Shown: positions 1 to 64,000 of the stretch, in pieces
Layout: every line of letters starts with the position of its first letter
Position numbering within the stretch: the stretch's first letter is position 1
Notes under the pieces: generated by a model
The model's database searches: none
Seen by the model: the letters and a program-made list of their open reading frames with translations, nothing else
What the model was told of the DNA's origin: nothing
Assembly (NCBI GenBank): GCA_016703765.1
Contig: JADJBL010000022.1
Location: 1 to 64,000 of the forward strand
Direction of reading: 5' to 3'
Length of the DNA stretch: 64,000 nt
Source: Saprospirales bacterium
Lineage (GTDB): Bacteria; Bacteroidota; Bacteroidia; Chitinophagales; Saprospiraceae
Translations under genes and position numbers: made by a program

Positions 1-2084
1 ATCCAGCGCGTTGTTTGCGATGATCGGAATGGAATCGCCCTCGCAGGCGAGGGTGCCTTCATAGACCAGCGTGGGGTCGGGAGGGGTTTGAACTTGTATT
101 TCTATAGATTCGGTCTGAATGGTGCACACCTCGTTGGACAGGATGGCGTAATACGTCCCTCCCTCCTTCGCTTCGTATTGGGACTGGTCCCAGGGCAGGA
201 GCTCGCCGTCGAGGTACCATTCGATGGAAAGGGCAGAATTGTCCACGTCGAGCAACACGCTTTCCCCTTCGCAGAGGGACGTTTCACCCGTCAGGGTTAT
301 CTCCGGACTGGGGGAAGGGATGACCTGTATCTCCACCGAAGCGGTTTGGACGGTACAACCCTGGTTGGACAGGACGGCGTAATAAGCGCCTCCCTCCTGC
401 GCTTCGAGTTGGGGCTGATCCCATCCCAAAAGCTCGCCGTCGAGGTACCAGGCAATGTCAGCCGCGGAAGCGTCCACGCTGAGCAGCACGCTTTCCCCTT
501 CGCAGATCGAAGATTCCCCCGTCAGGGCGATCTCCGGACTAGGGTAGGGAATGACCTCGATCTCCACTGCATCGGTCTGAATGGTGCACACCTCATTGGA
601 CAAAATGGCGTAATACGTTCCTCCCACCAGGGCATCGATCTGGGCTTCGTCCCCTCCCAATAGTTCGCCATTCAAGTACCAAGCTATTTGGGTCGCAGAG
701 GCGTCTGCCTGGAGCGTCACGCTTTCTCCTTCGCAGATCGAAGTTTCACCCAACAGGGCGATCTCGGGACTGGGTGAGGGGATAACTTGTATTTCCACAG
801 ATTCAGTCTGTAGGCTGCAATCCTGATTGGACAGGACGGCATAATAAGTCCCTCCCTCCTGCACTCGATCTGGGCTCTTCCGATCCCAGCAGCTCGCCGT
901 CGAGATACCAGGCTATGGAGGTCGCGGAGGATCGACGTTGGATAGTACACTTTCTCCCTCACAAATGAGTTTCGCCGGAAATAGCGATCCCCGGGTTTGG
1001 ATAGGGGATGACCTGTATTTCCACCGATTCGCTCTGAATGGTGCACACTTCGTTGGACAGGATGGCATAATACGTCCCACCCTCCGGTGCTTCGATCTCG
1101 GCCCCATTCTCCCAGCAGTTCGCCATTGAGGTACCACTCGATGCCGGTCGCAGAGGGGTCTGCACTGAGCGTCACACTTTCTCCTTCACAGATAGAAGCT
1201 TCACCCGACAAAGCGATCTCTAGGCTGGGGGAGGGAATGACCTGGATTTCTACAGAAATAGTCTGAATGCTGCAATCCTGGTTGGACAGGATTGCGTAAT
1301 AGGTCCCCGCATCCTGCACCTCGATATTGGGTTCTTCCCCGGCCAACAGTACGCCGTTGAGATACCACTCCACTGAGGTGGCAGAAGGATCGACGCTTAG
1401 GGTCGCGCTTTCCCCTTCGCAGAAGGTGGTTTCACCCGAAATGGCGATCTCCGGGTTTGGGTAAGGGATGACCTGTACTTCCACCGATTCGGTCTGAATG
1501 GTGCAAGCCTCGTTGGAGAGGATGGCATAATACGTCCCATCCTCCTGTGCCTCGATCTCAGCCCCATTCTCACCGAGCAATTCGCCATCGAGGTACCACT
1601 CGATGCCGGTCGCAGAGGGGTCTGCACTGAGCGTCACACTTTCTCCTTCACAGATAGAAGCTTCACCCGACAAAGCGATCTCCGGGCTGGGGGAGGGAAT
1701 GACCTGGATTTCCACCTCATTCGGTCTGAATGGTGCAATCCTGGTTGGACAGTATGGCGTAATAGGTCCCCGCATCCTGTACCTCGATATCGGGTTCTTC
1801 CCCGGCCAGCAGTACGCCGTCGAGGTACCACTGAATGGCGGTCGCGGAAGGATCGACGCTGAGGGTCACGCTTTCCCCTTCACAAATCGAAGATTCGCCC
1901 GAAAGGACGATTTCCGGATCGGGGAATGGGATGACCTCTATTTCGACCGATTCGCTTTGAATCGCGCAATTTTGATTGGACAGAATAGCGTAGTACATCC
2001 CTCCCTCCTGTACTTCGATCTGGGATTCTTCTCCTTCCAAGCAGTTCGCCGTCGAGATACCACTCCACGTCGGTGGCCGCGGGG
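1..2084 (-). pseudogene. Frame-broken Ig-like repeat array continuing the choice-of-anchor-B protein, runs off left edge
   Basis: This is the downstream continuation of the secreted protein that starts at 4679. It encodes Ig-like units of 231 bp (77 aa) with the pattern CEGESVTLSVDPSAT, then EWYLDGELL, then GTYYAILSN. Repeat anchors lie near 2105, 1872, 1640, 1409, 1178, 951, 723, 492, 261 and 30. Spacing is usually 231 bp but is 232-233 near 1715-2105 and 227-228 near 870-1178, so the reading frame changes several times, at about 2098, 2040, 1715, 1095, 965, 930 and 870. The protein similarity continues across all breaks. Either the assembly collapsed or mis-called bases in the repeats, or the 3' part of the gene is decayed. 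The unit nearest the left edge (around 30) is more divergent, so the gene continues beyond the window. Confidence 0.7.
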
Positions 2085-3510
2085 TCAGCGCTTAGCAAGG
2101 ACGCTTTCCCCTTCACAAATCGAAGATTCGCCCGAAAGTAGCGATTTCCGGATCGGGAATGGGATGACCTCGATCACTACCTGTTCGGACTCAATGGTGC
2201 AATCCTGGTTGGACAGGATGGCGGAGTACGTGCCTCCGGTATGTACCTCGATCTGGAGCGCTTCCTCTCCTACCAGCAGTTCGCCGTCGAGGTACCACTC
2301 TACGGAGGTGGCGGAAGGATCTACGCTGAGGGTCACGCTTTCCCCCTCGCAGATCGAAGGTCCGCCCTGAATGGCGATTTGCGTATCGGGGAAGGGGGTG
2401 ACCTCTATTTCCACCAACTCCGTTTGAATGGTGCAATCCTGGTTGGAGAGGACGGCGAAATAGGTTCCTTCCACCTGCGCCACAATTTGAGGTTCCTCCC
2501 AATTGAGCGATTGGCCGTCGAGATACCAGGATATGGAGCCCGCCGTAGGATCTGCGCTGAGCATGACACTTCCCCATTCGCAAATCGAAGTTTCACCGGA
2601 AACGACTATATCCGGGTCGGGGAAGGGGACGACCTCTACGACAACCGTGTTGGACCCGATGGGGCAAAACTGATTGAACAGGATGGCGGAGTAGGCGCCT
2701 GCTTCATCGACCTCGATCAGAAAGCCTCCGACCTGGTGCAATACTCCGTTTCTATACCAATGCACGGTCGTCGCATTAGTCGGATTGGCGCTTAAATAAA
2801 TACTTTCTCCTTCGCAGAGCACCGGATCGCCGAGCGGGGTGATCTCCGGGTTGGGCAGAGGAAGTACGACGATATTGTAGGCAGCCGTCTGGACAGAACA
2901 GTTTTGGTTGAACACCAGGGCGTAATATAAACCGGACTGCCCGACCACTAACTGCGAGCCTCCAACCTGGTGCAAAGCGCCGTTTCGAAACCAATGCACC
3001 ATCGTCGCGGAAGGGCTGACGTTCAGCGTCACGGTTTCTCCCTGGCAGATCACGGGATTTCCGGTCAGCGTGATGTTCGGGCTGGGGTAGGGGATGACCT
3101 GCACGATCACGGAATTGGTCTGTATCGGGCAAATTTGGTTGAACAGGATGGCGTGATACGTGCCCGCTTGCTGCACCTGGAGCAGATAGCCCCCGATCTG
3201 GTAAAGCGACCCGTTTCTATACCAATGCACCGCCGTAGCGGTGGGATCGACGCTGAGGAATACGCTTTGTCCCTGGCAGATCGTGGTATTTCCCAAAGGA
3301 GTGAGGGCCGGATTGGGGTGAGGAATAACGTCGAGGTTGATCGAGTTGGACTGTATTCCGCAATGTCCGTTGTAAAGGATGGCGCTATACACGCCATCTT
3401 CCCCTACCTGGATGGAAGTGCCCTGATCCGGGAGGGGATTTCCATTGAAAAACCACTCCGCATCCGTAGCCGAGGGGTGAGCGTTCAAGGTCACGGTTTG
3501 CCCTTCGCAG
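1..3510 (-). repeat. Tandem 231-bp Ig-like repeats, 16 copies in window
   Basis: Sixteen copies of a 231-bp unit can be aligned on the recurring CEGE/CEGQ codons, with anchors at about 3497, 3266, 3035, 2804, 2571, 2339, 2105, 1872, 1640, 1409, 1178, 951, 723, 492, 261 and 30. The copies at 490-2340 are most alike at nucleotide level, suggesting recent homogenisation or expansion. Those at 2570-3500 are older and more divergent, with WYRNG in place of WYLDGEL. Confidence 0.85.
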
Positions 3511-4679
3511 ATAGGATTGCCGCCCTGCAGGCTAATCGTCGGGGTCGGATAGGAGGGGTAGGGAATGGGATCGAGCGTAATGTTATTCAATGAAAAAATA
3601 AAGAGGCCGTTGGTCATGTCGGAAGCCAGGATCTTACCCGAAGGAAGGAAGGGATAGACGCCCCAACAACCTTTGAAGCCGCTGTAATTCGTATTGGCCG
3701 GATAGGTGTCGTACCAGGCCACCTTTACCGCATTATTTGGATTGGAGATATTGAATACCTGCATTCCGTCGTGGTAATAGGAGATGAAGACGTAGTTGTC
3801 GCGAATGAACGGGTTGTGCGCGATGCTCGCCGTGTCTGCCGGCGCCAACAGGGCGGACCGGAAAACATCCGTAACCGTCATGTCGGAGAGGTCGGACACA
3901 TCCACGATCTTGAGGCCTTTGTTGTGGGTTTCGTCGGCCATCACGACATGTTGGCCGTTGTCGGTCAGCCAGCTGGAGTGGTTGTAGCCCTCCTGCGGAT
4001 AGTCGGTCAGGGTGCCGAGCAGCACGGGATTTTGGGGGTTGGCAAAGTTGTATACCCAATACCCGTTAGTTCCGTGAGAGCAATATCCTTTGTTGGCGCG
4101 GACGAAAATGTCGTGAATATACCCCCCTGGCAAAGTGGGGTTGCCGATCTGTGTGGGATTATCCGGGTCGCCGTTGAGGTCCAGAATGATCACTCCGTTG
4201 CTCTTGGTGTTGGAGCCCGCCACGTAGAGCCGTCCTGCTTCTTCGTCGATGTAGATATTGTGGGCTCTGGAGAAAAACTGGGTCGTTTGGTTGGTCTTGG
4301 TGACGGAAGCAGGCAAATTGCTCAGGTCAAAGATCATCAGTCCTTCCGAGCAGTTGTCGCAAACCGAATAGGCCCGGTCGCGAAAGGTTTTCATGTCGCG
4401 CCAAACCGTGGTCGAGCCCCCGCTGAACTGATCTACGAGCTGCGGCGATGCCGGGTTTGCGAGATTGAAAAAATGGACGTAATGCGCCGAGCCGAGGATG
4501 GCGTATTCATCCCCCTCGCAATCGACATATCCCCAGACGTCGTTGTAGCGGGTATCCCCGGAAATAGGCAGCGAAGGGTTGTGGTATTGGACCAGCAGGG
4601 TGACGTTGCTGCTGATTTGCGCCTGAGCGGCGTTGATGGAGAGTGCTCCCCAGAGCAGCAGGAAAATGGGTGATCTCAT
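2085..4679 (-). CDS. Secreted choice-of-anchor-B family protein with Ig-like repeats
   Basis: Predicted exported protein, 864 residues before the first frame break. The chosen ATG at 4679 gives MRSPIFLLLWGALSINAAQA, a good Sec signal peptide; an upstream ATG at 4706 would bury it. Residues about 25-390 form a beta-propeller-like choice-of-anchor-B (LVIVD-type) region, with segments such as GSAHYVHFFNL, RAYSVCDNCSEGLMIFDLS and YNHSSWLTDNGQHVV. From about residue 395 come Ig-like repeats beginning PICEGQTVTLNAHPSAT. The region is strongly similar to the protein at 10053-11864, so the two are paralogues. The true C-terminus, probably a T9SS sorting domain as in the paralogue, would lie left of the window. 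Likely surface-exposed or secreted adhesin-like; no enzymatic motif was seen. Confidence 0.8.
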   Translation of the reverse strand: MRSPIFLLLWGALSINAAQAQISSNVTLLVQYHNPSLPISGDTRYNDVWGYVDCEGDEYAILGSAHYVHFFNLANPASPQLVDQFSGGSTTVWRDMKTFRDRAYSVCDNCSEGLMIFDLSNLPASVTKTNQTTQFFSRAHNIYIDEEAGRLYVAGSNTKSNGVIILDLNGDPDNPTQIGNPTLPGGYIHDIFVRANKGYCSHGTNGYWVYNFANPQNPVLLGTLTDYPQEGYNHSSWLTDNGQHVVMADETHNKGLKIVDVSDLSDMTVTDVFRSALLAPADTASIAHNPFIRDNYVFISYYHDGMQVFNISNPNNAVKVAWYDTYPANTNYSGFKGCWGVYPFLPSGKILASDMTNGLFIFSLNNITLDPIPYPSYPTPTISLQGGNPICEGQTVTLNAHPSATDAEWFFNGNPLPDQGTSIQVGEDGVYSAILYNGHCGIQSNSINLDVIPHPNPALTPLGNTTICQGQSVFLSVDPTATAVHWYRNGSLYQIGGYLLQVQQAGTYHAILFNQICPIQTNSVIVQVIPYPSPNITLTGNPVICQGETVTLNVSPSATMVHWFRNGALHQVGGSQLVVGQSGLYYALVFNQNCSVQTAAYNIVVLPLPNPEITPLGDPVLCEGESIYLSANPTNATTVHWYRNGVLHQVGGFLIEVDEAGAYSAILFNQFCPIGSNTVVVEVVPFPDPDIVVSGETSICEWGSVMLSADPTAGSISWYLDGQSLNWEEPQIVAQVEGTYFAVLSNQDCTIQTELVEIEVTPFPDTQIAIQGGPSICEGESVTLSVDPSATSVEWYLDGELLVGEEALQIEVHTGGTYSAILSNQDCTIESEQVVIEVIPFPIRKSLLSGESSICEGESVLAKR

Positions 4680-4729
4680 GGTTGCCCGATTGTTGTTCAT
4701 AAACAAAAATAGGCAAACAAAAGGGGATT

Positions 4730-4825
4730 GTCTGAACTGTGATTTGTCGGATTAATGTGATTTCCTTGATTTCAACTTCTGCATAATCATATCAATCAAA
4801 AAAATCAGACGAATCATAGTTCAGA
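4730..4825. repeat. Intergenic inverted repeat built of GATT words
   Basis: Imperfect inverted repeat between the anchor-B gene and the AsmA gene. The left arm, TCTGAACTGTGATT and on, pairs with the right arm, AATCATAGTTCAGA. Both arms are internally repetitive, with GATT/GATTT words every 8-10 bases. The AsmA gene is transcribed into this region, so it may act as its terminator. A second short stem follows at about 4849-4878, pairing CCCGCC with GGCGGG. Confidence 0.55.
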
Positions 4826-4877
4826 AAAGGAACGCCACTCTTCACCCTGAACCCGCCGAAGCCCTAGCGCAGGCGGG

Positions 4878-7800
4878 CTACCCCTTCTTCTTCTTAAACG
4901 GATTAAACTCCTCCAACTCCTTCTTGATCTGATCCTGGGTCTTCTTTGTCTGCTTGTCGATCTCCTCCTGGGCTTTTTCCTTGGCCTTCTCCGTGTTTTC
5001 CTTGATCACCGCCTGGACAGTGTCCTTGGCCTGTTGTTTGACCTCCTCGACCTTCTGTTTGGCCTCGTCGACCACTTTGTCCTTCTGCTTGTCAAACTCC
5101 TTCTGAGCAGTATCCTTGGCGGCGTCGGCCAGGGATTGATTGCCGTCCGTGCCCACCAGCTTCATGCCCACCTGGGGTTTGGCGATCGTGCCGGTGATGG
5201 TGAAGCGCACGTTCACAAATTCGCTCTGGGCGATGTCGATGCCCAGCTTGCCGGCTTCCTTCGATAGCGCGTCAAGGCCACTGTTGGCCGCGGCGCCGAC
5301 CGAGCTTTTTTCCAGCATCTTGCGCGGTATTTTAGCCAGGATATGATAGTTCATGTCCTGGTTGATCTTGTGCGAGCCGCCGATCGTCATGGCGATGTCC
5401 TTCCACTTGTAGTCGAAATCCTTGACCTCCAGCCCACCGTCCTTAAATTCGAACCAGTTTTTGGTGTCCTTGATGCTCATGTTGTCGAAAAAGTCGACGT
5501 TGAGCTTCTGGCCCACCGCCTGGAGGGGCGGAAAGCCCTTGAGATTGGCGCTGATCGTGGCCAGGAAGCCGTTGGCGTTGACGGTACTCCACACGGGCAT
5601 CATGTCGCCGCCGAGCTCGGAATCCATGATCATGGTACTGGAGAATTTGCCGTCCATATACTTGCCGATAGGCGCGATGGTGGCAAAGGTGTTGAAGGTG
5701 TTGAAGGCCTTCTGGAAATTGAGATTTTGCAGGTCGTATTTCAGGGTGAAAATCGGCTTCTTCGGGTCCTTGGTCTCGTACGAGCCGGCCAGGCCTATCT
5801 TGCCGTCCAGCCCCCGGGCTTCGCAGCGCTCGATGACCACGGCCTTGTCTTCGATGAGCATCTTCCCATCGAGGTTTTCCAGCACCAGGTCTGTGTAAAG
5901 CACTTTCTTGATCTTGGCCGTGACTGTCAGGTCCATGTTTCCGGGCACTTCTACTGGGGAATATGCCGCGTCCGCCGAAGCGGAGCTCGTCGAAGCTGGG
6001 GGACCCGCCTCCGCTGAAGCTACGGCGGGCGCAGTCATAAAAGGATTCAAATCGAAATAGTTGGAATTGAGCGCGATATTCCCGCCCAAAATACCGTCGT
6101 TAAACGAATAATCCCAAACGTTGGTGATCTCCCCGGTGATCCCGAAATCGCTGGGTCCCATCTGAAAATTCAGGGGCGCGAACGACATTCGGTTGGGGGT
6201 CAGGTGTCCCTTCACTTCCAGGTTGGTCAACTCATAAGTGTCGTAGATCAGCTTGCCGATTTTGCCGTCCACCAGAAAATCGAACCGATCAAACGGAGCC
6301 TCGGAAGCCCCAACCGCCGAAGCAGAATTACCTCCCGAAGTTTGGCTTCCCGATACCTCTGCATAGGCGGACTCTTCAGCTCCCTCAGATTCGGAGCCAT
6401 ACCACTCATTCACATCAAAGAAATTCGATCGGATCACCAGCGATCCCTTCATCGTCTTTTTCGGAGAAATATAGGCCAGGATATTGTCGATCGTCCCCGA
6501 AGCCTGCACATCGCTCTTGCCGAGCTGGGCCTGGAAGTTTTCGATGAGCACCTTGTTAGGCGTAAAAGCGGCCCTGGCTTGCTGGATCTTCACCGCCGGA
6601 TAGCCTTCCATCGGGTAATTCACCTGTTGGGCAACGAGATCGCCCGACATATTCACCTGCTCATAAGCGCCCGATTCGATAGTCGAAAGCCGCGTTTTGG
6701 CCGTGATATCTGCCGTGATCATGCCCGACATGCCCTTCGTAGCGTCCATCGGAAATGCCTGAGCCAGCTCGGCCAGGTCGATCGTGCCTTTGACCCTCGA
6801 GTCGATATCGGGGTCGGAAAGGGGGGTGCGCAATTTGAGGTAACCGCCGAAGGGGTTGTCGCCAATTTTCATGGTAAAACGGGACAGGTCGATAAACATG
6901 CCGTCGAGGTCGCCTTCCGGGCTGTCGATGTTCAAATCTGCCGAGATCTGGTCGATGCTCTTGGGCAGGCCGGGGTAGCGGACGGCCCCGTCTTTCACCG
7001 AAGCGTTTAGTTTGATGGCGGGATATTGTTCTTCGTTGTACCGGCCTTTCACATTTCCAGCAAGGGCAAACTGCCCCTTGATGTCCACGTTTTCATACCC
7101 TTCGATATAGGCGTTGGGGATGAGGGAAAACAGTTCGCGAAAATCGGAGCCCGGCGCCTGGAAGGAAAGGTCCATGTCGATATTTTCGTCGGGCATAGCC
7201 ACAAAACCATCGATCTTAAGTTGCAAGGCGTTGATCAGCAGGTTGTTCTCCTTGAGGGTGTATTTGCTTTGGGCCATGTCGATGAGCAGGCCCGCGTCGA
7301 GGTCGATTTTGGCTTTGTTCAGGTATCCAATGCCGCCCATGTAGTAAGTCAGCGCCGCCATGGTAGTCTTGGTAGCCAGGTCGTACACATCCATCGTGAG
7401 ATCGCCCTTGCTCTGGTGGTCGAGGTCTGCGATCTCCGCGTACCTGTCGCCGGTGCGGTCGCCGTAGATGATCTCCCCGTCTTCGATGGTAAAGCGCTTG
7501 AGTTTGATGGAAATTTCGCCGGATGAATCGTCGACTGTAGCCGTGCTATCCGGCGCCGAGGGCTTGACAATGTCGTAGTTTGCCGTACCATCGGCGAGGA
7601 CGAGCACTGTAACCTTTGGTTTGACCAGCCCTATCGACTGGACCTTGATCGCCCGGCCGCTTCGGATCACGGACATAATGTCGACCGTGGCCTCGAAGGC
7701 CTTTACATCCATCAGGTCGACCCCCAGGAAGGGCTCTTTCCCGCTCACTTTGAGGTCGCTGAGCCGGAGGGTGAGGTTGGGAAAATGTCGTATGAGGGAA

Positions 7801-7976
7801 ACGCTGGCGTCGGAAAAGTCAACTTCTGCGTTGAGATTGGCGTTAATTTCCTGGCGGATAGTGGCCAGGATCTGGTCCTTGAATAAAAAGGGGATCGCGA
7901 CCAGCGCGGCGACGATCAGGACCAGGAAAATAAAGAGGAACAATAAAGTTCGTTTGACTATTTTGGAAGCTTTCAT
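4878..7976 (-). CDS. AsmA family outer-membrane biogenesis protein
   Basis: 1032-residue inner-membrane-anchored protein of the AsmA/TamB-like group, proposed to help lipid or protein traffic to the outer membrane. One N-terminal membrane segment (about residues 9-31, LLFLFIFLVLIVAALVAIPF) is followed by the AsmA-type motif with NLNAEVDFSDASVSLIRHFP. Long beta-rich repeats follow, with two Ala/Ser-rich low-complexity linkers around residues 545-560 and 655-675. The last about 100 residues are a highly charged Lys/Glu/Gln coiled coil ending in FNPFKKKKG. It is transcribed away from rnd, with about 80 bp between the starts. The second linker is encoded by DNA resembling an intergenic palindrome (see findings). 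The family call is firm; the exact role is unknown. Confidence 0.85.
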   Translation of the reverse strand: MKASKIVKRTLLFLFIFLVLIVAALVAIPFLFKDQILATIRQEINANLNAEVDFSDASVSLIRHFPNLTLRLSDLKVSGKEPFLGVDLMDVKAFEATVDIMSVIRSGRAIKVQSIGLVKPKVTVLVLADGTANYDIVKPSAPDSTATVDDSSGEISIKLKRFTIEDGEIIYGDRTGDRYAEIADLDHQSKGDLTMDVYDLATKTTMAALTYYMGGIGYLNKAKIDLDAGLLIDMAQSKYTLKENNLLINALQLKIDGFVAMPDENIDMDLSFQAPGSDFRELFSLIPNAYIEGYENVDIKGQFALAGNVKGRYNEEQYPAIKLNASVKDGAVRYPGLPKSIDQISADLNIDSPEGDLDGMFIDLSRFTMKIGDNPFGGYLKLRTPLSDPDIDSRVKGTIDLAELAQAFPMDATKGMSGMITADITAKTRLSTIESGAYEQVNMSGDLVAQQVNYPMEGYPAVKIQQARAAFTPNKVLIENFQAQLGKSDVQASGTIDNILAYISPKKTMKGSLVIRSNFFDVNEWYGSESEGAEESAYAEVSGSQTSGGNSASAVGASEAPFDRFDFLVDGKIGKLIYDTYELTNLEVKGHLTPNRMSFAPLNFQMGPSDFGITGEITNVWDYSFNDGILGGNIALNSNYFDLNPFMTAPAVASAEAGPPASTSSASADAAYSPVEVPGNMDLTVTAKIKKVLYTDLVLENLDGKMLIEDKAVVIERCEARGLDGKIGLAGSYETKDPKKPIFTLKYDLQNLNFQKAFNTFNTFATIAPIGKYMDGKFSSTMIMDSELGGDMMPVWSTVNANGFLATISANLKGFPPLQAVGQKLNVDFFDNMSIKDTKNWFEFKDGGLEVKDFDYKWKDIAMTIGGSHKINQDMNYHILAKIPRKMLEKSSVGAAANSGLDALSKEAGKLGIDIAQSEFVNVRFTITGTIAKPQVGMKLVGTDGNQSLADAAKDTAQKEFDKQKDKVVDEAKQKVEEVKQQAKDTVQAVIKENTEKAKEKAQEEIDKQTKKTQDQIKKELEEFNPFKKKKG

Positions 7977-8057
7977 AATTACAGGGATTGAATAGGGATT
8001 TAAACGTTAAATACCAACAAATCTGCTATAATAACGTAAATTCGGGCGAAATTTTTT

Positions 8058-9089
8058 ATGAAAAAGAACCCACCCAGCTTCGAGCTGATAGAAACCGATG
8101 AAGGATTAAGGGCTTTTGCCGCCCAAAATGCCCAAACTCCCTGGCTTTGCTTCGATACGGAGTTTGTCGGCGAAAAGCGTTTTACCACCCTCATCTGCCT
8201 GATCCAGGTCGTCACCCCACTGGGTTGCTACCTCATCGACTCCATCGCCGTAAAGAACCTCAAGCCCTTCCTCGATCTGATTGCCGATCCTGCGATCCGC
8301 AAGGTGACCCATGCCGGGGAGAACGACTACCGGCTCCTGTACCTCCAATTCGGCGTATTGCCCCGAAACGTGTTCGATATCCAGGTGGCGGCGGGCTTTA
8401 TCGGCTATAAATATCCGACCTCCTACGCCAAACTGGTAGAAGGCGAAATGCAGGTCACCCTCGATAAGGCCTACGCTGTGACCGATTGGGAGGCCCGGCC
8501 ATTCAACCCCCGGCAACTGACCTACGCACTCGACGACGTGTTGTACCTTCCGGAGTTGAGCCAAAAGATACAGAATCGCCTGAAAGCCCTCGGACGCCTG
8601 GATTGGGCTATGGAAGAGATATCTACTTTTGAGCAGGCAGCCATGTACGACCGCGACCCCAACCGGGAAGCCCTCATGAGCAATCTGATGCCCAGTCTCA
8701 AGCCCAAAGAACAAATTCTTCTCCTGCGCCTCTATCACTGGCGCAATGAAGAAGCCCGAAGGCTCAACTATTCCAAGGAAATGATCTTTCCCGCCAAGAT
8801 GATGGGTATCCTGATCCGCGCAATCGCATCGGGGAAGGACGCGCTGTTGGCCAACCGCCGGCTGCCGCAACGCACGATCCAGAAACACGGGAACCACTTC
8901 TGGGATCTGTTCAACCGGCCTGCTACCCCGGAAGAACAGGAAGTGTTGGGTCTGGTCGCGGGTTACGTGGAAGAGGATCCAGAACACGACCTGATCATGG
9001 AAATGTTGCACCTCCTCATCCGCTATCGCTGCAACCAGGAGGAGATTTCCATCGACCTGGTGCTGCCCCGGGGGTACTCAAAAAACTAA
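8058..9089 (+). CDS. rnd: Ribonuclease D (3'-5' exoribonuclease), probably truncated by a frameshift
   Basis: DEDD-family 3'-5' exonuclease acting on tRNA and other structured RNA. The Exo I motif LCFDTEFVGEKRF supplies D33 and E35, Exo II lies in THAGENDYRLL, and Exo III is YALDDVLYLPEL. An HRDC-like region follows, with FPAKMMGILIRAIASG. The open frame gives 343 aa, but a second frame continues immediately with 52 more codons to a stop at 9248-9250 and reads like the natural C-terminus. One additional G in the G5 run at 9070-9074 would join them into about 396 aa. Promoter and start lie in a short divergent region shared with the AsmA gene. Confidence 0.85.
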   Translation: MKKNPPSFELIETDEGLRAFAAQNAQTPWLCFDTEFVGEKRFTTLICLIQVVTPLGCYLIDSIAVKNLKPFLDLIADPAIRKVTHAGENDYRLLYLQFGVLPRNVFDIQVAAGFIGYKYPTSYAKLVEGEMQVTLDKAYAVTDWEARPFNPRQLTYALDDVLYLPELSQKIQNRLKALGRLDWAMEEISTFEQAAMYDRDPNREALMSNLMPSLKPKEQILLLRLYHWRNEEARRLNYSKEMIFPAKMMGILIRAIASGKDALLANRRLPQRTIQKHGNHFWDLFNRPATPEEQEVLGLVAGYVEEDPEHDLIMEMLHLLIRYRCNQEEISIDLVLPRGYSKN

Positions 9090-9250
9090 AAGCAGACGAG
9101 AATTTTTTCGACCCCTCCCTGAGCGATAGCTGGCGCAAAGCCTTCCTCGGCGAAGAACTCATCGATTGGATCAAACACCGGCATCATCTCCGGCTTGAGT
9201 TCAAGAAGGGAAGCTTTGAGCTAACCTACCGGGAAAACGGATTGAAGTAA
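9071..9250 (+). pseudogene. Displaced C-terminal segment of RNase D in another frame
   Basis: Downstream of the rnd stop at 9087-9089, the frame starting at 9071 is open and reads GVLKKLKADENFF, DPSLSDSWRKAF, LGEELIDWIKHRHHL and so on to TAA at 9248-9250. It has no start codon of its own and begins exactly where the rnd frame would be after one inserted base. I read it as the tail of rnd. It overlaps the convergent gene at 9226 by 25 bp. Confidence 0.6.
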
Positions 9251-10011
9251 TTGATCGAACCGGCCGGTTCCACTCTCCCCATATCTATGCAAAAGGCGGC
9301 CTTCACACCTACGCAGGACATATTGACCCCCGCAGGCCTGTCGATGTCTTTTGAAAAATCGATGGCGAGGAATGGCCCTACCATGACGGAGGAATTGCCC
9401 TTGAGCTTACGCTCGTAATTCACCGAGGCATATCCGATCCATGCTTTTTGCGTCCCCAGGGAGTTCGGGGCGCTGAAAAAGGAGCGCATATCGTCCTTGA
9501 ACTTCTCGTTCACTTTAAACGAATCGATGATCGCGTCTTCGTCGAAACCGGCGTCCGTATGGCGGCGGGCTTCGAAATTGAGCACGATGAAATTGTTTTC
9601 CGGGTACCCGATCGGAACCCTCGGCGCAATGCCGACCCCATACCACCAGGCAAAGGCGTTGTAGGCGTATTGGCTGTTCCCACAGCCCACCAGGGCGTAT
9701 ATCGGAAGTTGTTGGAATTCGAGGTTAGCCTCGACAAAAATGGTAGGTTGGATAAACGCAGTTTTGGGGTCGAGAATGGCCATATAGTCTTCAAAGGTCA
9801 GCAACTCCCCGGTCGCCTGCTCGGTGATAAACTTCACCGTATTGTAATGCCCGACAATCTGCGGAATTTTGTCGTGCTGCGCGTCGAATTGTGTCTTGGT
9901 AATGGTGGCGCCCGTTTTGAAGCGGAAATTCAGGTTGATTTGGCCCTGGGCCCCGATGTAGTTGAAAAAAAGTGAAAAAAACAGAACAAACAAGGTTTTG
10001 TAAAAAGGCAT
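9226..10011 (-). CDS. Hypothetical exported protein, possible beta-barrel
   Basis: 261 aa with a signal peptide (MPFYKTLFVLFFSLFFNYIG, cleavage probably after GAQ). The body alternates short hydrophobic strands with polar turns: FIQPTIFVEANLEF, NNFIVLNFEARRH, IGYASVNYERKL, SSVMVGPFLAIDF. This is compatible with a small outer-membrane beta-barrel or lipocalin-like fold. I do not recognise the family. It lies 41 bp downstream of the anchor-B gene at 10053 on the same strand, so it may be co-transcribed. Confidence 0.65.
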   Translation of the reverse strand: MPFYKTLFVLFFSLFFNYIGAQGQINLNFRFKTGATITKTQFDAQHDKIPQIVGHYNTVKFITEQATGELLTFEDYMAILDPKTAFIQPTIFVEANLEFQQLPIYALVGCGNSQYAYNAFAWWYGVGIAPRVPIGYPENNFIVLNFEARRHTDAGFDEDAIIDSFKVNEKFKDDMRSFFSAPNSLGTQKAWIGYASVNYERKLKGNSSVMVGPFLAIDFSKDIDRPAGVNMSCVGVKAAFCIDMGRVEPAGSINYFNPFSR

Positions 10012-10052
10012 ATGGCAAATTGTTTCGGTTATCGATGAATGTCTATTTTTTG

Positions 10053-11864
10053 TTATCTGATCTCTATTTTCTCAATCCAGGTCTTTCCCTCCGATTGAAG
10101 CCTTAAGACGTACATCCCTTTCGAAAGGTACTCCAGATTGACCTGACTAACAGACGAAATGAATACACTTTCCACAAGGACCCTTCCCAGGAGGTCTGTC
10201 AGGGTAAAAGAACCATTTCCCGAAATCTCTATAATGATTTGATCCTGAGCGGGATTCGGGTAAATCTTCCAACCTTCGGGCAATCCCTCCGCGGCCGAAT
10301 TGATCGTGACCAAAAATTCTTCGGAAACGGCCCCACAACCATTGGTATCGACGGTCTCCACAGAATACAGGCCGCTTAAAAGAGGCGTTATGAAAGGACC
10401 GGTGGCGCCGTTGATCGGCTCTCCATCCAAAAACCATTGGTAGGAAAGGGCAGGGGAGGAGAAGAGGGTATCGTTTGCAAAGCTCAGGGAGGGCACAATT
10501 GGTACAAAGACCTGTATCATTACCGGATCGGACTGGGTCGTGCAATATTCGTCGTGGAGGGTGGCGGTGTAAACGCCCGACGCTGAGACTTCGATCTGGG
10601 GGCTCTCCTGCTCCATCAACTCTCCGTCCATATACCATTCGATGGAACCGGCGTTGCTGTCGGCGACCAGACCCACGCTCTGTCCTTCGCAGAAATTGGC
10701 CTCGCCCGTGAGCTGGATTTCAGCGCTGGGATTTAGCGGCACGGGGAGCGGATCGAGAAAAATGGAGTCCAGTTGGAGGACGTACAAACCATTATTCATG
10801 TCCGAACCCAAAATGAGGCCCGAGGGCAGGAAGGCATACACCCCCCAGCAGCCTTCAAAACCATTGTAATTGTTATTGCCGAGGTGGGTGTCGTACCAGG
10901 CTACTTTTTTGACGTCGTAGGGGTCGGAGATATCAAACACCTGAACGCCGTCGTGGTAATAAGAAACAAAGGCGTAGTGCTCCCGGATCACGGGGTTGTG
11001 GGCAATACTGGCGGTATCCTGCGGCCCGAGCAAGGCGGAGCGGAACAGGTCCGTCACCTGGATGTCCGATAGGTCGGACACGTCCAGCATTTTTACGGAT
11101 CTGTTGTGGGTCTCGTCGCATAGGACCATGTACTGGCCATCGTCGGTCATCCAGCTCGAATGGTTGTATCCGCTTTGCGGATAATCGGTCAGGGTGCCCA
11201 GCAGGATGGGAGTTTGCGGGTTGGAAAAATCGTAGACGTAGTATCCGTTGTTGCCATGCGAGCAATAGCCGATCTTCCCACGCACGTACATATCGTGTAC
11301 GTAGCCACCCGGCAGGCTCGTGTTGCCAATCAGAACGGGGTTGTCGGGGTCGGCGTTCAGGTCGAAAATGAAGAGGCCGTCGTTTGTCGTATTGGTCCCG
11401 GCAGCATACAGCCAGCCTGCTTCCACGTCGATGAAAATGGTATGGCAGCTTTGGAAAAAGGAACTGATCTGGTTCGTTTTGACAACAGTATCGGGCAATT
11501 GGCTCAGGTCGAAGATCATCATACCCTCGGAGCAATTGTCGCAAACCGAGTAGGCGCGCTGGCCAAAGGTCCTCATTTCCCGCCACAGAGTCGTATTCCC
11601 ACCTGGAATGGCGGCGATCTCTTTTATATTCGTAGGGTCGGCCAAATCCAGAAAATGCATGTAGCTGGCGGAACCCAAAATGGCATATTCCCTTGCGTCG
11701 CAATCCGTATATCCCCAGCAATCGTTATACGCATACCCTATGGATTCGGGTAGGGTATCCACGTCGTAGCGGTCCAGCAAGGTCATATTGTGGCTTTGCT
11801 GGGCATGGAGGGGGTGAAAGGCCAAAAGAGCAAAAAAAGTCAGGAGTAAAAAAGACCGCATCAA
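10053..11864 (-). CDS. Choice-of-anchor-B family protein with T9SS sorting domain
   Basis: 603-residue secreted protein. A signal peptide (MMRSFLLLTFFALLAFHPLH, then AQ) is followed by a choice-of-anchor-B region over residues about 25-370 that closely matches the protein at 2085-4679 (RAYSVCDNCSEGMMIFDLSQ, YNHSSWMTDDGQYMVLCDE). Then comes one Ig-like unit with NFCEGQSVGLVADSNAGSIE, a second divergent domain, and a C-terminal type A T9SS sorting domain (WKIYPNPAQDQIIIEISGNG ending in WIEKIEIR). Export by Sec and then the type IX system to the cell surface follows from family knowledge. A TAACTTTG promoter element lies just upstream. Confidence 0.85.
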   Translation of the reverse strand: MMRSFLLLTFFALLAFHPLHAQQSHNMTLLDRYDVDTLPESIGYAYNDCWGYTDCDAREYAILGSASYMHFLDLADPTNIKEIAAIPGGNTTLWREMRTFGQRAYSVCDNCSEGMMIFDLSQLPDTVVKTNQISSFFQSCHTIFIDVEAGWLYAAGTNTTNDGLFIFDLNADPDNPVLIGNTSLPGGYVHDMYVRGKIGYCSHGNNGYYVYDFSNPQTPILLGTLTDYPQSGYNHSSWMTDDGQYMVLCDETHNRSVKMLDVSDLSDIQVTDLFRSALLGPQDTASIAHNPVIREHYAFVSYYHDGVQVFDISDPYDVKKVAWYDTHLGNNNYNGFEGCWGVYAFLPSGLILGSDMNNGLYVLQLDSIFLDPLPVPLNPSAEIQLTGEANFCEGQSVGLVADSNAGSIEWYMDGELMEQESPQIEVSASGVYTATLHDEYCTTQSDPVMIQVFVPIVPSLSFANDTLFSSPALSYQWFLDGEPINGATGPFITPLLSGLYSVETVDTNGCGAVSEEFLVTINSAAEGLPEGWKIYPNPAQDQIIIEISGNGSFTLTDLLGRVLVESVFISSVSQVNLEYLSKGMYVLRLQSEGKTWIEKIEIR

Positions 11865-11874
11865 TAATTTTTGT

Positions 11875-11882
11875 CAAAGTTA
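11875..11882 (-). promoter_or_regulatory. Bacteroidota-type -7 element (TAACTTTG)
   Basis: On the minus strand TAACTTTG lies 11-18 bases before the ATG at 11864. It matches the Bacteroidota primary-sigma -7 consensus TAnnTTTG. No clear TTG -33 element is visible about 19 bases further upstream, so the call is tentative. Confidence 0.4.
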
Positions 11883-11947
11883 GGAAAGCAGATGGAGCCG
11901 GGTAGTTAAAGTATTGGTTTTTAGGAATAATATGGATATTTGTGAAC

Positions 11948-13657
11948 ATGGATCAAAATCCTACCTTGCTCTCCGTTAAACATCTCCAAACCGGTTTCCA
12001 CTCCGACCGCGGCTATTTTCCCGCGATCAAGGGGATCTCTTTTTCGATCCAACGCGGAGAATCGCTGGGCATGGTAGGGGAGTCGGGTTCCGGAAAATCG
12101 CTCACGGCGCTCTCTCTCCTTCGGCTGACCGACCACCTGCCGGGTTGTGTCATGAAGGCCGAGGGTATTCTGTACACCCCCGAAAACCGCGAACCCCTCG
12201 ACTTGTCAACCCTCGATCGCACGGCCCTGCGAAAAATCAGGGGAAAAGAGATCGGGCTTATTTTTCAGGACCCTTCCGCCTCGCTCAATCCCGTATTCAC
12301 CTGCGGGGACCAACTCGTAGAAGTGCTCCGCCTGCACATGGGGCTCGACCGATCCTCCGCCCGGGATGCGGCGATGGGGTGGCTGGAAAAGGTGCAACTG
12401 ACCGATATCAAACGCATTTTTTCCTCCTATCCCCATCAGTTATCTGGCGGCCAAAAACAAAGGGTTTGTATCGCCATCGCACTGGCCGCCGGGCCCCGGC
12501 TCCTGATCGCCGACGAGCCCACCACCTCGCTGGATGTCACCGTTCAAAAACGAATTTTGGAACTGATCCGCGGCCTGCGCGCGGAAACGGGCATGTCGAT
12601 GCTCTTCATCTCCCACGACCTGGGCGTGGTGGCCGAAATGACGGAACGCATCCTGGTGATGCAACAAGGAGAAATCGTCGAGGAAGGCCTTGCCGGCCCC
12701 CTGTTTCAACATCCCCATCACCCATACACGCGGCAATTGCTGGCCAGTCGCCCGCCCCTGGATATCCGCCTGAAAAGGCTTCCGGTACTGGAAGGGCAAA
12801 CCGCGCAAAAGCTGGGGAATGAGGCCATCGAAAAGCGCCAATTGGAAATGGAGGCCCTGCCTCCCCTGCTCCGGGTCGAAGGACTGGAGGTCCGTTACGA
12901 ACAACCCCGGTCGGGCTTGTTGGGGAAAAGAAATTTTTTGAACGCCGTAGCGGGCGTCGACCTGCATATTGCACCGGGCGAGACCCTGGGGGTGGTGGGC
13001 GAATCGGGCTGTGGAAAGACCTCGCTCGGCAAGGCCATTATTCGTCTCGTGGACGCCTGCAAAGGCAAGGTATTCCTGGAGGGCCAGGAGTTGCTCGGAT
13101 TACCGGAAGCCCAATGGCGAAGCCTTCGGCGCAAGGCCCAGATCATTTTTCAGGACCCTTACCAATCCCTCAACCCCCGTATGCCCGTCGGGGAAGCTAT
13201 CCTGGAGCCCATGGCGGTGCATGGCATTGGAAAAGACCGCCGCGAGCGGGAGGAGGAAACCCTCCGCTGGCTCGCCCGGGTCGGCATGGACGAGTCCCAT
13301 TTTTTTCGATACCCCCACGAACTGTCCGGCGGACAACGACAGCGCATCGGCATCGCCCGAGCACTGGCCATCCGGCCCCGGCTCCTGATCTGCGACGAAT
13401 GCGTTTCCGCCCTCGACGTGACGGTGCAGGCTCAGATTCTCAACCTGTTGCTCGACCTTCAGGAGGCCTCCGGCTTCTCTATGCTGTTTATCTCACACGA
13501 TTGGGCTGTGGTCCGCTTCATCAGCGACCGGGTGATGGTCATGCGGGAAGGAAAAGTGCTGGAAAGCGGCCCGTCGGAGGAGATTTGGACCGCGCCGGGG
13601 CATGCGTATACGAAGGAGCTTATTGCGGCGGTACCGAATTGGGTGACTGGTGATTAG
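11948..13657 (+). CDS. Peptide-type ABC transporter ATPase with two fused NBDs (DppD/DppF- or YejF-like)
   Basis: About 569 aa, two ATP-binding cassettes in tandem, as in oligopeptide/dipeptide or microcin C importers where DppD and DppF are fused. The first half has Walker A GESGSGKS, signature LSGGQKQR and Walker B LLIADEPTTSLD. The second has Walker A GESGCGKT, signature LSGGQRQR and Walker B LLICDECVSALD, where the usual Pro after DE is Cys. Oligopeptide C-terminal regions (HPHHPYTRQLL) follow the first NBD. The start could be the GTG at 11942, but the ATG at 11948 is preferred. No permease or binding protein is adjacent, so the partners are elsewhere. The last codons (VTGD) are encoded by the hairpin repeat that follows. 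Confidence 0.88.
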   Translation: MDQNPTLLSVKHLQTGFHSDRGYFPAIKGISFSIQRGESLGMVGESGSGKSLTALSLLRLTDHLPGCVMKAEGILYTPENREPLDLSTLDRTALRKIRGKEIGLIFQDPSASLNPVFTCGDQLVEVLRLHMGLDRSSARDAAMGWLEKVQLTDIKRIFSSYPHQLSGGQKQRVCIAIALAAGPRLLIADEPTTSLDVTVQKRILELIRGLRAETGMSMLFISHDLGVVAEMTERILVMQQGEIVEEGLAGPLFQHPHHPYTRQLLASRPPLDIRLKRLPVLEGQTAQKLGNEAIEKRQLEMEALPPLLRVEGLEVRYEQPRSGLLGKRNFLNAVAGVDLHIAPGETLGVVGESGCGKTSLGKAIIRLVDACKGKVFLEGQELLGLPEAQWRSLRRKAQIIFQDPYQSLNPRMPVGEAILEPMAVHGIGKDRREREEETLRWLARVGMDESHFFRYPHELSGGQRQRIGIARALAIRPRLLICDECVSALDVTVQAQILNLLLDLQEASGFSMLFISHDWAVVRFISDRVMVMREGKVLESGPSEEIWTAPGHAYTKELIAAVPNWVTGD

Positions 13658-13722
13658 TGACTGGTGACTGGTTTTTCACCAGTCACCAGTCACCAGTCAC
13701 CAGTCACTAGTCACTAATCACC
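13641..13722. terminator. Hairpin of tandem GTGACTG words between convergent genes
   Basis: The left arm contains GTGACTG-type words and the right arm CAGTCAC-type words, with a T5 stretch between. The arms pair almost perfectly. The element sits between two convergent stop codons and overlaps the end of the ABC gene, so a bidirectional terminator role is likely. The arms are degenerate short tandem repeats, a pattern repeated at other loci in the window. Confidence 0.65.
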
Positions 13723-15445
13723 TCACAACGGTAAACACCAGACTCCGATACCCTTCCGGCGTTTTCACCGAGAGGAAATACGTGCCGGAGGCGAGGTGCT
13801 CCGTATTAAATGGATAAACGCCATTGCGGACATTTTCCAGCTCATACGTGCCCACCACCTTGCTGTCGAAGTTGAGGATATCGACCCTCACCCGATCGGC
13901 CAGGTTCTCGAGGTTTAGCTCGAGGTTGACGTTATCCTTGGCGGGGTTGGGGAAGATTCGCGCCTTGGCCGGGTCGAGTCGAACGACGTCTTTGACATTG
14001 TCGATCGTTTCGTCGATATGTAGCCGGGACACGCAGATAGCCCCAAGCCAGCCGGCGTTAAAGAAGGTATTTCCAATCACCAGCGGGGTGGTGAAGGCGA
14101 AATAGTTGACGTCGCCGGTGCCGACCATCCGCGGGCAGACGCTAGCGGCGGTAGGGTCTCCATCGTATTTAAATGCGGCATAATAGGTTCCTAAAGTATC
14201 CAGTTCGATGAACTGGACGCCGCCAGAGGTGGGCAATACTTCTACAGTGAGGATTTCCTGGGCGCCCTCATCGCCCGTCATAGCATAGGTGCCCAGGCCT
14301 ACGGCGGTGAGGTCGTCGAAACTGGCGTTGGTAGTGGCGAAATCGAGCAGTTCGTTATCGTCGGCGTCGCCGTTGTAAACCAACAGGGTGAACACGTCGA
14401 AATCGGGGTTGTCCGTGAATATTTCCGCAGCGTTGCCGATCCCGAAGGAGACGTGGGTGGCAATGGAAGGAATTTCGCCAGTCTGGTAGAGGCTACCGTA
14501 GTGATACCTGTAGCCGTTGGCCACCGCGAAAGAGGTCTGGTTTCCAGCGTCCAGGGTCACCGTGCCCCGATCTGTGGCAAAGAGTTTGTCTGTGATGATA
14601 AACGTCTCAGTCAGCACATCGGAGGTCAGGGTATTGGTGAAGACGCCGGTGTACGTACCTTCCACTGTCGGGGTGTAGGAATCGAAAGTAACGATGGTAT
14701 CAGCCCCTGCGGGGAGCACCTCGACGAGTTTCTCCAACGTAGTGATGTTGCCGTCCGGGTCTTCGATATCGCAGGTGAAAGTGATATCGTTGCCTTCAGA
14801 TCCGGTCGTATTGATCAGGGTGACGCGGATGTCCTCCAGAGGAATGATATGGTCCTTGGGGGTATGGTAAGCATAAGAGAGGCCCGGATTTTGAAAGCCC
14901 GGCACAAAGAAGGTCACGTTGACGGTTTCGCCCGCTTCGATCGCGGCCTTGATGACCACGCAATCGTTGTAGGAGATCATGCAGGAGGGGATGGTGTCCA
15001 GCCCTGCCCATGTACCTCCGGCGCCATAGCCGTCGAGGATCTCGTCTCCGACCAGGTTGTTGCAGATCACCACTCCCACGGCGCCGGCCTGTTGGGCGTA
15101 CCAGACCTTGTTGCTGAAGAAGCAGGTACCCGGTGCATCCGGTGGCGAACCGCGATGGATCAGGGCAATTTTTCCTACCAAATCGACCGGGTTGATGATG
15201 GAGTCGCACCCCATATAAGTGCTTAATGAATCCGGGTCATCGGTGAGTGCAATCGCCAGGTCGCCGGAAATAGACTCGCCGGGTTGCAATTCTCCGCCAA
15301 AGGCGTCATCCGGCGCTCCGATAGGAGACACAAATCCGGAGATGCCGGCCGGCTCGTTGACCGTAAAAATGATCTGGGCCTGAACTTGCCGGGCGCAAAA
15401 GAGTCCGCCGGCAGCAAGGAGGATGAGGGTAAACATTCTTTTCAT
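13718..15445 (-). CDS. PA-domain secreted protein with T9SS sorting domain
   Basis: 575 aa. A signal peptide (MKRMFTLILLAAGGLFCARQ, ending VQAQ) is followed by a protease-associated (PA) domain at about residues 25-180, recognisable by VGKIALIHRGS and AQQAGAVGVVICNN. A beta-sandwich region comes next, and a C-terminal type A T9SS domain (ARIFPNPAKDNVNLELNLE ending in YRSLVFTVVR). No peptidase catalytic motif is visible, so the PA domain seems to stand without a protease. Probably secreted or surface-attached. Confidence 0.8.
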   Translation of the reverse strand: MKRMFTLILLAAGGLFCARQVQAQIIFTVNEPAGISGFVSPIGAPDDAFGGELQPGESISGDLAIALTDDPDSLSTYMGCDSIINPVDLVGKIALIHRGSPPDAPGTCFFSNKVWYAQQAGAVGVVICNNLVGDEILDGYGAGGTWAGLDTIPSCMISYNDCVVIKAAIEAGETVNVTFFVPGFQNPGLSYAYHTPKDHIIPLEDIRVTLINTTGSEGNDITFTCDIEDPDGNITTLEKLVEVLPAGADTIVTFDSYTPTVEGTYTGVFTNTLTSDVLTETFIITDKLFATDRGTVTLDAGNQTSFAVANGYRYHYGSLYQTGEIPSIATHVSFGIGNAAEIFTDNPDFDVFTLLVYNGDADDNELLDFATTNASFDDLTAVGLGTYAMTGDEGAQEILTVEVLPTSGGVQFIELDTLGTYYAAFKYDGDPTAASVCPRMVGTGDVNYFAFTTPLVIGNTFFNAGWLGAICVSRLHIDETIDNVKDVVRLDPAKARIFPNPAKDNVNLELNLENLADRVRVDILNFDSKVVGTYELENVRNGVYPFNTEHLASGTYFLSVKTPEGYRSLVFTVVR

Positions 15446-15718
15446 GTGGTGGCAAATTTTAATGAAGCAATGATTCGATCGAAGTAAATTTATTTAATTC
15501 TCCCTTTTTCACCCAACCTTTTTAAAAGTATCTCCCGTCTGCCGCACCGGAAACCCCTTTTCATAAAAATTAAACGACCATTCCCTGCAACCATTCGGCT
15601 CCCACAGCAGTCTTCTATTAGTTGGGAATTTTGGTCGAATGATGAGGCCCCTTCGTCGAAGAACCTTATCATTTTGGCATAAAAAACCTATTTTCACCGA
15701 CGTTTAACGAACACCCCA
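15446..15718. other. Intergenic region, no gene found
   Basis: The 273 bp between the divergent genes at 13718-15445 and 15719 is AT-rich and shows no convincing open frame or strong hairpin. It presumably carries the two divergent promoters. Confidence 0.4.
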
Positions 15719-15940
15719 ATGAAACGATCGCATCTCCGTCATTTTTTGTTTGGATTCGCTTTCCTGTGCAGCCTGGTATCCTACGTTTACCTCAATACGC
15801 AGCAAGCGCCTGCTGCTCCCCCTCAGGAGAAAGAACTGACCGGAATGGAGCAAAATCAGGAAGTCGTATTGCCCGACATGGTTTTTGTCAAAAAATTGGT
15901 CGACGCGAGCAAGATCTTTACCTCTTTCGCACGCAACTAA
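15719..15940 (+). CDS. Small membrane-anchored or exported hypothetical protein
   Basis: 73 aa. The basic N-terminus MKRSHLRHFLFGFAFLCSLV leads into a single hydrophobic segment, followed by a Pro/Ala/Glu linker (TQQAPAAPPQEKELT) and a short tail (MVFVKKLVDASKIFTSFARN). The ATG follows an AT-rich leader. It overlaps the end of the convergent MBL gene by 4 bp. No family recognised; a short one-span or signal-anchored protein is the most that can be said. Confidence 0.5.
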   Translation: MKRSHLRHFLFGFAFLCSLVSYVYLNTQQAPAAPPQEKELTGMEQNQEVVLPDMVFVKKLVDASKIFTSFARN

Positions 15941-16830
15941 GCCCCCTGCTCCGCCTGCTTTTTCCAGTATCTCATTAAACCTGCAACGCTCATCCACACG
16001 GGGTTGGCGAAGTTGTAGCGCGCTATATCATCCCCCTGGATTCCGTATTCTACCAATTCCTCGTCGGCCATCTGCTGTAGTTGGGCCGTGATAACATCGG
16101 GCGCCTCTCCCGCGTCGAAATGGGGCTTCATCCAATTTGCATAATGGTCCAATTGAGCCTCCAGCACATCGAGGTGTGCCTCCGGCTGCGCGATCGGACC
16201 GAAATGGGTCAGCCATAAGGTACCTGGTTTGGCCTCTCGAAGCCGCTGGATCGAATTTTTCCAGTCCCCGATATGGATATCCGGGGGAGGGCAGGGCGGT
16301 ATGACCGGTCCGCCGTCGATCTTAACCCCGGCTACGTCCCCGCAAATGATATGCCCTTCTACCTGCCAGGCGATGTGGTGCACGGCATGTCCGGGGGTAT
16401 GGATTGCCCTGACCCGAACCTCCCCGAATGTATATTCCTGCCCGTCCTCCACGATCGACAGGTTTTCCGGCGCGATGGCCTGCATATCGCCCCAAAGCTG
16501 GTCCATTTTGTCGAGGTAGATCCTCCTGGCAGACTCCATCAATTTGGAGGGGTCGAGCAGATGCTTGTACCCCATGGGATGCACGTAAACAGTAGCTCCT
16601 TCTTTGGCCAGCGCCCAGGAGGCCCCGCCGTGGTCGAGGTGGATATGGGTCGGAAAAACTCCTGCCAGGTCGCGGGGCTTATATCCTTTTTCCGCCAATC
16701 CCTCCAGCAGCCGCGGATAGGCGGAATGCGGACCGGTTTCAAAAAGCAGGGGCCCTTTTTCCGTCTCCAGCAAAAAAACGGCAATACAGCCGGAGAGGCC
16801 CTGGTGGTGAAGGTCGATGAGGTGGAACAT
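15937..16830 (-). CDS. MBL-fold metallo-hydrolase
   Basis: 297-residue metallo-beta-lactamase-fold hydrolase. The metal-binding motif THIHLDHGG (residues 61-69) provides H61, H63, D65 and H66. A further ligand His lies in HTPGHAVHHIAWQ and the bridging Asp in ICGDVAG. It has no signal peptide and is probably cytoplasmic, belonging to the broad glyoxalase II/lactonase-like group. The substrate cannot be inferred. An A/T-word hairpin separates it from the ggt gene upstream. Confidence 0.85.
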   Translation of the reverse strand: MFHLIDLHHQGLSGCIAVFLLETEKGPLLFETGPHSAYPRLLEGLAEKGYKPRDLAGVFPTHIHLDHGGASWALAKEGATVYVHPMGYKHLLDPSKLMESARRIYLDKMDQLWGDMQAIAPENLSIVEDGQEYTFGEVRVRAIHTPGHAVHHIAWQVEGHIICGDVAGVKIDGGPVIPPCPPPDIHIGDWKNSIQRLREAKPGTLWLTHFGPIAQPEAHLDVLEAQLDHYANWMKPHFDAGEAPDVITAQLQQMADEELVEYGIQGDDIARYNFANPVWMSVAGLMRYWKKQAEQGA

Positions 16831-16836
16831 CCTTAT

Positions 16837-16910
16837 AGTTTTGAGATTTGAGTTTTTAATTTTTAGTTGAGCCAGCTTAACTAAAAACTAAAAATTAATA
16901 ACTAAAAACT
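16837..16910. repeat. Inverted repeat of AGTTTTTAATTTTTAG words
   Basis: The left arm (AGTTTTTAATTTTTAGTT) and right arm (AACTAAAAACTAAAAATT) are complementary and internally repetitive. It lies between the ggt stop and the MBL start, both on the minus strand, so it is a plausible terminator for ggt. Same structural class as the elements at 13641, 18621 and 32807, but with a different word. Confidence 0.5.
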
Positions 16911-16911
16911 A

Positions 16912-18603
16912 TCAATACCCCGCCGCCTGCCCATCCTTGCGCGACTCCGAGGCGCCGAAATATACGCCGGTTTCCGGATTCCGCATGATGGCCTGGTAGC
17001 CGCCGTAAGAGCCGAGGTCGAAGCTGACCTGATGACCCCTGCTCATGAGCCCCCGGATGACTTCGTAATCGAAGCCCTCTTCCAGGGCGACTCGGCCGCC
17101 ATTGGTCATCACCTCGCCTGTGGGTTGGGAGGAGCCGAAATGCTGCATACGGGGAGCATCTCCCGCCTCCTGAAGGTTCATGCCGAAGTCGATGAGGTTG
17201 ACGACGATCTGCACGTGGCCCTGGGGCTGGAGGTCGCCGCCCATGACCCCGAAACTGATCCAGGGCTTGCCCTCTTTGGTGATAAAACAGGGGATGATCG
17301 TGTGAAAAGGTCTTTTATGGGGTTCGTACACGTTGAGATGGTCCTCCTTGAGCGAAAACAACTCGCCCCGGTCCTGAAGCATGAATCCCAATCCATCGGG
17401 TACCATCCCGGAGCCCATGCCCCGGTAGTTGCTCTGGATGAGCGACACCATATTGCCCTCCTTGTCGGCCACGGTGAGGTAGATCGTATTGCCCGGGTCG
17501 AGCCTTCCGGGCTCGTAGCGGCTGGCGGCTTTGGCCGGGTCTATTAATTTCCGACGCTCGGCGGCGTATTCCTCGGAGATCAATTGATCTACCGGCAAGT
17601 CTGCGAATGCGGGATCGGCGTAGTACCTGGCGCGGTCTTCGAATACCAGTTTTTTGGCTTCGATGAAGGTGTGTATGTAATCGGCGCTGCCAAAGCCCAT
17701 GTCTTTGAGGTCGTAACCCTCCAGAATATTCAGCATTTGCAGCGCGGCGATGCCCTGACCGTTGGGCGGAATCTCCCACACCTCGTAGCCGCGGTAATTG
17801 GCCGACACGGGCTCTACCCATTCCGAAGTATGGTCCGCGAGGTCTTTTTCCGAAAGAAAGCCTCCCTGGCTCTCCATAAACCGGGCAATAGCCGCGGCGA
17901 TTTCTCCTTTGTAAAAAGCATCCCGTCCCCCTGCGGCAATTTTTTCATAGGTATTGGCCAGGGAAGGGTTTTTGAAGATATCTCCCTTTGCCGGAGCATG
18001 GCCATTGGGCATCCAGGTCTCCGCAAAATTCGGGTAGTCTTTAAACCTCTTCGCGCTCAGCTCCAGATAATAGGCGATCAATTCGGAGACGGGGAAACCT
18101 TCCCGCGCATACCGGATAGCGGGAGCGAGGATGGACTTCATGGGCAGCTTGCCGAATTTTCCGTGCAATTCGTACCAGCCGTCCACCGTCCCGGGAACCG
18201 AAACGGGCAGCGGCCCATAGGCCGGGATAGAGTTATGGCCGTTTCTGCGGAAGTGGTCCCGAGTGAGGTTGTAAGGCGAGCGGCCGCTGGCGTTGAGGCC
18301 GTAGAGTTTTTTGGTTTTTGCGTCCCACACGATGGCGAACAAATCTCCCCCGATGCCGCAGCCGGTGGGCTCCATCAGCCCCAGCGCCGCATTGGCCGCG
18401 ATGGCCGCGTCGATGGCGTTGCCTCCTTGTTTAAGGATATCCAGCGCGATCTGGGTAGCCAGCGGCTGGCTGGTGCACGCCATCCCATTGACGGCGATGA
18501 CCTCCGAGCGGGTGGCGAAAGAGCGGCCGGTGATGCGGTCCTGGGCCCATGTCTGGGTCGAAAGGAACAGCAGAAGGGTTAGCAGGGGGTATAGTTTTGG
18601 CAT
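16912..18603 (-). CDS. ggt: Gamma-glutamyltransferase (glutathione hydrolase)
   Basis: 563-residue N-terminal-nucleophile hydrolase that cleaves the gamma-glutamyl bond of glutathione and transfers the glutamyl group. The signal peptide MPKLYPLLTLLLFLSTQTWA indicates periplasmic export. GGT landmarks include GNAIDAAIAANAALGLMEP, GCGIGGDLFAIVW and the cleavage and nucleophile site PGNTIYLTVAD, with Thr373 as predicted catalytic residue after autocleavage. The small-subunit loop GMGSGMVPDGLGFMLQDRGE follows. Length matches bacterial GGTs. Confidence 0.92.
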   Translation of the reverse strand: MPKLYPLLTLLLFLSTQTWAQDRITGRSFATRSEVIAVNGMACTSQPLATQIALDILKQGGNAIDAAIAANAALGLMEPTGCGIGGDLFAIVWDAKTKKLYGLNASGRSPYNLTRDHFRRNGHNSIPAYGPLPVSVPGTVDGWYELHGKFGKLPMKSILAPAIRYAREGFPVSELIAYYLELSAKRFKDYPNFAETWMPNGHAPAKGDIFKNPSLANTYEKIAAGGRDAFYKGEIAAAIARFMESQGGFLSEKDLADHTSEWVEPVSANYRGYEVWEIPPNGQGIAALQMLNILEGYDLKDMGFGSADYIHTFIEAKKLVFEDRARYYADPAFADLPVDQLISEEYAAERRKLIDPAKAASRYEPGRLDPGNTIYLTVADKEGNMVSLIQSNYRGMGSGMVPDGLGFMLQDRGELFSLKEDHLNVYEPHKRPFHTIIPCFITKEGKPWISFGVMGGDLQPQGHVQIVVNLIDFGMNLQEAGDAPRMQHFGSSQPTGEVMTNGGRVALEEGFDYEVIRGLMSRGHQVSFDLGSYGGYQAIMRNPETGVYFGASESRKDGQAAGY

Positions 18604-18620
18604 GGGCGTTGCAGGTTTTT

Positions 18621-18675
18621 AAGTTAATAAGATAATAAGTTATTGTAAATCAATAACTTAATATCTTATTAACTT
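18621..18675. repeat. Inverted repeat of TTAATAAG words
   Basis: The arms AAGTTAATAAGATAATAAG and CTTATTAACTT pair around a TAAAT loop. It lies between the tyrS stop and the ggt start, both minus strand, so it may terminate tyrS. Built of a degenerate TAATAAG word, like the element at 32807-32876. Confidence 0.5.
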
Positions 18676-19946
18676 AATACCTGAATAAGGTACTTATTCT
18701 TCCTCCCATTCTCTACCATAATATACTTTCCGTGGAGGAGGGAGGAGGTATTGACGATGAATTCGGGGCTGCTCACTTTTTCTTTATTTACGGAAATGGC
18801 GTTGTTTTGAACGGCGCGCCGCACCTCGCCTTTGGAGGGCAGGATACCGGTAGCGTCGGTCAGCAGGTCCACGATGGAAATACCCGACTGGATGCGATCC
18901 ATGGGAACGGGGTATAGTTGCGTCCCTTGGGATACGGTAACCAGGTCGGACTCCGCTACGGAGAGCAGGGCTTCTTTGGTCGCTTGGGCGCCGAAGAGGA
19001 TATTGGAGATGCGCTGGGCCAGCTGACAGGCTTCCTCGGAATGCACGCGAATGGTCAACTCCTCGGCCAGCAGACGTTTGAGGGTTTGCGGGTCGGAAGC
19101 GTGGGCGGCCTCCAGGGCTTCCACTTCCTCTCCTGGGCGCAAGGTGAAGTAGCGGATCAGCTTGGGCAGGTCGGCATCGGCGGTGTTGATCCAGTATTGG
19201 TAGAACTGGAAGGGGCTGGTCAGATTGGGGTCGAGCCAGATATTGCCGGTCTCCGATTTGCCCATTTTGCTGCCGTCGGCTTTGGTGAGCAGGGGGGTGG
19301 TCACGGCGTAGGCTTTTCCGCCGAGGTTGCGGCGGATGAACTCGGTACCCGAGGTGATATTGCCCCATTGGTCGGAGCCGCCCATTTGGACGGTGCAGTT
19401 CAGTTGTTCGTACAAACACTGGTAATCGTATGCCTGGAGCAGTTGGTAGCTGAATTCGGTAAAGGACAAGCCGGCGTCGAGGCGATTCTGTACGCTGTCT
19501 TTGGAGAGCATGTAGTTGACGGTCAGGGTTTTGCCCACCACCCGTAAAAAGGTGAGCACATCCATGCCGGTATAAAAATCCAGGTTGTTGGCCATCACGG
19601 CCTTGTTGGGTCCGTCCTCGAAATTGAGGAATTTGTAGAACCCCTGGCGCTGGCGTTCGAGGTTGGCGTCGAGTTCTTCATACGATTTGAGTTGGCGCTC
19701 CTGGTCCTTTCCGGAGGGGTCGCCGATGCGTCCGGTGGCTCCGCCCATTAGCACGACCGGCCGGTGGCCGGAGCGTTGAAACAGGGTGAGGAGCATGATC
19801 TGCACGAAGTTGCCGATCGTCAAACCGGGGGCCGTGGGGTCAAAGCCGATATAGCCGCTGCACATTTTTCCCTGCAAATGCTCTTCCACGCCGGGCGTCA
19901 TATCCTGAAGCATACCCCGCCAGCGCAGTTCTTCGATAAAATTCAT
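18669..19946 (-). CDS. tyrS: Tyrosine--tRNA ligase
   Basis: 425-residue class I aminoacyl-tRNA synthetase that charges tRNA-Tyr. The Rossmann signature region reads GFDPTAPGLTIGNFVQ; the usual first His of HIGH is Thr here, which I believe occurs in other Bacteroidota TyrRS. GGATGRIGDPSGK follows, then the tyrosine-binding QLLQAYDY, GGSDQWGNI, and the KMSKS loop as KMGKS. An S4-like RNA-binding domain (LPSKGEVRRAVQNNAISVNK) ends the protein. It is divergent from the permease at 20023. Confidence 0.93.
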   Translation of the reverse strand: MNFIEELRWRGMLQDMTPGVEEHLQGKMCSGYIGFDPTAPGLTIGNFVQIMLLTLFQRSGHRPVVLMGGATGRIGDPSGKDQERQLKSYEELDANLERQRQGFYKFLNFEDGPNKAVMANNLDFYTGMDVLTFLRVVGKTLTVNYMLSKDSVQNRLDAGLSFTEFSYQLLQAYDYQCLYEQLNCTVQMGGSDQWGNITSGTEFIRRNLGGKAYAVTTPLLTKADGSKMGKSETGNIWLDPNLTSPFQFYQYWINTADADLPKLIRYFTLRPGEEVEALEAAHASDPQTLKRLLAEELTIRVHSEEACQLAQRISNILFGAQATKEALLSVAESDLVTVSQGTQLYPVPMDRIQSGISIVDLLTDATGILPSKGEVRRAVQNNAISVNKEKVSSPEFIVNTSSLLHGKYIMVENGRKNKYLIQVLS

Positions 19947-20022
19947 AAAAAAGACGTGTTTAATGGAGGGATGTAAAAGGCAAAAATAAGAAAGAAAGCC
20001 CCGGAATGACTATTTTTCCGCC

Positions 20023-21327
20023 ATGAATGTTCCCTTTTTCATAGCCCGCAAAGTGGCGGCCTCCGGACAGCGCTCCTTTTCGCGCCTGATCATCCGCATC
20101 GCCATCGTGGCGGTGGCGCTGAGCACCAGCGTCATGATCGTGGCCACGGCCCTGATTGCGGGGTTCAAGCACGAGATCAGCGAAAAGATCTTCGGTTTTT
20201 GGGGGCATATCCACATCACCGAGGCCGACGTCAACCGCACCCTGCTCGACGTTTTTCCCATCGAAAAAGAACAGGAGTTTTACCCCAGCCTTGATACGAT
20301 GGGCCCCGTAGAGTATTGGAAGCCGTTCAGCTTGTTGGGAATGGAGTTTCCCTCCACGATGATGAACCGCAAGACCCACGGAGGGGTACGCCATATCCAG
20401 GTATTCGGGCTCATGCCGGGGATCATCGAAACGAAAAACGCCATCGAGGGGATCATTTTGAAAGGGATTTCGGAGGATTTCGACTGGGCGTTTCTGGACA
20501 AATACCTCCAGGAAGGAGAGCGGCTGGATCTTTCAGACACGACGGCCAGCGACGGAATCCTGATCTCCAGGCAAACCGCCGACCGCCTCGATTTGAAAAC
20601 CGGGGACCGCTTCATCGTCTATTTCGTAGAGAGCAATCAGCAATTGAGGCGCGCCTTTCGCATTCAGGGCATTTACAAGACCGGGCTGGAGGAATACGAC
20701 CTCAAATTCGCCCTGGTGGATATCCGGAAAATCCAGCAGATGCTGAACTGGGAAGAGAACCAGGTGGCGGGGTTCGAGGTGTTTGTCGACGATATCCGCG
20801 ACTTGCAGGTGCTGTCCGAATATATATACGTGGAAAAACTGCCCAGGGAAATGTATGCCGAGACGATCCGGGACAAGTTTCCCAGCATTTTCGAGTGGCT
20901 CACGCTTCAGGACATCAACGAGCAGGTCATCCTGGCCCTGATGCTGATCGTGGGCATAATTAATATGGTCACCGCGCTGTTGATCCTCATCCTGGAGCGC
21001 ACCAACATGATCGGCATCCTGAAAGCCGTCGGGCAGCGCAACTGGGGCATCCGCCAGATCTTCCTGTACTACGGCATGTTCATCCTGGGCCTCGGGCTGT
21101 TTTGGGGCAACCTCATCGGCATCGGGCTTTGCCTGCTCCAGAAGCACTTCAAAATAATCACGCTTTCGGAAGCCAATTATTATTTATCCGTGGCCCCGGT
21201 CGAGCTCAACCCCCTTACGGTGCTGGGTCTCAACCTGCTCACGACCGTCGTGACCCTGGTGTTCCTCCTGCTCCCTTCCTATCTGGTCAGCCGGATCAGG
21301 CCGGTGCAGGCGATACGGTTTAAATAA
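20023..21327 (+). CDS. FtsX/LolC-E-type ABC transporter permease
   Basis: 434-residue inner-membrane permease of the lipoprotein-releasing (LolC/LolE) or MacB-like type. An N-terminal transmembrane helix (residues about 22-45, LIIRIAIVAVALSTSVMIVA) is followed by a large periplasmic MacB-PCD-like domain. The C-terminal FtsX domain has three helices (VILALMLIVGIINMVTALLI, the one starting GMFILGLGLFWG, and LNLLTTVVTLVFLLLP). ERTNMIGILKAVGQRNW is the typical coupling region. No ATPase is adjacent. Likely role: moving lipoproteins from the inner membrane. Confidence 0.85.
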   Translation: MNVPFFIARKVAASGQRSFSRLIIRIAIVAVALSTSVMIVATALIAGFKHEISEKIFGFWGHIHITEADVNRTLLDVFPIEKEQEFYPSLDTMGPVEYWKPFSLLGMEFPSTMMNRKTHGGVRHIQVFGLMPGIIETKNAIEGIILKGISEDFDWAFLDKYLQEGERLDLSDTTASDGILISRQTADRLDLKTGDRFIVYFVESNQQLRRAFRIQGIYKTGLEEYDLKFALVDIRKIQQMLNWEENQVAGFEVFVDDIRDLQVLSEYIYVEKLPREMYAETIRDKFPSIFEWLTLQDINEQVILALMLIVGIINMVTALLILILERTNMIGILKAVGQRNWGIRQIFLYYGMFILGLGLFWGNLIGIGLCLLQKHFKIITLSEANYYLSVAPVELNPLTVLGLNLLTTVVTLVFLLLPSYLVSRIRPVQAIRFK

Positions 21328-21396
21328 GGGTTTAGAGGGTTTATAAGGTTTAGAAAGTTTAGTCTAAACCTCCTAAACCCTCTAAACCTCCTAAAC
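21328..21396. repeat. Hairpin of GGTTTAGA words
   Basis: The left arm (copies of GGTTTAGA/GGTTTATA) and right arm (CTAAACCTC copies) are complementary and tandemly organised. It follows the permease stop directly and abuts the ATG of the next gene, whose first codons (ATGCTAAAC) continue the word. Possible terminator, or a structured leader for the next gene. Confidence 0.55.
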
Positions 21397-22059
21397 ATGC
21401 TAAACGCCAAACTACAAAGCCTCAACTACCGTATCCAGACCTTTATCTCCAGGTGGGGAAAAAGGGTACTCGAACTTGCGGCTCACAGCCGAAAGGGGCA
21501 GGTCTTGTCGGGTTGGTGGTGGTTTGAATGGATCGTGAGGTTCGGGGAACTGGGCGGCTTGTTTTTAGTCTATGAGACCCTGCTGGACTGGATCAAATGG
21601 AATACCCGGCCTTTGACGGCAGAGGAGCGGAAGTTGGCGGAACCCTATTTCGGGAAAAACATCCGCCTGGACCAGGTGCGCCTGGATACCTTGTCTTTCG
21701 TGGCGACCCGGCAAAAGCAATTTGCGTACGTGAGCTTTTACACCATCAACTACTGGAAAGAGCTCAAGCCCAGCGTGCTGATCCACGAACTGGTGCACAT
21801 TTGGCACTACGAGCAACTGGGCGCGGCCTATCTGGTGCGGGCGCTTCGCGGGCAGTGGTCGCGCGAGGGGTACGACTACGGAGGGGTGGAGGCGATCCGG
21901 GGAAAGTCGTTTCTGGATTTTAACCTCGAACAGCAGGCGGAGATCGTCATGGATTTCTACCGCCTTCAGCACGGGATCAAAACCGTGTGGGGCAAAGCCA
22001 AATGGCAGGATACCGAAGTGTATATCCAAATATTGAGCCCTCATTTTGCGTTCGCCTAA
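21397..22059 (+). CDS. Hypothetical protein with HExxH zinc-protease motif
   Basis: 220 aa, no signal peptide. The motif IHELVHIWHYE (H130, E131, H134) is the zincin HExxH signature, and the downstream Glu-rich segment FNLEQQAEIVMDFYRL may provide the third ligand. The N-terminal half has a hydrophobic patch (WWWFEWIVRFGELGGLFLVY) that could be a membrane-associated helix. The start codon is at the edge of a hairpin repeat. I do not recognise a named family. Metallopeptidase activity is an inference from the motif. Confidence 0.6.
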   Translation: MLNAKLQSLNYRIQTFISRWGKRVLELAAHSRKGQVLSGWWWFEWIVRFGELGGLFLVYETLLDWIKWNTRPLTAEERKLAEPYFGKNIRLDQVRLDTLSFVATRQKQFAYVSFYTINYWKELKPSVLIHELVHIWHYEQLGAAYLVRALRGQWSREGYDYGGVEAIRGKSFLDFNLEQQAEIVMDFYRLQHGIKTVWGKAKWQDTEVYIQILSPHFAFA

Positions 22060-22154
22060 AGGCTTTTAATCGGGTTGTGATAACTGGCAAGAAGTCGTAA
22101 GTTTGCACATTCACGGCCGGAGGCGCCGGATTCATTATTTTCAAACCGAGGACC

Positions 22155-23102
22155 ATGGTCCAGTATATCGCCAAGGTGGATGGGCAGGTGAGACGCCTGG
22201 AGGAGCCGGCCCCCGGCTGCTGGATCAGCATCATGCCTCCCTTCAACAAGGAGGAACTGGAGGAGTTTTCCCAGCGTTACGAAATCCCGATCGACTTCCT
22301 CACTGACCCCCTCGATTTGGACGAGCGCTCCCGCTACGAGCGCGAAGAAGACGTACGGCTCATCATCGTCAATACGCCCCTGCTCAACGAGCTGGAGGAA
22401 GAGATCGACGCCATTTTCATCACCGTGCCGGTGGATATCATCCTCACGCCCGATTATATCATTACGATCACCTCTTTTGAAAATCCCATCCTCAAGCGTT
22501 TCGCGGACGGGAAGGTCAAGAATTTCGATCCGGAAGACGAACGGCTCTTCGTGCTCCAGATCTTCGAGCAGACGGTGGTCCGCTACCTCAACTGCCTCAA
22601 GCAGCTCAACCTCAAGCGCAACATGATCGAACAGGAGCTTTACGACAGCAGTCGCAACAAAGAGCTCAAACAACTGCTCAGCATCGAAAAAAGTTTGGTC
22701 TATTTCGTCAACTCCCTCAGCGCCAACGAGCTGCTGAAGATGAAAATGAAGCGCTCCGACCTGCTCAACATCCGCAACGACGAAGACCTGACCGACCTGT
22801 TTGAGGACATCATCATCGACAACAGCCAGGCCCTCGAAATGGCCAACGTCTATACCAACATCCTCAACGGGACCATGGACGCCTACAGCTCCATCATCTC
22901 CAACAACCTCAACCTGGTGATCCAGCGCCTTACCCTCATCACCATCATGCTCATGGTGCCCACCCTCGTGGCCAGTTTCTACGGCATGAACGTGGGCCTG
23001 CCTTTCCAGGATTCCCGCTACGCTTTTCCGATTATCCTCCTCATCGCCATGGTGATCAGCCTGCTATTGGGCTGGTATTTTTTGAGGAAAAGGTTGTTTT
23101 AG
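22155..23102 (+). CDS. corA: CorA family magnesium/divalent cation transporter
   Basis: 315-residue inner-membrane channel for Mg2+ (or Co2+). The long cytoplasmic alpha/beta domain is followed by two C-terminal helices: the first at about residues 255-280 (VIQRLTLITIMLMVPTLVAS) ends in the diagnostic pore motif YGMN, and the second (AFPIILLIAMVISLLLGWYF) ends near the terminus with KRLF. The acidic-loop motif is replaced by VGLPFQD. Length is normal. Confidence 0.92.
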   Translation: MVQYIAKVDGQVRRLEEPAPGCWISIMPPFNKEELEEFSQRYEIPIDFLTDPLDLDERSRYEREEDVRLIIVNTPLLNELEEEIDAIFITVPVDIILTPDYIITITSFENPILKRFADGKVKNFDPEDERLFVLQIFEQTVVRYLNCLKQLNLKRNMIEQELYDSSRNKELKQLLSIEKSLVYFVNSLSANELLKMKMKRSDLLNIRNDEDLTDLFEDIIIDNSQALEMANVYTNILNGTMDAYSSIISNNLNLVIQRLTLITIMLMVPTLVASFYGMNVGLPFQDSRYAFPIILLIAMVISLLLGWYFLRKRLF

Positions 23103-23152
23103 GAAGGGTTATGAAGGTTATAAAGTTTATGAGGTTTATTTTCTTGCTGCTC

Positions 23153-23281
23153 GCTCGTGAGGGTCTCCGACCCGAAATGTTCTGTTTGCAAGTCTCCTGA
23201 CTTGCATGTTACTTCTTGTATCGAAAACGCAAGTCAGGAGACTTGCTGCCGGTTTGTTTCGGGTCGGAGACCCTCACAAGC
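23153..23281. repeat. Nested inverted-repeat element, copy 1
   Basis: The outer arms at 23153-23177 and 23257-23281 (core GAGGGTCTCCGACCCGAAA) are complementary with one mismatch. The inner arms at 23188-23205 (GCAAGTCTCCTGACTTGC) and 23229-23246 are also complementary. Each arm is itself a small hairpin. A second copy lies at 51813-51959. Confidence 0.75.
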
Positions 23282-23347
23282 GAAATTAAGAACGGCCCAA
23301 AAGAGCCCTGTAGGGGCGACATGTTTATAGTATAAATCGAAGAAATC

Positions 23348-23452
23348 TTATTAACAATTTACCAAGGTTATCAACATTGACAAATACACTATTTGACAAA
23401 AATATAATTGATTGTCAATTGGTTAATTAAGTTATCCACATTATGTGGAAAA
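23348..23452. promoter_or_regulatory. Cluster of DnaA-box-like sites upstream of nrdBA
   Basis: TTATCCACA at 23432-23440 is a perfect match to the DnaA-box consensus TTATNCACA. TGTGGAAAA at 23444-23452 is the reverse of TTTTCCACA, facing the first box across three bases. TTATTAACA (23348-23356) and TTATCAACA (23368-23376) differ by one base from the consensus. The surrounding about 110 bp is AT-rich. In E. coli, DnaA boxes regulate nrdAB; a similar role here is inference. Confidence 0.55.
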
Positions 23453-23659
23453 ATAATCCTCCTTTTCGCGCATAATTCTGTATTTTAGTGCTCCAGAAAC
23501 ATACATGAGAAAGCGCCTTCCTGCCATCGTCTTTTAGGATTTTTAGGAAAGCACTGGCTCCAACAGCAACATTCGAGGAAAATGTCGAGTTTCGGACAGC
23601 AAGTTGTCAACTGCTGCTCTTGCATTTTATTGCCAACTGTTCAACTTACTGAATAAAGC

Positions 23660-23687
23660 GCAGAGCCGGCATCCGTGCCGGCTCTGC
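23660..23687 (+). promoter_or_regulatory. Strong hairpin in the nrdB leader
   Basis: GCAGAGCCGGCA (23660-23671) pairs perfectly with TGCCGGCTCTGC (23676-23687) around a TCCG loop, a 12-bp stem ending 21 bases before the nrdB ATG. There is no U-run, so it is not a simple terminator. It could affect translation initiation or mRNA stability, or simply be a mobile palindrome. Confidence 0.5.
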
Positions 23688-23708
23688 CAAAGTAAAGAAC
23701 CCCAAGGT

Positions 23709-24677
23709 ATGACCGAGCCGATCCTGAGAGAGAACCCGAACCGCTTTGTGTTATTCCCCATACAGCACAGCGACATCTGGGCATTTTATAAAAAAGCGGA
23801 AGCCAGTTTCTGGACCTCCGAGGAGATCGACCTTTCCAACGACTTCAACGACTGGAACGCCAAGCTTACAGACGACGAGCGGCATTTCATCAAACACGTA
23901 CTGGCTTTCTTCGCCGCCAGCGACGGGATCGTCAACGAAAATCTGGCCATGAACTTCGTCAACGAAGTGCAGTACACCGAAGCCAAGTTCTTCTACGGCT
24001 TCCAGATGATGATGGAGAACATCCACTCGGAGACCTATAGCCTCTTGATCGACACCTATATAAAGGATGCGAAGGAAAAGGATTACCTGTTTAATGCCGT
24101 CGAACATCTGGATTGCGTGAAGAAAAAGGCCGACTGGGCCCTGCGCTGGATCGAGAACGGCTCTTTCGCCGAGCGGCTCATCGCCTTTGCCGCAGTGGAG
24201 GGGATTTTCTTCTCCGGCTCGTTCTGCTCCATTTTCTGGCTCAAGAAGCGGGGCCTGATGCCCGGGCTTTCCTTCTCCAACGAACTGATCTCCCGCGACG
24301 AAGGAACCCACTGCGACTTCGCCTGCCTGCTCTACAACGAACACCTGGAGCACAAACTCCCCGCGGAGACCGTCACCGCCATCATCCGCGACGCCGTGGC
24401 TATCGAAAAGGAATTCGTCTCCGAAGCCATACCGGTGAACCTCATCGGCATGAACGCCGACCTGATGTGCCAATACATCGAATTTGTGGCCGACCGCCTG
24501 CTGAGCGCCGTCCGCCTTCCTAAAATATACAAAGCGGAAAACCCCTTCCCCTGGATGGACCTCATCAGCCTCCAGGGGAAGACCAATTTTTTCGAAAAAA
24601 GAGTGGGGGATTACCAAAAGTCAGGGGTCATGGCCGACCGCGACAAGCAGGTGTTCACCCTGGATGAAGATTTCTAA
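23709..24677 (+). CDS. nrdB: Ribonucleoside-diphosphate reductase, beta subunit (class Ia, eukaryote-like)
   Basis: 322-residue R2 radical subunit of aerobic ribonucleotide reductase, supplying the tyrosyl radical for dNTP synthesis. The start at 23709 ([13 protein letters not shown]) is chosen because earlier codons run through a hairpin and match nothing. Iron ligands and radical are visible: D41 (EEIDLSND), E103, H106 and Y110 ([10 protein letters not shown]), then [11 protein letters not shown] and [16 protein letters not shown]. The C-terminus VFTLDEDF matches the peptide that docks to the large subunit. Closely resembles animal-type R2. It lies 26 bp upstream of nrdA, in one operon. Confidence 0.95.
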
Positions 24678-24703
24678 ACCAAAGACCAAATTCCTTTTGC
24701 GAG

Positions 24704-27124
24704 ATGAAAGTAATGAAAAGAAGCGGGAGGCTTGAAGAAGTAAGCTTCGACAAGATCACCGCCCGCGTAAAAAAACTCTGCTACGGCCTCCATTCCGACT
24801 TCGTCGACCACATCGAGATTTCGAAGAAAGTGGTCCTCGGCCTGTTCGATGGAGTCACCACCACAGAACTGGACAACCTGGCCGCCGAAACAGCCGCCAC
24901 CATGACGACGATCCACCCCGACTACGCCGTCCTGGCTGCGCGGATCGCCGTGTCCAACCTGCACAAGAACACCGACAAGTCCTTCTCCCATACGATGAAG
25001 GACCTCTTCGAATATATCGACCCAAAAACCGGTGACAAGGCCGGCCTGATCGGGGAAGAGACCATGGAGGTCATCTGGCGCCACCGCGAGGTGCTGGATA
25101 GCGCCATCATCTACGACAGGGACTATGCTTTCGATTATTTCGGGTTCAAGACCCTCGAACGATCCTACCTCCTGAGAATGGACGGGCAGGTCGTCGAGCG
25201 GCCGCAGCATCTTTTTATGCGGACGGCCATCGGCATCCACGGCGACAATATCGAAGCCGCAGTCGAGACGTACAACCTGATGTCGGAAAAGTGGTTCATC
25301 CATGCCACCCCGACCCTGTTCAACGCCGGAACGCCGAAACCCCAACTCTCCTCCTGCTTCCTGCTCAGCATGACGGAAGACAGCATCACAGGCATTTTCG
25401 ATACCCTTTCGCGTTGTGCGCGCATCTCCCAATCGGCCGGCGGCATCGGGCTGAGCATCCACAACATACGGGCAAAGGGCAGCTACATCAAGGGCACCGG
25501 CGGTACCTCCAACGGGATCATCCCCATGCTCCGCGTGTTTAACGACGCGGCACGCTATGTCGACCAGGGCGGCGGAAAGCGCAAAGGCGCCTTTGCCGTG
25601 TACCTCGAGCCCTGGCACGCCGATATCCTGGATTTTCTGGAACTGAAGAAAAACCACGGCAAGGAGGAGCTCCGCGCCCGCGATCTGTTCTACGCCATGT
25701 GGATGCCCGACCTGTTCATGGAGCGGGTGAAAAACGACGCCGATTGGTCGCTGTTTTGCCCAAACGAAGCCCCGGGACTGTACGACACCTACGGAGGGGA
25801 GTTCGAAGCTCTTTATCACAAATACGAAAAAGAAGGCCGCGCCCGCAGGACCATTCGCGCACAGGAGCTCTGGTTTGCCATCCTGGAAAGCCAGATCGAA
25901 TCGGGTACCCCCTACATCCTGTACAAAGACGCTGCCAACCGCAAATCCAACCAGAAGAACCTGGGCACCATCCGCTCCTCCAACCTCTGTACAGAGATCA
26001 TGGAATACACCTCCGCAGATGAGGTGGCAGTGTGCAATCTGGCCTCTATTTCCCTGCCGAAATTCGTTCACGAAGACCGGAAATTCGACTTTCAACAGCT
26101 GTTCGAGATTACCCGGGTCGTGACGCGCAACCTCAACCGCATCATCGACGTCAACTATTACCCCATACCCGAGGCCCGCAATTCCAACATGCGCCACCGC
26201 CCGATCGGGATCGGCGTGCAGGGATTGGCAGACGCCTTCATCAAGATGCGCTTTCCCTTCGAAAGCGCAGACGCCAAAAAGCTCAACCGCGATATTTTCG
26301 AAACGATCTATTTCGCCGCCCTCACCGAATCGCTTGCCCTTGCAAAAAAGCATGGGCATTACGAGAGCTTCCCCGGTTCGCCGGCCAGTGAGGGCATCCT
26401 CCAGTTCGATATGTGGGGCGTAAAACCCTCCAACCGCTGGGACTGGGAAGGCCTGAAAAAGGAGATCGCACGGCACGGCCTGCGCAACAGCCTGCTCCTG
26501 GCGCCGATGCCCACGGCTTCCACTTCGCAGATATTGGGCAACAACGAGTGTTTCGAGCCCTATACCTCCAATATCTACTCGCGCCGGACCCTGTCGGGCG
26601 AGTACATCGTGGTCAACAAGCACCTGCTGGACGACCTCATCGGCCTGGGTTTGTGGGACGAGGACATGAAGCAGCTTTTGATGGCCTCCAACGGCTCGGT
26701 GCAGGATATACCCGGCATCCCGGCGGAGTTGAAGTCCCTGTACAAAACGGTTTGGGAGATCAGCCAGAAAGCCATCATCGACCTGGCGGCCGACCGCGGG
26801 GCTTTCATCTGCCAGAGCCAGAGCATGAACCTGTTCGTGGAAAACCCCAATTTCGGGAAACTATCTTCGATGCACTTCTACGCCTGGCAGAAGGGCCTGA
26901 AAACGGGTATGTATTACCTTCGCTCGAAAGCGGCTACCGATCCGATCAAGTTTACGGTGGAGCAATCGCTGCAACAGGGCCGGGTGAGCAAAAATGCCTC
27001 CGCGCCGGTCGTGTCAGCTACCGTGCCGGTACAGCAACCCATTCAGGAAAAATCAGTGGATGACATACAGGAAGGCCAGGCTTGTAACCTGGACGACCCC
27101 AACTGCCTGATGTGCGGCAGTTAG
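24704..27124 (+). CDS. nrdA: Ribonucleoside-diphosphate reductase, alpha subunit (class Ia)
   Basis: 806-residue R1 catalytic subunit reducing NDPs to dNDPs. The N-terminal ATP-cone ([20 protein letters not shown]) suggests dATP feedback control. Active-site cysteines are visible in [17 protein letters not shown] (Cys radical and Glu) and [11 protein letters not shown]. The phosphate-binding [20 protein letters not shown] is intact. The C-terminal redox tail is [13 protein letters not shown]. Second gene of the nrdBA operon; palindromes and a strong terminator follow. Confidence 0.95.
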
Positions 27125-27138
27125 CGCTTTTTCAATTA

Positions 27139-27200
27139 TTTCAATAGCGACCGCAGGTCGCTATTGAAAAACCTTATTCCCGGCCGCAGGCCGGGAATAA
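27139..27200. repeat. Two adjacent perfect palindromes with GCA loops
   Basis: At 27139-27169, TTTCAATAGCGACC pairs with GGTCGCTATTGAAA around GCA. At 27174-27200, TTATTCCCGGCC pairs with GGCCGGGAATAA around GCA. The words are unrelated, but the layout (C-GCA-G triloop, perfect stem) is identical. They lie between convergent nrdA and the sirtuin gene. Confidence 0.65.
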
Positions 27201-27239
27201 TCTGCAAGAATTTCGATGGTTTTGCATAAAGGATTGTTC

Positions 27240-27271
27240 GAACGGGCCGGCACAACCGGCCCGTTCTTTTT
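27240..27271 (+). terminator. Rho-independent terminator after nrdBA
   Basis: GAACGGGCCGG (27240-27250), loop CACAA, CCGGCCCGTTC (27256-27266), then five T. A GC-rich 11-bp stem with a T-run, placed after nrdA on the plus strand and just before the convergent sirtuin stop. Confidence 0.8.
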
Positions 27272-27962
27272 ATGGGCGCAAAAGCTCTTCTACTACCCTA
27301 CGGACTCCCGTAGAAGCCTTTTCCGCAATCACCTTTACATTCTCCGAACGGGCCAGCTCGTGATTGATAGACGGCTTGGGGTCGATGTAATAGATCGGGG
27401 CGTGGAAAGGAGCGTAGCCCGCCAATCCGGCTGCCGGATAAACCTGCATGCTGGTGCCGACGATCAAAAGGATGTCGGCTTCGGAGGTGGCATCGGCCGC
27501 TACTTCGATCATGGGCACCATCTCGCCGAACCATACGATATGCGGACGAAGTTGAGCGCCCCGCTCGCAACAGTCGCCGGGCAAAATATCTTTGGTCCAG
27601 GGATATACCAACGCGGGGTAATCGTTGCTGCGGGCCTTGAGCAGTTCGCCGTGCAGATGTACCACGTTTCTGCTGCCGGCCCGCTCGTGCAGGTCGTCCA
27701 CGTTTTGGGTGATGATTGTTACGTCGTACAGAAATTCGAGGTCCACCAGGGCCAGGTGCCCGTCGTTGGGCTGAACTTCCAGCAATTTCCGGCGGCGTTC
27801 GTTGTAAAAATCCAATACCAGTTGAGGGTTGCGCACCCAAGCCTCCGGCGTGGCAACTTCCTCCACCTTATGCCCCTCCCAAAGCCCGCCCGCGTCCCGG
27901 AAGGTCGGAATTCCGCTTTCGGCGCTGATGCCGGCGCCAGTTAGAACGACGATTTTTTTCAT
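27270..27962 (-). CDS. cobB: NAD-dependent protein deacylase, sirtuin class III-like
   Basis: 230-residue SIR2-family enzyme that removes acetyl or succinyl groups from lysine using NAD+. The NAD site GAGISAESGIPTFRDAGGLW, TQNVDDLHERAG, catalytic His in HLHGEL, and RPHIVWFGEMVP are intact. The zinc-finger region lacks two clean CxxC pairs (only GDCCERG is seen), as in some short CobB/SIRT5-like members. It starts 1 bp after the nnr stop on the same strand, so the two NAD-linked genes are probably one operon. Confidence 0.9.
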   Translation of the reverse strand: MKKIVVLTGAGISAESGIPTFRDAGGLWEGHKVEEVATPEAWVRNPQLVLDFYNERRRKLLEVQPNDGHLALVDLEFLYDVTIITQNVDDLHERAGSRNVVHLHGELLKARSNDYPALVYPWTKDILPGDCCERGAQLRPHIVWFGEMVPMIEVAADATSEADILLIVGTSMQVYPAAGLAGYAPFHAPIYYIDPKPSINHELARSENVKVIAEKASTGVRRVVEELLRP

Positions 27963-27963
27963 G

Positions 27964-29469
27964 TCACGATTTCATTTTTTTGAAGGCTTTCCCAATACAC
28001 TCCACGATATCGCTTGCTATCAGGGCTTCCTCCTGCCACTCTTCCGCGGCGATGTCGCCGGCCAGGCCGTGGAGGTAGACGCCCAGCATGGCGGCATCCC
28101 GGGGAGGGTAACCCTGAGCCAGGAGGCTGGTGACCATACCCGATAACACATCGCCGCTCCCGCCGGTTCCCATGCCGGGGTTGCCGGTGGGGTTGAAATA
28201 GCAGGCGCCGTCGGGGCCGATGATGGCCGTATAGGCGCCCTTGAGTATAATGAAGACCTTTTTCTCCACTGCTTTTTCCCGCGCCCGTTCCAGCCTTTCA
28301 AAACCGTTTTTGCACGTTCCAAAAAGCCGGTCGAACTCGCGGGGGTGGGGGGTAAGGATGGCGCCGGGCTTCACATCCTCCCAAAATTCCGGATGTTCCG
28401 ACAGGATGTTGAGGGCGTCGGCGTCGAGGAGCAGGGGCGCTTCGGCATCCTGCAGGAGTTTCCGCAAACCGGTGGCGGTGAGTTGATTGGTGCCGAGCCC
28501 GCAACCTATGCCGATGGCTTTGTAGGCGTTCAAAGGGCCGTGCTGCGTGAAATAAAATTCGTGTAGGTCGACCGATACCATGGCCTCCGGGAAGGCGATC
28601 TGGAGAATAGGATAGGCACATTTCGGCACATGCACCGTCACGAGTCCGCAGCCCGTGCGCAGGCAGGCCCGCGATGCGAGGATAGCGGCGCCGACCTTGC
28701 CGTGGCTCCCCATGACCAGAAGGGCGTGGCCGAAGGTGCCCTTGTGGTCGAACTTGTGGCGCTCCTTCAACAAAGATCTTACCTGTACCTGGGTCAGGAG
28801 CTGATAAGGCGTTTCCGCGTGCGCTACAAAGCCTGCGTCCAAGCCTATCGGCCTAACCACCCAACAACCCACATACGGATGGTTTTCCGGAATAAAAAAT
28901 GCCAGCTTCGGCAACTCGAAGCTCAGGGTATAATTGGCCCGGAATACCGCTCCGGTGGTTTCTTTGTCGGTAAAAAGTCCGGAAGGCACGTCGATGGAGA
29001 CTTTGGTTCCCGGGTGCTTGCTCAGATGTTCCAGCAATTCGGCCCAATAGCCTTCCACGGGCCGGTTGAGGCCGGAGCCAAAGATCCCGTCGATGAGAAT
29101 GGATCGCTCGGGGAGGGTAGGGAAGGGGTCGCCTGGTTGGAAGGTTTGGATCGGTACGGAGCGGATGGCCTTAAGCCGTTCCAGGTTGGCCTGAAAATCC
29201 GGCGTGGGGTTGGGGCTGATGGAAAAGACGAGGACTTCCACCGAATAAAAGCGCTGATGCAGCAGGCGGGCGATGGCCAATCCGTCGCCTCCATTGTTGC
29301 CGGCGCCGCAGGCGATGCGTACAGGCCCTTCTTCCGGGCCAAATTGATTGGTAAACCAGTGTACGAATGCCAGCGCTGCCCTTTCCATCAGGTCGATCGA
29401 GGCGATAAGCTCCTGAGCAATGGTGTAGGCGTCGAGTTGACGAGTCTGATCGGTGTGGAGTATTTTCAT
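27964..29469 (-). CDS. nnr: Bifunctional NAD(P)H-hydrate repair enzyme (epimerase/dehydratase)
   Basis: 501 aa. The N-terminal YjeF_N epimerase domain (residues about 1-215) contains ACGAGNNGGDGLAIARLL and SIDVPSGLF. The C-terminal ADP/ATP-dependent dehydratase (YjeF_C) has ALLVMGSHGKVGAAILASRA, LLLDADALNIL and the GTGGSGDVLSGMV motif. Together they repair hydrated NADH and NADPH. The open frame extends 280 codons upstream to 30309, but that part is antisense to the CoA-transferase gene; the ATG at 29469 (MKILHTDQTRQL) is the family start. Co-oriented with and 1 bp from the sirtuin gene. Confidence 0.9.
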   Translation of the reverse strand: MKILHTDQTRQLDAYTIAQELIASIDLMERAALAFVHWFTNQFGPEEGPVRIACGAGNNGGDGLAIARLLHQRFYSVEVLVFSISPNPTPDFQANLERLKAIRSVPIQTFQPGDPFPTLPERSILIDGIFGSGLNRPVEGYWAELLEHLSKHPGTKVSIDVPSGLFTDKETTGAVFRANYTLSFELPKLAFFIPENHPYVGCWVVRPIGLDAGFVAHAETPYQLLTQVQVRSLLKERHKFDHKGTFGHALLVMGSHGKVGAAILASRACLRTGCGLVTVHVPKCAYPILQIAFPEAMVSVDLHEFYFTQHGPLNAYKAIGIGCGLGTNQLTATGLRKLLQDAEAPLLLDADALNILSEHPEFWEDVKPGAILTPHPREFDRLFGTCKNGFERLERAREKAVEKKVFIILKGAYTAIIGPDGACYFNPTGNPGMGTGGSGDVLSGMVTSLLAQGYPPRDAAMLGVYLHGLAGDIAAEEWQEEALIASDIVECIGKAFKKMKS

Positions 29470-29535
29470 CGGAGGGCCGGAGGGGGTTTCAGTTATGCTT
29501 AAAAGAACGGAATTTTGGGGAGAAAAGAAAAAAAT

Positions 29536-30618
29536 ATGCAAACCACCTTTTTCCGCGACCTCAAAGTCGTCGAACTGGCCTCCGTACTCGCAGGCCCGGC
29601 CGTCGGACAATTTTTTGCCGAACTGGGCGCCCGGGTCGTCAAGATCGAGCACCCGGGCACCGGGGGCGACATGACCCGCCACTGGAAACTGCCCTCCGAG
29701 CCCGAGGAGCAGGCCTGGTCGGCGTATTATTGCAGCGTGAATTGGGGAAAGGAAGTCCGCTTTATCGACCTGAGCACACCCGATGGCCACGCCGAAGTCA
29801 TGGAATTGATCCGCGATGCAGATATCGTCATCAGCAATTTCAGACCGGAAGCAGCGCAGCGCCTGAAACTGGACGCAAGGTCCGTGCGTGCACAATTCCC
29901 AGGCCTGATCTTCGCCGAATTGAGCGCCTTTGGAGATGGGGATCCCAGGCCGGGATTTGATGTGGTTTTGCAGGCCGAAGCAGGTTTTTTGTTCATGAGC
30001 GGCGAGCCGGGCGGCCCGCCGGTGAAAATGCCGGTAGCGCTGATCGACCTCATGGCGGCCCACCAACTGAAAGAGGGCATTCTGTTGGCGCTGCTTCACC
30101 GCGAACGGAGCGGGGAAGGCGCCCTGGTGAAAACTTCTCTGTTTGATGCGGCGATTGCCTCCCTGGCCAACCAGGCCGGCAACTGGTTGATGGAGGGCCA
30201 TATCCCTCAGCCAATGGGGACCCAACACCCCAATATCGCCCCTTATGGCGACGTCTTTACCACCCTGGATGGAAAGTTGATCGTGCTGGCAGTGGGAACG
30301 GACCGACAATTTGCCCAGCTCGCAACCCTTTGGGACAGGATGAATGGATCACCGACCCCGTGCTGGCCACCAACGCAGCTCGGGTCCGCAACCGGGCTGT
30401 TGCGCGATTTGCTACAGAGGCCCATCAGCGGCTGGGGTAGCGAGATCCTACTTGGTTCTCTGATCGATATGCAGATACCTGCCGCGCGAATACGCAACAT
30501 GAAGGAGGTCTTCGAGCTCCCCCAGGCGGAGGCGATGATCCTCGAAGAAGCCCTGCCCGATGGACGGCGGAGCCGGACGGTAAAAACCGTGGCATTCCGG
30601 GTGGAAAGCAGCCTCTAG
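29536..30618 (+). CDS. CoA transferase, CaiB/BaiF (family III)
   Basis: 360-residue class III CoA-transferase. Motifs include LKVVELASVLAGPAVGQFFA, the ARVVKIEHPGTGGDM segment, and DIVISNFRPEAAQRL. The expected catalytic Asp lies in LVKTSLFDAAIASLANQAGN. The start at 29536 (MQTTFFRDLK) is preferred to 29515. It diverges from nnr. The C-terminal domain seems a little short for the family (usually 380-400 aa). The acyl-CoA substrate is unknown. Confidence 0.85.
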   Translation: MQTTFFRDLKVVELASVLAGPAVGQFFAELGARVVKIEHPGTGGDMTRHWKLPSEPEEQAWSAYYCSVNWGKEVRFIDLSTPDGHAEVMELIRDADIVISNFRPEAAQRLKLDARSVRAQFPGLIFAELSAFGDGDPRPGFDVVLQAEAGFLFMSGEPGGPPVKMPVALIDLMAAHQLKEGILLALLHRERSGEGALVKTSLFDAAIASLANQAGNWLMEGHIPQPMGTQHPNIAPYGDVFTTLDGKLIVLAVGTDRQFAQLATLWDRMNGSPTPCWPPTQLGSATGLLRDLLQRPISGWGSEILLGSLIDMQIPAARIRNMKEVFELPQAEAMILEEALPDGRRSRTVKTVAFRVESSL

Positions 30619-31103
30619 CGGGACACCGAGTTCAGCAATTTATACATCTCCCCGTCTTTCGAGATCAGGCAACCTTGCTCCAGCATGCGAAAGAGTTCCT
30701 GCTCGCGGCTTCCGCCATAGGCTTTTTCCGCAGAGTACATCTTCAGGCCGGCGCCCGATTTTTGCAAGATGCCCAGCATGTCGCCCGCGGATTGATCCCC
30801 GGTGAAATCGACCTCGCTTTCGCCCTCGACCATCAGGCCCAGCAATTTGATCTTGTCGGGCAGGCAGTGGAAGGTCTTGATGTCCTGCGGGGTTTTGAAT
30901 TCGAGGTATTCCACCTTTTTCAGGATGTTATCGAATACCCCCTCGCTGAACTGGTCCAGAAAGGCATCTGCCTTTTCGGACTCGTCCGTTTTCATCTTTT
31001 CCCAATCGAATGCGGAGATCTGATGGGCAGCCAGAAAACGGACAAAGTCTTCGCGCAGGTTTTCCAGTTCCTCCACGGTAAGGCGGCGGTAATTCATATC
31101 CAT
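30615..31103 (-). CDS. Conserved hypothetical protein (DUF6495-like)
   Basis: 162 aa, starting MDMNYRRLTVEELENLREDF (start at 31103; 31097 is also possible). It is acidic, with the recognisable block FVRFLAAHQISAFDWEKMK and LEFKTPQDIKTFHCLPDKIK, which I recall from small Bacteroidota proteins of unknown function. No signal peptide or membrane segment. It lies just downstream of the OsmC gene, same strand, and its stop overlaps the CoA-transferase stop by 4 bp. Confidence 0.65.
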   Translation of the reverse strand: MDMNYRRLTVEELENLREDFVRFLAAHQISAFDWEKMKTDESEKADAFLDQFSEGVFDNILKKVEYLEFKTPQDIKTFHCLPDKIKLLGLMVEGESEVDFTGDQSAGDMLGILQKSGAGLKMYSAEKAYGGSREQELFRMLEQGCLISKDGEMYKLLNSVSR

Positions 31104-31128
31104 AAAAATATTATCAGGCCCCTGTTTT

Positions 31129-31548
31129 TTATGGGTGAATGTTAAAATCATACGTCACTTTCGCCACTTTTTCCACCATGCGCGTAGCGGTACAAAACCT
31201 TTCCACAGAGGAACTTACCGCCTTTTCCACCTTGGCGGGGTCCAGCGGACCGAACAGGTCGAAGTGGAGGTGAATATCCGTGAAAATTTGTGGATGGGCT
31301 TCCTGCCGGTCGCCCTTTACGGAAACTTGAATGTCTCGCAGTTCCTGCCGCTGTTTGCGCATCATGTGGATCACGTCCATCGCGCTGCAGGTTCCCACGC
31401 TGGTGAGGAGGAGCTCCATGGGCCGCATGCCCTTGTCAGAGCCTCCGATGCTGGGCGAGCCGTCGACATCGACGGTGTTGCCCGATCCATTGCGGCCTTC
31501 CAGGTGGAAAGGCTCGCTTTCTGTAAGTCGTTTTATGGTGATTTCCAT
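31129..31548 (-). CDS. OsmC family peroxide-detoxifying protein
   Basis: 139 aa OsmC/Ohr-like protein that reduces organic hydroperoxides with a cysteine pair. The first Cys is in LLTSVGTCSAMDVIHMM, the second in VERFCTATRMV. GMRPMELLL is the preceding family motif. The ATG at 31548 (MEITIKRLTESEPF) is chosen; the frame stays open upstream only because it enters the broken DoxX gene. The neighbouring peroxiredoxin at 32158 also handles peroxides. Confidence 0.85.
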   Translation of the reverse strand: MEITIKRLTESEPFHLEGRNGSGNTVDVDGSPSIGGSDKGMRPMELLLTSVGTCSAMDVIHMMRKQRQELRDIQVSVKGDRQEAHPQIFTDIHLHFDLFGPLDPAKVEKAVSSSVERFCTATRMVEKVAKVTYDFNIHP

Positions 31549-31598
31549 TATAAAAGGTTTGAGGTAATTAAAACCCTGCCGCAGGGGCAAAGTTGCCG

Positions 31599-32003
31599 TC
31601 AGGACGGTTTTTCCCTGGATAAATGCATCATCAAAAGCGCCACGATGAATACCAGGTTTTGCGATGTACTGCCGGTAAATGCTGGGCCGGGTAAATGATA
31701 AGGTGGGAAAAAATACCAGCGGCAAAAAGGTGCAAGCCATGTGGACAAGGGCCAGAGGAATGGCCACTTTTTGGAACAGGTTTGTAAAAAATAAAAGGCC
31801 GAGAAGGACCTCCCAAATGGCTAGCATGTGGAACTTGTTGGGGGATCAGGTGGAACCGATGGTTTCCTGGCGAGGTCTTCCGCGGGGCTTATTCCGGGGA
31901 AGAATTTGAGCATTCCGAACCAGGTGTAGATGACTCCGAAGCTGATCCGGAGCAAGGTGAAGAGCAAAGCCTGCCGTTTTTCGGTTGTGTTTTGTTTTTG
32001 CAT
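31599..32003 (-). pseudogene. DoxX-like membrane protein broken by several frameshifts
   Basis: Three reading frames together spell one small four-helix DoxX/DUF-type membrane protein. The N-terminal part is 32003 to about 31860 ([20 protein letters not shown], then [12 protein letters not shown]). The middle, about 31827-31683, reads [20 protein letters not shown] and ALVHMACTFLPLVFFPTLSF. The end, about 31678-31599, reads FTGSTSQNLVFIVALLMMHL then SREKPS and a stop. Joining them needs at least two frame changes between 31860 and 31827 and one near 31681. Flanking genes are intact. Decay or local sequence error are both possible. Confidence 0.65.
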
Positions 32004-32114
32004 GTTTATAGTTTTTTTCTAAAGATTGGGCATACGAAATGCCTTTCGGCGCAAAATTTAAACAGGTTTCGCAATTTTCCCTTCTTTTTAATCCATTTTA
32101 GCCTTCCCGGCGTT

Positions 32115-32122
32115 TAAATTTG
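32115..32122 (+). promoter_or_regulatory. Bacteroidota-type -7 element (TAAATTTG)
   Basis: TAAATTTG lies 36-43 bases before the peroxiredoxin ATG and fits the TAnnTTTG consensus. A TTTT stretch about 19 bases upstream could serve as a weak -33 element. Confidence 0.45.
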
Positions 32123-32157
32123 GCATTACACTTTTTTCATCCGATAAATCAATTCAC

Positions 32158-32793
32158 ATGGTACTTCGTTTAGGAGATACTGCTCCCAACTTCAAGGCCC
32201 AAACCACCGAGGGCGACATCGATTTCTACGAATGGCTCGGCGACAGCTGGGGCCTTTTGTTTTCTCACCCCGCCGATTTTACCCCGGTTTGCACCACCGA
32301 GCTGGGACGTACAGCCGCCCTGAAAGGGGAATTCGAAAAACGCAACGTCAAAGCGATCGCCCTGAGCGTCGACCCCCTCGACAGCCACAATAGCTGGATT
32401 AAGGATATCGAAGAAACCCAGCACGTTACGATGAACTTTCCCATCATCGCAGATGCCGACCGCTCGATTGCCGAGCTTTACGACATGATCCATCCCAATC
32501 AGACCGAAAAATTTACCGTCCGTTCGGTCTTTGTGATCGACCCGCAGCACAAGGTGCGCCTTACCCTGACCTATCCGCCTTCCACCGGCCGCAATTTCCT
32601 GGAGATCCTCCGGGTGATCGACAGCCTCCAACTGACTTCCTATCAAGGCGTGGCTACGCCCGTCGATTGGGAACAGGGTGAAGATGTCGTGATCCTGCCC
32701 TCCATTTCGGATGAGGATGCAAAGAAGCGCTTCCCCAAAGGGTTTACCACCATTAAGCCCTACCTGCGGATGACCCCGCAACCGGATAAATAG
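32158..32793 (+). CDS. Peroxiredoxin, Prx6/1-Cys type
   Basis: 211 aa thiol peroxidase. The peroxidatic Cys45 lies in the diagnostic motif DFTPVCTTELGR. The long C-terminal domain (NFLEILRVIDSLQLTSYQGV, then VATPVDWEQGEDVVILPS) is typical of Prx6-type enzymes. No resolving Cys is evident in the C-terminal part. Cytoplasmic. Together with the OsmC gene it suggests peroxide defence. Confidence 0.92.
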   Translation: MVLRLGDTAPNFKAQTTEGDIDFYEWLGDSWGLLFSHPADFTPVCTTELGRTAALKGEFEKRNVKAIALSVDPLDSHNSWIKDIEETQHVTMNFPIIADADRSIAELYDMIHPNQTEKFTVRSVFVIDPQHKVRLTLTYPPSTGRNFLEILRVIDSLQLTSYQGVATPVDWEQGEDVVILPSISDEDAKKRFPKGFTTIKPYLRMTPQPDK

Positions 32794-32806
32794 CATTTTA
32801 TAATGA

Positions 32807-32876
32807 AGTTAATAAGTTAATGAGTTGATAAGTTATTAATTTTCAATAACTTATTAACTCATTAACTCAATACCTT
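32807..32876. repeat. Inverted repeat of GTTAATAA words
   Basis: The left arm (AAGTTAATAAGTTAATGAG) and right arm (CTTATTAACTCATTAACTC) pair around about five bases. It begins shortly after the peroxiredoxin stop and ends at the TTG start of the next gene. Likely terminator for the peroxiredoxin, and the same word family as 18621-18675. Confidence 0.55.
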
Positions 32877-33829
32877 TGAAAAAGGTTCTGTTCCTGAACA
32901 AACCCCACCCCCTGCTCCCGGAGCGCCTGGAAGCCATCGGGATTACCTGCGAGGAAGACCTGCACAGCAGCGAATCCGAGCTGGAAGACCGGATCGGCGA
33001 CTACTTCGGGATCGTGCTCAGAAGCCGTATTTCCCTGGGTCGTGATTTGATCTCCCGGGCAAAAAACCTCCGCTTCATCGCGCGGGAAGGCGTGGGACTC
33101 GAACATATCGATACGGATTTTGCGGAATCCCAGGGCATTGCCGTCCTCATTTCTCCCGAGGGTAGCAAGGATACGGTGGCCGAACATACCCTGGGCCTTT
33201 TACTGTCCCTGCTGAATAACCTCTCCCGGGCCGACCGCCAACTGCGGGAAGGCCAATGGATCCGCGAAGCCAACAGGGGAGTAGAGGTTAAGGGAAAAAC
33301 CGTGGGCCTATTGGGCTATGGCAACATGGGCGCTGCGGTAGCCAAAAAGCTACAGGGCTTCGATGCCCGCGTGATCGCCTACGACAAATACAAGTCGAAT
33401 TACGGGGATGCCTATGCCCAGGCCGTCTCGCTGGAGCAACTCCACGATGAAACCGACCTGTTCAGCATCCACATTCCCTACAGTCCCGCCAACCACTATT
33501 TTATCGACGGCGCCTTCCTCGAACGCTTTCGCAAACCGATTTACCTGATCAATACCGCCCGGGGCATGGTCCTGAACACCGCCGACCTGGTGGAGCAACT
33601 CCGCAAGAGCAAGGTCCTCGGCGCCGCCCTCGACGTGATCGAATACGAAGAAGGCTCCTTCGACCGAATCCGGCCCGGAGATTGGCCTGCCCCCATGAAA
33701 TATCTCCTCGAGGCCGATAACGTGGTGCTCAACCCCCATATCGCCGGCTGGTCGTTTGAAAGTAAAAAAGCTCATGCAGAAGTGCTGGCTTTCAAGATCG
33801 AAGCGTTATTTTCGAAGTTGAAAAGTTGA
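32876..33829 (+). CDS. D-2-hydroxyacid dehydrogenase (phosphoglycerate dehydrogenase-like)
   Basis: 317 aa NAD-dependent D-isomer 2-hydroxyacid dehydrogenase. The catalytic domain has the Arg in LRFIAREGVGLEHID, the Rossmann motif is VGLLGYGNMGAAVAKKL, the Asp after the second strand is in VIAYDKY, and NTARGMVLNTADLV plus the His in NPHIAGWS complete the site. The likely start is TTG at 32876 (reading MKKVLFLNKPHP); no ATG is available near it. The substrate is unknown. The start lies directly against a hairpin. Confidence 0.85.
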   Translation: MKKVLFLNKPHPLLPERLEAIGITCEEDLHSSESELEDRIGDYFGIVLRSRISLGRDLISRAKNLRFIAREGVGLEHIDTDFAESQGIAVLISPEGSKDTVAEHTLGLLLSLLNNLSRADRQLREGQWIREANRGVEVKGKTVGLLGYGNMGAAVAKKLQGFDARVIAYDKYKSNYGDAYAQAVSLEQLHDETDLFSIHIPYSPANHYFIDGAFLERFRKPIYLINTARGMVLNTADLVEQLRKSKVLGAALDVIEYEEGSFDRIRPGDWPAPMKYLLEADNVVLNPHIAGWSFESKKAHAEVLAFKIEALFSKLKS

Positions 33830-33833
33830 AAAG

Positions 33834-34811
33834 ATGAAAAGATATACTTACCCGTTTCTCCTTCTAAGCCTTTTGGGGCTGGTGGCCTGTAAACAATCCG
33901 AACCTTCGCCGGCTTATGCCATCGCTATTCACGGCGGGGCGGGTACGATCCTGAAGGAAGACATGAGCCCTGAATTGGAGAATGCCTACCGCCTGAGCCT
34001 CGACAGCGCCCTGACGATAGGGGAGGCGGTCCTGAAAAACGGAGGCAGCGCCCTGGATGCCGTGGAACAGACCATCCTCTTCCTGGAAGATTCTCCACTT
34101 TTTAACGCAGGAAAGGGCGCGGTGCTCACCTATGAAGGATTTGCCGAGTTGGACGCCTCCATCATGGACGGCGCCACCCAAAACGCCGGCGCGGTGGGAG
34201 GGGTCAGGACGCTTCGCAATCCCATCCGGGGAGCCAGGGCGGTGATGGAACAATCGCCCCATGTCTTCCTGAGCGGCCCGGGCGCCGATCAGTTTGGAGC
34301 GGAAAAGGGACTGGATACCGTCGCCAATTCTTATTTTTATACCCCCCGCAGGATGGAGGAATGGAAGGAAACCCATCCGGATACCACCCCTGCCTACCTC
34401 GGAACGGTGGGTTGCGTAGCCCTCGACCAGAAGGGCAACCTGGCGGCCGGAACCTCGACGGGAGGAATGTCGGACAAACGCTACAACCGCATCGGCGATT
34501 CCCCTGTGATCGGGGCGGGAACCTATGCCGACAATGCCACCTGCGCCGTTTCCTGCACTGGTCACGGCGAATTTTTCATCCGCTACGCCGTGGCGCACGA
34601 TCTTTCTTCCAGGATAGCCTATTTGCAGGAAGACGTACAAACGGCAGCCGACCATATCATTAAGAAAAGCCTACTGGAGAAAGGAGGCAGCGGCGGGCTC
34701 ATCGCCCTCGACCGAAAGGGCCGGGTGGCCATGCCTTTCAACACCCCCGGCATGTACCGGGGCTATGCGAAGCCCGGCGAGCGCTACGTAGGGATTTACA
34801 TGGAGGAATAG
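33834..34811 (+). CDS. Isoaspartyl peptidase/L-asparaginase lipoprotein
   Basis: 325 aa N-terminal-nucleophile hydrolase of the plant-type asparaginase family, cleaving isoaspartyl dipeptides or asparagine. The lipobox LLGLVACKQ (Cys19) predicts an outer-membrane lipoprotein in the periplasm. IAIHGGAGTI opens the alpha-subunit. The autocleavage and nucleophile site is YLGTVGCVALD (Thr191), and GTSTGGMSDKRYNRIGDSPV is the substrate-binding loop. It is 4 bp downstream of the dehydrogenase, so probably co-transcribed. It overlaps the convergent gene by 16 bp. Confidence 0.9.
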   Translation: MKRYTYPFLLLSLLGLVACKQSEPSPAYAIAIHGGAGTILKEDMSPELENAYRLSLDSALTIGEAVLKNGGSALDAVEQTILFLEDSPLFNAGKGAVLTYEGFAELDASIMDGATQNAGAVGGVRTLRNPIRGARAVMEQSPHVFLSGPGADQFGAEKGLDTVANSYFYTPRRMEEWKETHPDTTPAYLGTVGCVALDQKGNLAAGTSTGGMSDKRYNRIGDSPVIGAGTYADNATCAVSCTGHGEFFIRYAVAHDLSSRIAYLQEDVQTAADHIIKKSLLEKGGSGGLIALDRKGRVAMPFNTPGMYRGYAKPGERYVGIYMEE

Positions 34812-36517
34812 GTAAAAAGCGCTTCCCTTATATCCGTTTCACTTCGAATGGGGCGATCCAGCACATCCATGACCAGGGTCCTCCGATTGCCTTGTCCTGC
34901 CGGCAGATTCATGTCCGGTTCGGGTTTCCAGACGGCCAACTGTTGGTCGTCGGTGAGCATCCAGATCATTTGTCCGGCCACGGGCACGATCGGTAGTTTG
35001 GCAAGGCGGCTCGTATAAAAGCGGGTAATGGTATTTCTATTCTTATCGACCAGATAGCCTACGCGGTTGCGGAGGGCCAGACCCGACTCGTCTTCGAAGC
35101 GGGTTTTGACCTCGGCCACTTCGTGTTTGGCTGGGCGGTCGCAATTCCAAACGCCCAGGTGGGTGGCGAGGAAGCGGTTGATCACCCGGTGGCGTATGGG
35201 AGGATGATCGGTCTGCGCGGCGGCCCAGGCCTCGTCGTAGCTGCCATGCAACTGCTCGCGTTCTTCGGCGAAATGTGCCAGAATGCTGTCGCGGCCGATT
35301 TCAAGCAGTTCTTTTCGCTTGGCGGCGAGTTGATCGTGGCGGGCCATTTCGGCCTGGTATTCGGCCAGCGCCTGCTCGTAGCGGGCGCCGGAAAGGACCG
35401 GATTGACCACAACGGAAAGCTGGCGTGTTCCTTTGAATAGGCTGAGTTCGAAATCCCGGTTATTGATAGGTTTGAGTTGCACGTCATCCCACTGGCGGGC
35501 CAGTTCGGAGCGGTCGACGGTTTCGGCCGGGTGCAGTTGCCACAGCGTGCCTTCGCGGAGCAAGTCCAGTTGTTCCGGGCTCATCGAATGGCTTTGCGGG
35601 TTTTGCAGCAAGGCAGAAAGGTCGAAATCGAAGACAAAGTCCGTTCCGTTGTGGCGCTGCGGCCGGAGCGGCAGGTCGGGGATGGCCAGTTCCTGTTCCA
35701 GATAGGACAGCGCGAGCCGTTCGGCGCTTTCCAGGGAAGCCAGTTCCAGTTGAAAAGATTCCTGCACGGAGCAGAGCGCATGATCCTGAGGCAGGTCGGG
35801 GAAATAGGTCTCCACAATGATCATCTGGTCGACGTCTTCATAGACCCAATTGCGTTGGGCGGTATCGAGGCGGTAGATGCTGTAATCGTTCATTTCCTCC
35901 ATGTTGGCGACCGAGATCTCGGAGACCAGTTCCACTTCAATAGCCCGGCCGGGCCGGATGAGAAGGCGCTTGCCATTCTGTTCGGCGTAGATCTCCATCA
36001 TGCCGGCCGACTCAAGCTGGTATTCCGTCCCAGCGGAATCGTAGCTCATGGGGATGCCCGCGAGGAAAAAATCGACCACGTCGTGCAATTCGCGGAAGCG
36101 GATATTCACGTTGCCGGTGACAGCGTTGCCGGCTTCGTCCTGAAAGGCTTCGGAGGGAACCCGGAGTTGGGTGCCGTTGTGGCCGGAAAGGGTAGCGCCC
36201 TGGCCGGCGTCTACGGCAAACTGGGAAAACGCTTTCTGTACCGTATCGCCAAGCGGCGGAGCAATGAAGGGCTGGCTGGCGAAATAGGCCTGCGACTTTT
36301 CCTCGTAAGATCTGGCGAAATGAAGGTTGACAAGCAGGATGATTCCACCAAGCGCCGCTGCTATGCTCATGCCCGTGTACAATTGGCGCCTGATAGACCT
36401 CGGGGCCTTTTGGGACCCCTGGTAGCGCTCGAGAAGGGCATCGAAATCCTTGTGGTTTTCGATGCTCTCCTTGGAGGGCTGAGGAGCGTTAATTCGAAAG
36501 TTGTAGCCTCTTTTCAT
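34796..36517 (-). CDS. Single-span membrane protein, probable anti-sigma-type partner
   Basis: 573 aa. A short cytoplasmic N-terminus (about 50 residues) is followed by one membrane helix (about residues 50-67, MSIAAALGGIILLVNL) and a large extracytoplasmic domain with beta-rich segments (GATLSGHNGTQLRVPSEAFQ and NVNIRFRELHDVVDFFLAGI). Its start overlaps the sigma-factor stop by 4 bp (36514-36517), the arrangement typical of ECF sigma/anti-sigma pairs. The N-terminus has no recognisable zinc anti-sigma motif, so the anti-sigma role is inferred from context. Confidence 0.65.
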   Translation of the reverse strand: MKRGYNFRINAPQPSKESIENHKDFDALLERYQGSQKAPRSIRRQLYTGMSIAAALGGIILLVNLHFARSYEEKSQAYFASQPFIAPPLGDTVQKAFSQFAVDAGQGATLSGHNGTQLRVPSEAFQDEAGNAVTGNVNIRFRELHDVVDFFLAGIPMSYDSAGTEYQLESAGMMEIYAEQNGKRLLIRPGRAIEVELVSEISVANMEEMNDYSIYRLDTAQRNWVYEDVDQMIIVETYFPDLPQDHALCSVQESFQLELASLESAERLALSYLEQELAIPDLPLRPQRHNGTDFVFDFDLSALLQNPQSHSMSPEQLDLLREGTLWQLHPAETVDRSELARQWDDVQLKPINNRDFELSLFKGTRQLSVVVNPVLSGARYEQALAEYQAEMARHDQLAAKRKELLEIGRDSILAHFAEEREQLHGSYDEAWAAAQTDHPPIRHRVINRFLATHLGVWNCDRPAKHEVAEVKTRFEDESGLALRNRVGYLVDKNRNTITRFYTSRLAKLPIVPVAGQMIWMLTDDQQLAVWKPEPDMNLPAGQGNRRTLVMDVLDRPIRSETDIREALFTYSSM

Positions 36518-37140
36518 ATCTCGCTGTTTCTGGTGGGTTTAGGATGTAGCATGTTCTTTTTCATTCTTTCCAGGATTCGATACGTTCGCATTTTTGCATT
36601 GGCCTCGCTAATTCCGAGGATCTCGGCGATCTCCTTGAATGGCCGGTCTTCGAAAAACCTCATTTCGACCAGTTCCATTTCCTCGGGGGGCAGACCGTCG
36701 AGTGCCCCGAGCAGGGCTTCGTGTTTGCGGGCCTCGTCGTCCTCCTCCATCTCTTCGGCCAGGTGCGCCAGGTGCACATCTTCCGCGCTGACCACCCTGT
36801 TCTTCTGTTGAGTGCGGAAATGCTGCCCGATCTCATTGCTGGCGATCCGGAACAGCCAGGCGGAAAACGGAACCCCCTGAAAGGTGTAGGCGTCCAGTCG
36901 TTGCATCGCTTTGAGGAATACCTGGGAGGAAAGATCGGCAGCGAGGGCCTCGTCGCCACTGCGACGGAAAATGAACCGGAATACCGGCTCGTAATAACGA
37001 TCGTACAGAGGTCTGAACGCGGCGCGATCCTGCACGGCTGCCTGCACCTCCAGCCATTCCTGCTGAAGCGCATCCGCCGACACCCATTTAGGGCTGCGCT
37101 CTATGGACTCGTCGTTATTCAAGATCGCTGATTGGAGCAT
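36514..37140 (-). CDS. ECF-type RNA polymerase sigma factor
   Basis: 208 aa sigma-70 family protein. Region 2 is visible as FRPLYDRYYEPVFRFIFRRS and FLKAMQRLDAYTFQGVPFSA, followed by WLFRIASNEIGQHFR. Region 4 is LDGLPPEEMELVEMRFFEDR followed by PFKEIAEILGISEANAKMRT. Translationally coupled to the membrane protein at 34796, which likely controls it. Targets unknown. Confidence 0.9.
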   Translation of the reverse strand: MLQSAILNNDESIERSPKWVSADALQQEWLEVQAAVQDRAAFRPLYDRYYEPVFRFIFRRSGDEALAADLSSQVFLKAMQRLDAYTFQGVPFSAWLFRIASNEIGQHFRTQQKNRVVSAEDVHLAHLAEEMEEDDEARKHEALLGALDGLPPEEMELVEMRFFEDRPFKEIAEILGISEANAKMRTYRILERMKKNMLHPKPTRNSEI

Positions 37141-37226
37141 ACTTTTTGGAATAACTCCTGCGCCTGTTCGTTGGGCCGGCGGTTTTTATTTTGATAATGC
37201 AGTTACCCATTAAAAGTAACAGAAGA

Positions 37227-37907
37227 TCATTCCAAAATTGAATCAATTAATTCGATAATAAATTTATTTAAACTGCCGATGGCGCCGCCGAGGTCCCAGG
37301 CCTCCCTGTTGCGGGCCTCCACGTAGTTGGAAATAGCCCGGAAAGCCAGGAAGTTGCGCTTTTCCAAAAGGCAGCACATAAAAAACGGCGCGCCTTCCAT
37401 GGTTTCGATCTCCCCTTCGTTTCGCTCTCTGAAGGCCTCGATACTGGGGGGGAACCCATGCACCCGGTCCAGCGTCAGCCCCCGGACGGCCCTTATCCCC
37501 GGAATGGATTCGGCTACCGGGTGCATGAGCCTGCCGTTTTCAAAAGGCGGAAAATTCCGGTCCAGCAGACCCAGCGAAAAAACGTCGGTAAACGATCCGT
37601 CGGCCTCTTCCACTCCCAGGTCGGCAAACTGTTCGGAAACGACCTGCACCACTTCCCCCAGCGGGATGGAGCGGTCGAAGCTCCCCGCGATCCCGGCCTG
37701 GATGACCAGGTCGTAAACCTGATCGCGCAACGCCCTCGTCAGGTGATAGGTCGTCAGGGCGATCCCCACCCCGGAAACCAACAGGTGAACCTCGTGGTTC
37801 CCTTTTCGGAATCGGGAGGATTGAACCTGCTCAAAAGACCCGCCTTCCAGATAGGCGATCAGGGGGGCAATCTCGAAAGGGGTGGAAGCGACGATCAGCA
37901 GGCGCAT
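37227..37907 (-). CDS. mqnB: Futalosine hydrolase
   Basis: 226 aa nucleoside-phosphorylase-fold enzyme that removes hypoxanthine from futalosine in the alternative menaquinone pathway. LLIVASTPFEIAPL opens the protein, QAGIAGSFDRSIPLGEVVQV is the family glycine-rich region, and METMEGAPFF-type EGAPFFMCCL and FRAISNYVEARNREAWDL match futalosine hydrolases rather than MTA nucleosidase. It lies 6 bp downstream of the beta-barrel gene. Other mqn genes are not in the window. Confidence 0.85.
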   Translation of the reverse strand: MRLLIVASTPFEIAPLIAYLEGGSFEQVQSSRFRKGNHEVHLLVSGVGIALTTYHLTRALRDQVYDLVIQAGIAGSFDRSIPLGEVVQVVSEQFADLGVEEADGSFTDVFSLGLLDRNFPPFENGRLMHPVAESIPGIRAVRGLTLDRVHGFPPSIEAFRERNEGEIETMEGAPFFMCCLLEKRNFLAFRAISNYVEARNREAWDLGGAIGSLNKFIIELIDSILE

Positions 37908-37913
37908 AGAGGA

Positions 37914-38735
37914 TCAGTTTTGGGACTCCGGCGCTTGATACACGGCCGAAAAAGCGGGGGTCCAGCCCAGTATCTGATGCCATTGGAAGGCGAAATCGAG
38001 CCGCAATCCTTTTTTCAGGTCGATGCCCGCGCCGAAAGTGCCCTGAACGGGCTGGGTCGAAAACCCGGCGCGCAGGAACAGGGCTTCGAGGAGCCTGTAT
38101 TCCAGCCCCCCTTTCCAGCGAAGGGGGAAGTCGATATCCTTTTCCGCTTCGCCGCTGAGCAGAACCTTTTCGCTGGCCTGGTATGAAAAACCCGCCTTCA
38201 TGAGGGTGGGGAAATACTCTCCGTTGTTTCGCTGGATGCGAAAGGGGTTGAACAAATGAAATCCGAGCCACAATGGCTCGGCAAAATTGGCCTGAAGGCC
38301 GATATTACCGGTGGCGTTCAACTGGCTGCCGTAATCGGGTATCCTGGTATTCAACAGGTCGAAACCCGCTCCCAGGTAGATATCCCGGAAGATCTGGCGG
38401 GCGTAGAGCAGGCCTAGCCTTTGTTCGTTGTATGCCTCCAGCCCAAAATAATGGAACTGGACCCCAAAAACGCCCGCCTTGCTCGCGACGGCGCCTGCCG
38501 CCGCTACGGATCTTATTTCCGGAATGAGAAAACGCTGCTCGCCCATGGCCGTTACACCCCATCTGGGGATCGTGGCCAGCCCTGCGGGGTTGGAAAACGC
38601 GCTGTTGATGTCCTGAAAAGCGACCGAAGTATTGCCCATGGCCGCTCCTCTGGCCCCGGCATTGGGAGGGAGGCCGTTTTGCGAATACAGGAAGATTCCT
38701 TGCAGCATAAAAAGCAGGGAAAGGATCGATTTCAT
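37914..38735 (-). CDS. PorV/PorQ-like outer-membrane beta-barrel protein
   Basis: 273 aa with a signal peptide (MKSILSLLFMLQGIFLYSQN). The hallmark start of the FadL/PorV-like family follows: GARGAAMGNTSVAFQDINSA followed by FSNPAGLA. Strand-rich sequence continues to the C-terminus. Members of this group include T9SS shuttle proteins and hypothetical barrel proteins; the exact role here is uncertain. Co-oriented with mqnB. Confidence 0.75.
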   Translation of the reverse strand: MKSILSLLFMLQGIFLYSQNGLPPNAGARGAAMGNTSVAFQDINSAFSNPAGLATIPRWGVTAMGEQRFLIPEIRSVAAAGAVASKAGVFGVQFHYFGLEAYNEQRLGLLYARQIFRDIYLGAGFDLLNTRIPDYGSQLNATGNIGLQANFAEPLWLGFHLFNPFRIQRNNGEYFPTLMKAGFSYQASEKVLLSGEAEKDIDFPLRWKGGLEYRLLEALFLRAGFSTQPVQGTFGAGIDLKKGLRLDFAFQWHQILGWTPAFSAVYQAPESQN

Positions 38736-38753
38736 TTCGGAAATATAAAAAAT

Positions 38754-39359
38754 TTAAATGTCATTCCAGCGGACGAGGACGCCTCCGTGGCCGATTATTT
38801 CCTCCAGCGCCCCGGCGCCTTCCCCTTCCTCCATGGCCGGACAGGCATCTTCGACGATCCGGACCCGAAAACCCAGGGCCAGACCGTCGAGGGCGGTTTG
38901 TTTTACTCCGAATTCGAGCGGGAAGCCGAGCAGGTAGAGCTCTTCGATCCCCCGCTCATGCAGGTAAGAGGCTAGCCCCGAGTCGTTCAGATGGGCGTTG
39001 TCGAAAAATCCGCCGTAGCTGTCCATGTCCGGGTCCGTGCCTTTGAAAAAATGCCGGTCGATCTTTTCCTGCCGCAGTGCGATGGCCATTTCGGCGCCGA
39101 ACGTGTTCTGGACGCAGTGCATGGGCCACAACAATTGGGGGAGTCCGTGCGATTCGATGATCTGCCAGGGTTTTCTCCAGGGGTGGTTGGCCGCAAAGCT
39201 CAGGTGGTTGGCCGGGTGCCAGTCGCGGACGGCTGCGACGCACCCGAATTTTTCCATCAAATGGTTCGCCACGGCAATCGCTTGCCCGCTGCCCGAAATT
39301 TCTGCCATGCCTCCCGGACCAAAATCATTTTGAAGATCGATCAGTATCAGTGCTTTCAC
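38754..39359 (-). CDS. PncA-like nicotinamidase homologue lacking the catalytic cysteine
   Basis: 201 aa from a GTG at 39359 (VKALILIDLQNDFGPGGMAE); an ATG at 39413 would overlap the upstream gene. It retains the isochorismatase-fold elements: D8, the metal-site residues D46-W-H48 (VRDWHPANHLSF) and H59, HCVQNTFGAEM, and K106 (FFKGTDPD). The position of the nucleophilic Cys, normally in a DYCVxxTA motif, reads EFGVKQTALDG with Gly151 (codon at 38907-38909). Hydrolysis of nicotinamide is therefore doubtful. It lies 10 bp downstream of the WG-repeat gene. Confidence 0.8.
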   Translation of the reverse strand: MKALILIDLQNDFGPGGMAEISGSGQAIAVANHLMEKFGCVAAVRDWHPANHLSFAANHPWRKPWQIIESHGLPQLLWPMHCVQNTFGAEMAIALRQEKIDRHFFKGTDPDMDSYGGFFDNAHLNDSGLASYLHERGIEELYLLGFPLEFGVKQTALDGLALGFRVRIVEDACPAMEEGEGAGALEEIIGHGGVLVRWNDI

Positions 39360-39369
39360 GTGTTGTTTT

Positions 39370-40536
39370 TTACTCCTGAGCCCTTGCGAGCCCTTCTGAA
39401 AAGTCGCGCACATCCGGGTAACGGGGCGGGATGACTACCTGCCCGTTGAGGTCGATAAACCCGATGCCCTCGTAAAATCCGGCGCGGGCAAGCCCCTCGC
39501 GAAAAGACCAGGCCAGGCCGAAATGAGCCGGGGTGATCGGGACGCCGAGGGTGTCCAAAAAACCCCAAAGCTCGTCCTTCCGGTAGGGCGCCCGGCCCTC
39601 GCTAAATTCGTACAACATCTCGTACTCCAGTGCTGCGATAAAGGCCCCGGTCGAGTCGATGATCCCGAACAGATTGCCGGAAGTCGCCATCCACCTGGCA
39701 AAGCCGGCGTAGCGAAGGTCGTCGTATCCGGGCTCCACCGCCCATTTGCCATTTTTGCCGATCAGACCCCAGCGTCCGGCTTCGGCTGCGGGCGCCAGTC
39801 CTTCGGCAAAGGGCCTGGCCTGTTCGTATTGAAAGGGAAGGAATTCTTTTCCGGAAAGGTCGAGGTATCCCCAAAGCCCTTCGCGTTTGGCCGGAATCAG
39901 CTTGTCGGAGGCCGGTTCGAGTTTTTCGTAATCGGCGGGGATTGCCCAATTACCCTTTCGATCCAGCATGCCCCATTTGGCGTCGTTTTTAACCACCGCC
40001 CTGCCATCCGCGAAATTTTCCGCCCGGGTGTAGATACACGGAATGGCCAGATCCCCCTGTTTATTGATAAAGCCATACAGTTCGCCGCACTGGATCCGCG
40101 CCATGCCGTCGGAAAAGTCGCTCGCGGATTCCCAGACCGGCTGGATGACGAGCTTGCCCTCCCGATCGACGAAGCCCATTCCCTGTTCGAAAACCTTTAC
40201 CCGGCCCAGTCCTTCGGAGAAATCCCAGGCCGCCTGAAAATCAGCGGGTATGGCCAGCTTGCCCCGGTTGTCGATATAGCCCCAGCGGCCTTTTATGCGC
40301 ACCACCGCCAGCCCTCCGGTAAAGTTGCGGCAGTCGTCGAATTCCGGAGCGATGGCCCACTCGCCCAATTGATTGATATAGCCCCATTTATACATCGACT
40401 CCTCGTAATCCTCCTCGATCGGAGGAAGAGGGACTTCTTCCCCCTCAGCCGCCGCCGGCGGGTCGTTTTTACAGGCCGAAGCGAGGAAGAGGGAAAATCC
40501 GAGAACCAGAAAAGGGTGAATTTGCAACCTGTTCAT
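39370..40536 (-). CDS. WG-repeat lipoprotein
   Basis: 388 aa. The lipobox LFLASACKND (Cys22) marks it as a lipoprotein. Multiple WG/KWG beta repeats follow, for example WGYINQLGEWAIAPEFDDC, WGYIDNRGKLAIPADF and GFVDREGKLVIQPVW, spaced about 45-48 aa. The WG fold is a beta-propeller-like repeat with no known enzymatic role. Sits between the pncB-like fragment (21 bp upstream) and the PncA-like gene (10 bp downstream), in one co-directional run. Confidence 0.85.
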   Translation of the reverse strand: MNRLQIHPFLVLGFSLFLASACKNDPPAAAEGEEVPLPPIEEDYEESMYKWGYINQLGEWAIAPEFDDCRNFTGGLAVVRIKGRWGYIDNRGKLAIPADFQAAWDFSEGLGRVKVFEQGMGFVDREGKLVIQPVWESASDFSDGMARIQCGELYGFINKQGDLAIPCIYTRAENFADGRAVVKNDAKWGMLDRKGNWAIPADYEKLEPASDKLIPAKREGLWGYLDLSGKEFLPFQYEQARPFAEGLAPAAEAGRWGLIGKNGKWAVEPGYDDLRYAGFARWMATSGNLFGIIDSTGAFIAALEYEMLYEFSEGRAPYRKDELWGFLDTLGVPITPAHFGLAWSFREGLARAGFYEGIGFIDLNGQVVIPPRYPDVRDFSEGLARAQE

Positions 40537-40557
40537 ATTCCAAAGGTAAGCACTCTT

Positions 40558-40959
40558 CTAGTCTTTCATAATCGCGCCGCCGATCAGCCCGATCAAAGCG
40601 GGCTGCATCATTTGGACCTGGATGGCGGGGCCGCTTATCCTGACCAGCGGCTCTCCGGGGAACACGGAGGTTCCCTCCGCCACCGCGACCACTTCACATT
40701 GGAAGGAAAAGCGCTGAAGGTAGTTCAGAAAGGATTCATCGAAGAGGGAATACCCGTCGGACCCTTGCAGGGCGCCCAGCCTTTGGATCTGATCGGGGGA
40801 AAACCGGATGGAACCGACCCATGACAAAAACTCTTCCTGGCCCCGCGCCACAGCGGGGGTTTCGGCAAGGAGCGTGATGCGGGAAGGTTGGTCGTACTGA
40901 CCGGACTTCCAAAGCAGGGATGCGGTCAAAAGGGTGGCCGGGTCGAGGAAATGGTGCAT
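40558..40959 (-). CDS. Short protein resembling the N-terminus of nicotinate phosphoribosyltransferase
   Basis: 133 aa starting MHHFLDPATLLTASLLWKSG. The body (FLSWVGSIRFSPDQIQRL, FLNYLQRFSFQCEVVAVAEG, then TSVFPGEPLVRISGPAIQVQ) matches the N-terminal beta-domain of PncB-type nicotinate/quinolinate phosphoribosyltransferases, but it stops where the catalytic barrel should begin. Only 21 bp remain before the next gene, so the catalytic part is absent. Either a relic or a domain with a new role. It begins 11 bp after the predicted true hscA stop. Confidence 0.6.
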   Translation of the reverse strand: MHHFLDPATLLTASLLWKSGQYDQPSRITLLAETPAVARGQEEFLSWVGSIRFSPDQIQRLGALQGSDGYSLFDESFLNYLQRFSFQCEVVAVAEGTSVFPGEPLVRISGPAIQVQMMQPALIGLIGGAIMKD

Positions 40960-40970
40960 GGAGCTCTTGT

Positions 40971-41287
40971 TTAAATTTTCTTCCCCGAAGCGATTCCGAA
41001 ATGACCACGTCCATGGCTTTCTGGGCCAGGGGCTTGGTATAGTCGTTGATTTCCTCCATGATCTTGTTGATGAGGTCTTTATCCTGGCCTTCGCAGGCTT
41101 GACGGAGGCGTTCGCCGTGGTAGCGGATCGCCTGGGTTTCTTCGTCGCTCAGCCATTCGCTGTTTTGGCGGATGAACTTATCGACCGAAAGGAGGATGTT
41201 GGAGGCTTCGTTGCGGGCTTCGAGCAGGCCGCGTATTTGCATATCCTCTGCCGCGTGCCGGATTGAATCGAGCAGCATATTGGCCAT
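40971..41287 (-). pseudogene. C-terminal lid of HscA, separated by an in-frame TAG
   Basis: Directly after the hscA stop the same frame continues with EEMANMLLDSIRHAAEDMQI, RGLLEARNEASNILLSVDKF and ending VVISESLRGRK, the helical lid of Hsp70. The given frame then runs into the next gene. If one A is restored in the A4 run (complement of 40976-40979), the stop falls at 40971, leaving 11 bp before the pncB-like start. This fits a normal HscA of about 618 residues. Confidence 0.65.
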
Positions 41288-41293
41288 TTCCTC

Positions 41294-42826
41294 CTAGCTC
41301 AGCCCGTAGGAAGAGCGGATCTCGATCTCCTGTTCCACATTGGAACGCAATTCTTTGGCGCGCACCACCAGGATGCCGTCGGCGTTGAGGAGGAACTGGA
41401 TCTCGATCTTCGGGAGCGCGGCGGGCATAGGAGGAATGCCTTTGAGGATGAATTCGCCGAGTTTGCGGTTGTGCTCCACCAAATCGCGCTCGCCTTGATA
41501 GACGGCGATCTTGAGGTTTCGCTGGCCGTCGACCGAGGTGGTATATTGCCGTCCGGCGCGGGTGGGGATCTTGGAGTTCCGGGGAATGATGACGTCCATG
41601 AGCCCGCCCATGGTCTCGATGCCGAGGGAAAGGGGGGTGATATCGAGCAGGAGCACCTCTTTTTGATTGCCCGCCAGCACATCTGCCTGGATAGCGGCGC
41701 CGAGGGCCACCACCTCATCCGGATCGAGCTGGTCGTAAACCGGCTTTCTGAAAAAAGCAGACACGGCAGATTTGACCAGCGGAATCCTGGTCGTGCCGCC
41801 CACCATGACCACGCGGTCGATCTGCTCCACTTTCAGTTTGGCGTCGTTCAGGGCCTTGCCGCAGCAATCCAGGGTTTTTTGAACAAAGGGCCGAACCAGT
41901 TCTTCGAAAGAAGCCCGGTCGAGGGAGATGGGGGAGCCGTTCAGGCTGGAATGCCAGCGCTCCTCAAAGCTCAGGGCTTTTTTTGCCTCTTCGGCCTTGA
42001 GGCGCAGGGCCTGGCTGAGTTCTTTATTTTGGGAAAGGGTGTCGGGATTCCATTGGTATTCCCGGGTCCAATAGTCGATGATGGCCCGGTCGAAATCGTC
42101 GCCACCGAGGAAGGTATCGCCGTTGGTGGACAGCACCTCGAAGATGCCTTCGTGCAGGTTCAGGATGGAGATGTCGAAGGTGCCTCCGCCCAGGTCGTAC
42201 ACGGCGATGGTTTGTGCGTCCTGGTTTTCCTTGTCCAGGCCATAGGCCAGGCTGGCAGCGGTGGGCTCGTTGACGATGCGCAGCACATCCAGGCCGGCAA
42301 GCCTGCCGGCGTCGCGGGTGGCCTGTCGCTGAGCGTCGTTGAAATAGGCGGGCACGGTGATCACCGCGCGGTGTACGGGGCGGCCAAGCTCTCCTTCCAT
42401 GCGGATTTTTAGGGCTTTGAGGATCTCGGCCGACAGTTCGATGGGGGAGTAAAAGCGGTCTTTTACGCGAATCTTGACCAGGCTCTCCGTGTCGTCGTCG
42501 ATGATCTTGTATCCGAAATATTGCTCCAGCCCGGCGACATCCCGGTAGGATTTGCCCATGAGGCGTTTGACGGAGTAAATGGTATTGGCGGGATCGGTGA
42601 TCAGTTTTTCCCTGGCGGCGTCGCCGACCAGTATGCCCCCGGCAGCGGAGAAATGGACGATGGAGGGAACCAGTGCGCTTTTACCCGCTTTGTCCTTGAC
42701 GGCAACGGCTTTGCCGTCCTTGATATACGCCACCAGGCTGTTGGTCGTTCCCAGGTCGATCCCTATGATGAGGTCTTCTTCTTTTACGACTTTTCCTTCC
42801 TTTATATTGATCGCTATTCTCGCCAT
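41294..42826 (-). CDS. hscA: Fe-S cluster assembly chaperone HscA (Hsp70), interrupted by TAG
   Basis: Hsp70-type ATPase. 510 residues precede the stop: [20 protein letters not shown] leads into the phosphate-binding [16 protein letters not shown], then the ATPase motifs [33 protein letters not shown] and [14 protein letters not shown], and a beta-sandwich substrate domain ending [11 protein letters not shown]. The TAG (41294-41296) falls in SYGLS-stop-EEMANML and most simply replaces a GAG Glu codon. The first ATG of the open frame (42880) lies inside a repeat hairpin; 42826 is the family start. HscA works with the scaffold IscU and a J-protein, neither of which is in the window. Confidence 0.8.
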
Positions 42827-42831
42827 GTTCG

Positions 42832-42907
42832 GTTGATAGTTGAAGAGTTGAACAGTTGAAGAGTTGAAAAGATCAATCAACTCTTCAACTTTTCAGCTTT
42901 TCAACTT
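42832..42907. terminator. Hairpin of GTTGAAGA words
   Basis: The left arm (AGTTGAAGAGTTGAACAG and GTTGAAAAG) pairs with the right arm (CTCTTCAACTTTTCAG and CTTTTCAACTT). It lies between the T9SS gene stop (42906) and the hscA start (42826), both minus strand, and would terminate the former. Single-arm runs of the same word occur at 33815-33836 and 47195-47220. Confidence 0.55.
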
Positions 42908-43721
42908 ACCTCCGGGAGATCTGCATTTTCTGCGTCACCTGCGATTTTCCGTTGGAGAAGGTATAGAGGTAGAGTCCTTCGGGCAGTTGGCTGCCATCGA
43001 ATTCTATGCTGTTGATGCCTTCTGCGATTTGGACACTGCGGGTGTGGACTACGCGGCCGAGCAGGTCGGCGACCTGGAGTTGGTAGTCGCCCGATTCGCG
43101 GCTCTGGACTTCGATGGTCGTGCTGCCGTTAAAGGGGTTGGGCATGTTGCGGATGCTTTCAAAGTCGCTGTTCACCTCGAAGGAGCTGGCAAAGATCACG
43201 CAGTTCGGGCTGTCTTCTTCCAGCACGTAGAGGTAGAAATTGCCCGGCGCCAGCAAGGGGTTGGGGAAGGAAAGCTGGATGGGCAGGCCTCCCGTGTAAA
43301 TGGTGGCGGCGATGACCAGATTGTGCTGTCCGATATCGTCCGGATTGGTCGCCTTGCCGAAAATGGCGGCGCAGCCGGCTTCGTTTTGGTAGAACGTGCA
43401 ATTGGAGTTGTTGCAGGCATAGTCAAACCCGTCGGGAAGGCCGGTCACGTCGGTGATCTTGAGGGAGTCGAGGATATAGACGAATCCTCCGAACTCGAGC
43501 GAGTCGCCAACGACTGCGGTAAAGACGAATTGGTAATTTTTGTTGAAGCAGGCGCTATCCGTGATCCCTCCGTTCGGGTTGGTAGCTGCGTCATAGGGAA
43601 GCGGGTAAACGCCCGGCATGGAGTCCTGATAGGAAGGGTCGGGGAGGCAGGTCCCGAATTGAGCCAGACCGCTTACGAGGGTTCCAAATATGACCAGGGA
43701 GGTAAGTATTGCTTTTTTCAT
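42906..43721 (-). CDS. Secreted protein with T9SS type A sorting domain
   Basis: 271 aa. A signal peptide (MKKAILTSLVIFGTLVSGLA) is followed by a Cys-containing domain of unknown function (DYACNNSNCTFYQNEAGCAA), then the sorting domain with IRNMPNPFNGSTTIEVQSRE and C-terminal YLYTFSNGKSQVTQKMQIS. The N-terminal domain is not recognised. Secreted or attached to the surface through the type IX system. Confidence 0.75.
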   Translation of the reverse strand: MKKAILTSLVIFGTLVSGLAQFGTCLPDPSYQDSMPGVYPLPYDAATNPNGGITDSACFNKNYQFVFTAVVGDSLEFGGFVYILDSLKITDVTGLPDGFDYACNNSNCTFYQNEAGCAAIFGKATNPDDIGQHNLVIAATIYTGGLPIQLSFPNPLLAPGNFYLYVLEEDSPNCVIFASSFEVNSDFESIRNMPNPFNGSTTIEVQSRESGDYQLQVADLLGRVVHTRSVQIAEGINSIEFDGSQLPEGLYLYTFSNGKSQVTQKMQISRR

Positions 43722-43791
43722 GCAGGAAAGGTTTGATTGAAAGTGAATAATGGATGTAGGAGTATCAGGTCAAAAATATTCCACAAAATCC

Positions 43792-43799
43792 TAACTTTG
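43792..43799 (+). promoter_or_regulatory. Bacteroidota-type -7 element (TAACTTTG)
   Basis: TAACTTTG about 63 bases upstream of the TonB-receptor ATG; same motif as at 11875. No convincing -33 TTG is seen. Confidence 0.4.
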
Positions 43800-43861
43800 G
43801 CAGAAGCCGGAGAAATTTTGTGGAAATTTGATTTTACTCCCCTCTAAACATTCAAAATTTT

Positions 43862-46174
43862 ATGAAGCAGCCATACCTCTGGATCGCGTTTTTACTCTTT
43901 TCCCATATCACTTTATTTGCACAAGAAGGAACCGTAGAAGGGGTTGTCAAAGATGCCGCCAACGGAGAGCCGCTTTACTCCGTCACGATCCGGGTGGGCA
44001 ACCTCGGCGAAATCACGGACTTCGAAGGGCACTACTCCCTCGACCTGCCGGTGGGGGAATACGAGCTGGAATTCACCTATGTGGGCTACGCCCCTCAAAA
44101 AGTAAGAGTGAAAGTTGCAGAGGGCCAAACCCAAACCCTCGACCTTTCGATGGCCGAGGAGATTACGCTGTTGCAGACGGCCACCGTCACGAGCGGCAAG
44201 TTTGAAAAACCGCTGGGGGAGGTGACTGTTTCCATAGAGGTCATAAAACCCGGTTTGATCGAGAGCGTCAACACCGTTTCGGTCGATCAGGTGCTGGAAA
44301 AAGTGCCCGGCGTCAACATCATCGACGGGCAGGCCAATATCAGGGGAGGCTCGGGATTCTCTTACGGGGCGGGCAGCCGCGTGCTGCTGCTGGTCGACGA
44401 CATCCCCATGCTGCAGGCCGATGCCGGTTTTCCCAACTGGAACGACCTGCCCGTGGAGAACATCGAACAGATCGAGGTGGTCAAAGGCGCGGCCTCCGCT
44501 TTATACGGATCCTCGGCGCTCAACGGGATCATCAACCTGCGGACGAGCTTTGCCAAGAGCGAGCCCGAGTTCAAGGCCTCCATTTTTCACGGCATTTACG
44601 GACCTCCGAGGGATGCGGAGAAGAAATGGTGGAAAAACACGCCCTACGCCACGGGCGGCAGCCTCACCTACAAGCGCCGTTTTGGACGGCTCGACCTGGT
44701 AGCGAGCGGTTTTGCCCTCAAAGAGCAGTCCTACCTGGAGCGCAATTTCTCCGATTACCAACGCGGCACCCTGGGCCTCCGCTACCGACCTACGGATAAC
44801 CTTCATATCGGTTTCAGCAGCAATTTTAACACCGGCCAGACCCAAAGCTTCTTTTTCTGGCTCAACCCGACGGAGAGCGCCCTGAAAGGAACGCGGACGG
44901 CCTACTCCTCCACCCGCCGCCTTCGCTTCAATATCGACCCCTACCTCACCTACTTCGATCCAAGGGGAAACCGCCACAAGGTCATGGGCCGCTATTACAA
45001 CGTAGACAACAACAACATCAACGGACAGTCGAACGCTTCGCAGCTTTATTACGGCGAATACCAGTTTCAACGGCAGTTTGCGGGCATTCAACTCGTGGCT
45101 ACGGCCGGGGTGGTGACATCCGGCAACTCCATCCAGGCCGAATTGTACGGCGATACCACCTACCGTTCGTTCAACCTGGCGGGGTATGTGCAACTGGACC
45201 AGAAGCTGTTTGAAAGGCTCAACCTGTCGGGCGGGTTCCGCTATGAGTCCAACCGTCTGGTGAACCCGGGCTACAGTTATTTCAACGGGATCAACCAGAT
45301 CACCGTGCCGGCGACGAACGAAAAGGAGGCCAAGCCGGTATTTCGTTTCGGGGCCAATCTCCAGGTGGCCGAATTCACTTATATCCGGGCTTCCTGGGGC
45401 CAGGGGTACCGATACCCGACGATTGCCGAAAAATACATCACCACCACCTTCGGCGGGGTGCCGATCAGTCCGAACCCTGCGCTGCGTTCCGAAACGGGTT
45501 GGTCGACCGAACTGGCGATCAAGCAGGGGTTCAGGTTATTTGGTTTCGAGGGCTTTGTGGATGCCGCTGCGTTCTGGTCTGAATACGATGACATGATGGA
45601 GTTCACCTTCGTGGATATTTTCCCCAACGGGTTTCAATCGCAAAACGTCGGCGGGACCATCATCAAGGGGCTTGAGTTTACGGTCGCAGGCCGCGGAAAG
45701 GTGTTGGGCATGCCTGGCACCCTGTTGACGGGCATCACGTTGATCGATCCGACATTTGCGAATTTTGATACCACCCCGGTGCAAGGCAACGATGAGCCCA
45801 CGGAGGGCCAGACAAACGCCATCGGTTCCTCGGTGGATTATAACGTATTGAAATACCGCAACAAGAGGACCTTTAAATTCGACTGGGAGAGCTCGTATAA
45901 AAAATGGTCGCTGGGGGTTGCCGTATTTGCCGCCAGCCAGATGGAGAATATCGACCGGGTGTTTGAGATCCTGGTCGTGCCCGGGCTGCGGTCTTACCGG
46001 GAAGAGCACCAGAGCAGCTATGTATATGGCGGGCTCCGGGCAGGGTATAAGATCAGCGAGCATTCCAGAGTTACCTTCCTGGTTGACAATATCCTCAACG
46101 CGGAGTACACCGTCCGGCCAGGCCTGGTCGAAGCGCCCAGGAGCTTTACGTTGCGGTTCGATTATCATCTGTGA
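43862..46174 (+). CDS. TonB-dependent outer-membrane receptor
   Basis: 770 aa. A signal peptide (MKQPYLWIAFLLFSHITLFA) precedes a carboxypeptidase-D-like regulatory domain (GTVEGVVKDAANGEPLYSVT to VGYAPQ). The plug contains EKVPGVNIIDGQANIRGGSG and EQIEVVKGAASALYGSSALN. The 22-strand barrel ends in APRSFTLRFDYHL with the terminal aromatic or Leu expected of OM barrels. The ligand is unknown; no SusD partner is nearby. Confidence 0.9.
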   Translation: MKQPYLWIAFLLFSHITLFAQEGTVEGVVKDAANGEPLYSVTIRVGNLGEITDFEGHYSLDLPVGEYELEFTYVGYAPQKVRVKVAEGQTQTLDLSMAEEITLLQTATVTSGKFEKPLGEVTVSIEVIKPGLIESVNTVSVDQVLEKVPGVNIIDGQANIRGGSGFSYGAGSRVLLLVDDIPMLQADAGFPNWNDLPVENIEQIEVVKGAASALYGSSALNGIINLRTSFAKSEPEFKASIFHGIYGPPRDAEKKWWKNTPYATGGSLTYKRRFGRLDLVASGFALKEQSYLERNFSDYQRGTLGLRYRPTDNLHIGFSSNFNTGQTQSFFFWLNPTESALKGTRTAYSSTRRLRFNIDPYLTYFDPRGNRHKVMGRYYNVDNNNINGQSNASQLYYGEYQFQRQFAGIQLVATAGVVTSGNSIQAELYGDTTYRSFNLAGYVQLDQKLFERLNLSGGFRYESNRLVNPGYSYFNGINQITVPATNEKEAKPVFRFGANLQVAEFTYIRASWGQGYRYPTIAEKYITTTFGGVPISPNPALRSETGWSTELAIKQGFRLFGFEGFVDAAAFWSEYDDMMEFTFVDIFPNGFQSQNVGGTIIKGLEFTVAGRGKVLGMPGTLLTGITLIDPTFANFDTTPVQGNDEPTEGQTNAIGSSVDYNVLKYRNKRTFKFDWESSYKKWSLGVAVFAASQMENIDRVFEILVVPGLRSYREEHQSSYVYGGLRAGYKISEHSRVTFLVDNILNAEYTVRPGLVEAPRSFTLRFDYHL

Positions 46175-46340
46175 GGGAAAGTTTAACCTACATTAACACC
46201 CTCGGCTGTTGAGATCATTCGATCTTTTCCTATTTTTATCCCGGCCATAACCCCGGAGGGCTCCGAAAATCCGTAAAAGAGTAGGAAGCGGAAGCCGAAA
46301 AGCTCAAAGAGTAGGCAAAAAGTCCTTAATTGCTATGTGA

Positions 46341-46823
46341 ATGAGAAAGGTATTTCAACTAACCCTGGTCGCAGTGATCTGCACCCTGTTTTGCGCTACC
46401 TCCGCACGTGCGGTCGTGGCCGTCGACCACAACCCCATGGTTGAGCAATTGCTCAACGGTACCCAGTCGGGCCTGACGATGGAGCAATTCATCCAGCTGA
46501 CGCCCAACCAGATCAAGGAGATGACCGGCCAAAAGCTGAGCTTCAAGGAGACCCTGGTGCTGAAGAAGGCCCAGAAAGAAGTGAAGAAAAGCATGAAATC
46601 GGACAGCGCGAGCGGCCCGAAGAGCCAGATCATCGCACTGGTTCTGGTGCTTCTGGTCGGTTACCTGGGTATTCACCGTTTCTATCTCGGCTACACGGGC
46701 ATCGGTATCATTCAATTGCTGACCGCCGGCGGTTGCGGCATCTGGGCGCTTATCGACCTGATCCGCATCATCACGGGCGATCTGGTTCCGGCCGACGGAA
46801 GTTCCTATGATCCGACGCTTTAA
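46341..46823 (+). CDS. TM2-domain membrane protein
   Basis: 160 aa. A signal peptide (MRKVFQLTLVAVICTLFCAT) and a polar region (residues about 25-90) are followed by a TM2 domain: two helices flanking the short loop of IIALVLVLLVGYLGIHRFYL and YTGIGIIQLLTAGGCGIWAL then IDLIRI. Function of TM2 proteins is not known. The downstream DUF2752 gene overlaps it by 17 bp. Confidence 0.82.
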   Translation: MRKVFQLTLVAVICTLFCATSARAVVAVDHNPMVEQLLNGTQSGLTMEQFIQLTPNQIKEMTGQKLSFKETLVLKKAQKEVKKSMKSDSASGPKSQIIALVLVLLVGYLGIHRFYLGYTGIGIIQLLTAGGCGIWALIDLIRIITGDLVPADGSSYDPTL

Positions 46824-47139
46824 GAACAACCGGTACTTTCTGTACTTCAAGCTTGGATTCTACATCCTTGTGCCCCTGGTACTTCTATTGTTACCTGCCG
46901 GGTATTTCGACAAGGGCGAATCCATTTGTTTGTCGCAGGTCCTGTTCCAACTCGAGTGCTATGCCTGCGGAATGACGCGGGCCACCATGCACCTGATCCA
47001 TCTGGATTTCACGGAAGCTTTCTACTACAATCCGCTAGCTTTCGCGGTATTCCCGCTTCTGGCCTTTTTTTGGGCCCGATGGTTCTGGAAGGACTGGACC
47101 CGTCTTCGGGCGCTTTCGCCTGTGAAAAGTACGAGTTAG
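46807..47139 (+). CDS. DUF2752 family membrane protein
   Basis: 110 aa. Three helices with the family motif CYACGMTRATMHLIHLDF, including the conserved CxxCGMTR. It starts inside the 3' end of the TM2 gene (46807-46823), suggesting translational coupling. TM2 and DUF2752 often sit together in Bacteroidota. Function unknown. Confidence 0.8.
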   Translation: MIRRFKNNRYFLYFKLGFYILVPLVLLLLPAGYFDKGESICLSQVLFQLECYACGMTRATMHLIHLDFTEAFYYNPLAFAVFPLLAFFWARWFWKDWTRLRALSPVKSTS

Positions 47140-47144
47140 CTATG

Positions 47145-47180
47145 CTGCGCCTGAGGGAAACTTCAGGCGCAGTATTTTTT
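47145..47180 (+). terminator. Rho-independent terminator after the DUF2752 gene
   Basis: CTGCGCCTGA (47145-47154) and TCAGGCGCAG (47163-47172) form a 10-bp stem, followed by TATTTTTTT. A classic plus-strand terminator. Confidence 0.75.
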
Positions 47181-47228
47181 TGGGTTGGAATCTTTTCAAC
47201 TCTTCCACTTTTCAACTATCCGCTCCAA

Positions 47229-47816
47229 ATGACTCCCGCCAAACGCTTCAAGAACTTTTTGCGCACCACCCTGATCGGAGGCGCCGTAGTGGTAATGCCA
47301 GTAACCATTTTTATTTTACTGGTCAAACTCGTATTCGACACCCTCCGCGCCCTGATCGAGCCTCTGTCGAACATCATCAAATTTCCCTTCATCACCAGCG
47401 AGCTGCTGATCGACCTGATCACGATGGGGCTCATTATTATTTTCTTTTTTTTCGTGGGACTCGTGGTGCAGACCCGGCTGGGGAGGGGCATTATCGCCCT
47501 GATCGAAACGGAGTTGCTGAGCCGTTTGCCCCTGTATGGCGTGATCAAGGAAACCGTGCTCCAGTTTTCGGGGGCCAAGCGCATGCCTTTTTCGCAGGTC
47601 GTGGTGGTACAGGTCATGGGCACCAAGATGTACGGATTCATCGCAGACGAGCACAAGGACGGTAAATACACGGTGTTTGTGCCCACTGCCCCGAATCCCA
47701 CCAACGGGTTTATTTTCTACATGGACCCGGAGCATGTGGAGCCGGTGGATGTAAAACCCGAGGAGGCCATTCGGATGATCATCGGGATCGGAACGGGGGC
47801 GGGGAAATTGTTTTGA
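47229..47816 (+). CDS. DUF502 family membrane protein
   Basis: 195 aa. The start MTPAKRFKNFLRTTLIGGAV at 47229 gives two N-terminal helices (GAVVVMPVTIFILLVKLVFD, LLIDLITMGLIIIFFFFVGL) and a soluble tail with LLSRLPLYGVIKETVLQF, the DUF502 signature. The open frame extends to 46926, but that part is a shadow of the previous gene. Function unknown. Confidence 0.82.
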   Translation: MTPAKRFKNFLRTTLIGGAVVVMPVTIFILLVKLVFDTLRALIEPLSNIIKFPFITSELLIDLITMGLIIIFFFFVGLVVQTRLGRGIIALIETELLSRLPLYGVIKETVLQFSGAKRMPFSQVVVVQVMGTKMYGFIADEHKDGKYTVFVPTAPNPTNGFIFYMDPEHVEPVDVKPEEAIRMIIGIGTGAGKLF

Positions 47817-47894
47817 AGCGGGTGAACGAATTCCGCGCGGAATTTCGTTATGGGGAAAATTCCGACGAGAAGCGCCGACAAAACTGATCTCTGA

Positions 47895-49379
47895 ATGAAG
47901 AAACTTTTCTTGTGGGTATCTCTTCTTCTGCTGGCGGACATGGCCCTTTCCCAGGAACGATTGTTGGTCACCAACTCCTCCGATTACTCCGGCGAGATCA
48001 GCCCGGTGGAAGACCTGTACGGGTTTGCCTCCGATACCGAAGCGGACGACGCCATGAAACAGATCATGAAGTACACCGGCCTTCCGTCCAATTTTACCAT
48101 CAAGGCGGCCAATGTGCCCAACGCCGCCGCCATCTTATACCAGGACAAGCGCTTCATCCTTTACAACCAGTATTTTATGATCCGGATCAAGGACGAGACC
48201 AAGACGGATTGGGCCGCCCTCAGTATCCTGGCCCATGAGATCGGACACCACCTCTCCGGCCATACCCTCGACACCCAGGGCAGCAGGCCCGACAAAGAAC
48301 TCGAAGCCGACCGTTTCTCCGGTTTTATTTTGTACAAAATGGGCGCCAGTATCGAAGAAGCCCGCACCGCCATGGATGCCCTGGCCTCGGAAACCGGCAC
48401 CCCGACCCATCCCCCCAAGTCGGCCCGCCTGGCCGCGGTGACCAATGGCTGGCTGGAGGCCGAAAACCAGAACGAAGCCGTAAAACCCATTCGAAGCGAA
48501 CCCACTGAAAAACCCGTTTCCCCTGTCATCACGGTCGTGCCAAAATCGCCGGCCGACCCGCAAAGGGCCTCGGCGGTCTTTCGCAGGGTTTGGGTGGAGC
48601 AGGGGGTGGAGGAAGGAGGGGTGAAGGGACTTAGAGTCCATGCCAGCTTTATCCTGAGCCACCTGCCGGGGGAGAATTGCAAGGCGGTGGCATGGTTTTA
48701 CGACGAGGCAAGCGGGGAGCCGCTCGAGGATTTCAACGGCCTGTACTCCACCTCTACCGGCGATGTATCGGCCGGAGTTGATTTTGTGCCAAGCGATGTT
48801 TCCTCCGATTTTACCGATTTCTCCTTGTTCCTTCCCTACGACGAATTACACCTGGAAGAGGGCAATTACCGCATAAAATTTCAGATCGGGCTATTCCATC
48901 AAATGCAGGGGGACAGGATGCAGCAGGTGGGCCCGGTAAGCGCCTTTTCCAGTTTCGAATACAAGTTTGGAAAGCCCATACCCAGCGCACTGTTCCAAAA
49001 GCTGTGGGTCGATTTCGACGTGTACGAGGGCATCCGGAAAGGCCTTCGAATTCATTTGCAGTTTAGCGTCAGAAATGGCAAGGATAAGCCCTGCAGGGCG
49101 GTGGCCTGGTTTTACTCCGATTCGGGCCTGCCGCTTCAGGATTACAACGGCAAGTACAACTCCGTGGACGGCAAGGTATCCGTCGGCGCCGACTTTTTGC
49201 CGCGGTACGACTCGGCCGATTATTCAGATCTTACCTTATTTATGCCCTACGACGAATTGCACCTGTCCTCCGGCCATCATTCCCTCAAGCTGGACGCGGG
49301 CCTTTTTTTCGAAAACGAAGGGGCTTTAAAGCAATTGGGCGAAGGGTTTGAAGCGCGCACTTTTTCCTTTTCCAAATAA
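47895..49379 (+). CDS. Secreted M48-like zinc metalloprotease with duplicated C-terminal module
   Basis: 494 aa. A signal peptide (MKKLFLWVSLLLLADMALSQ) is followed by a gluzincin-type active site ILAHEIGHHLSGH (H114, E115, H118) with the third ligand Glu likely in ELEADRFSGFIL. After a linker, two similar about 115-aa modules appear (KGLRVHASFILSHLPGENCK and FLPYDELHLEEGNYRIKFQI; then KGLRIHLQFSVRNGKDKPCR and FMPYDELHLSSGHHSLKLDA). The modules share the order KGLR-AVAWFY-PYDELHL, so they arose by duplication. Substrate unknown. Confidence 0.75.
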   Translation: MKKLFLWVSLLLLADMALSQERLLVTNSSDYSGEISPVEDLYGFASDTEADDAMKQIMKYTGLPSNFTIKAANVPNAAAILYQDKRFILYNQYFMIRIKDETKTDWAALSILAHEIGHHLSGHTLDTQGSRPDKELEADRFSGFILYKMGASIEEARTAMDALASETGTPTHPPKSARLAAVTNGWLEAENQNEAVKPIRSEPTEKPVSPVITVVPKSPADPQRASAVFRRVWVEQGVEEGGVKGLRVHASFILSHLPGENCKAVAWFYDEASGEPLEDFNGLYSTSTGDVSAGVDFVPSDVSSDFTDFSLFLPYDELHLEEGNYRIKFQIGLFHQMQGDRMQQVGPVSAFSSFEYKFGKPIPSALFQKLWVDFDVYEGIRKGLRIHLQFSVRNGKDKPCRAVAWFYSDSGLPLQDYNGKYNSVDGKVSVGADFLPRYDSADYSDLTLFMPYDELHLSSGHHSLKLDAGLFFENEGALKQLGEGFEARTFSFSK

Positions 49380-49381
49380 AA

Positions 49382-49411
49382 TGCGGGAATTGTCGGACCC
49401 GCGGGTTTTTT
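49382..49411 (+). terminator. Weak terminator hairpin
   Basis: GCGGG and CCCGC around about ten bases, followed by six T. Lies just after the protease stop (49379) and before the rlpA promoter. Confidence 0.4.
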
Positions 49412-49428
49412 AGTGTTAGAAATTGACG

Positions 49429-49436
49429 TAAATTTG
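49429..49436 (+). promoter_or_regulatory. Bacteroidota-type -7 element (TAAATTTG)
   Basis: TAAATTTG 22-29 bases before the rlpA ATG at 49458. Matches TAnnTTTG. The -33 element is not clear. Confidence 0.45.
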
Positions 49437-49457
49437 TAGACTGAGAAAATAATACAC

Positions 49458-50356
49458 ATGAAAAAAATTATTAATCTAAGCATCCTGTTCGTATTCTCCG
49501 GTTTCTCCCTTTCCATGGCCCAGGCGCCGGAATACGGTCAAGCAATTTACTACGCCGATTATTTCCACGGAAAAAGAACGGCCAGCGGGAGACCTACGAC
49601 AAGTACGGCCTCACCTGCGCGCACAAGGTCCATCCCTTCGGCACCCAGCTCAAGGTGACCCGGATGGATAATTTCAAATCTGTGATCGTTCGGGTGAACG
49701 ACCGCGGGCCTTACAACCCGGGTTGCGTCGTCGATGTGTCCTGGGCCGCGGCCGACCAGATCGGGCTGCTCCTCGACGGCAAGGTCGAAGTGAAAGTCGA
49801 AGTCGCCGGGTATTCAGGCAGTTCGATCCCCCAAAGCTACAGCGCTCCCAACACGGTCGCTTCTGCATCCACCCCGAGTTCTGCTTCCGCCAAGGGTTTT
49901 TCCCTGCCCCTGCCGCCACAGCCGGTCACTTTTAACAACGCATTTCCAGAAACGACTACCTATCAGGCGGCCAAGACGCCGGTGACCTCTTCCGTACCTC
50001 AGGCCTACAATCAGTCTAACGTGCCGACCTCCTACAACTCTTTCTCGGCGCCCGTCAACCCGGCTGCGCCTTCAAATTCTGCCGGCGTGGCCTCCATGCC
50101 TGCCGGGCAGCAAGGATACAGCATCCAGGTAGGATCTTATACCTTTTTGCCCAATGCCGAGCGCCAGGCCAAGATGATTGCCGACAAAGGAGTACAGCAG
50201 GTGTACATCAAGGAATCGAGAAAACCCGACGGTACCATGTTGTACAAGATCCTCGTGCGTGTGTTCGGCGACCGGACCGAGGCCAGCAATTATGTGCCCC
50301 AGTTGAAAAGCAAATACGAGCTTGCCGGTTATGTAGTCAACCTGGCCAATATGTAA
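49458..50356 (+). CDS. rlpA: RlpA-like septal ring protein with DPBB and SPOR domains, frame-broken
   Basis: One gene in two frames. The first (from 49458) has a signal peptide (MKKIINLSILFVFSGFSLSM) and begins the DPBB domain: YGQAIYYADYFHGKRTASG. The second, open through 50356, continues it: TYDKYGLTCAHKVHPFGTQL, then VTRMDNFKSVIVRVNDRGPY. A proline-poor Ser/Ala linker and a C-terminal SPOR domain (GYSIQVGSYTFLPNAERQAK) end it. One extra G in the GGG run at 49587-49589 joins the frames. RlpA cleaves bare glycan strands of peptidoglycan at the septum. The alternative is a real decayed gene. Confidence 0.75.
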
Positions 50357-50404
50357 TCGGGGTTGGACCTCCCTACTGAACCATTTCCTAAAATAAACCG
50401 ACTC

Positions 50405-50890
50405 ATGCAGAAATTCTCGTTGCGTTTTGTGCACCTTTTCGCCGTAGTAATAATTTCCTTTTTCGGGATCAGCCTCCTGAGCAGCTGCCAAACAGAGGGC
50501 TGCACCGAACCGATGTCCGATAATTTCGATCCCAAGGCCAAAAAGAACGACGGGAGCTGTGTACCCTGGAGGGACAAGTTCGCGGCAAACTACACCGGGA
50601 TCAATGCCTGCGCAGGCTCTGCCGATGAAGGCGTTTCCTTCGTAATCGCCCAGTCGAGCACCACCGAAGACGGCATCGTCGTCTCCATCCCCAGCGAGGG
50701 GATGTTGTTTACCGCCAAGGTGGACTCCCAGAACGGAATCACGATCGCAGAACAGGACATCAGCTACCAGGGCTCCATCATCAGCATCAGCGGCTCCGGC
50801 TCGCTCACGGGTAAAACGATTACGATCAGTTATTCCCTGACCTCCGGCCCCCTGACCGTTCCCTGCACCCTGACAGGGGATCAGCCTTAA
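50405..50890 (+). CDS. Small hypothetical lipoprotein
   Basis: 161 aa from the ATG at 50405 (MQKFSLRFVHLFAVVIISFF). The lipobox ISLLSSCQTEGC predicts lipidation. A Cys-rich N-terminal patch (CTEPMSDNFDPKAKKNDGSC) may be a small disulfide-linked module, and the rest is beta-rich with a Ser/Gly/Thr-rich end. No named family recognised. A strong hairpin follows. Confidence 0.7.
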   Translation: MQKFSLRFVHLFAVVIISFFGISLLSSCQTEGCTEPMSDNFDPKAKKNDGSCVPWRDKFAANYTGINACAGSADEGVSFVIAQSSTTEDGIVVSIPSEGMLFTAKVDSQNGITIAEQDISYQGSIISISGSGSLTGKTITISYSLTSGPLTVPCTLTGDQP

Positions 50891-50905
50891 AAAAACTACT
50901 AAAAA

Positions 50906-50941
50906 CAAGAGGCGTCGGAATTTTTTTTCCGGCGCCTCTTG
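50906..50941. terminator. Hairpin with T8 loop
   Basis: CAAGAGGCGTCGG (50906-50918) and CCGGCGCCTCTTG (50929-50941) pair with one mismatch around AATTTTTTTT. It lies between the lipoprotein stop (50890) and the arsM start (50987) and could terminate transcription in the forward direction. Confidence 0.6.
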
Positions 50942-50986
50942 CTTTGTAAAAATATCAATCGTAATATTGCGATAAAACAATTAATA

Positions 50987-51805
50987 ATGAAAACGACAGA
51001 AGATCTCAAAGAGCTTGTGAAGCAGAAATACGGTGAAATTGCCCGGCAGGAGCAAAAAAGCTGTTGTTCGACCACTTGTTGCGGACCGTCTGATACGGCG
51101 ACCCAGGAAGTGGCCAACATCATGACGGAGTCTTACGAAAAGTTGGAGGGGTACAACCCCGACGCCGACCTCGGCCTGGGCTGCGGCCTTCCGACGCAGT
51201 TTGCGAGGATTTCCAAAGGCGATACAGTGGTCGACCTGGGCTCCGGCGCGGGCAACGACTGCTTCATCGCACGGGCGGAAACCGGGGAGACGGGCCGCGT
51301 CATCGGGCTCGATTTTACCCCCGACATGGTGGAAAAAGCCCGCAAGAACGCCTCTGCACTTGGGTTTTCCAATGTAGAATTCATTTACGGGGACATCGAG
51401 CAGATGCCTATTCCAAACGACACCGCTCATGTGGTCGTGAGCAATTGCGTGCTCAACCTGGTACCCGACAAGAGCCGCGCCTTTGCCGAAATTTTCCGGA
51501 TCCTAAAACCCGGAGGCCACTTTAGCATTTCCGATATCGTCCTGCTGGGAGATTTACCCGCCGGACTGCAAAACGCCGCGGAAATGTACGCGGGTTGCGT
51601 GTCGGGAGCTATTCAAAAAGACGACTACCTGGGCATCATCCGCGCAGCGGGGTTTGAAGGCATCGAGGTCCAGAAGGAAAGGGAGATCGACATGCCGGAT
51701 GAGGTTCTGCTTCAATACCTTTCTCCTGAGGATTTGAGGACCTACCGGTCATCTGAGACGGGTATTTTTAGCATTACCGTTTTTGCGAGGAAGCCTGGGG
51801 TGTAA
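50987..51805 (+). CDS. arsM: Arsenite methyltransferase
   Basis: 272 aa SAM-dependent arsenic(III) methyltransferase. The start MKTTEDLKELVKQKYGEIAR is at 50987. Conserved cysteines occur in CCSTTCCGPSD, LGLGCGLPT and YAGCVSGA, and the SAM motif is VVDLGSGAGNDCFIA with GLDFTPDMVEKARKNA. Forms methylated arsenic species for detoxification. There is no adjacent ars operon. A nested inverted repeat follows at once. Confidence 0.9.
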   Translation: MKTTEDLKELVKQKYGEIARQEQKSCCSTTCCGPSDTATQEVANIMTESYEKLEGYNPDADLGLGCGLPTQFARISKGDTVVDLGSGAGNDCFIARAETGETGRVIGLDFTPDMVEKARKNASALGFSNVEFIYGDIEQMPIPNDTAHVVVSNCVLNLVPDKSRAFAEIFRILKPGGHFSISDIVLLGDLPAGLQNAAEMYAGCVSGAIQKDDYLGIIRAAGFEGIEVQKEREIDMPDEVLLQYLSPEDLRTYRSSETGIFSITVFARKPGV

Positions 51806-51812
51806 GGGGAAT

Positions 51813-51959
51813 GCTCGTGAGGGTCTCCGACCCGAAACGCACTGTCGGCAAGTCTCCTGACTTGCATATCCACAACTGACTTGCATATCCGCAACTGACT
51901 TGTATAGCAAGTCTGGAGACTTGCAAACACAACGTTTCGGGTCGGAGACCCTCACGAGC
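51813..51959. repeat. Nested inverted-repeat element, copy 2
   Basis: Outer arms at 51813-51837 and 51935-51959 are perfectly complementary (core GAGGGTCTCCGACCCGAAA). Inner arms are 51848-51865 (GCAAGTCTCCTGACTTGC) and 51907-51924 (GCAAGTCTGGAGACTTGC). Between them lie extra tandem copies of a TGACTTGCATATCC-type word, making this copy longer than that at 23153-23281. Confidence 0.78.
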
Positions 51960-51990
51960 GTACTGTGGTCGCTGAAGGCGACCACAGTAC
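51960..51990. repeat. Perfect palindrome with TGAAG loop
   Basis: GTACTGTGGTCGC (51960-51972) pairs perfectly with GCGACCACAGTAC (51978-51990). It abuts the nested element. It could serve as a bidirectional terminator between convergent arsM and the TonB receptor gene. Confidence 0.65.
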
Positions 51991-52002
51991 TAAAGTATAT
52001 TT

Positions 52003-54603
<2,601 letters not shown>

Positions 54604-54625
54604 AAGTGGTTAGTTTTCAAAATGA

Positions 54626-54658
54626 AAAGAAGCAAGGGCCGAGGGCTCTTGCTTCTTT
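54626..54658 (-). terminator. Terminator between the OmpA gene and the TonB receptor
   Basis: AAAGAAGCAAGGGCC (54626-54640) and GGCTCTTGCTTCTTT (54644-54658) form a 15-bp stem with one G-T wobble. On the minus strand it is followed by a T-rich tail. Placed after the OmpA-family gene stop. Confidence 0.7.
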
Positions 54659-54682
54659 GGAAACAGTATATTTAGTGAATCA

Positions 54683-55723
54683 TTAATTCACCGACAGTTC
54701 AAACTCCACCCTGCGGTTGAGTGCCCGGCCTTCATCATTATTGTTGGTGGCTCTGGGCTTCGCCTCCCCGTAGCCGTCGTGGGTCATCCTGCCGGGAAAC
54801 ACCCCTTTGGAAGCCAGGTAGTCGAAGCATGCCTTTGCCCGCTCTTTGGAGAGGGCCAGATTGCTGGTATCGTCGCCTACGTTGTCGGTATGACCGCTGA
54901 TCTTCAAGCTGTAATACGGATACCGCTTCATGATGTCGACGATATTGTCGAGCACCGGGAAGGACTGGGGCAGCAGAACCGATTTGGCGGTTTCAAACTG
55001 CACCATGCTGATGGCCAATTCTACTTTGTCCATATCTTCCTGGGTCAATTCGGGGCAGCCCCTGTTGGAGGCAGGACCCGGGATATCGGGGCAACTGTCG
55101 AGCGCGTCGAAGACGCCGTCGCCGTCGCTATCGCCCGAAATACCCATGTCGCCGTCTCCCTCGCCGCCGAGGAAGAGGTGGAAGCCGATCCCATGCTGCC
55201 AGCCGTCGCGATCGTTGGTCGAAAAGCGGTATTGCGTCTGGGCGCTGAGGTAAAAATCGGGGAACATTTTTATGTTCAGGCCCACGCCGACCGGGAATCC
55301 GAAACCGAATTCCTCCGGAGCGGTGATGTAATTGGCGCCGACCCCTGCGTGGACATAGGGGTTGATCCATGACCCGTACCTGCAAAACTGATATTGCAGC
55401 AGCGCGTCGAGGTTGATCGTGCTTTGTTCGGATTTGAATCCGAGGCCTTCCGGGTAGTTGATTTCATTGTATTTGAAGGGGATGCCCAGAAGCAAATGAT
55501 CCATAATGCGGCGGTAATAGGCAAATTCGACCCCGGCGCCGGTAGACTGCTGGTAGATGTTCTTCAGGCTAAGGTCATCTGATCCAAAAGTGTGGATGTA
55601 GTTGTTGCCGGTATAGCGGATGGCCAGACTGTGGTTGGGCTGAGAAAATGCCTTGTCGGAAAAGGCTATCAACATCAGGCAGCATCCGAGTGCGATGAAC
55701 CAGGTACGGATTTTGGTTTTCAT
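54683..55723 (-). CDS. OmpA family outer-membrane protein
   Basis: 346 aa. A signal peptide (MKTKIRTWFIALGCCLMLIA) is followed by a beta-barrel-like N-terminal domain and a TSP3-type calcium loop (SGDSDGDGVFDALDSCPDIP). The C-terminal OmpA domain includes YYSLKISGHTDNVGDDTSNL and NRRVEFELSVN, with the family Asp and Arg that bind peptidoglycan. Structural link between outer membrane and cell wall. Confidence 0.88.
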   Translation of the reverse strand: MKTKIRTWFIALGCCLMLIAFSDKAFSQPNHSLAIRYTGNNYIHTFGSDDLSLKNIYQQSTGAGVEFAYYRRIMDHLLLGIPFKYNEINYPEGLGFKSEQSTINLDALLQYQFCRYGSWINPYVHAGVGANYITAPEEFGFGFPVGVGLNIKMFPDFYLSAQTQYRFSTNDRDGWQHGIGFHLFLGGEGDGDMGISGDSDGDGVFDALDSCPDIPGPASNRGCPELTQEDMDKVELAISMVQFETAKSVLLPQSFPVLDNIVDIMKRYPYYSLKISGHTDNVGDDTSNLALSKERAKACFDYLASKGVFPGRMTHDGYGEAKPRATNNNDEGRALNRRVEFELSVN

Positions 55724-55874
55724 ATATGCAAATTGAGTTAAAAAAAAATTTCAAGATTTCTTACTCATCTATGCAATCAATGGGGAGGCTCGGCATCTCT
55801 GGAACGTGTTGAAGGTAAAACTTTTTCCACAAATTATTTACTTTTATCCGTTCAGCTAACCAAATCAATCCGTC

Positions 55875-58800
55875 ATGAGCAAACCATTTACAGGTCTTCT
55901 GTTCCTGCTATTTCTGGCTTTCATTCCTGTCAGCGCATTTTCCCAAAAACAAAAAAAGGCCGATCCCCCCAAAGAGGAGAAGCCGGAATACTATCTCGAC
56001 AAACTTTCCCTGTCCGGGCTGAAATTCCGCGGCGTGGGCCCGGCCCTGACCTCGGGCCGTATCTCCGACTTCGCCGTGCATCCCGAAAACAGGAGCCTGT
56101 ATTATGTGGCATCTGCTTCGGGGGGCGTTTGGAAAACCGAAAACGCGGGCACGACCTATACGCCCATTTTCGATGCCCAGGGCTCCTATTCCATCGGCTG
56201 CCTGGCCATGGATCCCAACAACCCGAACGTGATCTGGGTAGGCACGGGCGAAAACAACAACCAGCGCTCGGTGGCCTACGGCGACGGGCTATATAAATCG
56301 GAAGACGCAGGGAAGTCCTGGAAACACATGGGCCTTAAAAACTCCGAACATATCGGCAAGATCCTCGTCGATCCCCGCAATTCCAACGTGGTGTACGTGG
56401 CGGCTATCGGCCCGCTGTGGAGCGCCGGCGGCGATCGCGGCGTGTACAAAACGACCGACGGGGGTAAGACCTGGGAAGCCGTGCTGACAGTCGATGAGCA
56501 CACGGGCGTGAACGACCTGATCATGGATCCCCGCAATCCGGATGTGCTGTACGCCGGCGCCTTCCAGCGTCGCCGCCACGTGTTTACCTACGTAGGAGGA
56601 GGCCCCGGCAGCGGAATCTACAAAAGCGTCGATGCCGGAAAGACCTGGGAGAAGGCCAATAACGGACTGCCCACAGTGGATATGGGGCGCATCGCCCTGG
56701 CTATTTCCCCTGCCGACCCCGAAGTGGTCTACGCCATGGTCGAGGCGGCGCTGGACAAGGGCGGGTTTTTCCGCTCCACCAACCGCGGCGCGAGCTGGGA
56801 GAAGCAGGGTGGTCATGTTACCAGTGGCAACTACTACGTCGAGATCGTGCCCCATCCGCACAACCCGGACATCATATTCTCGATGGACACCTACCTGCAA
56901 TGGTCGACCGACGGAGGGAAGACGTTCAAGGATGTCAACGAGCAGTGGAAGCACGTCGACAACCACTGCATGTGGATCGACCCTGAAGACCCGAACTACT
57001 ACCTCGTGGGCTGCGACGGGGGCATTTACGAGAGCTTCGACGCCGCCAGGACCTGGAACTTCAAATCCAACCTGCCCGTCATTCAGTTCTACAAGGTAGC
57101 GGTCGACAATGCCTCGCCTTTCTACAATATCTACGGCGGCACCCAGGACAACTTCAGCCTCGGAGGGCCTTCGCGCACGCGCAACCACCACGGCATCATG
57201 AATTCCGACTGGTTTATCACCAACGGGGGCGACGGCTTCGAATCGCAAATCGACCCCAACAATCCGAATATCGTATATGCCCAGTCGCAGTACGGCGGCC
57301 TGGTGCGCTACGACCGCCTGAGCGGCGAAAACGTGGGGATACAGCCCAAACCCGCCAAGGGAGAGGACGCCTTCCGCTGGAACTGGGACGCGCCGCTGGT
57401 CCTGTCCGAGCACAATCCCACCCGTATCTACTTCGCAGCCAACAAGCTTTTCCGCAGCGACGACCGCGGCAACAGTTGGCAGACGATTAGCGGAGACCTC
57501 ACGCGGCAGATCGACCGCAATACCCTGGAGGTCATGGGCCGCGTGCAGAGCATCGACGCGGTGGCCAAAAACGGCTCCACCTCGCAATACGGCAATATCG
57601 TGGCCTTTTCCGAGAGCCCGAAAGACCAAAACCTGCTCTTCGTGGGTACGGACGACGGCCTGATCCAGATCACGACCGATGGTGGGCAGAGCTGGAAAAT
57701 GACGGACGGCAATTCCCTCCCGGGCGCACCCCAGCGAAGCTATGTCAACGCCCTGTTGGCCTCCCAACACGACGCCAAGGTGGTATACGCCGCCCTGAAC
57801 CACCACAAGTACGGCGATTTCAAGCCTTATATCTACCGCAGCGCCGACCAGGGAAAGACCTGGACTGCCATCGCCTCCAACTTGCCCGAGCGGGGCTCGG
57901 TATACAGCATCGCAGAAGACCACGTCGATCCAAATCTCCTGTTCGTGGGCACGGAGTTTGGCTGTTTTTTCAGCAATGACGGCGGCGCACACTGGAAGCA
58001 ACTCAAGGCCGGCCTTCCCACTATCGCCGTGCGCGATATCGCCATCCAGGAGCGGGAAAACGACCTCGTGCTCGGCACCTTCGGCCGCGGCTTTTTCGTA
58101 CTGGACGACTATTCGTCCCTGCGCCAGGTGAAAGAGGCGGACACGCAGGAAGAAGCGAAGTTTTTCCCCATAAAAGACGGGCTGATCTACATCGAAAGCG
58201 TGCCGCTCGGCTTGCGCGGCAATTCATTTCAGGGCCACAACTTTTACACGGCCCCGAATCCGCCTGTTGGAGCGACTTTCACTTACTTTATCAGAGACGA
58301 GTTCAAGACCCTCAAAGAGAAGCGCCAGGAGGCGGAAAAGGAGGCGATCAAAGCTAATAAGCCGATCCGCTATCCCACTTATGAAGAATTGCTGGCGGAG
58401 CAGCAGGAGGAGGAATCCTATCTGGAGTTCACGATCACGGATCTGTCGGGCAATGTGGTGCGCAAACTCAAAACCGGCATTTCCAAAGGCGTCAACCGCA
58501 TCGTGTGGGATGGCCGTTATCCCTCCATCAGCCCGATCAGCATGACCCCTCCGAAGGAGAATATTTTCGGCCCCCTGGACGAAGGCACCATGGCCATGCC
58601 CGGCGAATACACGGTGAGCATTTCGCGCAGCGCAAACGGACAATTGACTCAACTGGTGGGCCCCACGACGTTCCGCCTGCAAACCCTGGGCGGGGTGACC
58701 CTTCCTGCCGAAAACCGCAAGGACTTCGTGGAATTCCAACGTCAGGCGCAGGAGTTGCAACGGGCTTTCACCGGGGCCAACGCCATGCTCGGGGATATCA

Positions 58801-59189
58801 GCAACCGCCTCAAATTTATGCGGAAGGCGGTCTATTCGATCCCTTCCCCCACCTCCGATCTGACAAGCGATCTGAAGGCGGTAGAAGACAAGGTTTACGA
58901 GATCCGCAAAGCCATGAACGGGGACCGGGTGGCAGGAGTCATTGATCGGGACACCCCTCCGGGTATTGCCGACCGCATTTTCTCGGTTACTTATGAGATG
59001 TGGTCGTCCACTTCCGCGCCCACTCAGACTATGCGCGACGGGGTGCGTATCGCGGCCGAGGAGTTTAAGCCCCAATTGGCGGCCATTAAGAAAGTCTTGA
59101 GCGAGGATATCAAGCGCCTGGAGGAGAAGCTGGAGGCGGCGGGAGCGCCGTATACGCCGGGGAGGGCGGTGGAGTATGGGGGTAATTAA
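55875..59189 (+). CDS. Sortilin/BNR-repeat glycosidase-like protein
   Basis: 1104 aa secreted protein with a signal peptide (MSKPFTGLLFLLFLAFIPVS, then AFSQ). Residues about 35-740 carry repeated BNR/VPS10-type beta-propeller units with Asp-box patterns (for example ITTDGGQSWKM, YRSADQGKTWTA and VYKTTDGGKTWEA). A C-terminal domain of about 300 aa (GNVVRKLKTGISKGVNRIVW and later helices) follows. This architecture is common in Bacteroidota and often annotated as VPS10-domain protein; catalytic activity is not evident. Its end overlaps the oxidoreductase start by 14 bp. Confidence 0.82.
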   Translation: MSKPFTGLLFLLFLAFIPVSAFSQKQKKADPPKEEKPEYYLDKLSLSGLKFRGVGPALTSGRISDFAVHPENRSLYYVASASGGVWKTENAGTTYTPIFDAQGSYSIGCLAMDPNNPNVIWVGTGENNNQRSVAYGDGLYKSEDAGKSWKHMGLKNSEHIGKILVDPRNSNVVYVAAIGPLWSAGGDRGVYKTTDGGKTWEAVLTVDEHTGVNDLIMDPRNPDVLYAGAFQRRRHVFTYVGGGPGSGIYKSVDAGKTWEKANNGLPTVDMGRIALAISPADPEVVYAMVEAALDKGGFFRSTNRGASWEKQGGHVTSGNYYVEIVPHPHNPDIIFSMDTYLQWSTDGGKTFKDVNEQWKHVDNHCMWIDPEDPNYYLVGCDGGIYESFDAARTWNFKSNLPVIQFYKVAVDNASPFYNIYGGTQDNFSLGGPSRTRNHHGIMNSDWFITNGGDGFESQIDPNNPNIVYAQSQYGGLVRYDRLSGENVGIQPKPAKGEDAFRWNWDAPLVLSEHNPTRIYFAANKLFRSDDRGNSWQTISGDLTRQIDRNTLEVMGRVQSIDAVAKNGSTSQYGNIVAFSESPKDQNLLFVGTDDGLIQITTDGGQSWKMTDGNSLPGAPQRSYVNALLASQHDAKVVYAALNHHKYGDFKPYIYRSADQGKTWTAIASNLPERGSVYSIAEDHVDPNLLFVGTEFGCFFSNDGGAHWKQLKAGLPTIAVRDIAIQERENDLVLGTFGRGFFVLDDYSSLRQVKEADTQEEAKFFPIKDGLIYIESVPLGLRGNSFQGHNFYTAPNPPVGATFTYFIRDEFKTLKEKRQEAEKEAIKANKPIRYPTYEELLAEQQEEESYLEFTITDLSGNVVRKLKTGISKGVNRIVWDGRYPSISPISMTPPKENIFGPLDEGTMAMPGEYTVSISRSANGQLTQLVGPTTFRLQTLGGVTLPAENRKDFVEFQRQAQELQRAFTGANAMLGDISNRLKFMRKAVYSIPSPTSDLTSDLKAVEDKVYEIRKAMNGDRVAGVIDRDTPPGIADRIFSVTYEMWSSTSAPTQTMRDGVRIAAEEFKPQLAAIKKVLSEDIKRLEEKLEAAGAPYTPGRAVEYGGN

Positions 59190-60153
59190 ATTCGGCCTCA
59201 TCGGCCTTGGCCATATCACCAAAGGCTTTATCAAGGACCTGGCGCTCGTCGAGGGCGCGGAGGCCGTGGCGGTGGCGTCGCGCTCGCTGGAAAAGGCCAG
59301 GGCCTTTTCGGCGGAGCATGGGGTGAAAAAATACTATGGCAGCTACGCCGAGATCCTCGAAGACCCGGAGGTCGACATCATTTACATCGGCACCCCGCAC
59401 GACTCACATGAGGAGTGGAGCATTGCGGCGATGAACGCCGGTAAGCACGTGCTGTGCGAAAAGCCCATGGGCGTCAATTGCGCGCAGGTGGAGCGCATGG
59501 TCGAAGCGGCGCGGAAAAACCGGGTTTTTCTGATGGAAGCCCTCTGGGCGCGCTTCAATCCGACGATAAAGGCATGTCTGGAACTGGTCAGGAGCGGAGT
59601 GATCGGGGAGGTCAATTACCTGAACGCCGATTTTGCCTTTCTGGCGACCAAGGACACGGGCCACCGCCTGCTCAAGGCGGAGCTCGCCGGGGGCACGATC
59701 CTCGACATCGGCATTTATCCGCTTTTTCTGGCCTATTCCATTTTTGGAAAACCCAAAGAGATCATGGCTTCCGGCCTTTTTCACCCGCAGACCGGCGTGG
59801 ACATCCAGGTGTCGATGATCCTGAAATACCCCTCTGCGATGGCCAGTTTATACTGCGGTTTTGTGTCCAAATCGGACATGGTGGCGCGGATCTGCGGCAC
59901 GGAGGGGACGATCTATATCGACGGCCGTTGGCACGAATCGAAGGGCTATACCCTTGAAAGGGGAGGGGAGATGGAAAAAGTGTCCCTTCCCACGCTGGGG
60001 AAGGGATTGACCTATGAAATAAGGGAATGCATCGAATGCATTTCCCAGCAGAAAATGCAGAGCGAACTGTGGTCCCACCAAAACAGCCTCGACCTGGCGG
60101 AGATGCTGGACGAGGTGAGGAGCAGGGTGGGAGTGAGGTATGGGTTTGAGTGA
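59176..60153 (+). CDS. Gfo/Idh/MocA family oxidoreductase
   Basis: 325 aa NAD(P)-dependent dehydrogenase. The Rossmann motif FGLIGLGHITKGFIKDLAL opens it, and HVLCEKPMGVNCAQVERMV is the family Lys-Pro motif. FLATKDTGHRLLKAELAGGT and ILDIGIYPLFLAY lie in the catalytic domain. The ATG at 59176 lies within the previous gene's last codons (59176-59189), indicating translational coupling. The sugar or related substrate is unknown. Confidence 0.88.
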   Translation: MGVIKFGLIGLGHITKGFIKDLALVEGAEAVAVASRSLEKARAFSAEHGVKKYYGSYAEILEDPEVDIIYIGTPHDSHEEWSIAAMNAGKHVLCEKPMGVNCAQVERMVEAARKNRVFLMEALWARFNPTIKACLELVRSGVIGEVNYLNADFAFLATKDTGHRLLKAELAGGTILDIGIYPLFLAYSIFGKPKEIMASGLFHPQTGVDIQVSMILKYPSAMASLYCGFVSKSDMVARICGTEGTIYIDGRWHESKGYTLERGGEMEKVSLPTLGKGLTYEIRECIECISQQKMQSELWSHQNSLDLAEMLDEVRSRVGVRYGFE

Positions 60154-60320
60154 GGGTAAATATTTTTCATAAAAAAGCGCCCCTCCCCACACACCGCGGG
60201 AAGGGGCCATCCTATAGCGTTGCGGAACCGTCCGCTGCATTGGCTCATGTGGAGAATGCAACAAGATGTGGCGCGGATTTATACGGGGGAAGACGGTTGG
60301 AGGAAGAAGATATACCTTTT

Positions 60321-60398
60321 GAGGGTTTAGGTGGTTTAGAAGGTTTAGGAGGTTTAGAAAAACACTAAACTCACTAAACATTCTAAACTTCCTAAACC
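60321..60398. repeat. Hairpin of GGTTTAGA words
   Basis: The left arm (GGTTTAGGTGGTTTAGAAGG) and right arm (CTAAACTCACTAAACATTC and CCTAAACC) are complementary and tandemly organised. The stop codon of the gene at 60392 is inside it. Same word as 21328-21396, about 39 kb away, without being a simple copy of it. Confidence 0.55.
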
Positions 60399-61507
60399 AC
60401 TTTGGAAAGAGTTATTCTTTCCAGAACTGGCTCAGGGATCTCTATCTCCTCCGCCCGGAACGACAGGCTGTGATAGCCGGCGTTCGCCTGATCCTTTAGA
60501 AAAAGATCTTCGACTTTAAGCCGCTCGCTGCCGGGAGGCAGGAGGGAGGCGAGCTGGTCGCGGAAGTTGATTTTCCACTGGGAGAAATTGGTGGCGAAGG
60601 CGCTGTAGTGGACCGACTTGTTGCGGGTGGCATCCAGAGCCAGTTTGAAGAACATTTTGAGGAGGTGGGGCGAAATTTTCCCGGCGTCCACGCGGGCGTT
60701 TTTGAGGCCTTTTTCCGGCCAGGTCATTTCGAAGAAAAGCTGGTTATCGGCGCCGATACCGAAGCGAAGCTGCTTTATACCGGCTTCTACCTCCTTATAC
60801 CCGGGCGATCTTTCTTTTTCCAGGGGGGTGGTGAGCATGTCGCCCAGCCAGGTGAGGGCGAGCACGGCGAAGCAGAGCGCCAGGGAGGAGCGGGCCCCCA
60901 GACGGATCAATTGCCGGAGGGTTTCGGGCAGTTGCACATCCCAGATCTCGAGCATCCATTCATTGACCTGCACGACCAGAAATGCGGCCACGGTGAGGAT
61001 TGTCAATCCCAGCATCAGGGGCATGCGGCGAGCCTGGAAGGAGAGGGCCAGGTTGATCCCCAGCAGCAGCATGACCGCGATGGAAATGGCGGTTTCGATA
61101 TACAGCCACGCTTTCCCCTCCGGGAATGGGGAAACGAGGAAACAAGCCCCGGCGATGACCAGGATGATGGTGAGCGGATTGATGCGGCGGATCGCTTCGC
61201 TGAGCCGCTGCCAGCCGTTTTGGAAAAAGGCCAGCGAATAGACCAGAAATCCCGTGTTGATGATCGAGAGCATGCGCCGGATGCGCAGAAAGCCCGGCTT
61301 ATCGATCAGCTGAGTGGTCAGGTAAGCCTGCTCCGCTTCCCAGACGCCCATGACCATCCACACGGCAAAGGCCAGGGAGACCCAGATAAGTCCGCTGTCC
61401 TGTCGCTCGCCCAGTTTTGCCCGCAGATACCGATGGATGCTGATGAACACCAGGGCGGCGAGCAGCGAGTGGATGGCTAGGAACCAATGTGGGAAGGTGG
61501 CGGACAT
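60392..61507 (-). CDS. Multi-spanning membrane protein of unknown function
   Basis: 371 aa. About seven hydrophobic segments lie in the first 235 residues (for example FPHWFLAIHSLLAALVFISI, LTIILVIAGACFLVSPFPEG, and AISIAVMLLLGINLALSF). A soluble C-terminal domain of about 130 residues (IKQLRFGIGADNQLFFEMTW, PEKGLKNARVDAGKISPHLL) follows. No family recognised. The C-terminal part suggests a cytoplasmic or periplasmic binding module. Confidence 0.65.
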   Translation of the reverse strand: MSATFPHWFLAIHSLLAALVFISIHRYLRAKLGERQDSGLIWVSLAFAVWMVMGVWEAEQAYLTTQLIDKPGFLRIRRMLSIINTGFLVYSLAFFQNGWQRLSEAIRRINPLTIILVIAGACFLVSPFPEGKAWLYIETAISIAVMLLLGINLALSFQARRMPLMLGLTILTVAAFLVVQVNEWMLEIWDVQLPETLRQLIRLGARSSLALCFAVLALTWLGDMLTTPLEKERSPGYKEVEAGIKQLRFGIGADNQLFFEMTWPEKGLKNARVDAGKISPHLLKMFFKLALDATRNKSVHYSAFATNFSQWKINFRDQLASLLPPGSERLKVEDLFLKDQANAGYHSLSFRAEEIEIPEPVLERITLSKVV

Positions 61508-61583
61508 GGAGGTGAAGGTACGAAAAAGGAAGATGGGTGAAATAATGGTGGTATTTTCACTTCCGAAATGCTCAACGATTGCT

Positions 61584-62393
61584 ATGGCCGATAAAATACA
61601 TACTGAAACCCTTCGCCCCGACCTATCCTTCCGGCTTTTGCTGGTGGAATCCGGCTCCTTCCGCCTCGGCGGCTCCGGCCCGGAGGTGCATTTATCTCCT
61701 TTTTACCTGGGCGAGCATCCCCTCACCCAGGACATTTGGGAGGAAATAATGGGGGCGAACCCCTCCTGGTTTAAAGGCAATAGACGGCCGGTGGAAAACG
61801 TGAGTTGGTTTGACGCAGCCGTTTTTTGCAACGCGCTGAACGAGCGGTGTGGCTACGACCCCTGCTATTTCAGCGATCGGGATTTTAAGTCCCTCTATGG
61901 GAAAACTTCGGAGGGTTTTTCTTTGCCAAATGAAGGCGAAGTTTACCGTAAGGTAGGCGCCAAGGGCTACCGCCTGCCGACGGAGGCGGAGTGGGAGTAC
62001 GCAGCCCGGGGCGGAAAAGACCCGGATAAGCGCCCAAGCTATGAATATTCCGGAGGGGAAAAGCTGGATGAATTGGGGTGGTATGGTGTTAACAGCCACG
62101 GCGAAACCAAGCCGGTAGGCCTGAAGCTGCCCAACGAATTGGGGCTGTACGACATGAGCGGCAATGTGTGGGAATGGTGCGAAGATTGGTATGCGGAATA
62201 TCCATCTGGCGTTTTGACCGATCCGCGTGGACCTGAACAGGGGACTCACCGCGTGCTCCGCGGCGGCTCCTACTCCGCTGAGATCTCCTACTCCGCTGAG
62301 AGCTGCCGCTCCGCGCTCCGCGTCCGCTGGCTACCGTGGGACCGCCTCACCTATGTCGGCTTCCGCCTCGCCTTGTTTTTCCCTCCAGTTTAG
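61584..62393 (+). CDS. Formylglycine-generating-enzyme-like (SUMF1/FGE-sulfatase) protein with DGR-like variable C-terminus
   Basis: 269 aa from the ATG at 61584 (MADKIHTETLRPDLSFRLLL). The FGE-type C-lectin fold is recognisable: HPLTQDIWEEIMGANPSWFK, RPVENVSWFDAAVFCNALNE, YRLPTEAEWEYAARGG and DMSGNVWEWCEDWYAEYP. The last about 40 residues (RVLRGGS to GFRLA) align with the variable region of diversity-generating retroelement target proteins. Oxidase cysteines of true FGE are not evident. No signal peptide. No reverse transcriptase or template repeat was found in the window. Confidence 0.75.
   Translation: MADKIHTETLRPDLSFRLLLVESGSFRLGGSGPEVHLSPFYLGEHPLTQDIWEEIMGANPSWFKGNRRPVENVSWFDAAVFCNALNERCGYDPCYFSDRDFKSLYGKTSEGFSLPNEGEVYRKVGAKGYRLPTEAEWEYAARGGKDPDKRPSYEYSGGEKLDELGWYGVNSHGETKPVGLKLPNELGLYDMSGNVWEWCEDWYAEYPSGVLTDPRGPEQGTHRVLRGGSYSAEISYSAESCRSALRVRWLPWDRLTYVGFRLALFFPPV
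62246..62375 (+). other. Putative DGR-type variable region
   Basis: Codons for RGGS through GFRLA. In 37 consecutive codons from GGC GGC TCC to CTC GCC, no AAN codon occurs and 27 end in C. This is the pattern left when AAC codons of a template are mutated at adenine. An 18-bp duplication (CTCCTACTCCGCTGAG, twice) lies inside it. Natural FGE sequence drift is the alternative. Confidence 0.5.
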
Positions 62394-62433
62394 GTGGTCT
62401 GATCATCCGGCAATCCTGTGAGCGGAAAGAGGG

Positions 62434-62535
62434 CTGGACCACAGATTTCCACTGATTTTATGATTGCGCTGATTTTTTGAGGGACACTCCAGAAGAAATC
62501 AGTGAAATCATAAAATCAGGGTAATCTGTGGTCAG
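62434..62535. repeat. Long inverted repeat of TGATTT words
   Basis: The left arm (62434-62475, with ACCACAGATTTCCACTGATT and TATGATTGCGCTGATTT) and right arm (62495-62535, with AATCAGTGAAATCATAAAAT) are complementary with a few mismatches. It follows the FGE-like gene and is built of degenerate TGATTT units. Could terminate transcription of that gene. Confidence 0.55.
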
Positions 62536-62610
62536 GCGTTTTCTTTCCGGGATTACGGAAGGTTTGTATTTTTGTCGACAGAAATTCTTTCCATTCCCAA
62601 TACCCTGCCC

Positions 62611-64000
62611 ATGCGCTTCTTCAGCTCCTTTTCCTTCCTCCTCCTCCTCTCCACCCCCCTCCTCGCCCAGCAACCTGGAAACTACCCGACGTTCGAAGAG
62701 ATGCTGACCGAGTTTTTCAGCCGCTATGACGTGTCCGAACCGGCCAATAACCACGTCGTCTTCGAACGCAGACCCAATGGGTATTTCGCGGTGGTCGTGG
62801 AATGGGACTTCTCGCGCGGGAAAAGGGAATTGTTTTACCGCTTTTCCAACAACACCTATGCCGAACTGAAATTGTTCACTAGGGGCGACGGAGAAAATGC
62901 GGCGGAGAAGGCGCAACAATATTTGAAGGCCAATTCCTTCGATGCCGGGCAGTTTTCCATGCTGCCCTACTTCGGCTATCCCGGCTGGTATAAGGATGTG
63001 ATCGCGCTGTACGAAAAAAAGGACTCCCTGAGCGACTGGGAACTCAACGCCCTGGCCCGCTCATACCAGAATGCCAGGTTAAGCCTTCTGCAGAACATTT
63101 CCGGCTATTCCGACCCGGCCGATCAGTTCGACCTGCCGCCCGGCCGGCACGCCATGACCCGAACGCAGGTGGATCAATACATGGACCTGGCAAAAAAAGG
63201 CCTCCACGCCTACGACCGCCTCCGCAAACAGAACCCGGACTTCATGACCCCCGTCGGGCCAGTCACAACCAAGTACTCCAACGAGGTGATGGATGTTTTT
63301 GTGCAGCTCCTCTTTCATCAGGACGAATCTACCGCCCGCCGGATCCTCGAGCCCGGCCTTTACGACCCCTACCTGCTAAGCTCCGCCTCCAACCTGCTAA
63401 AATCCTGTCCGCCCGATGCGGTGCTTTTCGTCTGGGGCGACACCGACACCTACCCGCTCTACTACCTCCAGGCCATGGAAAACCTGCGCACCGACGTGAT
63501 CCTGGTCAACCTCTCCCTGGCCGCCGTTCCACGCTATTTGTCGATGGTCTATTCGGGCCCGATGACGGCCAAGCCGCTTAAAACCGCCCTGCCCGAGCTG
63601 TATTTCCAGGAATTGATCATGTGGCAAAAAGACCTGAACGCCGAAAAAAGCGACCTGCCCGTAGGCATCGAAACGTTTTATTCTCAACTGCCCGATACCA
63701 GCCTGTACACTGCGGGCTTTAAAAACCAATACCGCGTTTTTTCTTTTTTGCCGGACGTCATTGCCCTGTCAGCCCCGGGCGATTCCTTATACCCAGGCAT
63801 GAACATAAGCTGGCAAGTGGAATGGGTTGTCGACGGAAATTATCTTTTCCCCGAAAAAACCGCCCAGCTCGACCTGATCTATGCCAATAATTGGTCCCGG
63901 CCGCTCTGCTTCGCACTTACCTGCCGTCCGGACGCCTGGGCGGCCTGGAATCCCCACATGGCCTTGGAAGGACTGGTGTACCGCCTGTACCCCCAAAGCC
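62611..64000 (+). CDS. Secreted protein with DUF2723-like C-terminal module (partial)
   Basis: Open from ATG at 62611 to the right edge, at least 463 aa. A signal peptide (MRFFSSFSFLLLLSTPLLAQ) is followed by a domain without clear motifs. Then comes VLFVWGDTDTYPLYYLQAME and LRTDVILVNLSLAAVPRYLS, and later ALEGLVYRLYP. These match the soluble C-terminal part of DUF2723 membrane proteins, where the segment is NGDNDTFPLWYLQE. Here no membrane helices precede it. The 3' end is outside the window. Confidence 0.7.
   Translation, partial: MRFFSSFSFLLLLSTPLLAQQPGNYPTFEEMLTEFFSRYDVSEPANNHVVFERRPNGYFAVVVEWDFSRGKRELFYRFSNNTYAELKLFTRGDGENAAEKAQQYLKANSFDAGQFSMLPYFGYPGWYKDVIALYEKKDSLSDWELNALARSYQNARLSLLQNISGYSDPADQFDLPPGRHAMTRTQVDQYMDLAKKGLHAYDRLRKQNPDFMTPVGPVTTKYSNEVMDVFVQLLFHQDESTARRILEPGLYDPYLLSSASNLLKSCPPDAVLFVWGDTDTYPLYYLQAMENLRTDVILVNLSLAAVPRYLSMVYSGPMTAKPLKTALPELYFQELIMWQKDLNAEKSDLPVGIETFYSQLPDTSLYTAGFKNQYRVFSFLPDVIALSAPGDSLYPGMNISWQVEWVVDGNYLFPEKTAQLDLIYANNWSRPLCFALTCRPDAWAAWNPHMALEGLVYRLYPQS

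What the first reader, a model, noticed from the sequence alone, without database searches (positions are those of the whole stretch)
62240..62393. DGR-like hypervariable C-terminus on an FGE-like protein
The sequence shows a C-lectin-fold (FGE) protein whose last 40 residues run RVLRGGS to GFRLA. In 37 codons no AAN codon occurs and 27 end in C, while the rest of the gene is more A-rich. Established knowledge: DGR target proteins of this fold end in a variable region where adenines of a template repeat have been randomised, leaving Tyr/Ser/Leu/Arg/Val/Trp where the template has AAC (Asn). The string of R, V, R, W, L, P, W, D, R, L, T, Y, V before GFRLA fits this. Inference: it may be the variable region of an unseen DGR, possibly acting in trans. 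An 18-bp tandem duplication inside the region is extra.
Basis: partly seen in the sequence, partly recalled or inferred. Interest (0 to 1): 0.82.

Follow-up and report, generated by a model that had tools for sequence, protein, structure and literature searches.

The report
Orphan target of a diversity-generating retroelement
The end of this bacterial gene looks like a stretch that a gene-scrambling retroelement rewrites; the retroelement itself was not found in the sequence at hand, and in related genomes such genes carry an address-like tag that matches the retroelement's own RNA.

Summary
The gene at 61584-62393 encodes an FGE-family protein whose closest solved relative is TvpA, a DGR variable protein. 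Codons 62250-62369 behave like a DGR variable region (VR): against relatives' template repeats (TRs) they match at up to 82% of non-A positions but 23% of A positions. The two best-scoring homologues in searched genomes are targets with matching TRs (19/19, 19/20 mismatches at template A); one TR also fits a target on another contig (14/14). No RT, HRDC accessory or TR was found in the window; its genome is not held, so its own TR is unseen and activity unproven. New: 17 nt past the VR lies an 18-nt element (62406-62423). Behind VRs of related HRDC-type DGRs such an element is the reverse complement of the sequence just 3' of their own TR, covarying between genomes (own TR best for 26 of 28 VRs; 0 of 20,000 permutations). 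I infer that template RNA docks there, instead of BPP-1's cis hairpin. Four pairs from other lineages lack it.

The parts
61584..62393 (+). target gene, 269 aa, FGE-sulfatase family, TvpA-like C-type-lectin fold
   Evidence: Pfam PF03781 E 5e-42; best solved relative by sequence 2y3c, T. denticola variable protein 1, E 4e-43; model pLDDT 90.9, top Foldseek match 2y3c, TMq 0.86
62250..62369 (+). variable region (VR), RVLRGGS...GFRL, 40 codons
   Evidence: 82% identity to the G318 TR at non-A and 23% at A positions; third base of 11 of 12 Asn codons of the G571 TR kept, 5 of 24 first and second bases
62268..62303 (+). 18-bp tandem duplication inside the VR (copies 62268-62285 and 62286-62303)
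   Evidence: 17 of 18 identical; also present in P0001, so older than the split of the two strains
62358..62388 (+). IMH-like 3' end (GGCTTCCGCCT...CCAG), the part that relatives share between VR and TR
   Evidence: alignment of 15 VR ends (window included) and 4 TR ends
62406..62423 (+). element X (TCCGGCAATCCTGTGAGC), VR-type 3' flank past the stop codon; proposed docking site for the RNA next to the TR
   Evidence: VR-type flank; in relatives complementary to the own TR's 3' flank; the window's flank scores 15 against 28 foreign TR flanks, 0 of 3195 other sampled stretches reach this, maximum 14.5; exact at 62406

Best explanation
The gene is an orphan (remote) target of a diversity-generating retroelement of the kind with an HRDC accessory protein seen in related Saprospirales-like genomes. 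A TR/RT unit elsewhere in the genome, or beyond the window's end, makes a cDNA from its TR with errors at A; that cDNA replaces the VR at 62250-62369 and so changes surface loops of a TvpA-like protein. Shown here: the VR pattern, the VR-type 3' flank, the predicted fold, and targets with matching TRs near by and on another contig in related genomes. Inferred: that this copy is or was rewritten the same way, and that element X at 62406-62423 is where RNA next to the TR pairs with the sense strand of the target and marks it as recipient. My confidence figure is for the VR/target reading; for docking at X I give 0.5.
For: G237 C70 (58% identical) VR against a TR on the same contig: 19 of 19 mismatches at A; the same TR against a VR on contig C137: 14 of 14. 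G571 C51 (56%): one TR beside an RT, three targets, 14/15, 15/15 and 19/20. Window VR against foreign TRs: 62-82% at non-A, 17-23% at A over the 14 of 15 TRs printed. VR-type flank past the stop. Complementarity of VR flank and own TR flank in two sets of pairs and by permutation; window flank fits it. Fold.
Against: No TR, RT or HRDC found in the 64 kb and no genome to look further. The VR has four extra codons and an internal duplication also present in P0001, and P0001 differs at only four VR residues, so full rewriting since the two strains parted is unlikely. The window's identity at template A (23%) is below the range of ten confirmed VRs against their best foreign TR (29-54%), its non-A identity (82%) within theirs. 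One of six VR-like G237 genes (C121) fits none of the four TRs found there, so such a gene end does not always have a TR at hand.
Confidence: 0.85

Rival explanations
1. Fossil VR: the gene was a DGR target in an ancestor but is no longer rewritten in this lineage; its end now drifts by ordinary mutation.
For: Duplication with 17/18 identical copies, also in P0001; only four VR differences to P0001, one at the otherwise nearly fixed R of RGG, against 8-13 between independently rewritten VRs; no TR, RT or HRDC found in the window.
Against: Element X and the VR-type flank are kept although non-coding; the reading frame and fold are intact; the four VR differences are all compatible with a template A (inference on codons, DNA of P0001 unseen).
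Confidence: 0.35
2. The complementarity of the TR flank and the VR flank serves pairing inside or between transcripts (RNA regulation or stability), not target choice.
For: In many cassettes target, accessory, RT and TR lie on one strand, so both elements could sit in one transcript (for G571; TR and VR positions; inference).
Against: Targets on another contig or away from the cassette carry it too: G237 C137 scores 13.5 against its TR, the third G571 target 15.5; two G337 targets on an 11-kb contig without a detected RT carry it.
Confidence: 0.25
3. Ordinary FGE-family enzyme with a biased C-terminus and no link to a DGR.
For: FGE-sulfatase Pfam match.
Against: Positions of the two active-site cysteines of FGE enzymes are not Cys in the alignments; TvpA fits far better than the enzymes; VR pattern and flank.
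Confidence: 0.03

Closest known systems
Treponema denticola DGR with TvpA-type targets
   Same: closest solved protein; accessory gene with an HRDC domain in that DGR (PMC4891356, passages) as in the related cassettes here
   Different: there the accessory gene lies between TR and RT; in the related cassettes here the TR mostly follows the RT. A Treponema pair examined here (L285) has no TR-flank complement at the junction and a long inverted repeat past the VR. The window's gene stands alone.
Bordetella phage BPP-1 DGR
   Same: VR at the 3' end of a C-type-lectin-fold target gene; a recognition element just past the VR (PMC3240598, passages)
   Different: BPP-1 needs an inverted repeat in cis (8-bp stem, found by the control) whose stem sequence can vary; here the longest perfect cis stem in the first 45 nt is 4 bp and the element matches the TR flank of relatives instead. 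BPP-1's best TR-flank match is 9 nt and not at the junction.
DGR loci of Thiohalocapsa PB-PSB1
   Same: C-type-lectin-type targets, FGE domains in the targets of its DGR 6; remote targets of DGRs 4 and 5 fit the TR of DGR 2 (PMC10907252, passages)
   Different: its FGE targets carry STAND NTPase and effector-associated domains; here the FGE-type domain is the whole 269-aa protein
FGE-sulfatase-type DGR targets with several VRs per TR
   Same: FGE-sulfatase targets and multiple VRs are in print (PMC3521204 and PMC6642488, passages); Haliscomenobacter is named among DGR hosts (PMC3521204, passage)
   Different: the passages seen mention no complement between TR flank and VR flank

Membership tests
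DGR target gene (variable protein) | VR that differs from a TR of the same genome at template A only | not testable with these tools
   no genome held; no TR-like partner in the window
DGR target gene (variable protein) | VR pattern: third bases of Asn codons kept, first two free; non-A positions conserved against TRs of relatives | tested here: met
   with ten confirmed VRs as controls
DGR target gene (variable protein) | C-type-lectin fold of known DGR variable proteins | tested here: met
DGR target gene (variable protein) | 3' end shared with TRs, followed by a VR-type flank that differs from the TR flank | tested here: met
DGR target gene (variable protein) | DGR reverse transcriptase and accessory gene in the genome | tested here: inconclusive
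   not found in the 64 kb (tblastn); rest of the genome not held; related targets lie 3-4 kb from the TR or on another contig
DGR target gene (variable protein) | variation between strains confined to template-A positions of the VR | tested here: inconclusive
   one comparison, protein only: 4 of 6 differences in the VR, p = 0.007, fewer than expected from rewriting
BPP-1-type DGR target site | inverted repeat in cis just past the VR, 7-10 bp GC-rich stem | tested here: not met
   longest perfect stem in the first 45 nt is 4 bp; a repeat with 39-bp arms starts only 48 nt past the VR
formylglycine-generating enzyme | two active-site cysteines in the C-terminal GGS segment | tested here: not met
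   alignments show no Cys at these places in the window's protein; that these cysteines are the active-site pair is recalled, and PDB titles of C336S and C341S mutants agree

The most novel reading that the evidence does not exclude
In a clade of chromosomal DGRs with FGE-type targets and HRDC accessory proteins, target choice is RNA-guided. The stretch just 3' of the TR in the template RNA pairs with an 11-21-nt element X on the sense strand past each VR, docks the RNA-cDNA hybrid colinearly at the end of the VR, and spares the TR, which carries only the complement. X would be the address tag that makes FGE genes across the genome, this orphan included, recipients in trans, in place of the BPP-1 hairpin.
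Probability: 0.5. Interest if true: 0.8.

Novelty: new variant of a known kind. Interest (0 to 1): 0.6.

Why it matters
How a DGR finds its targets and spares its own template is only partly understood; in BPP-1 an IMH difference and a cis hairpin are involved (PMC3240598, PMC12875486, passages; PMC4891356, passage). A covarying complement between TR flank and target flank gives a simple, testable recognition rule for a chromosomal clade. It lets remote targets be found by their tag alone, as happened here with G337, and it suggests how such a system could be aimed at a chosen gene in a laboratory strain.

Tried and rejected
Looked for without success. A TR-like partner inside the 64 kb by a sliding comparison that tolerates mismatches at A. 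RT and further FGE genes in the window by tblastn (best RT hit E 0.066) and HRDC. FGE relatives in phage records: 19 records, all below 60% identity. In IMG/VR: 32 loci, best 46%; the predicted TR flank in IMG/VR: 0 exact. In plasmids: 360 records, 359 below 60%, best listed 43.5%. The region's DNA in 398 family genomes: 11 with weak matches, best E 4e-7. Synteny: the downstream gene has homologues in 20 of 20 genomes; beside the two best no homologue of the FGE, upstream or MocA gene was found in the 8.4 and 12 kb read. The inverted repeat at 62437-62533 as a BPP-1-type hairpin: set aside, it starts 48 nt past the VR and I saw nothing like it at that place in the flanks printed (by eye).

Rows left out and results against the docking reading. 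One search found repeat pairs in 33 loci; one search used 19. Left out: L122, L180, L191, L192, L193, L199, L200, L201 and L212 (same places as loci used; L201 held one more pair, 10/10, not used), and L004, L008, L113 (same place as L004), L127, L194, whose pairs were overlapping or low-complexity repeats in my judgement; L004, a spirochaete, may hold a real pair that I did not analyse. In one search, 18 of 23 pairs score 11 or more; one of them (L045) is a palindrome in the shared end, not the same feature. In one search, 5 of 30 RT loci gave no pair (L260, L268, L270, L273, L277) and 4 repeated earlier cassettes (L254, L257, L258, L280); of the 17 of 23 pairs with 11 or more, one (L265) is not at the TR junction. 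In one search one pair per locus was used; L190/L207 are sister cassettes with the same TR translation, and L173/L279 look alike at X, so not all 28 are independent. In that script L015 and L040 stand under HRDC- though one search did not test them; L131 and L265 score 14.5 and 13 although no HRDC was found in the stretch held; L195 and L002 (11 and 12.5) were not tested for HRDC. HRDC-type loci L266 (8) and L274 (4.5) lack the feature and L272 is weak (11). Of seven RT loci from other lineages, four gave pairs and none has the complement at the junction and near the VR (L283, with an HRDC hit, L284, L285, L287). The loci without complement also lack BPP-1-like stems in the first 48 nt, so a missing hairpin alone does not define the clade. 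Mean column entropy of the VR is only slightly above that of the body (1.75 and 1.62 bits). In one search the pairwise VR comparison failed and was redone.

Full report
What is there. The gene is 61584-62393 on the + strand, 269 aa; Pfam finds FGE-sulfatase. Proteins 71% and 62% identical carry the name Saprospiraceae (P0002, P0008), so the window is most likely from a Saprospirales-type bacterium (inference; its genome is not held). By sequence the closest solved protein is 2y3c, T. denticola variable protein 1 (E 4e-43); CarF (3e-22) and formylglycine-generating enzymes (3e-21 and weaker) follow, and the enzymes' active-site cysteines have no counterpart in the alignments (their role recalled). 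The AlphaFold2 model has mean pLDDT 90.9, lowest (block mean 62) at residues 231-240, in the duplicated part; Foldseek puts 2y3c first, TMq 0.86.

The composition claim is right: 29 of 40 VR codons end in C against 72 of 222 before, and no AAN codon against 20. Among the window and the 120 listed homologues (of 7989 that matched) the highly variable columns of the C-terminus fall in the places that are Asn in relatives' TRs, and R, V, RGG, C, R, R, P, R, GFR are nearly fixed. Columns outside the VR vary strongly too; the mean entropy differs little (1.75 and 1.62 bits), so the evidence is the pattern, not the amount.

Targets among relatives. In 298 genomes of the order and 398 of the family (unnamed) the best-scoring matches are G237 C70 (58%) and G571 C51 (56%). 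G237 C70 has a TR (RVQRGGSWINNAQNCRSSNRNNNAPTNRNNNVGFRL) about 3 kb from the gene, on a 4.6-kb contig in which no RT was found. All 19 mismatches of its VR are at template A, and the same TR fits a target on contig C137, 14 of 14; of six VR-like genes of G237 in this comparison five fit one of four TRs without a non-A mismatch and one fits none. G571 has one TR beside an RT and three targets: 14/15, 15/15 and 19/20 mismatches at A; the third, the 56% relative, lies 3.8 kb past the TR. The gene before the G571 RT has an HRDC domain. So relatives diversify homologous genes, close by, at some distance and, it appears, in trans.

The window's VR against foreign TRs. With a gap for four extra codons, identity to the G318 TR is 82% at non-A and 23% at A positions; the other 13 printed of 15 TRs give 62-79% and 17-23%. 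At the 12 Asn codons of the G571 TR the window keeps the third base in 11 and 5 of 24 first and second bases. Ten confirmed VRs, each against its best TR from another genome, give 79-87% and 29-54%, with 100% at non-A for the sister cassettes of G237 and G305. The window fits in at non-A positions and is a little lower at A.

The flank. Past the stop codon the window has CCAGTTTAG...TCCGGCAATCCTGTGAGC, much like VRs of G237, G305 and G571, while the TRs of G237 and G571 read CCAGCTCACAGG.... The VR element proves to be the reverse complement of the sequence just 3' of the TR. First set, 23 pairs in 19 loci: mean score (match +1, mismatch -1.5) 13.9, against 7.3 for 496 swapped pairs and 6.3 for shuffles. 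Second set, 23 pairs in 21 new loci: 17 score 11 or more, against 8 of 502 swapped and 1 of 690 shuffled. One pair for each of 28 loci with an HRDC gene, with the VR side taken strictly outside the TR/VR homology: mean 15.5 against 6.9 permuted, 0 of 20,000 permutations as high, 26 of 28 at 11 or more, own TR first among all for 26 of 28. The sequences differ between genomes yet match their own TR: TCCGGCTTTACTTATGAGC, GGCTGTCCGGTGAGC, TCCGGCCTTATGCATGGACTG and others. Five loci without a detected HRDC and two not tested for it score 4-5. Exceptions and other lineages are listed under Tried and rejected. In phage BPP-1 the same script finds the known 8-bp cis stem and a TR-flank match of only 9 nt; in 37 loci here the longest perfect cis stem is 6 bp, in four loci.

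Element X of the window. It lies at 62406-62423, 17 nt after the end of the homology; in the 28 HRDC-type loci the match starts mostly 10-21 nt after it. The window's flank scores 15 against 28 foreign TR flanks; none of 3195 other 45-nt stretches of the window, sampled every 40 nt on both strands, reaches that (maximum 14.5). The pattern of the predicted TR flank, one mismatch allowed, hit 1 of 398 family genomes, at two places. Both turned out to be X on the other strand, behind two FGE genes (about 40% identical) with VR-like ends, on an 11-kb contig without a detected RT. So the tag alone led to two further likely targets; it did not lead to the window's TR.

How it probably works. In BPP-1 the cDNA is primed from the RNA that follows the TR and stays joined to it (PMC12875486, passages). 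If the same holds here, which is extrapolation, the RNA stretch complementary to X and the cDNA would pair with the same, sense, strand of the target, in the same order and direction, X first and then the VR. That would place the cDNA at the end of the VR and would leave the TR, which has the complement of X and not X, out as a recipient. Pairing between transcripts is the alternative; X behind targets on another contig or away from the cassette speaks against it without excluding it.

Is it active? P0001 differs at six residues, four of them in the 43-residue end (R to H, A to T, D to A, Y to H; Fisher p = 0.007), each compatible with a template A at codon level, its DNA being unseen. VRs rewritten separately from one TR, or from like TRs in sister genomes, differ at 8-13 residues. 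The duplication is in both strains and its copies are still 17/18 identical, which would be unlikely if it lay in the TR and went through mutagenesis (inference). Rewriting since the strains parted was partial or absent; a fossil VR is the main rival.

Literature. FGE-type targets, several VRs per TR, HRDC accessories and remote targets are in print (PMC3521204, PMC6642488, PMC4891356, PMC10907252; passages only). A complement between TR flank and VR flank was not seen in the listings of the searches, nor in the passages read of PMC3240598, PMC12875486, PMC4372165, PMC8867640 and PMC8144416. No paper was read whole, and only open papers without preprints are held, so it may be known elsewhere.

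Noticed in passing
window 62437-62533: Inverted repeat with 39-bp arms (62437-62475 and 62496-62533, about 90% alike) downstream of the target gene; its ends read ACCACAGATT on both strands. Function unknown; perhaps a dispersed element.
   Followed up: partly
window 62572-64000: Downstream ORF, open at the window's end, without a Pfam match at E 0.001; homologues in 20 of 20 related genomes searched, best 52% and 42% identical.
   Followed up: partly
proteins P0004 and P0011: Two homologues with clearly different bodies have identical C-termini from RGGSW to the end: shared VR by recombination, a common source, or an assembly chimera.
   Followed up: no
L195 (G237:C70), 1123-4210: A TR lies about 3 kb from its target with a 924-codon open frame between and no RT detected on the 4.6-kb contig; the frame looks like a leucine-rich-repeat GTPase (recalled, not searched).
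   Followed up: no
G189, contig C1 (loci L167, L171, L175, L179, L182-L186): Nine long RT frames with nearly the same score (126-130 bits) in one genome, perhaps copies of a group II intron (recalled).
   Followed up: no
L285 (Treponema), flank of the VR at 705-831: Long inverted repeat (AAAATCGCC...GGCGATTTT) just past the VR, like a BPP-1-type hairpin, in the flank printed; no TR-flank complement there.
   Followed up: no
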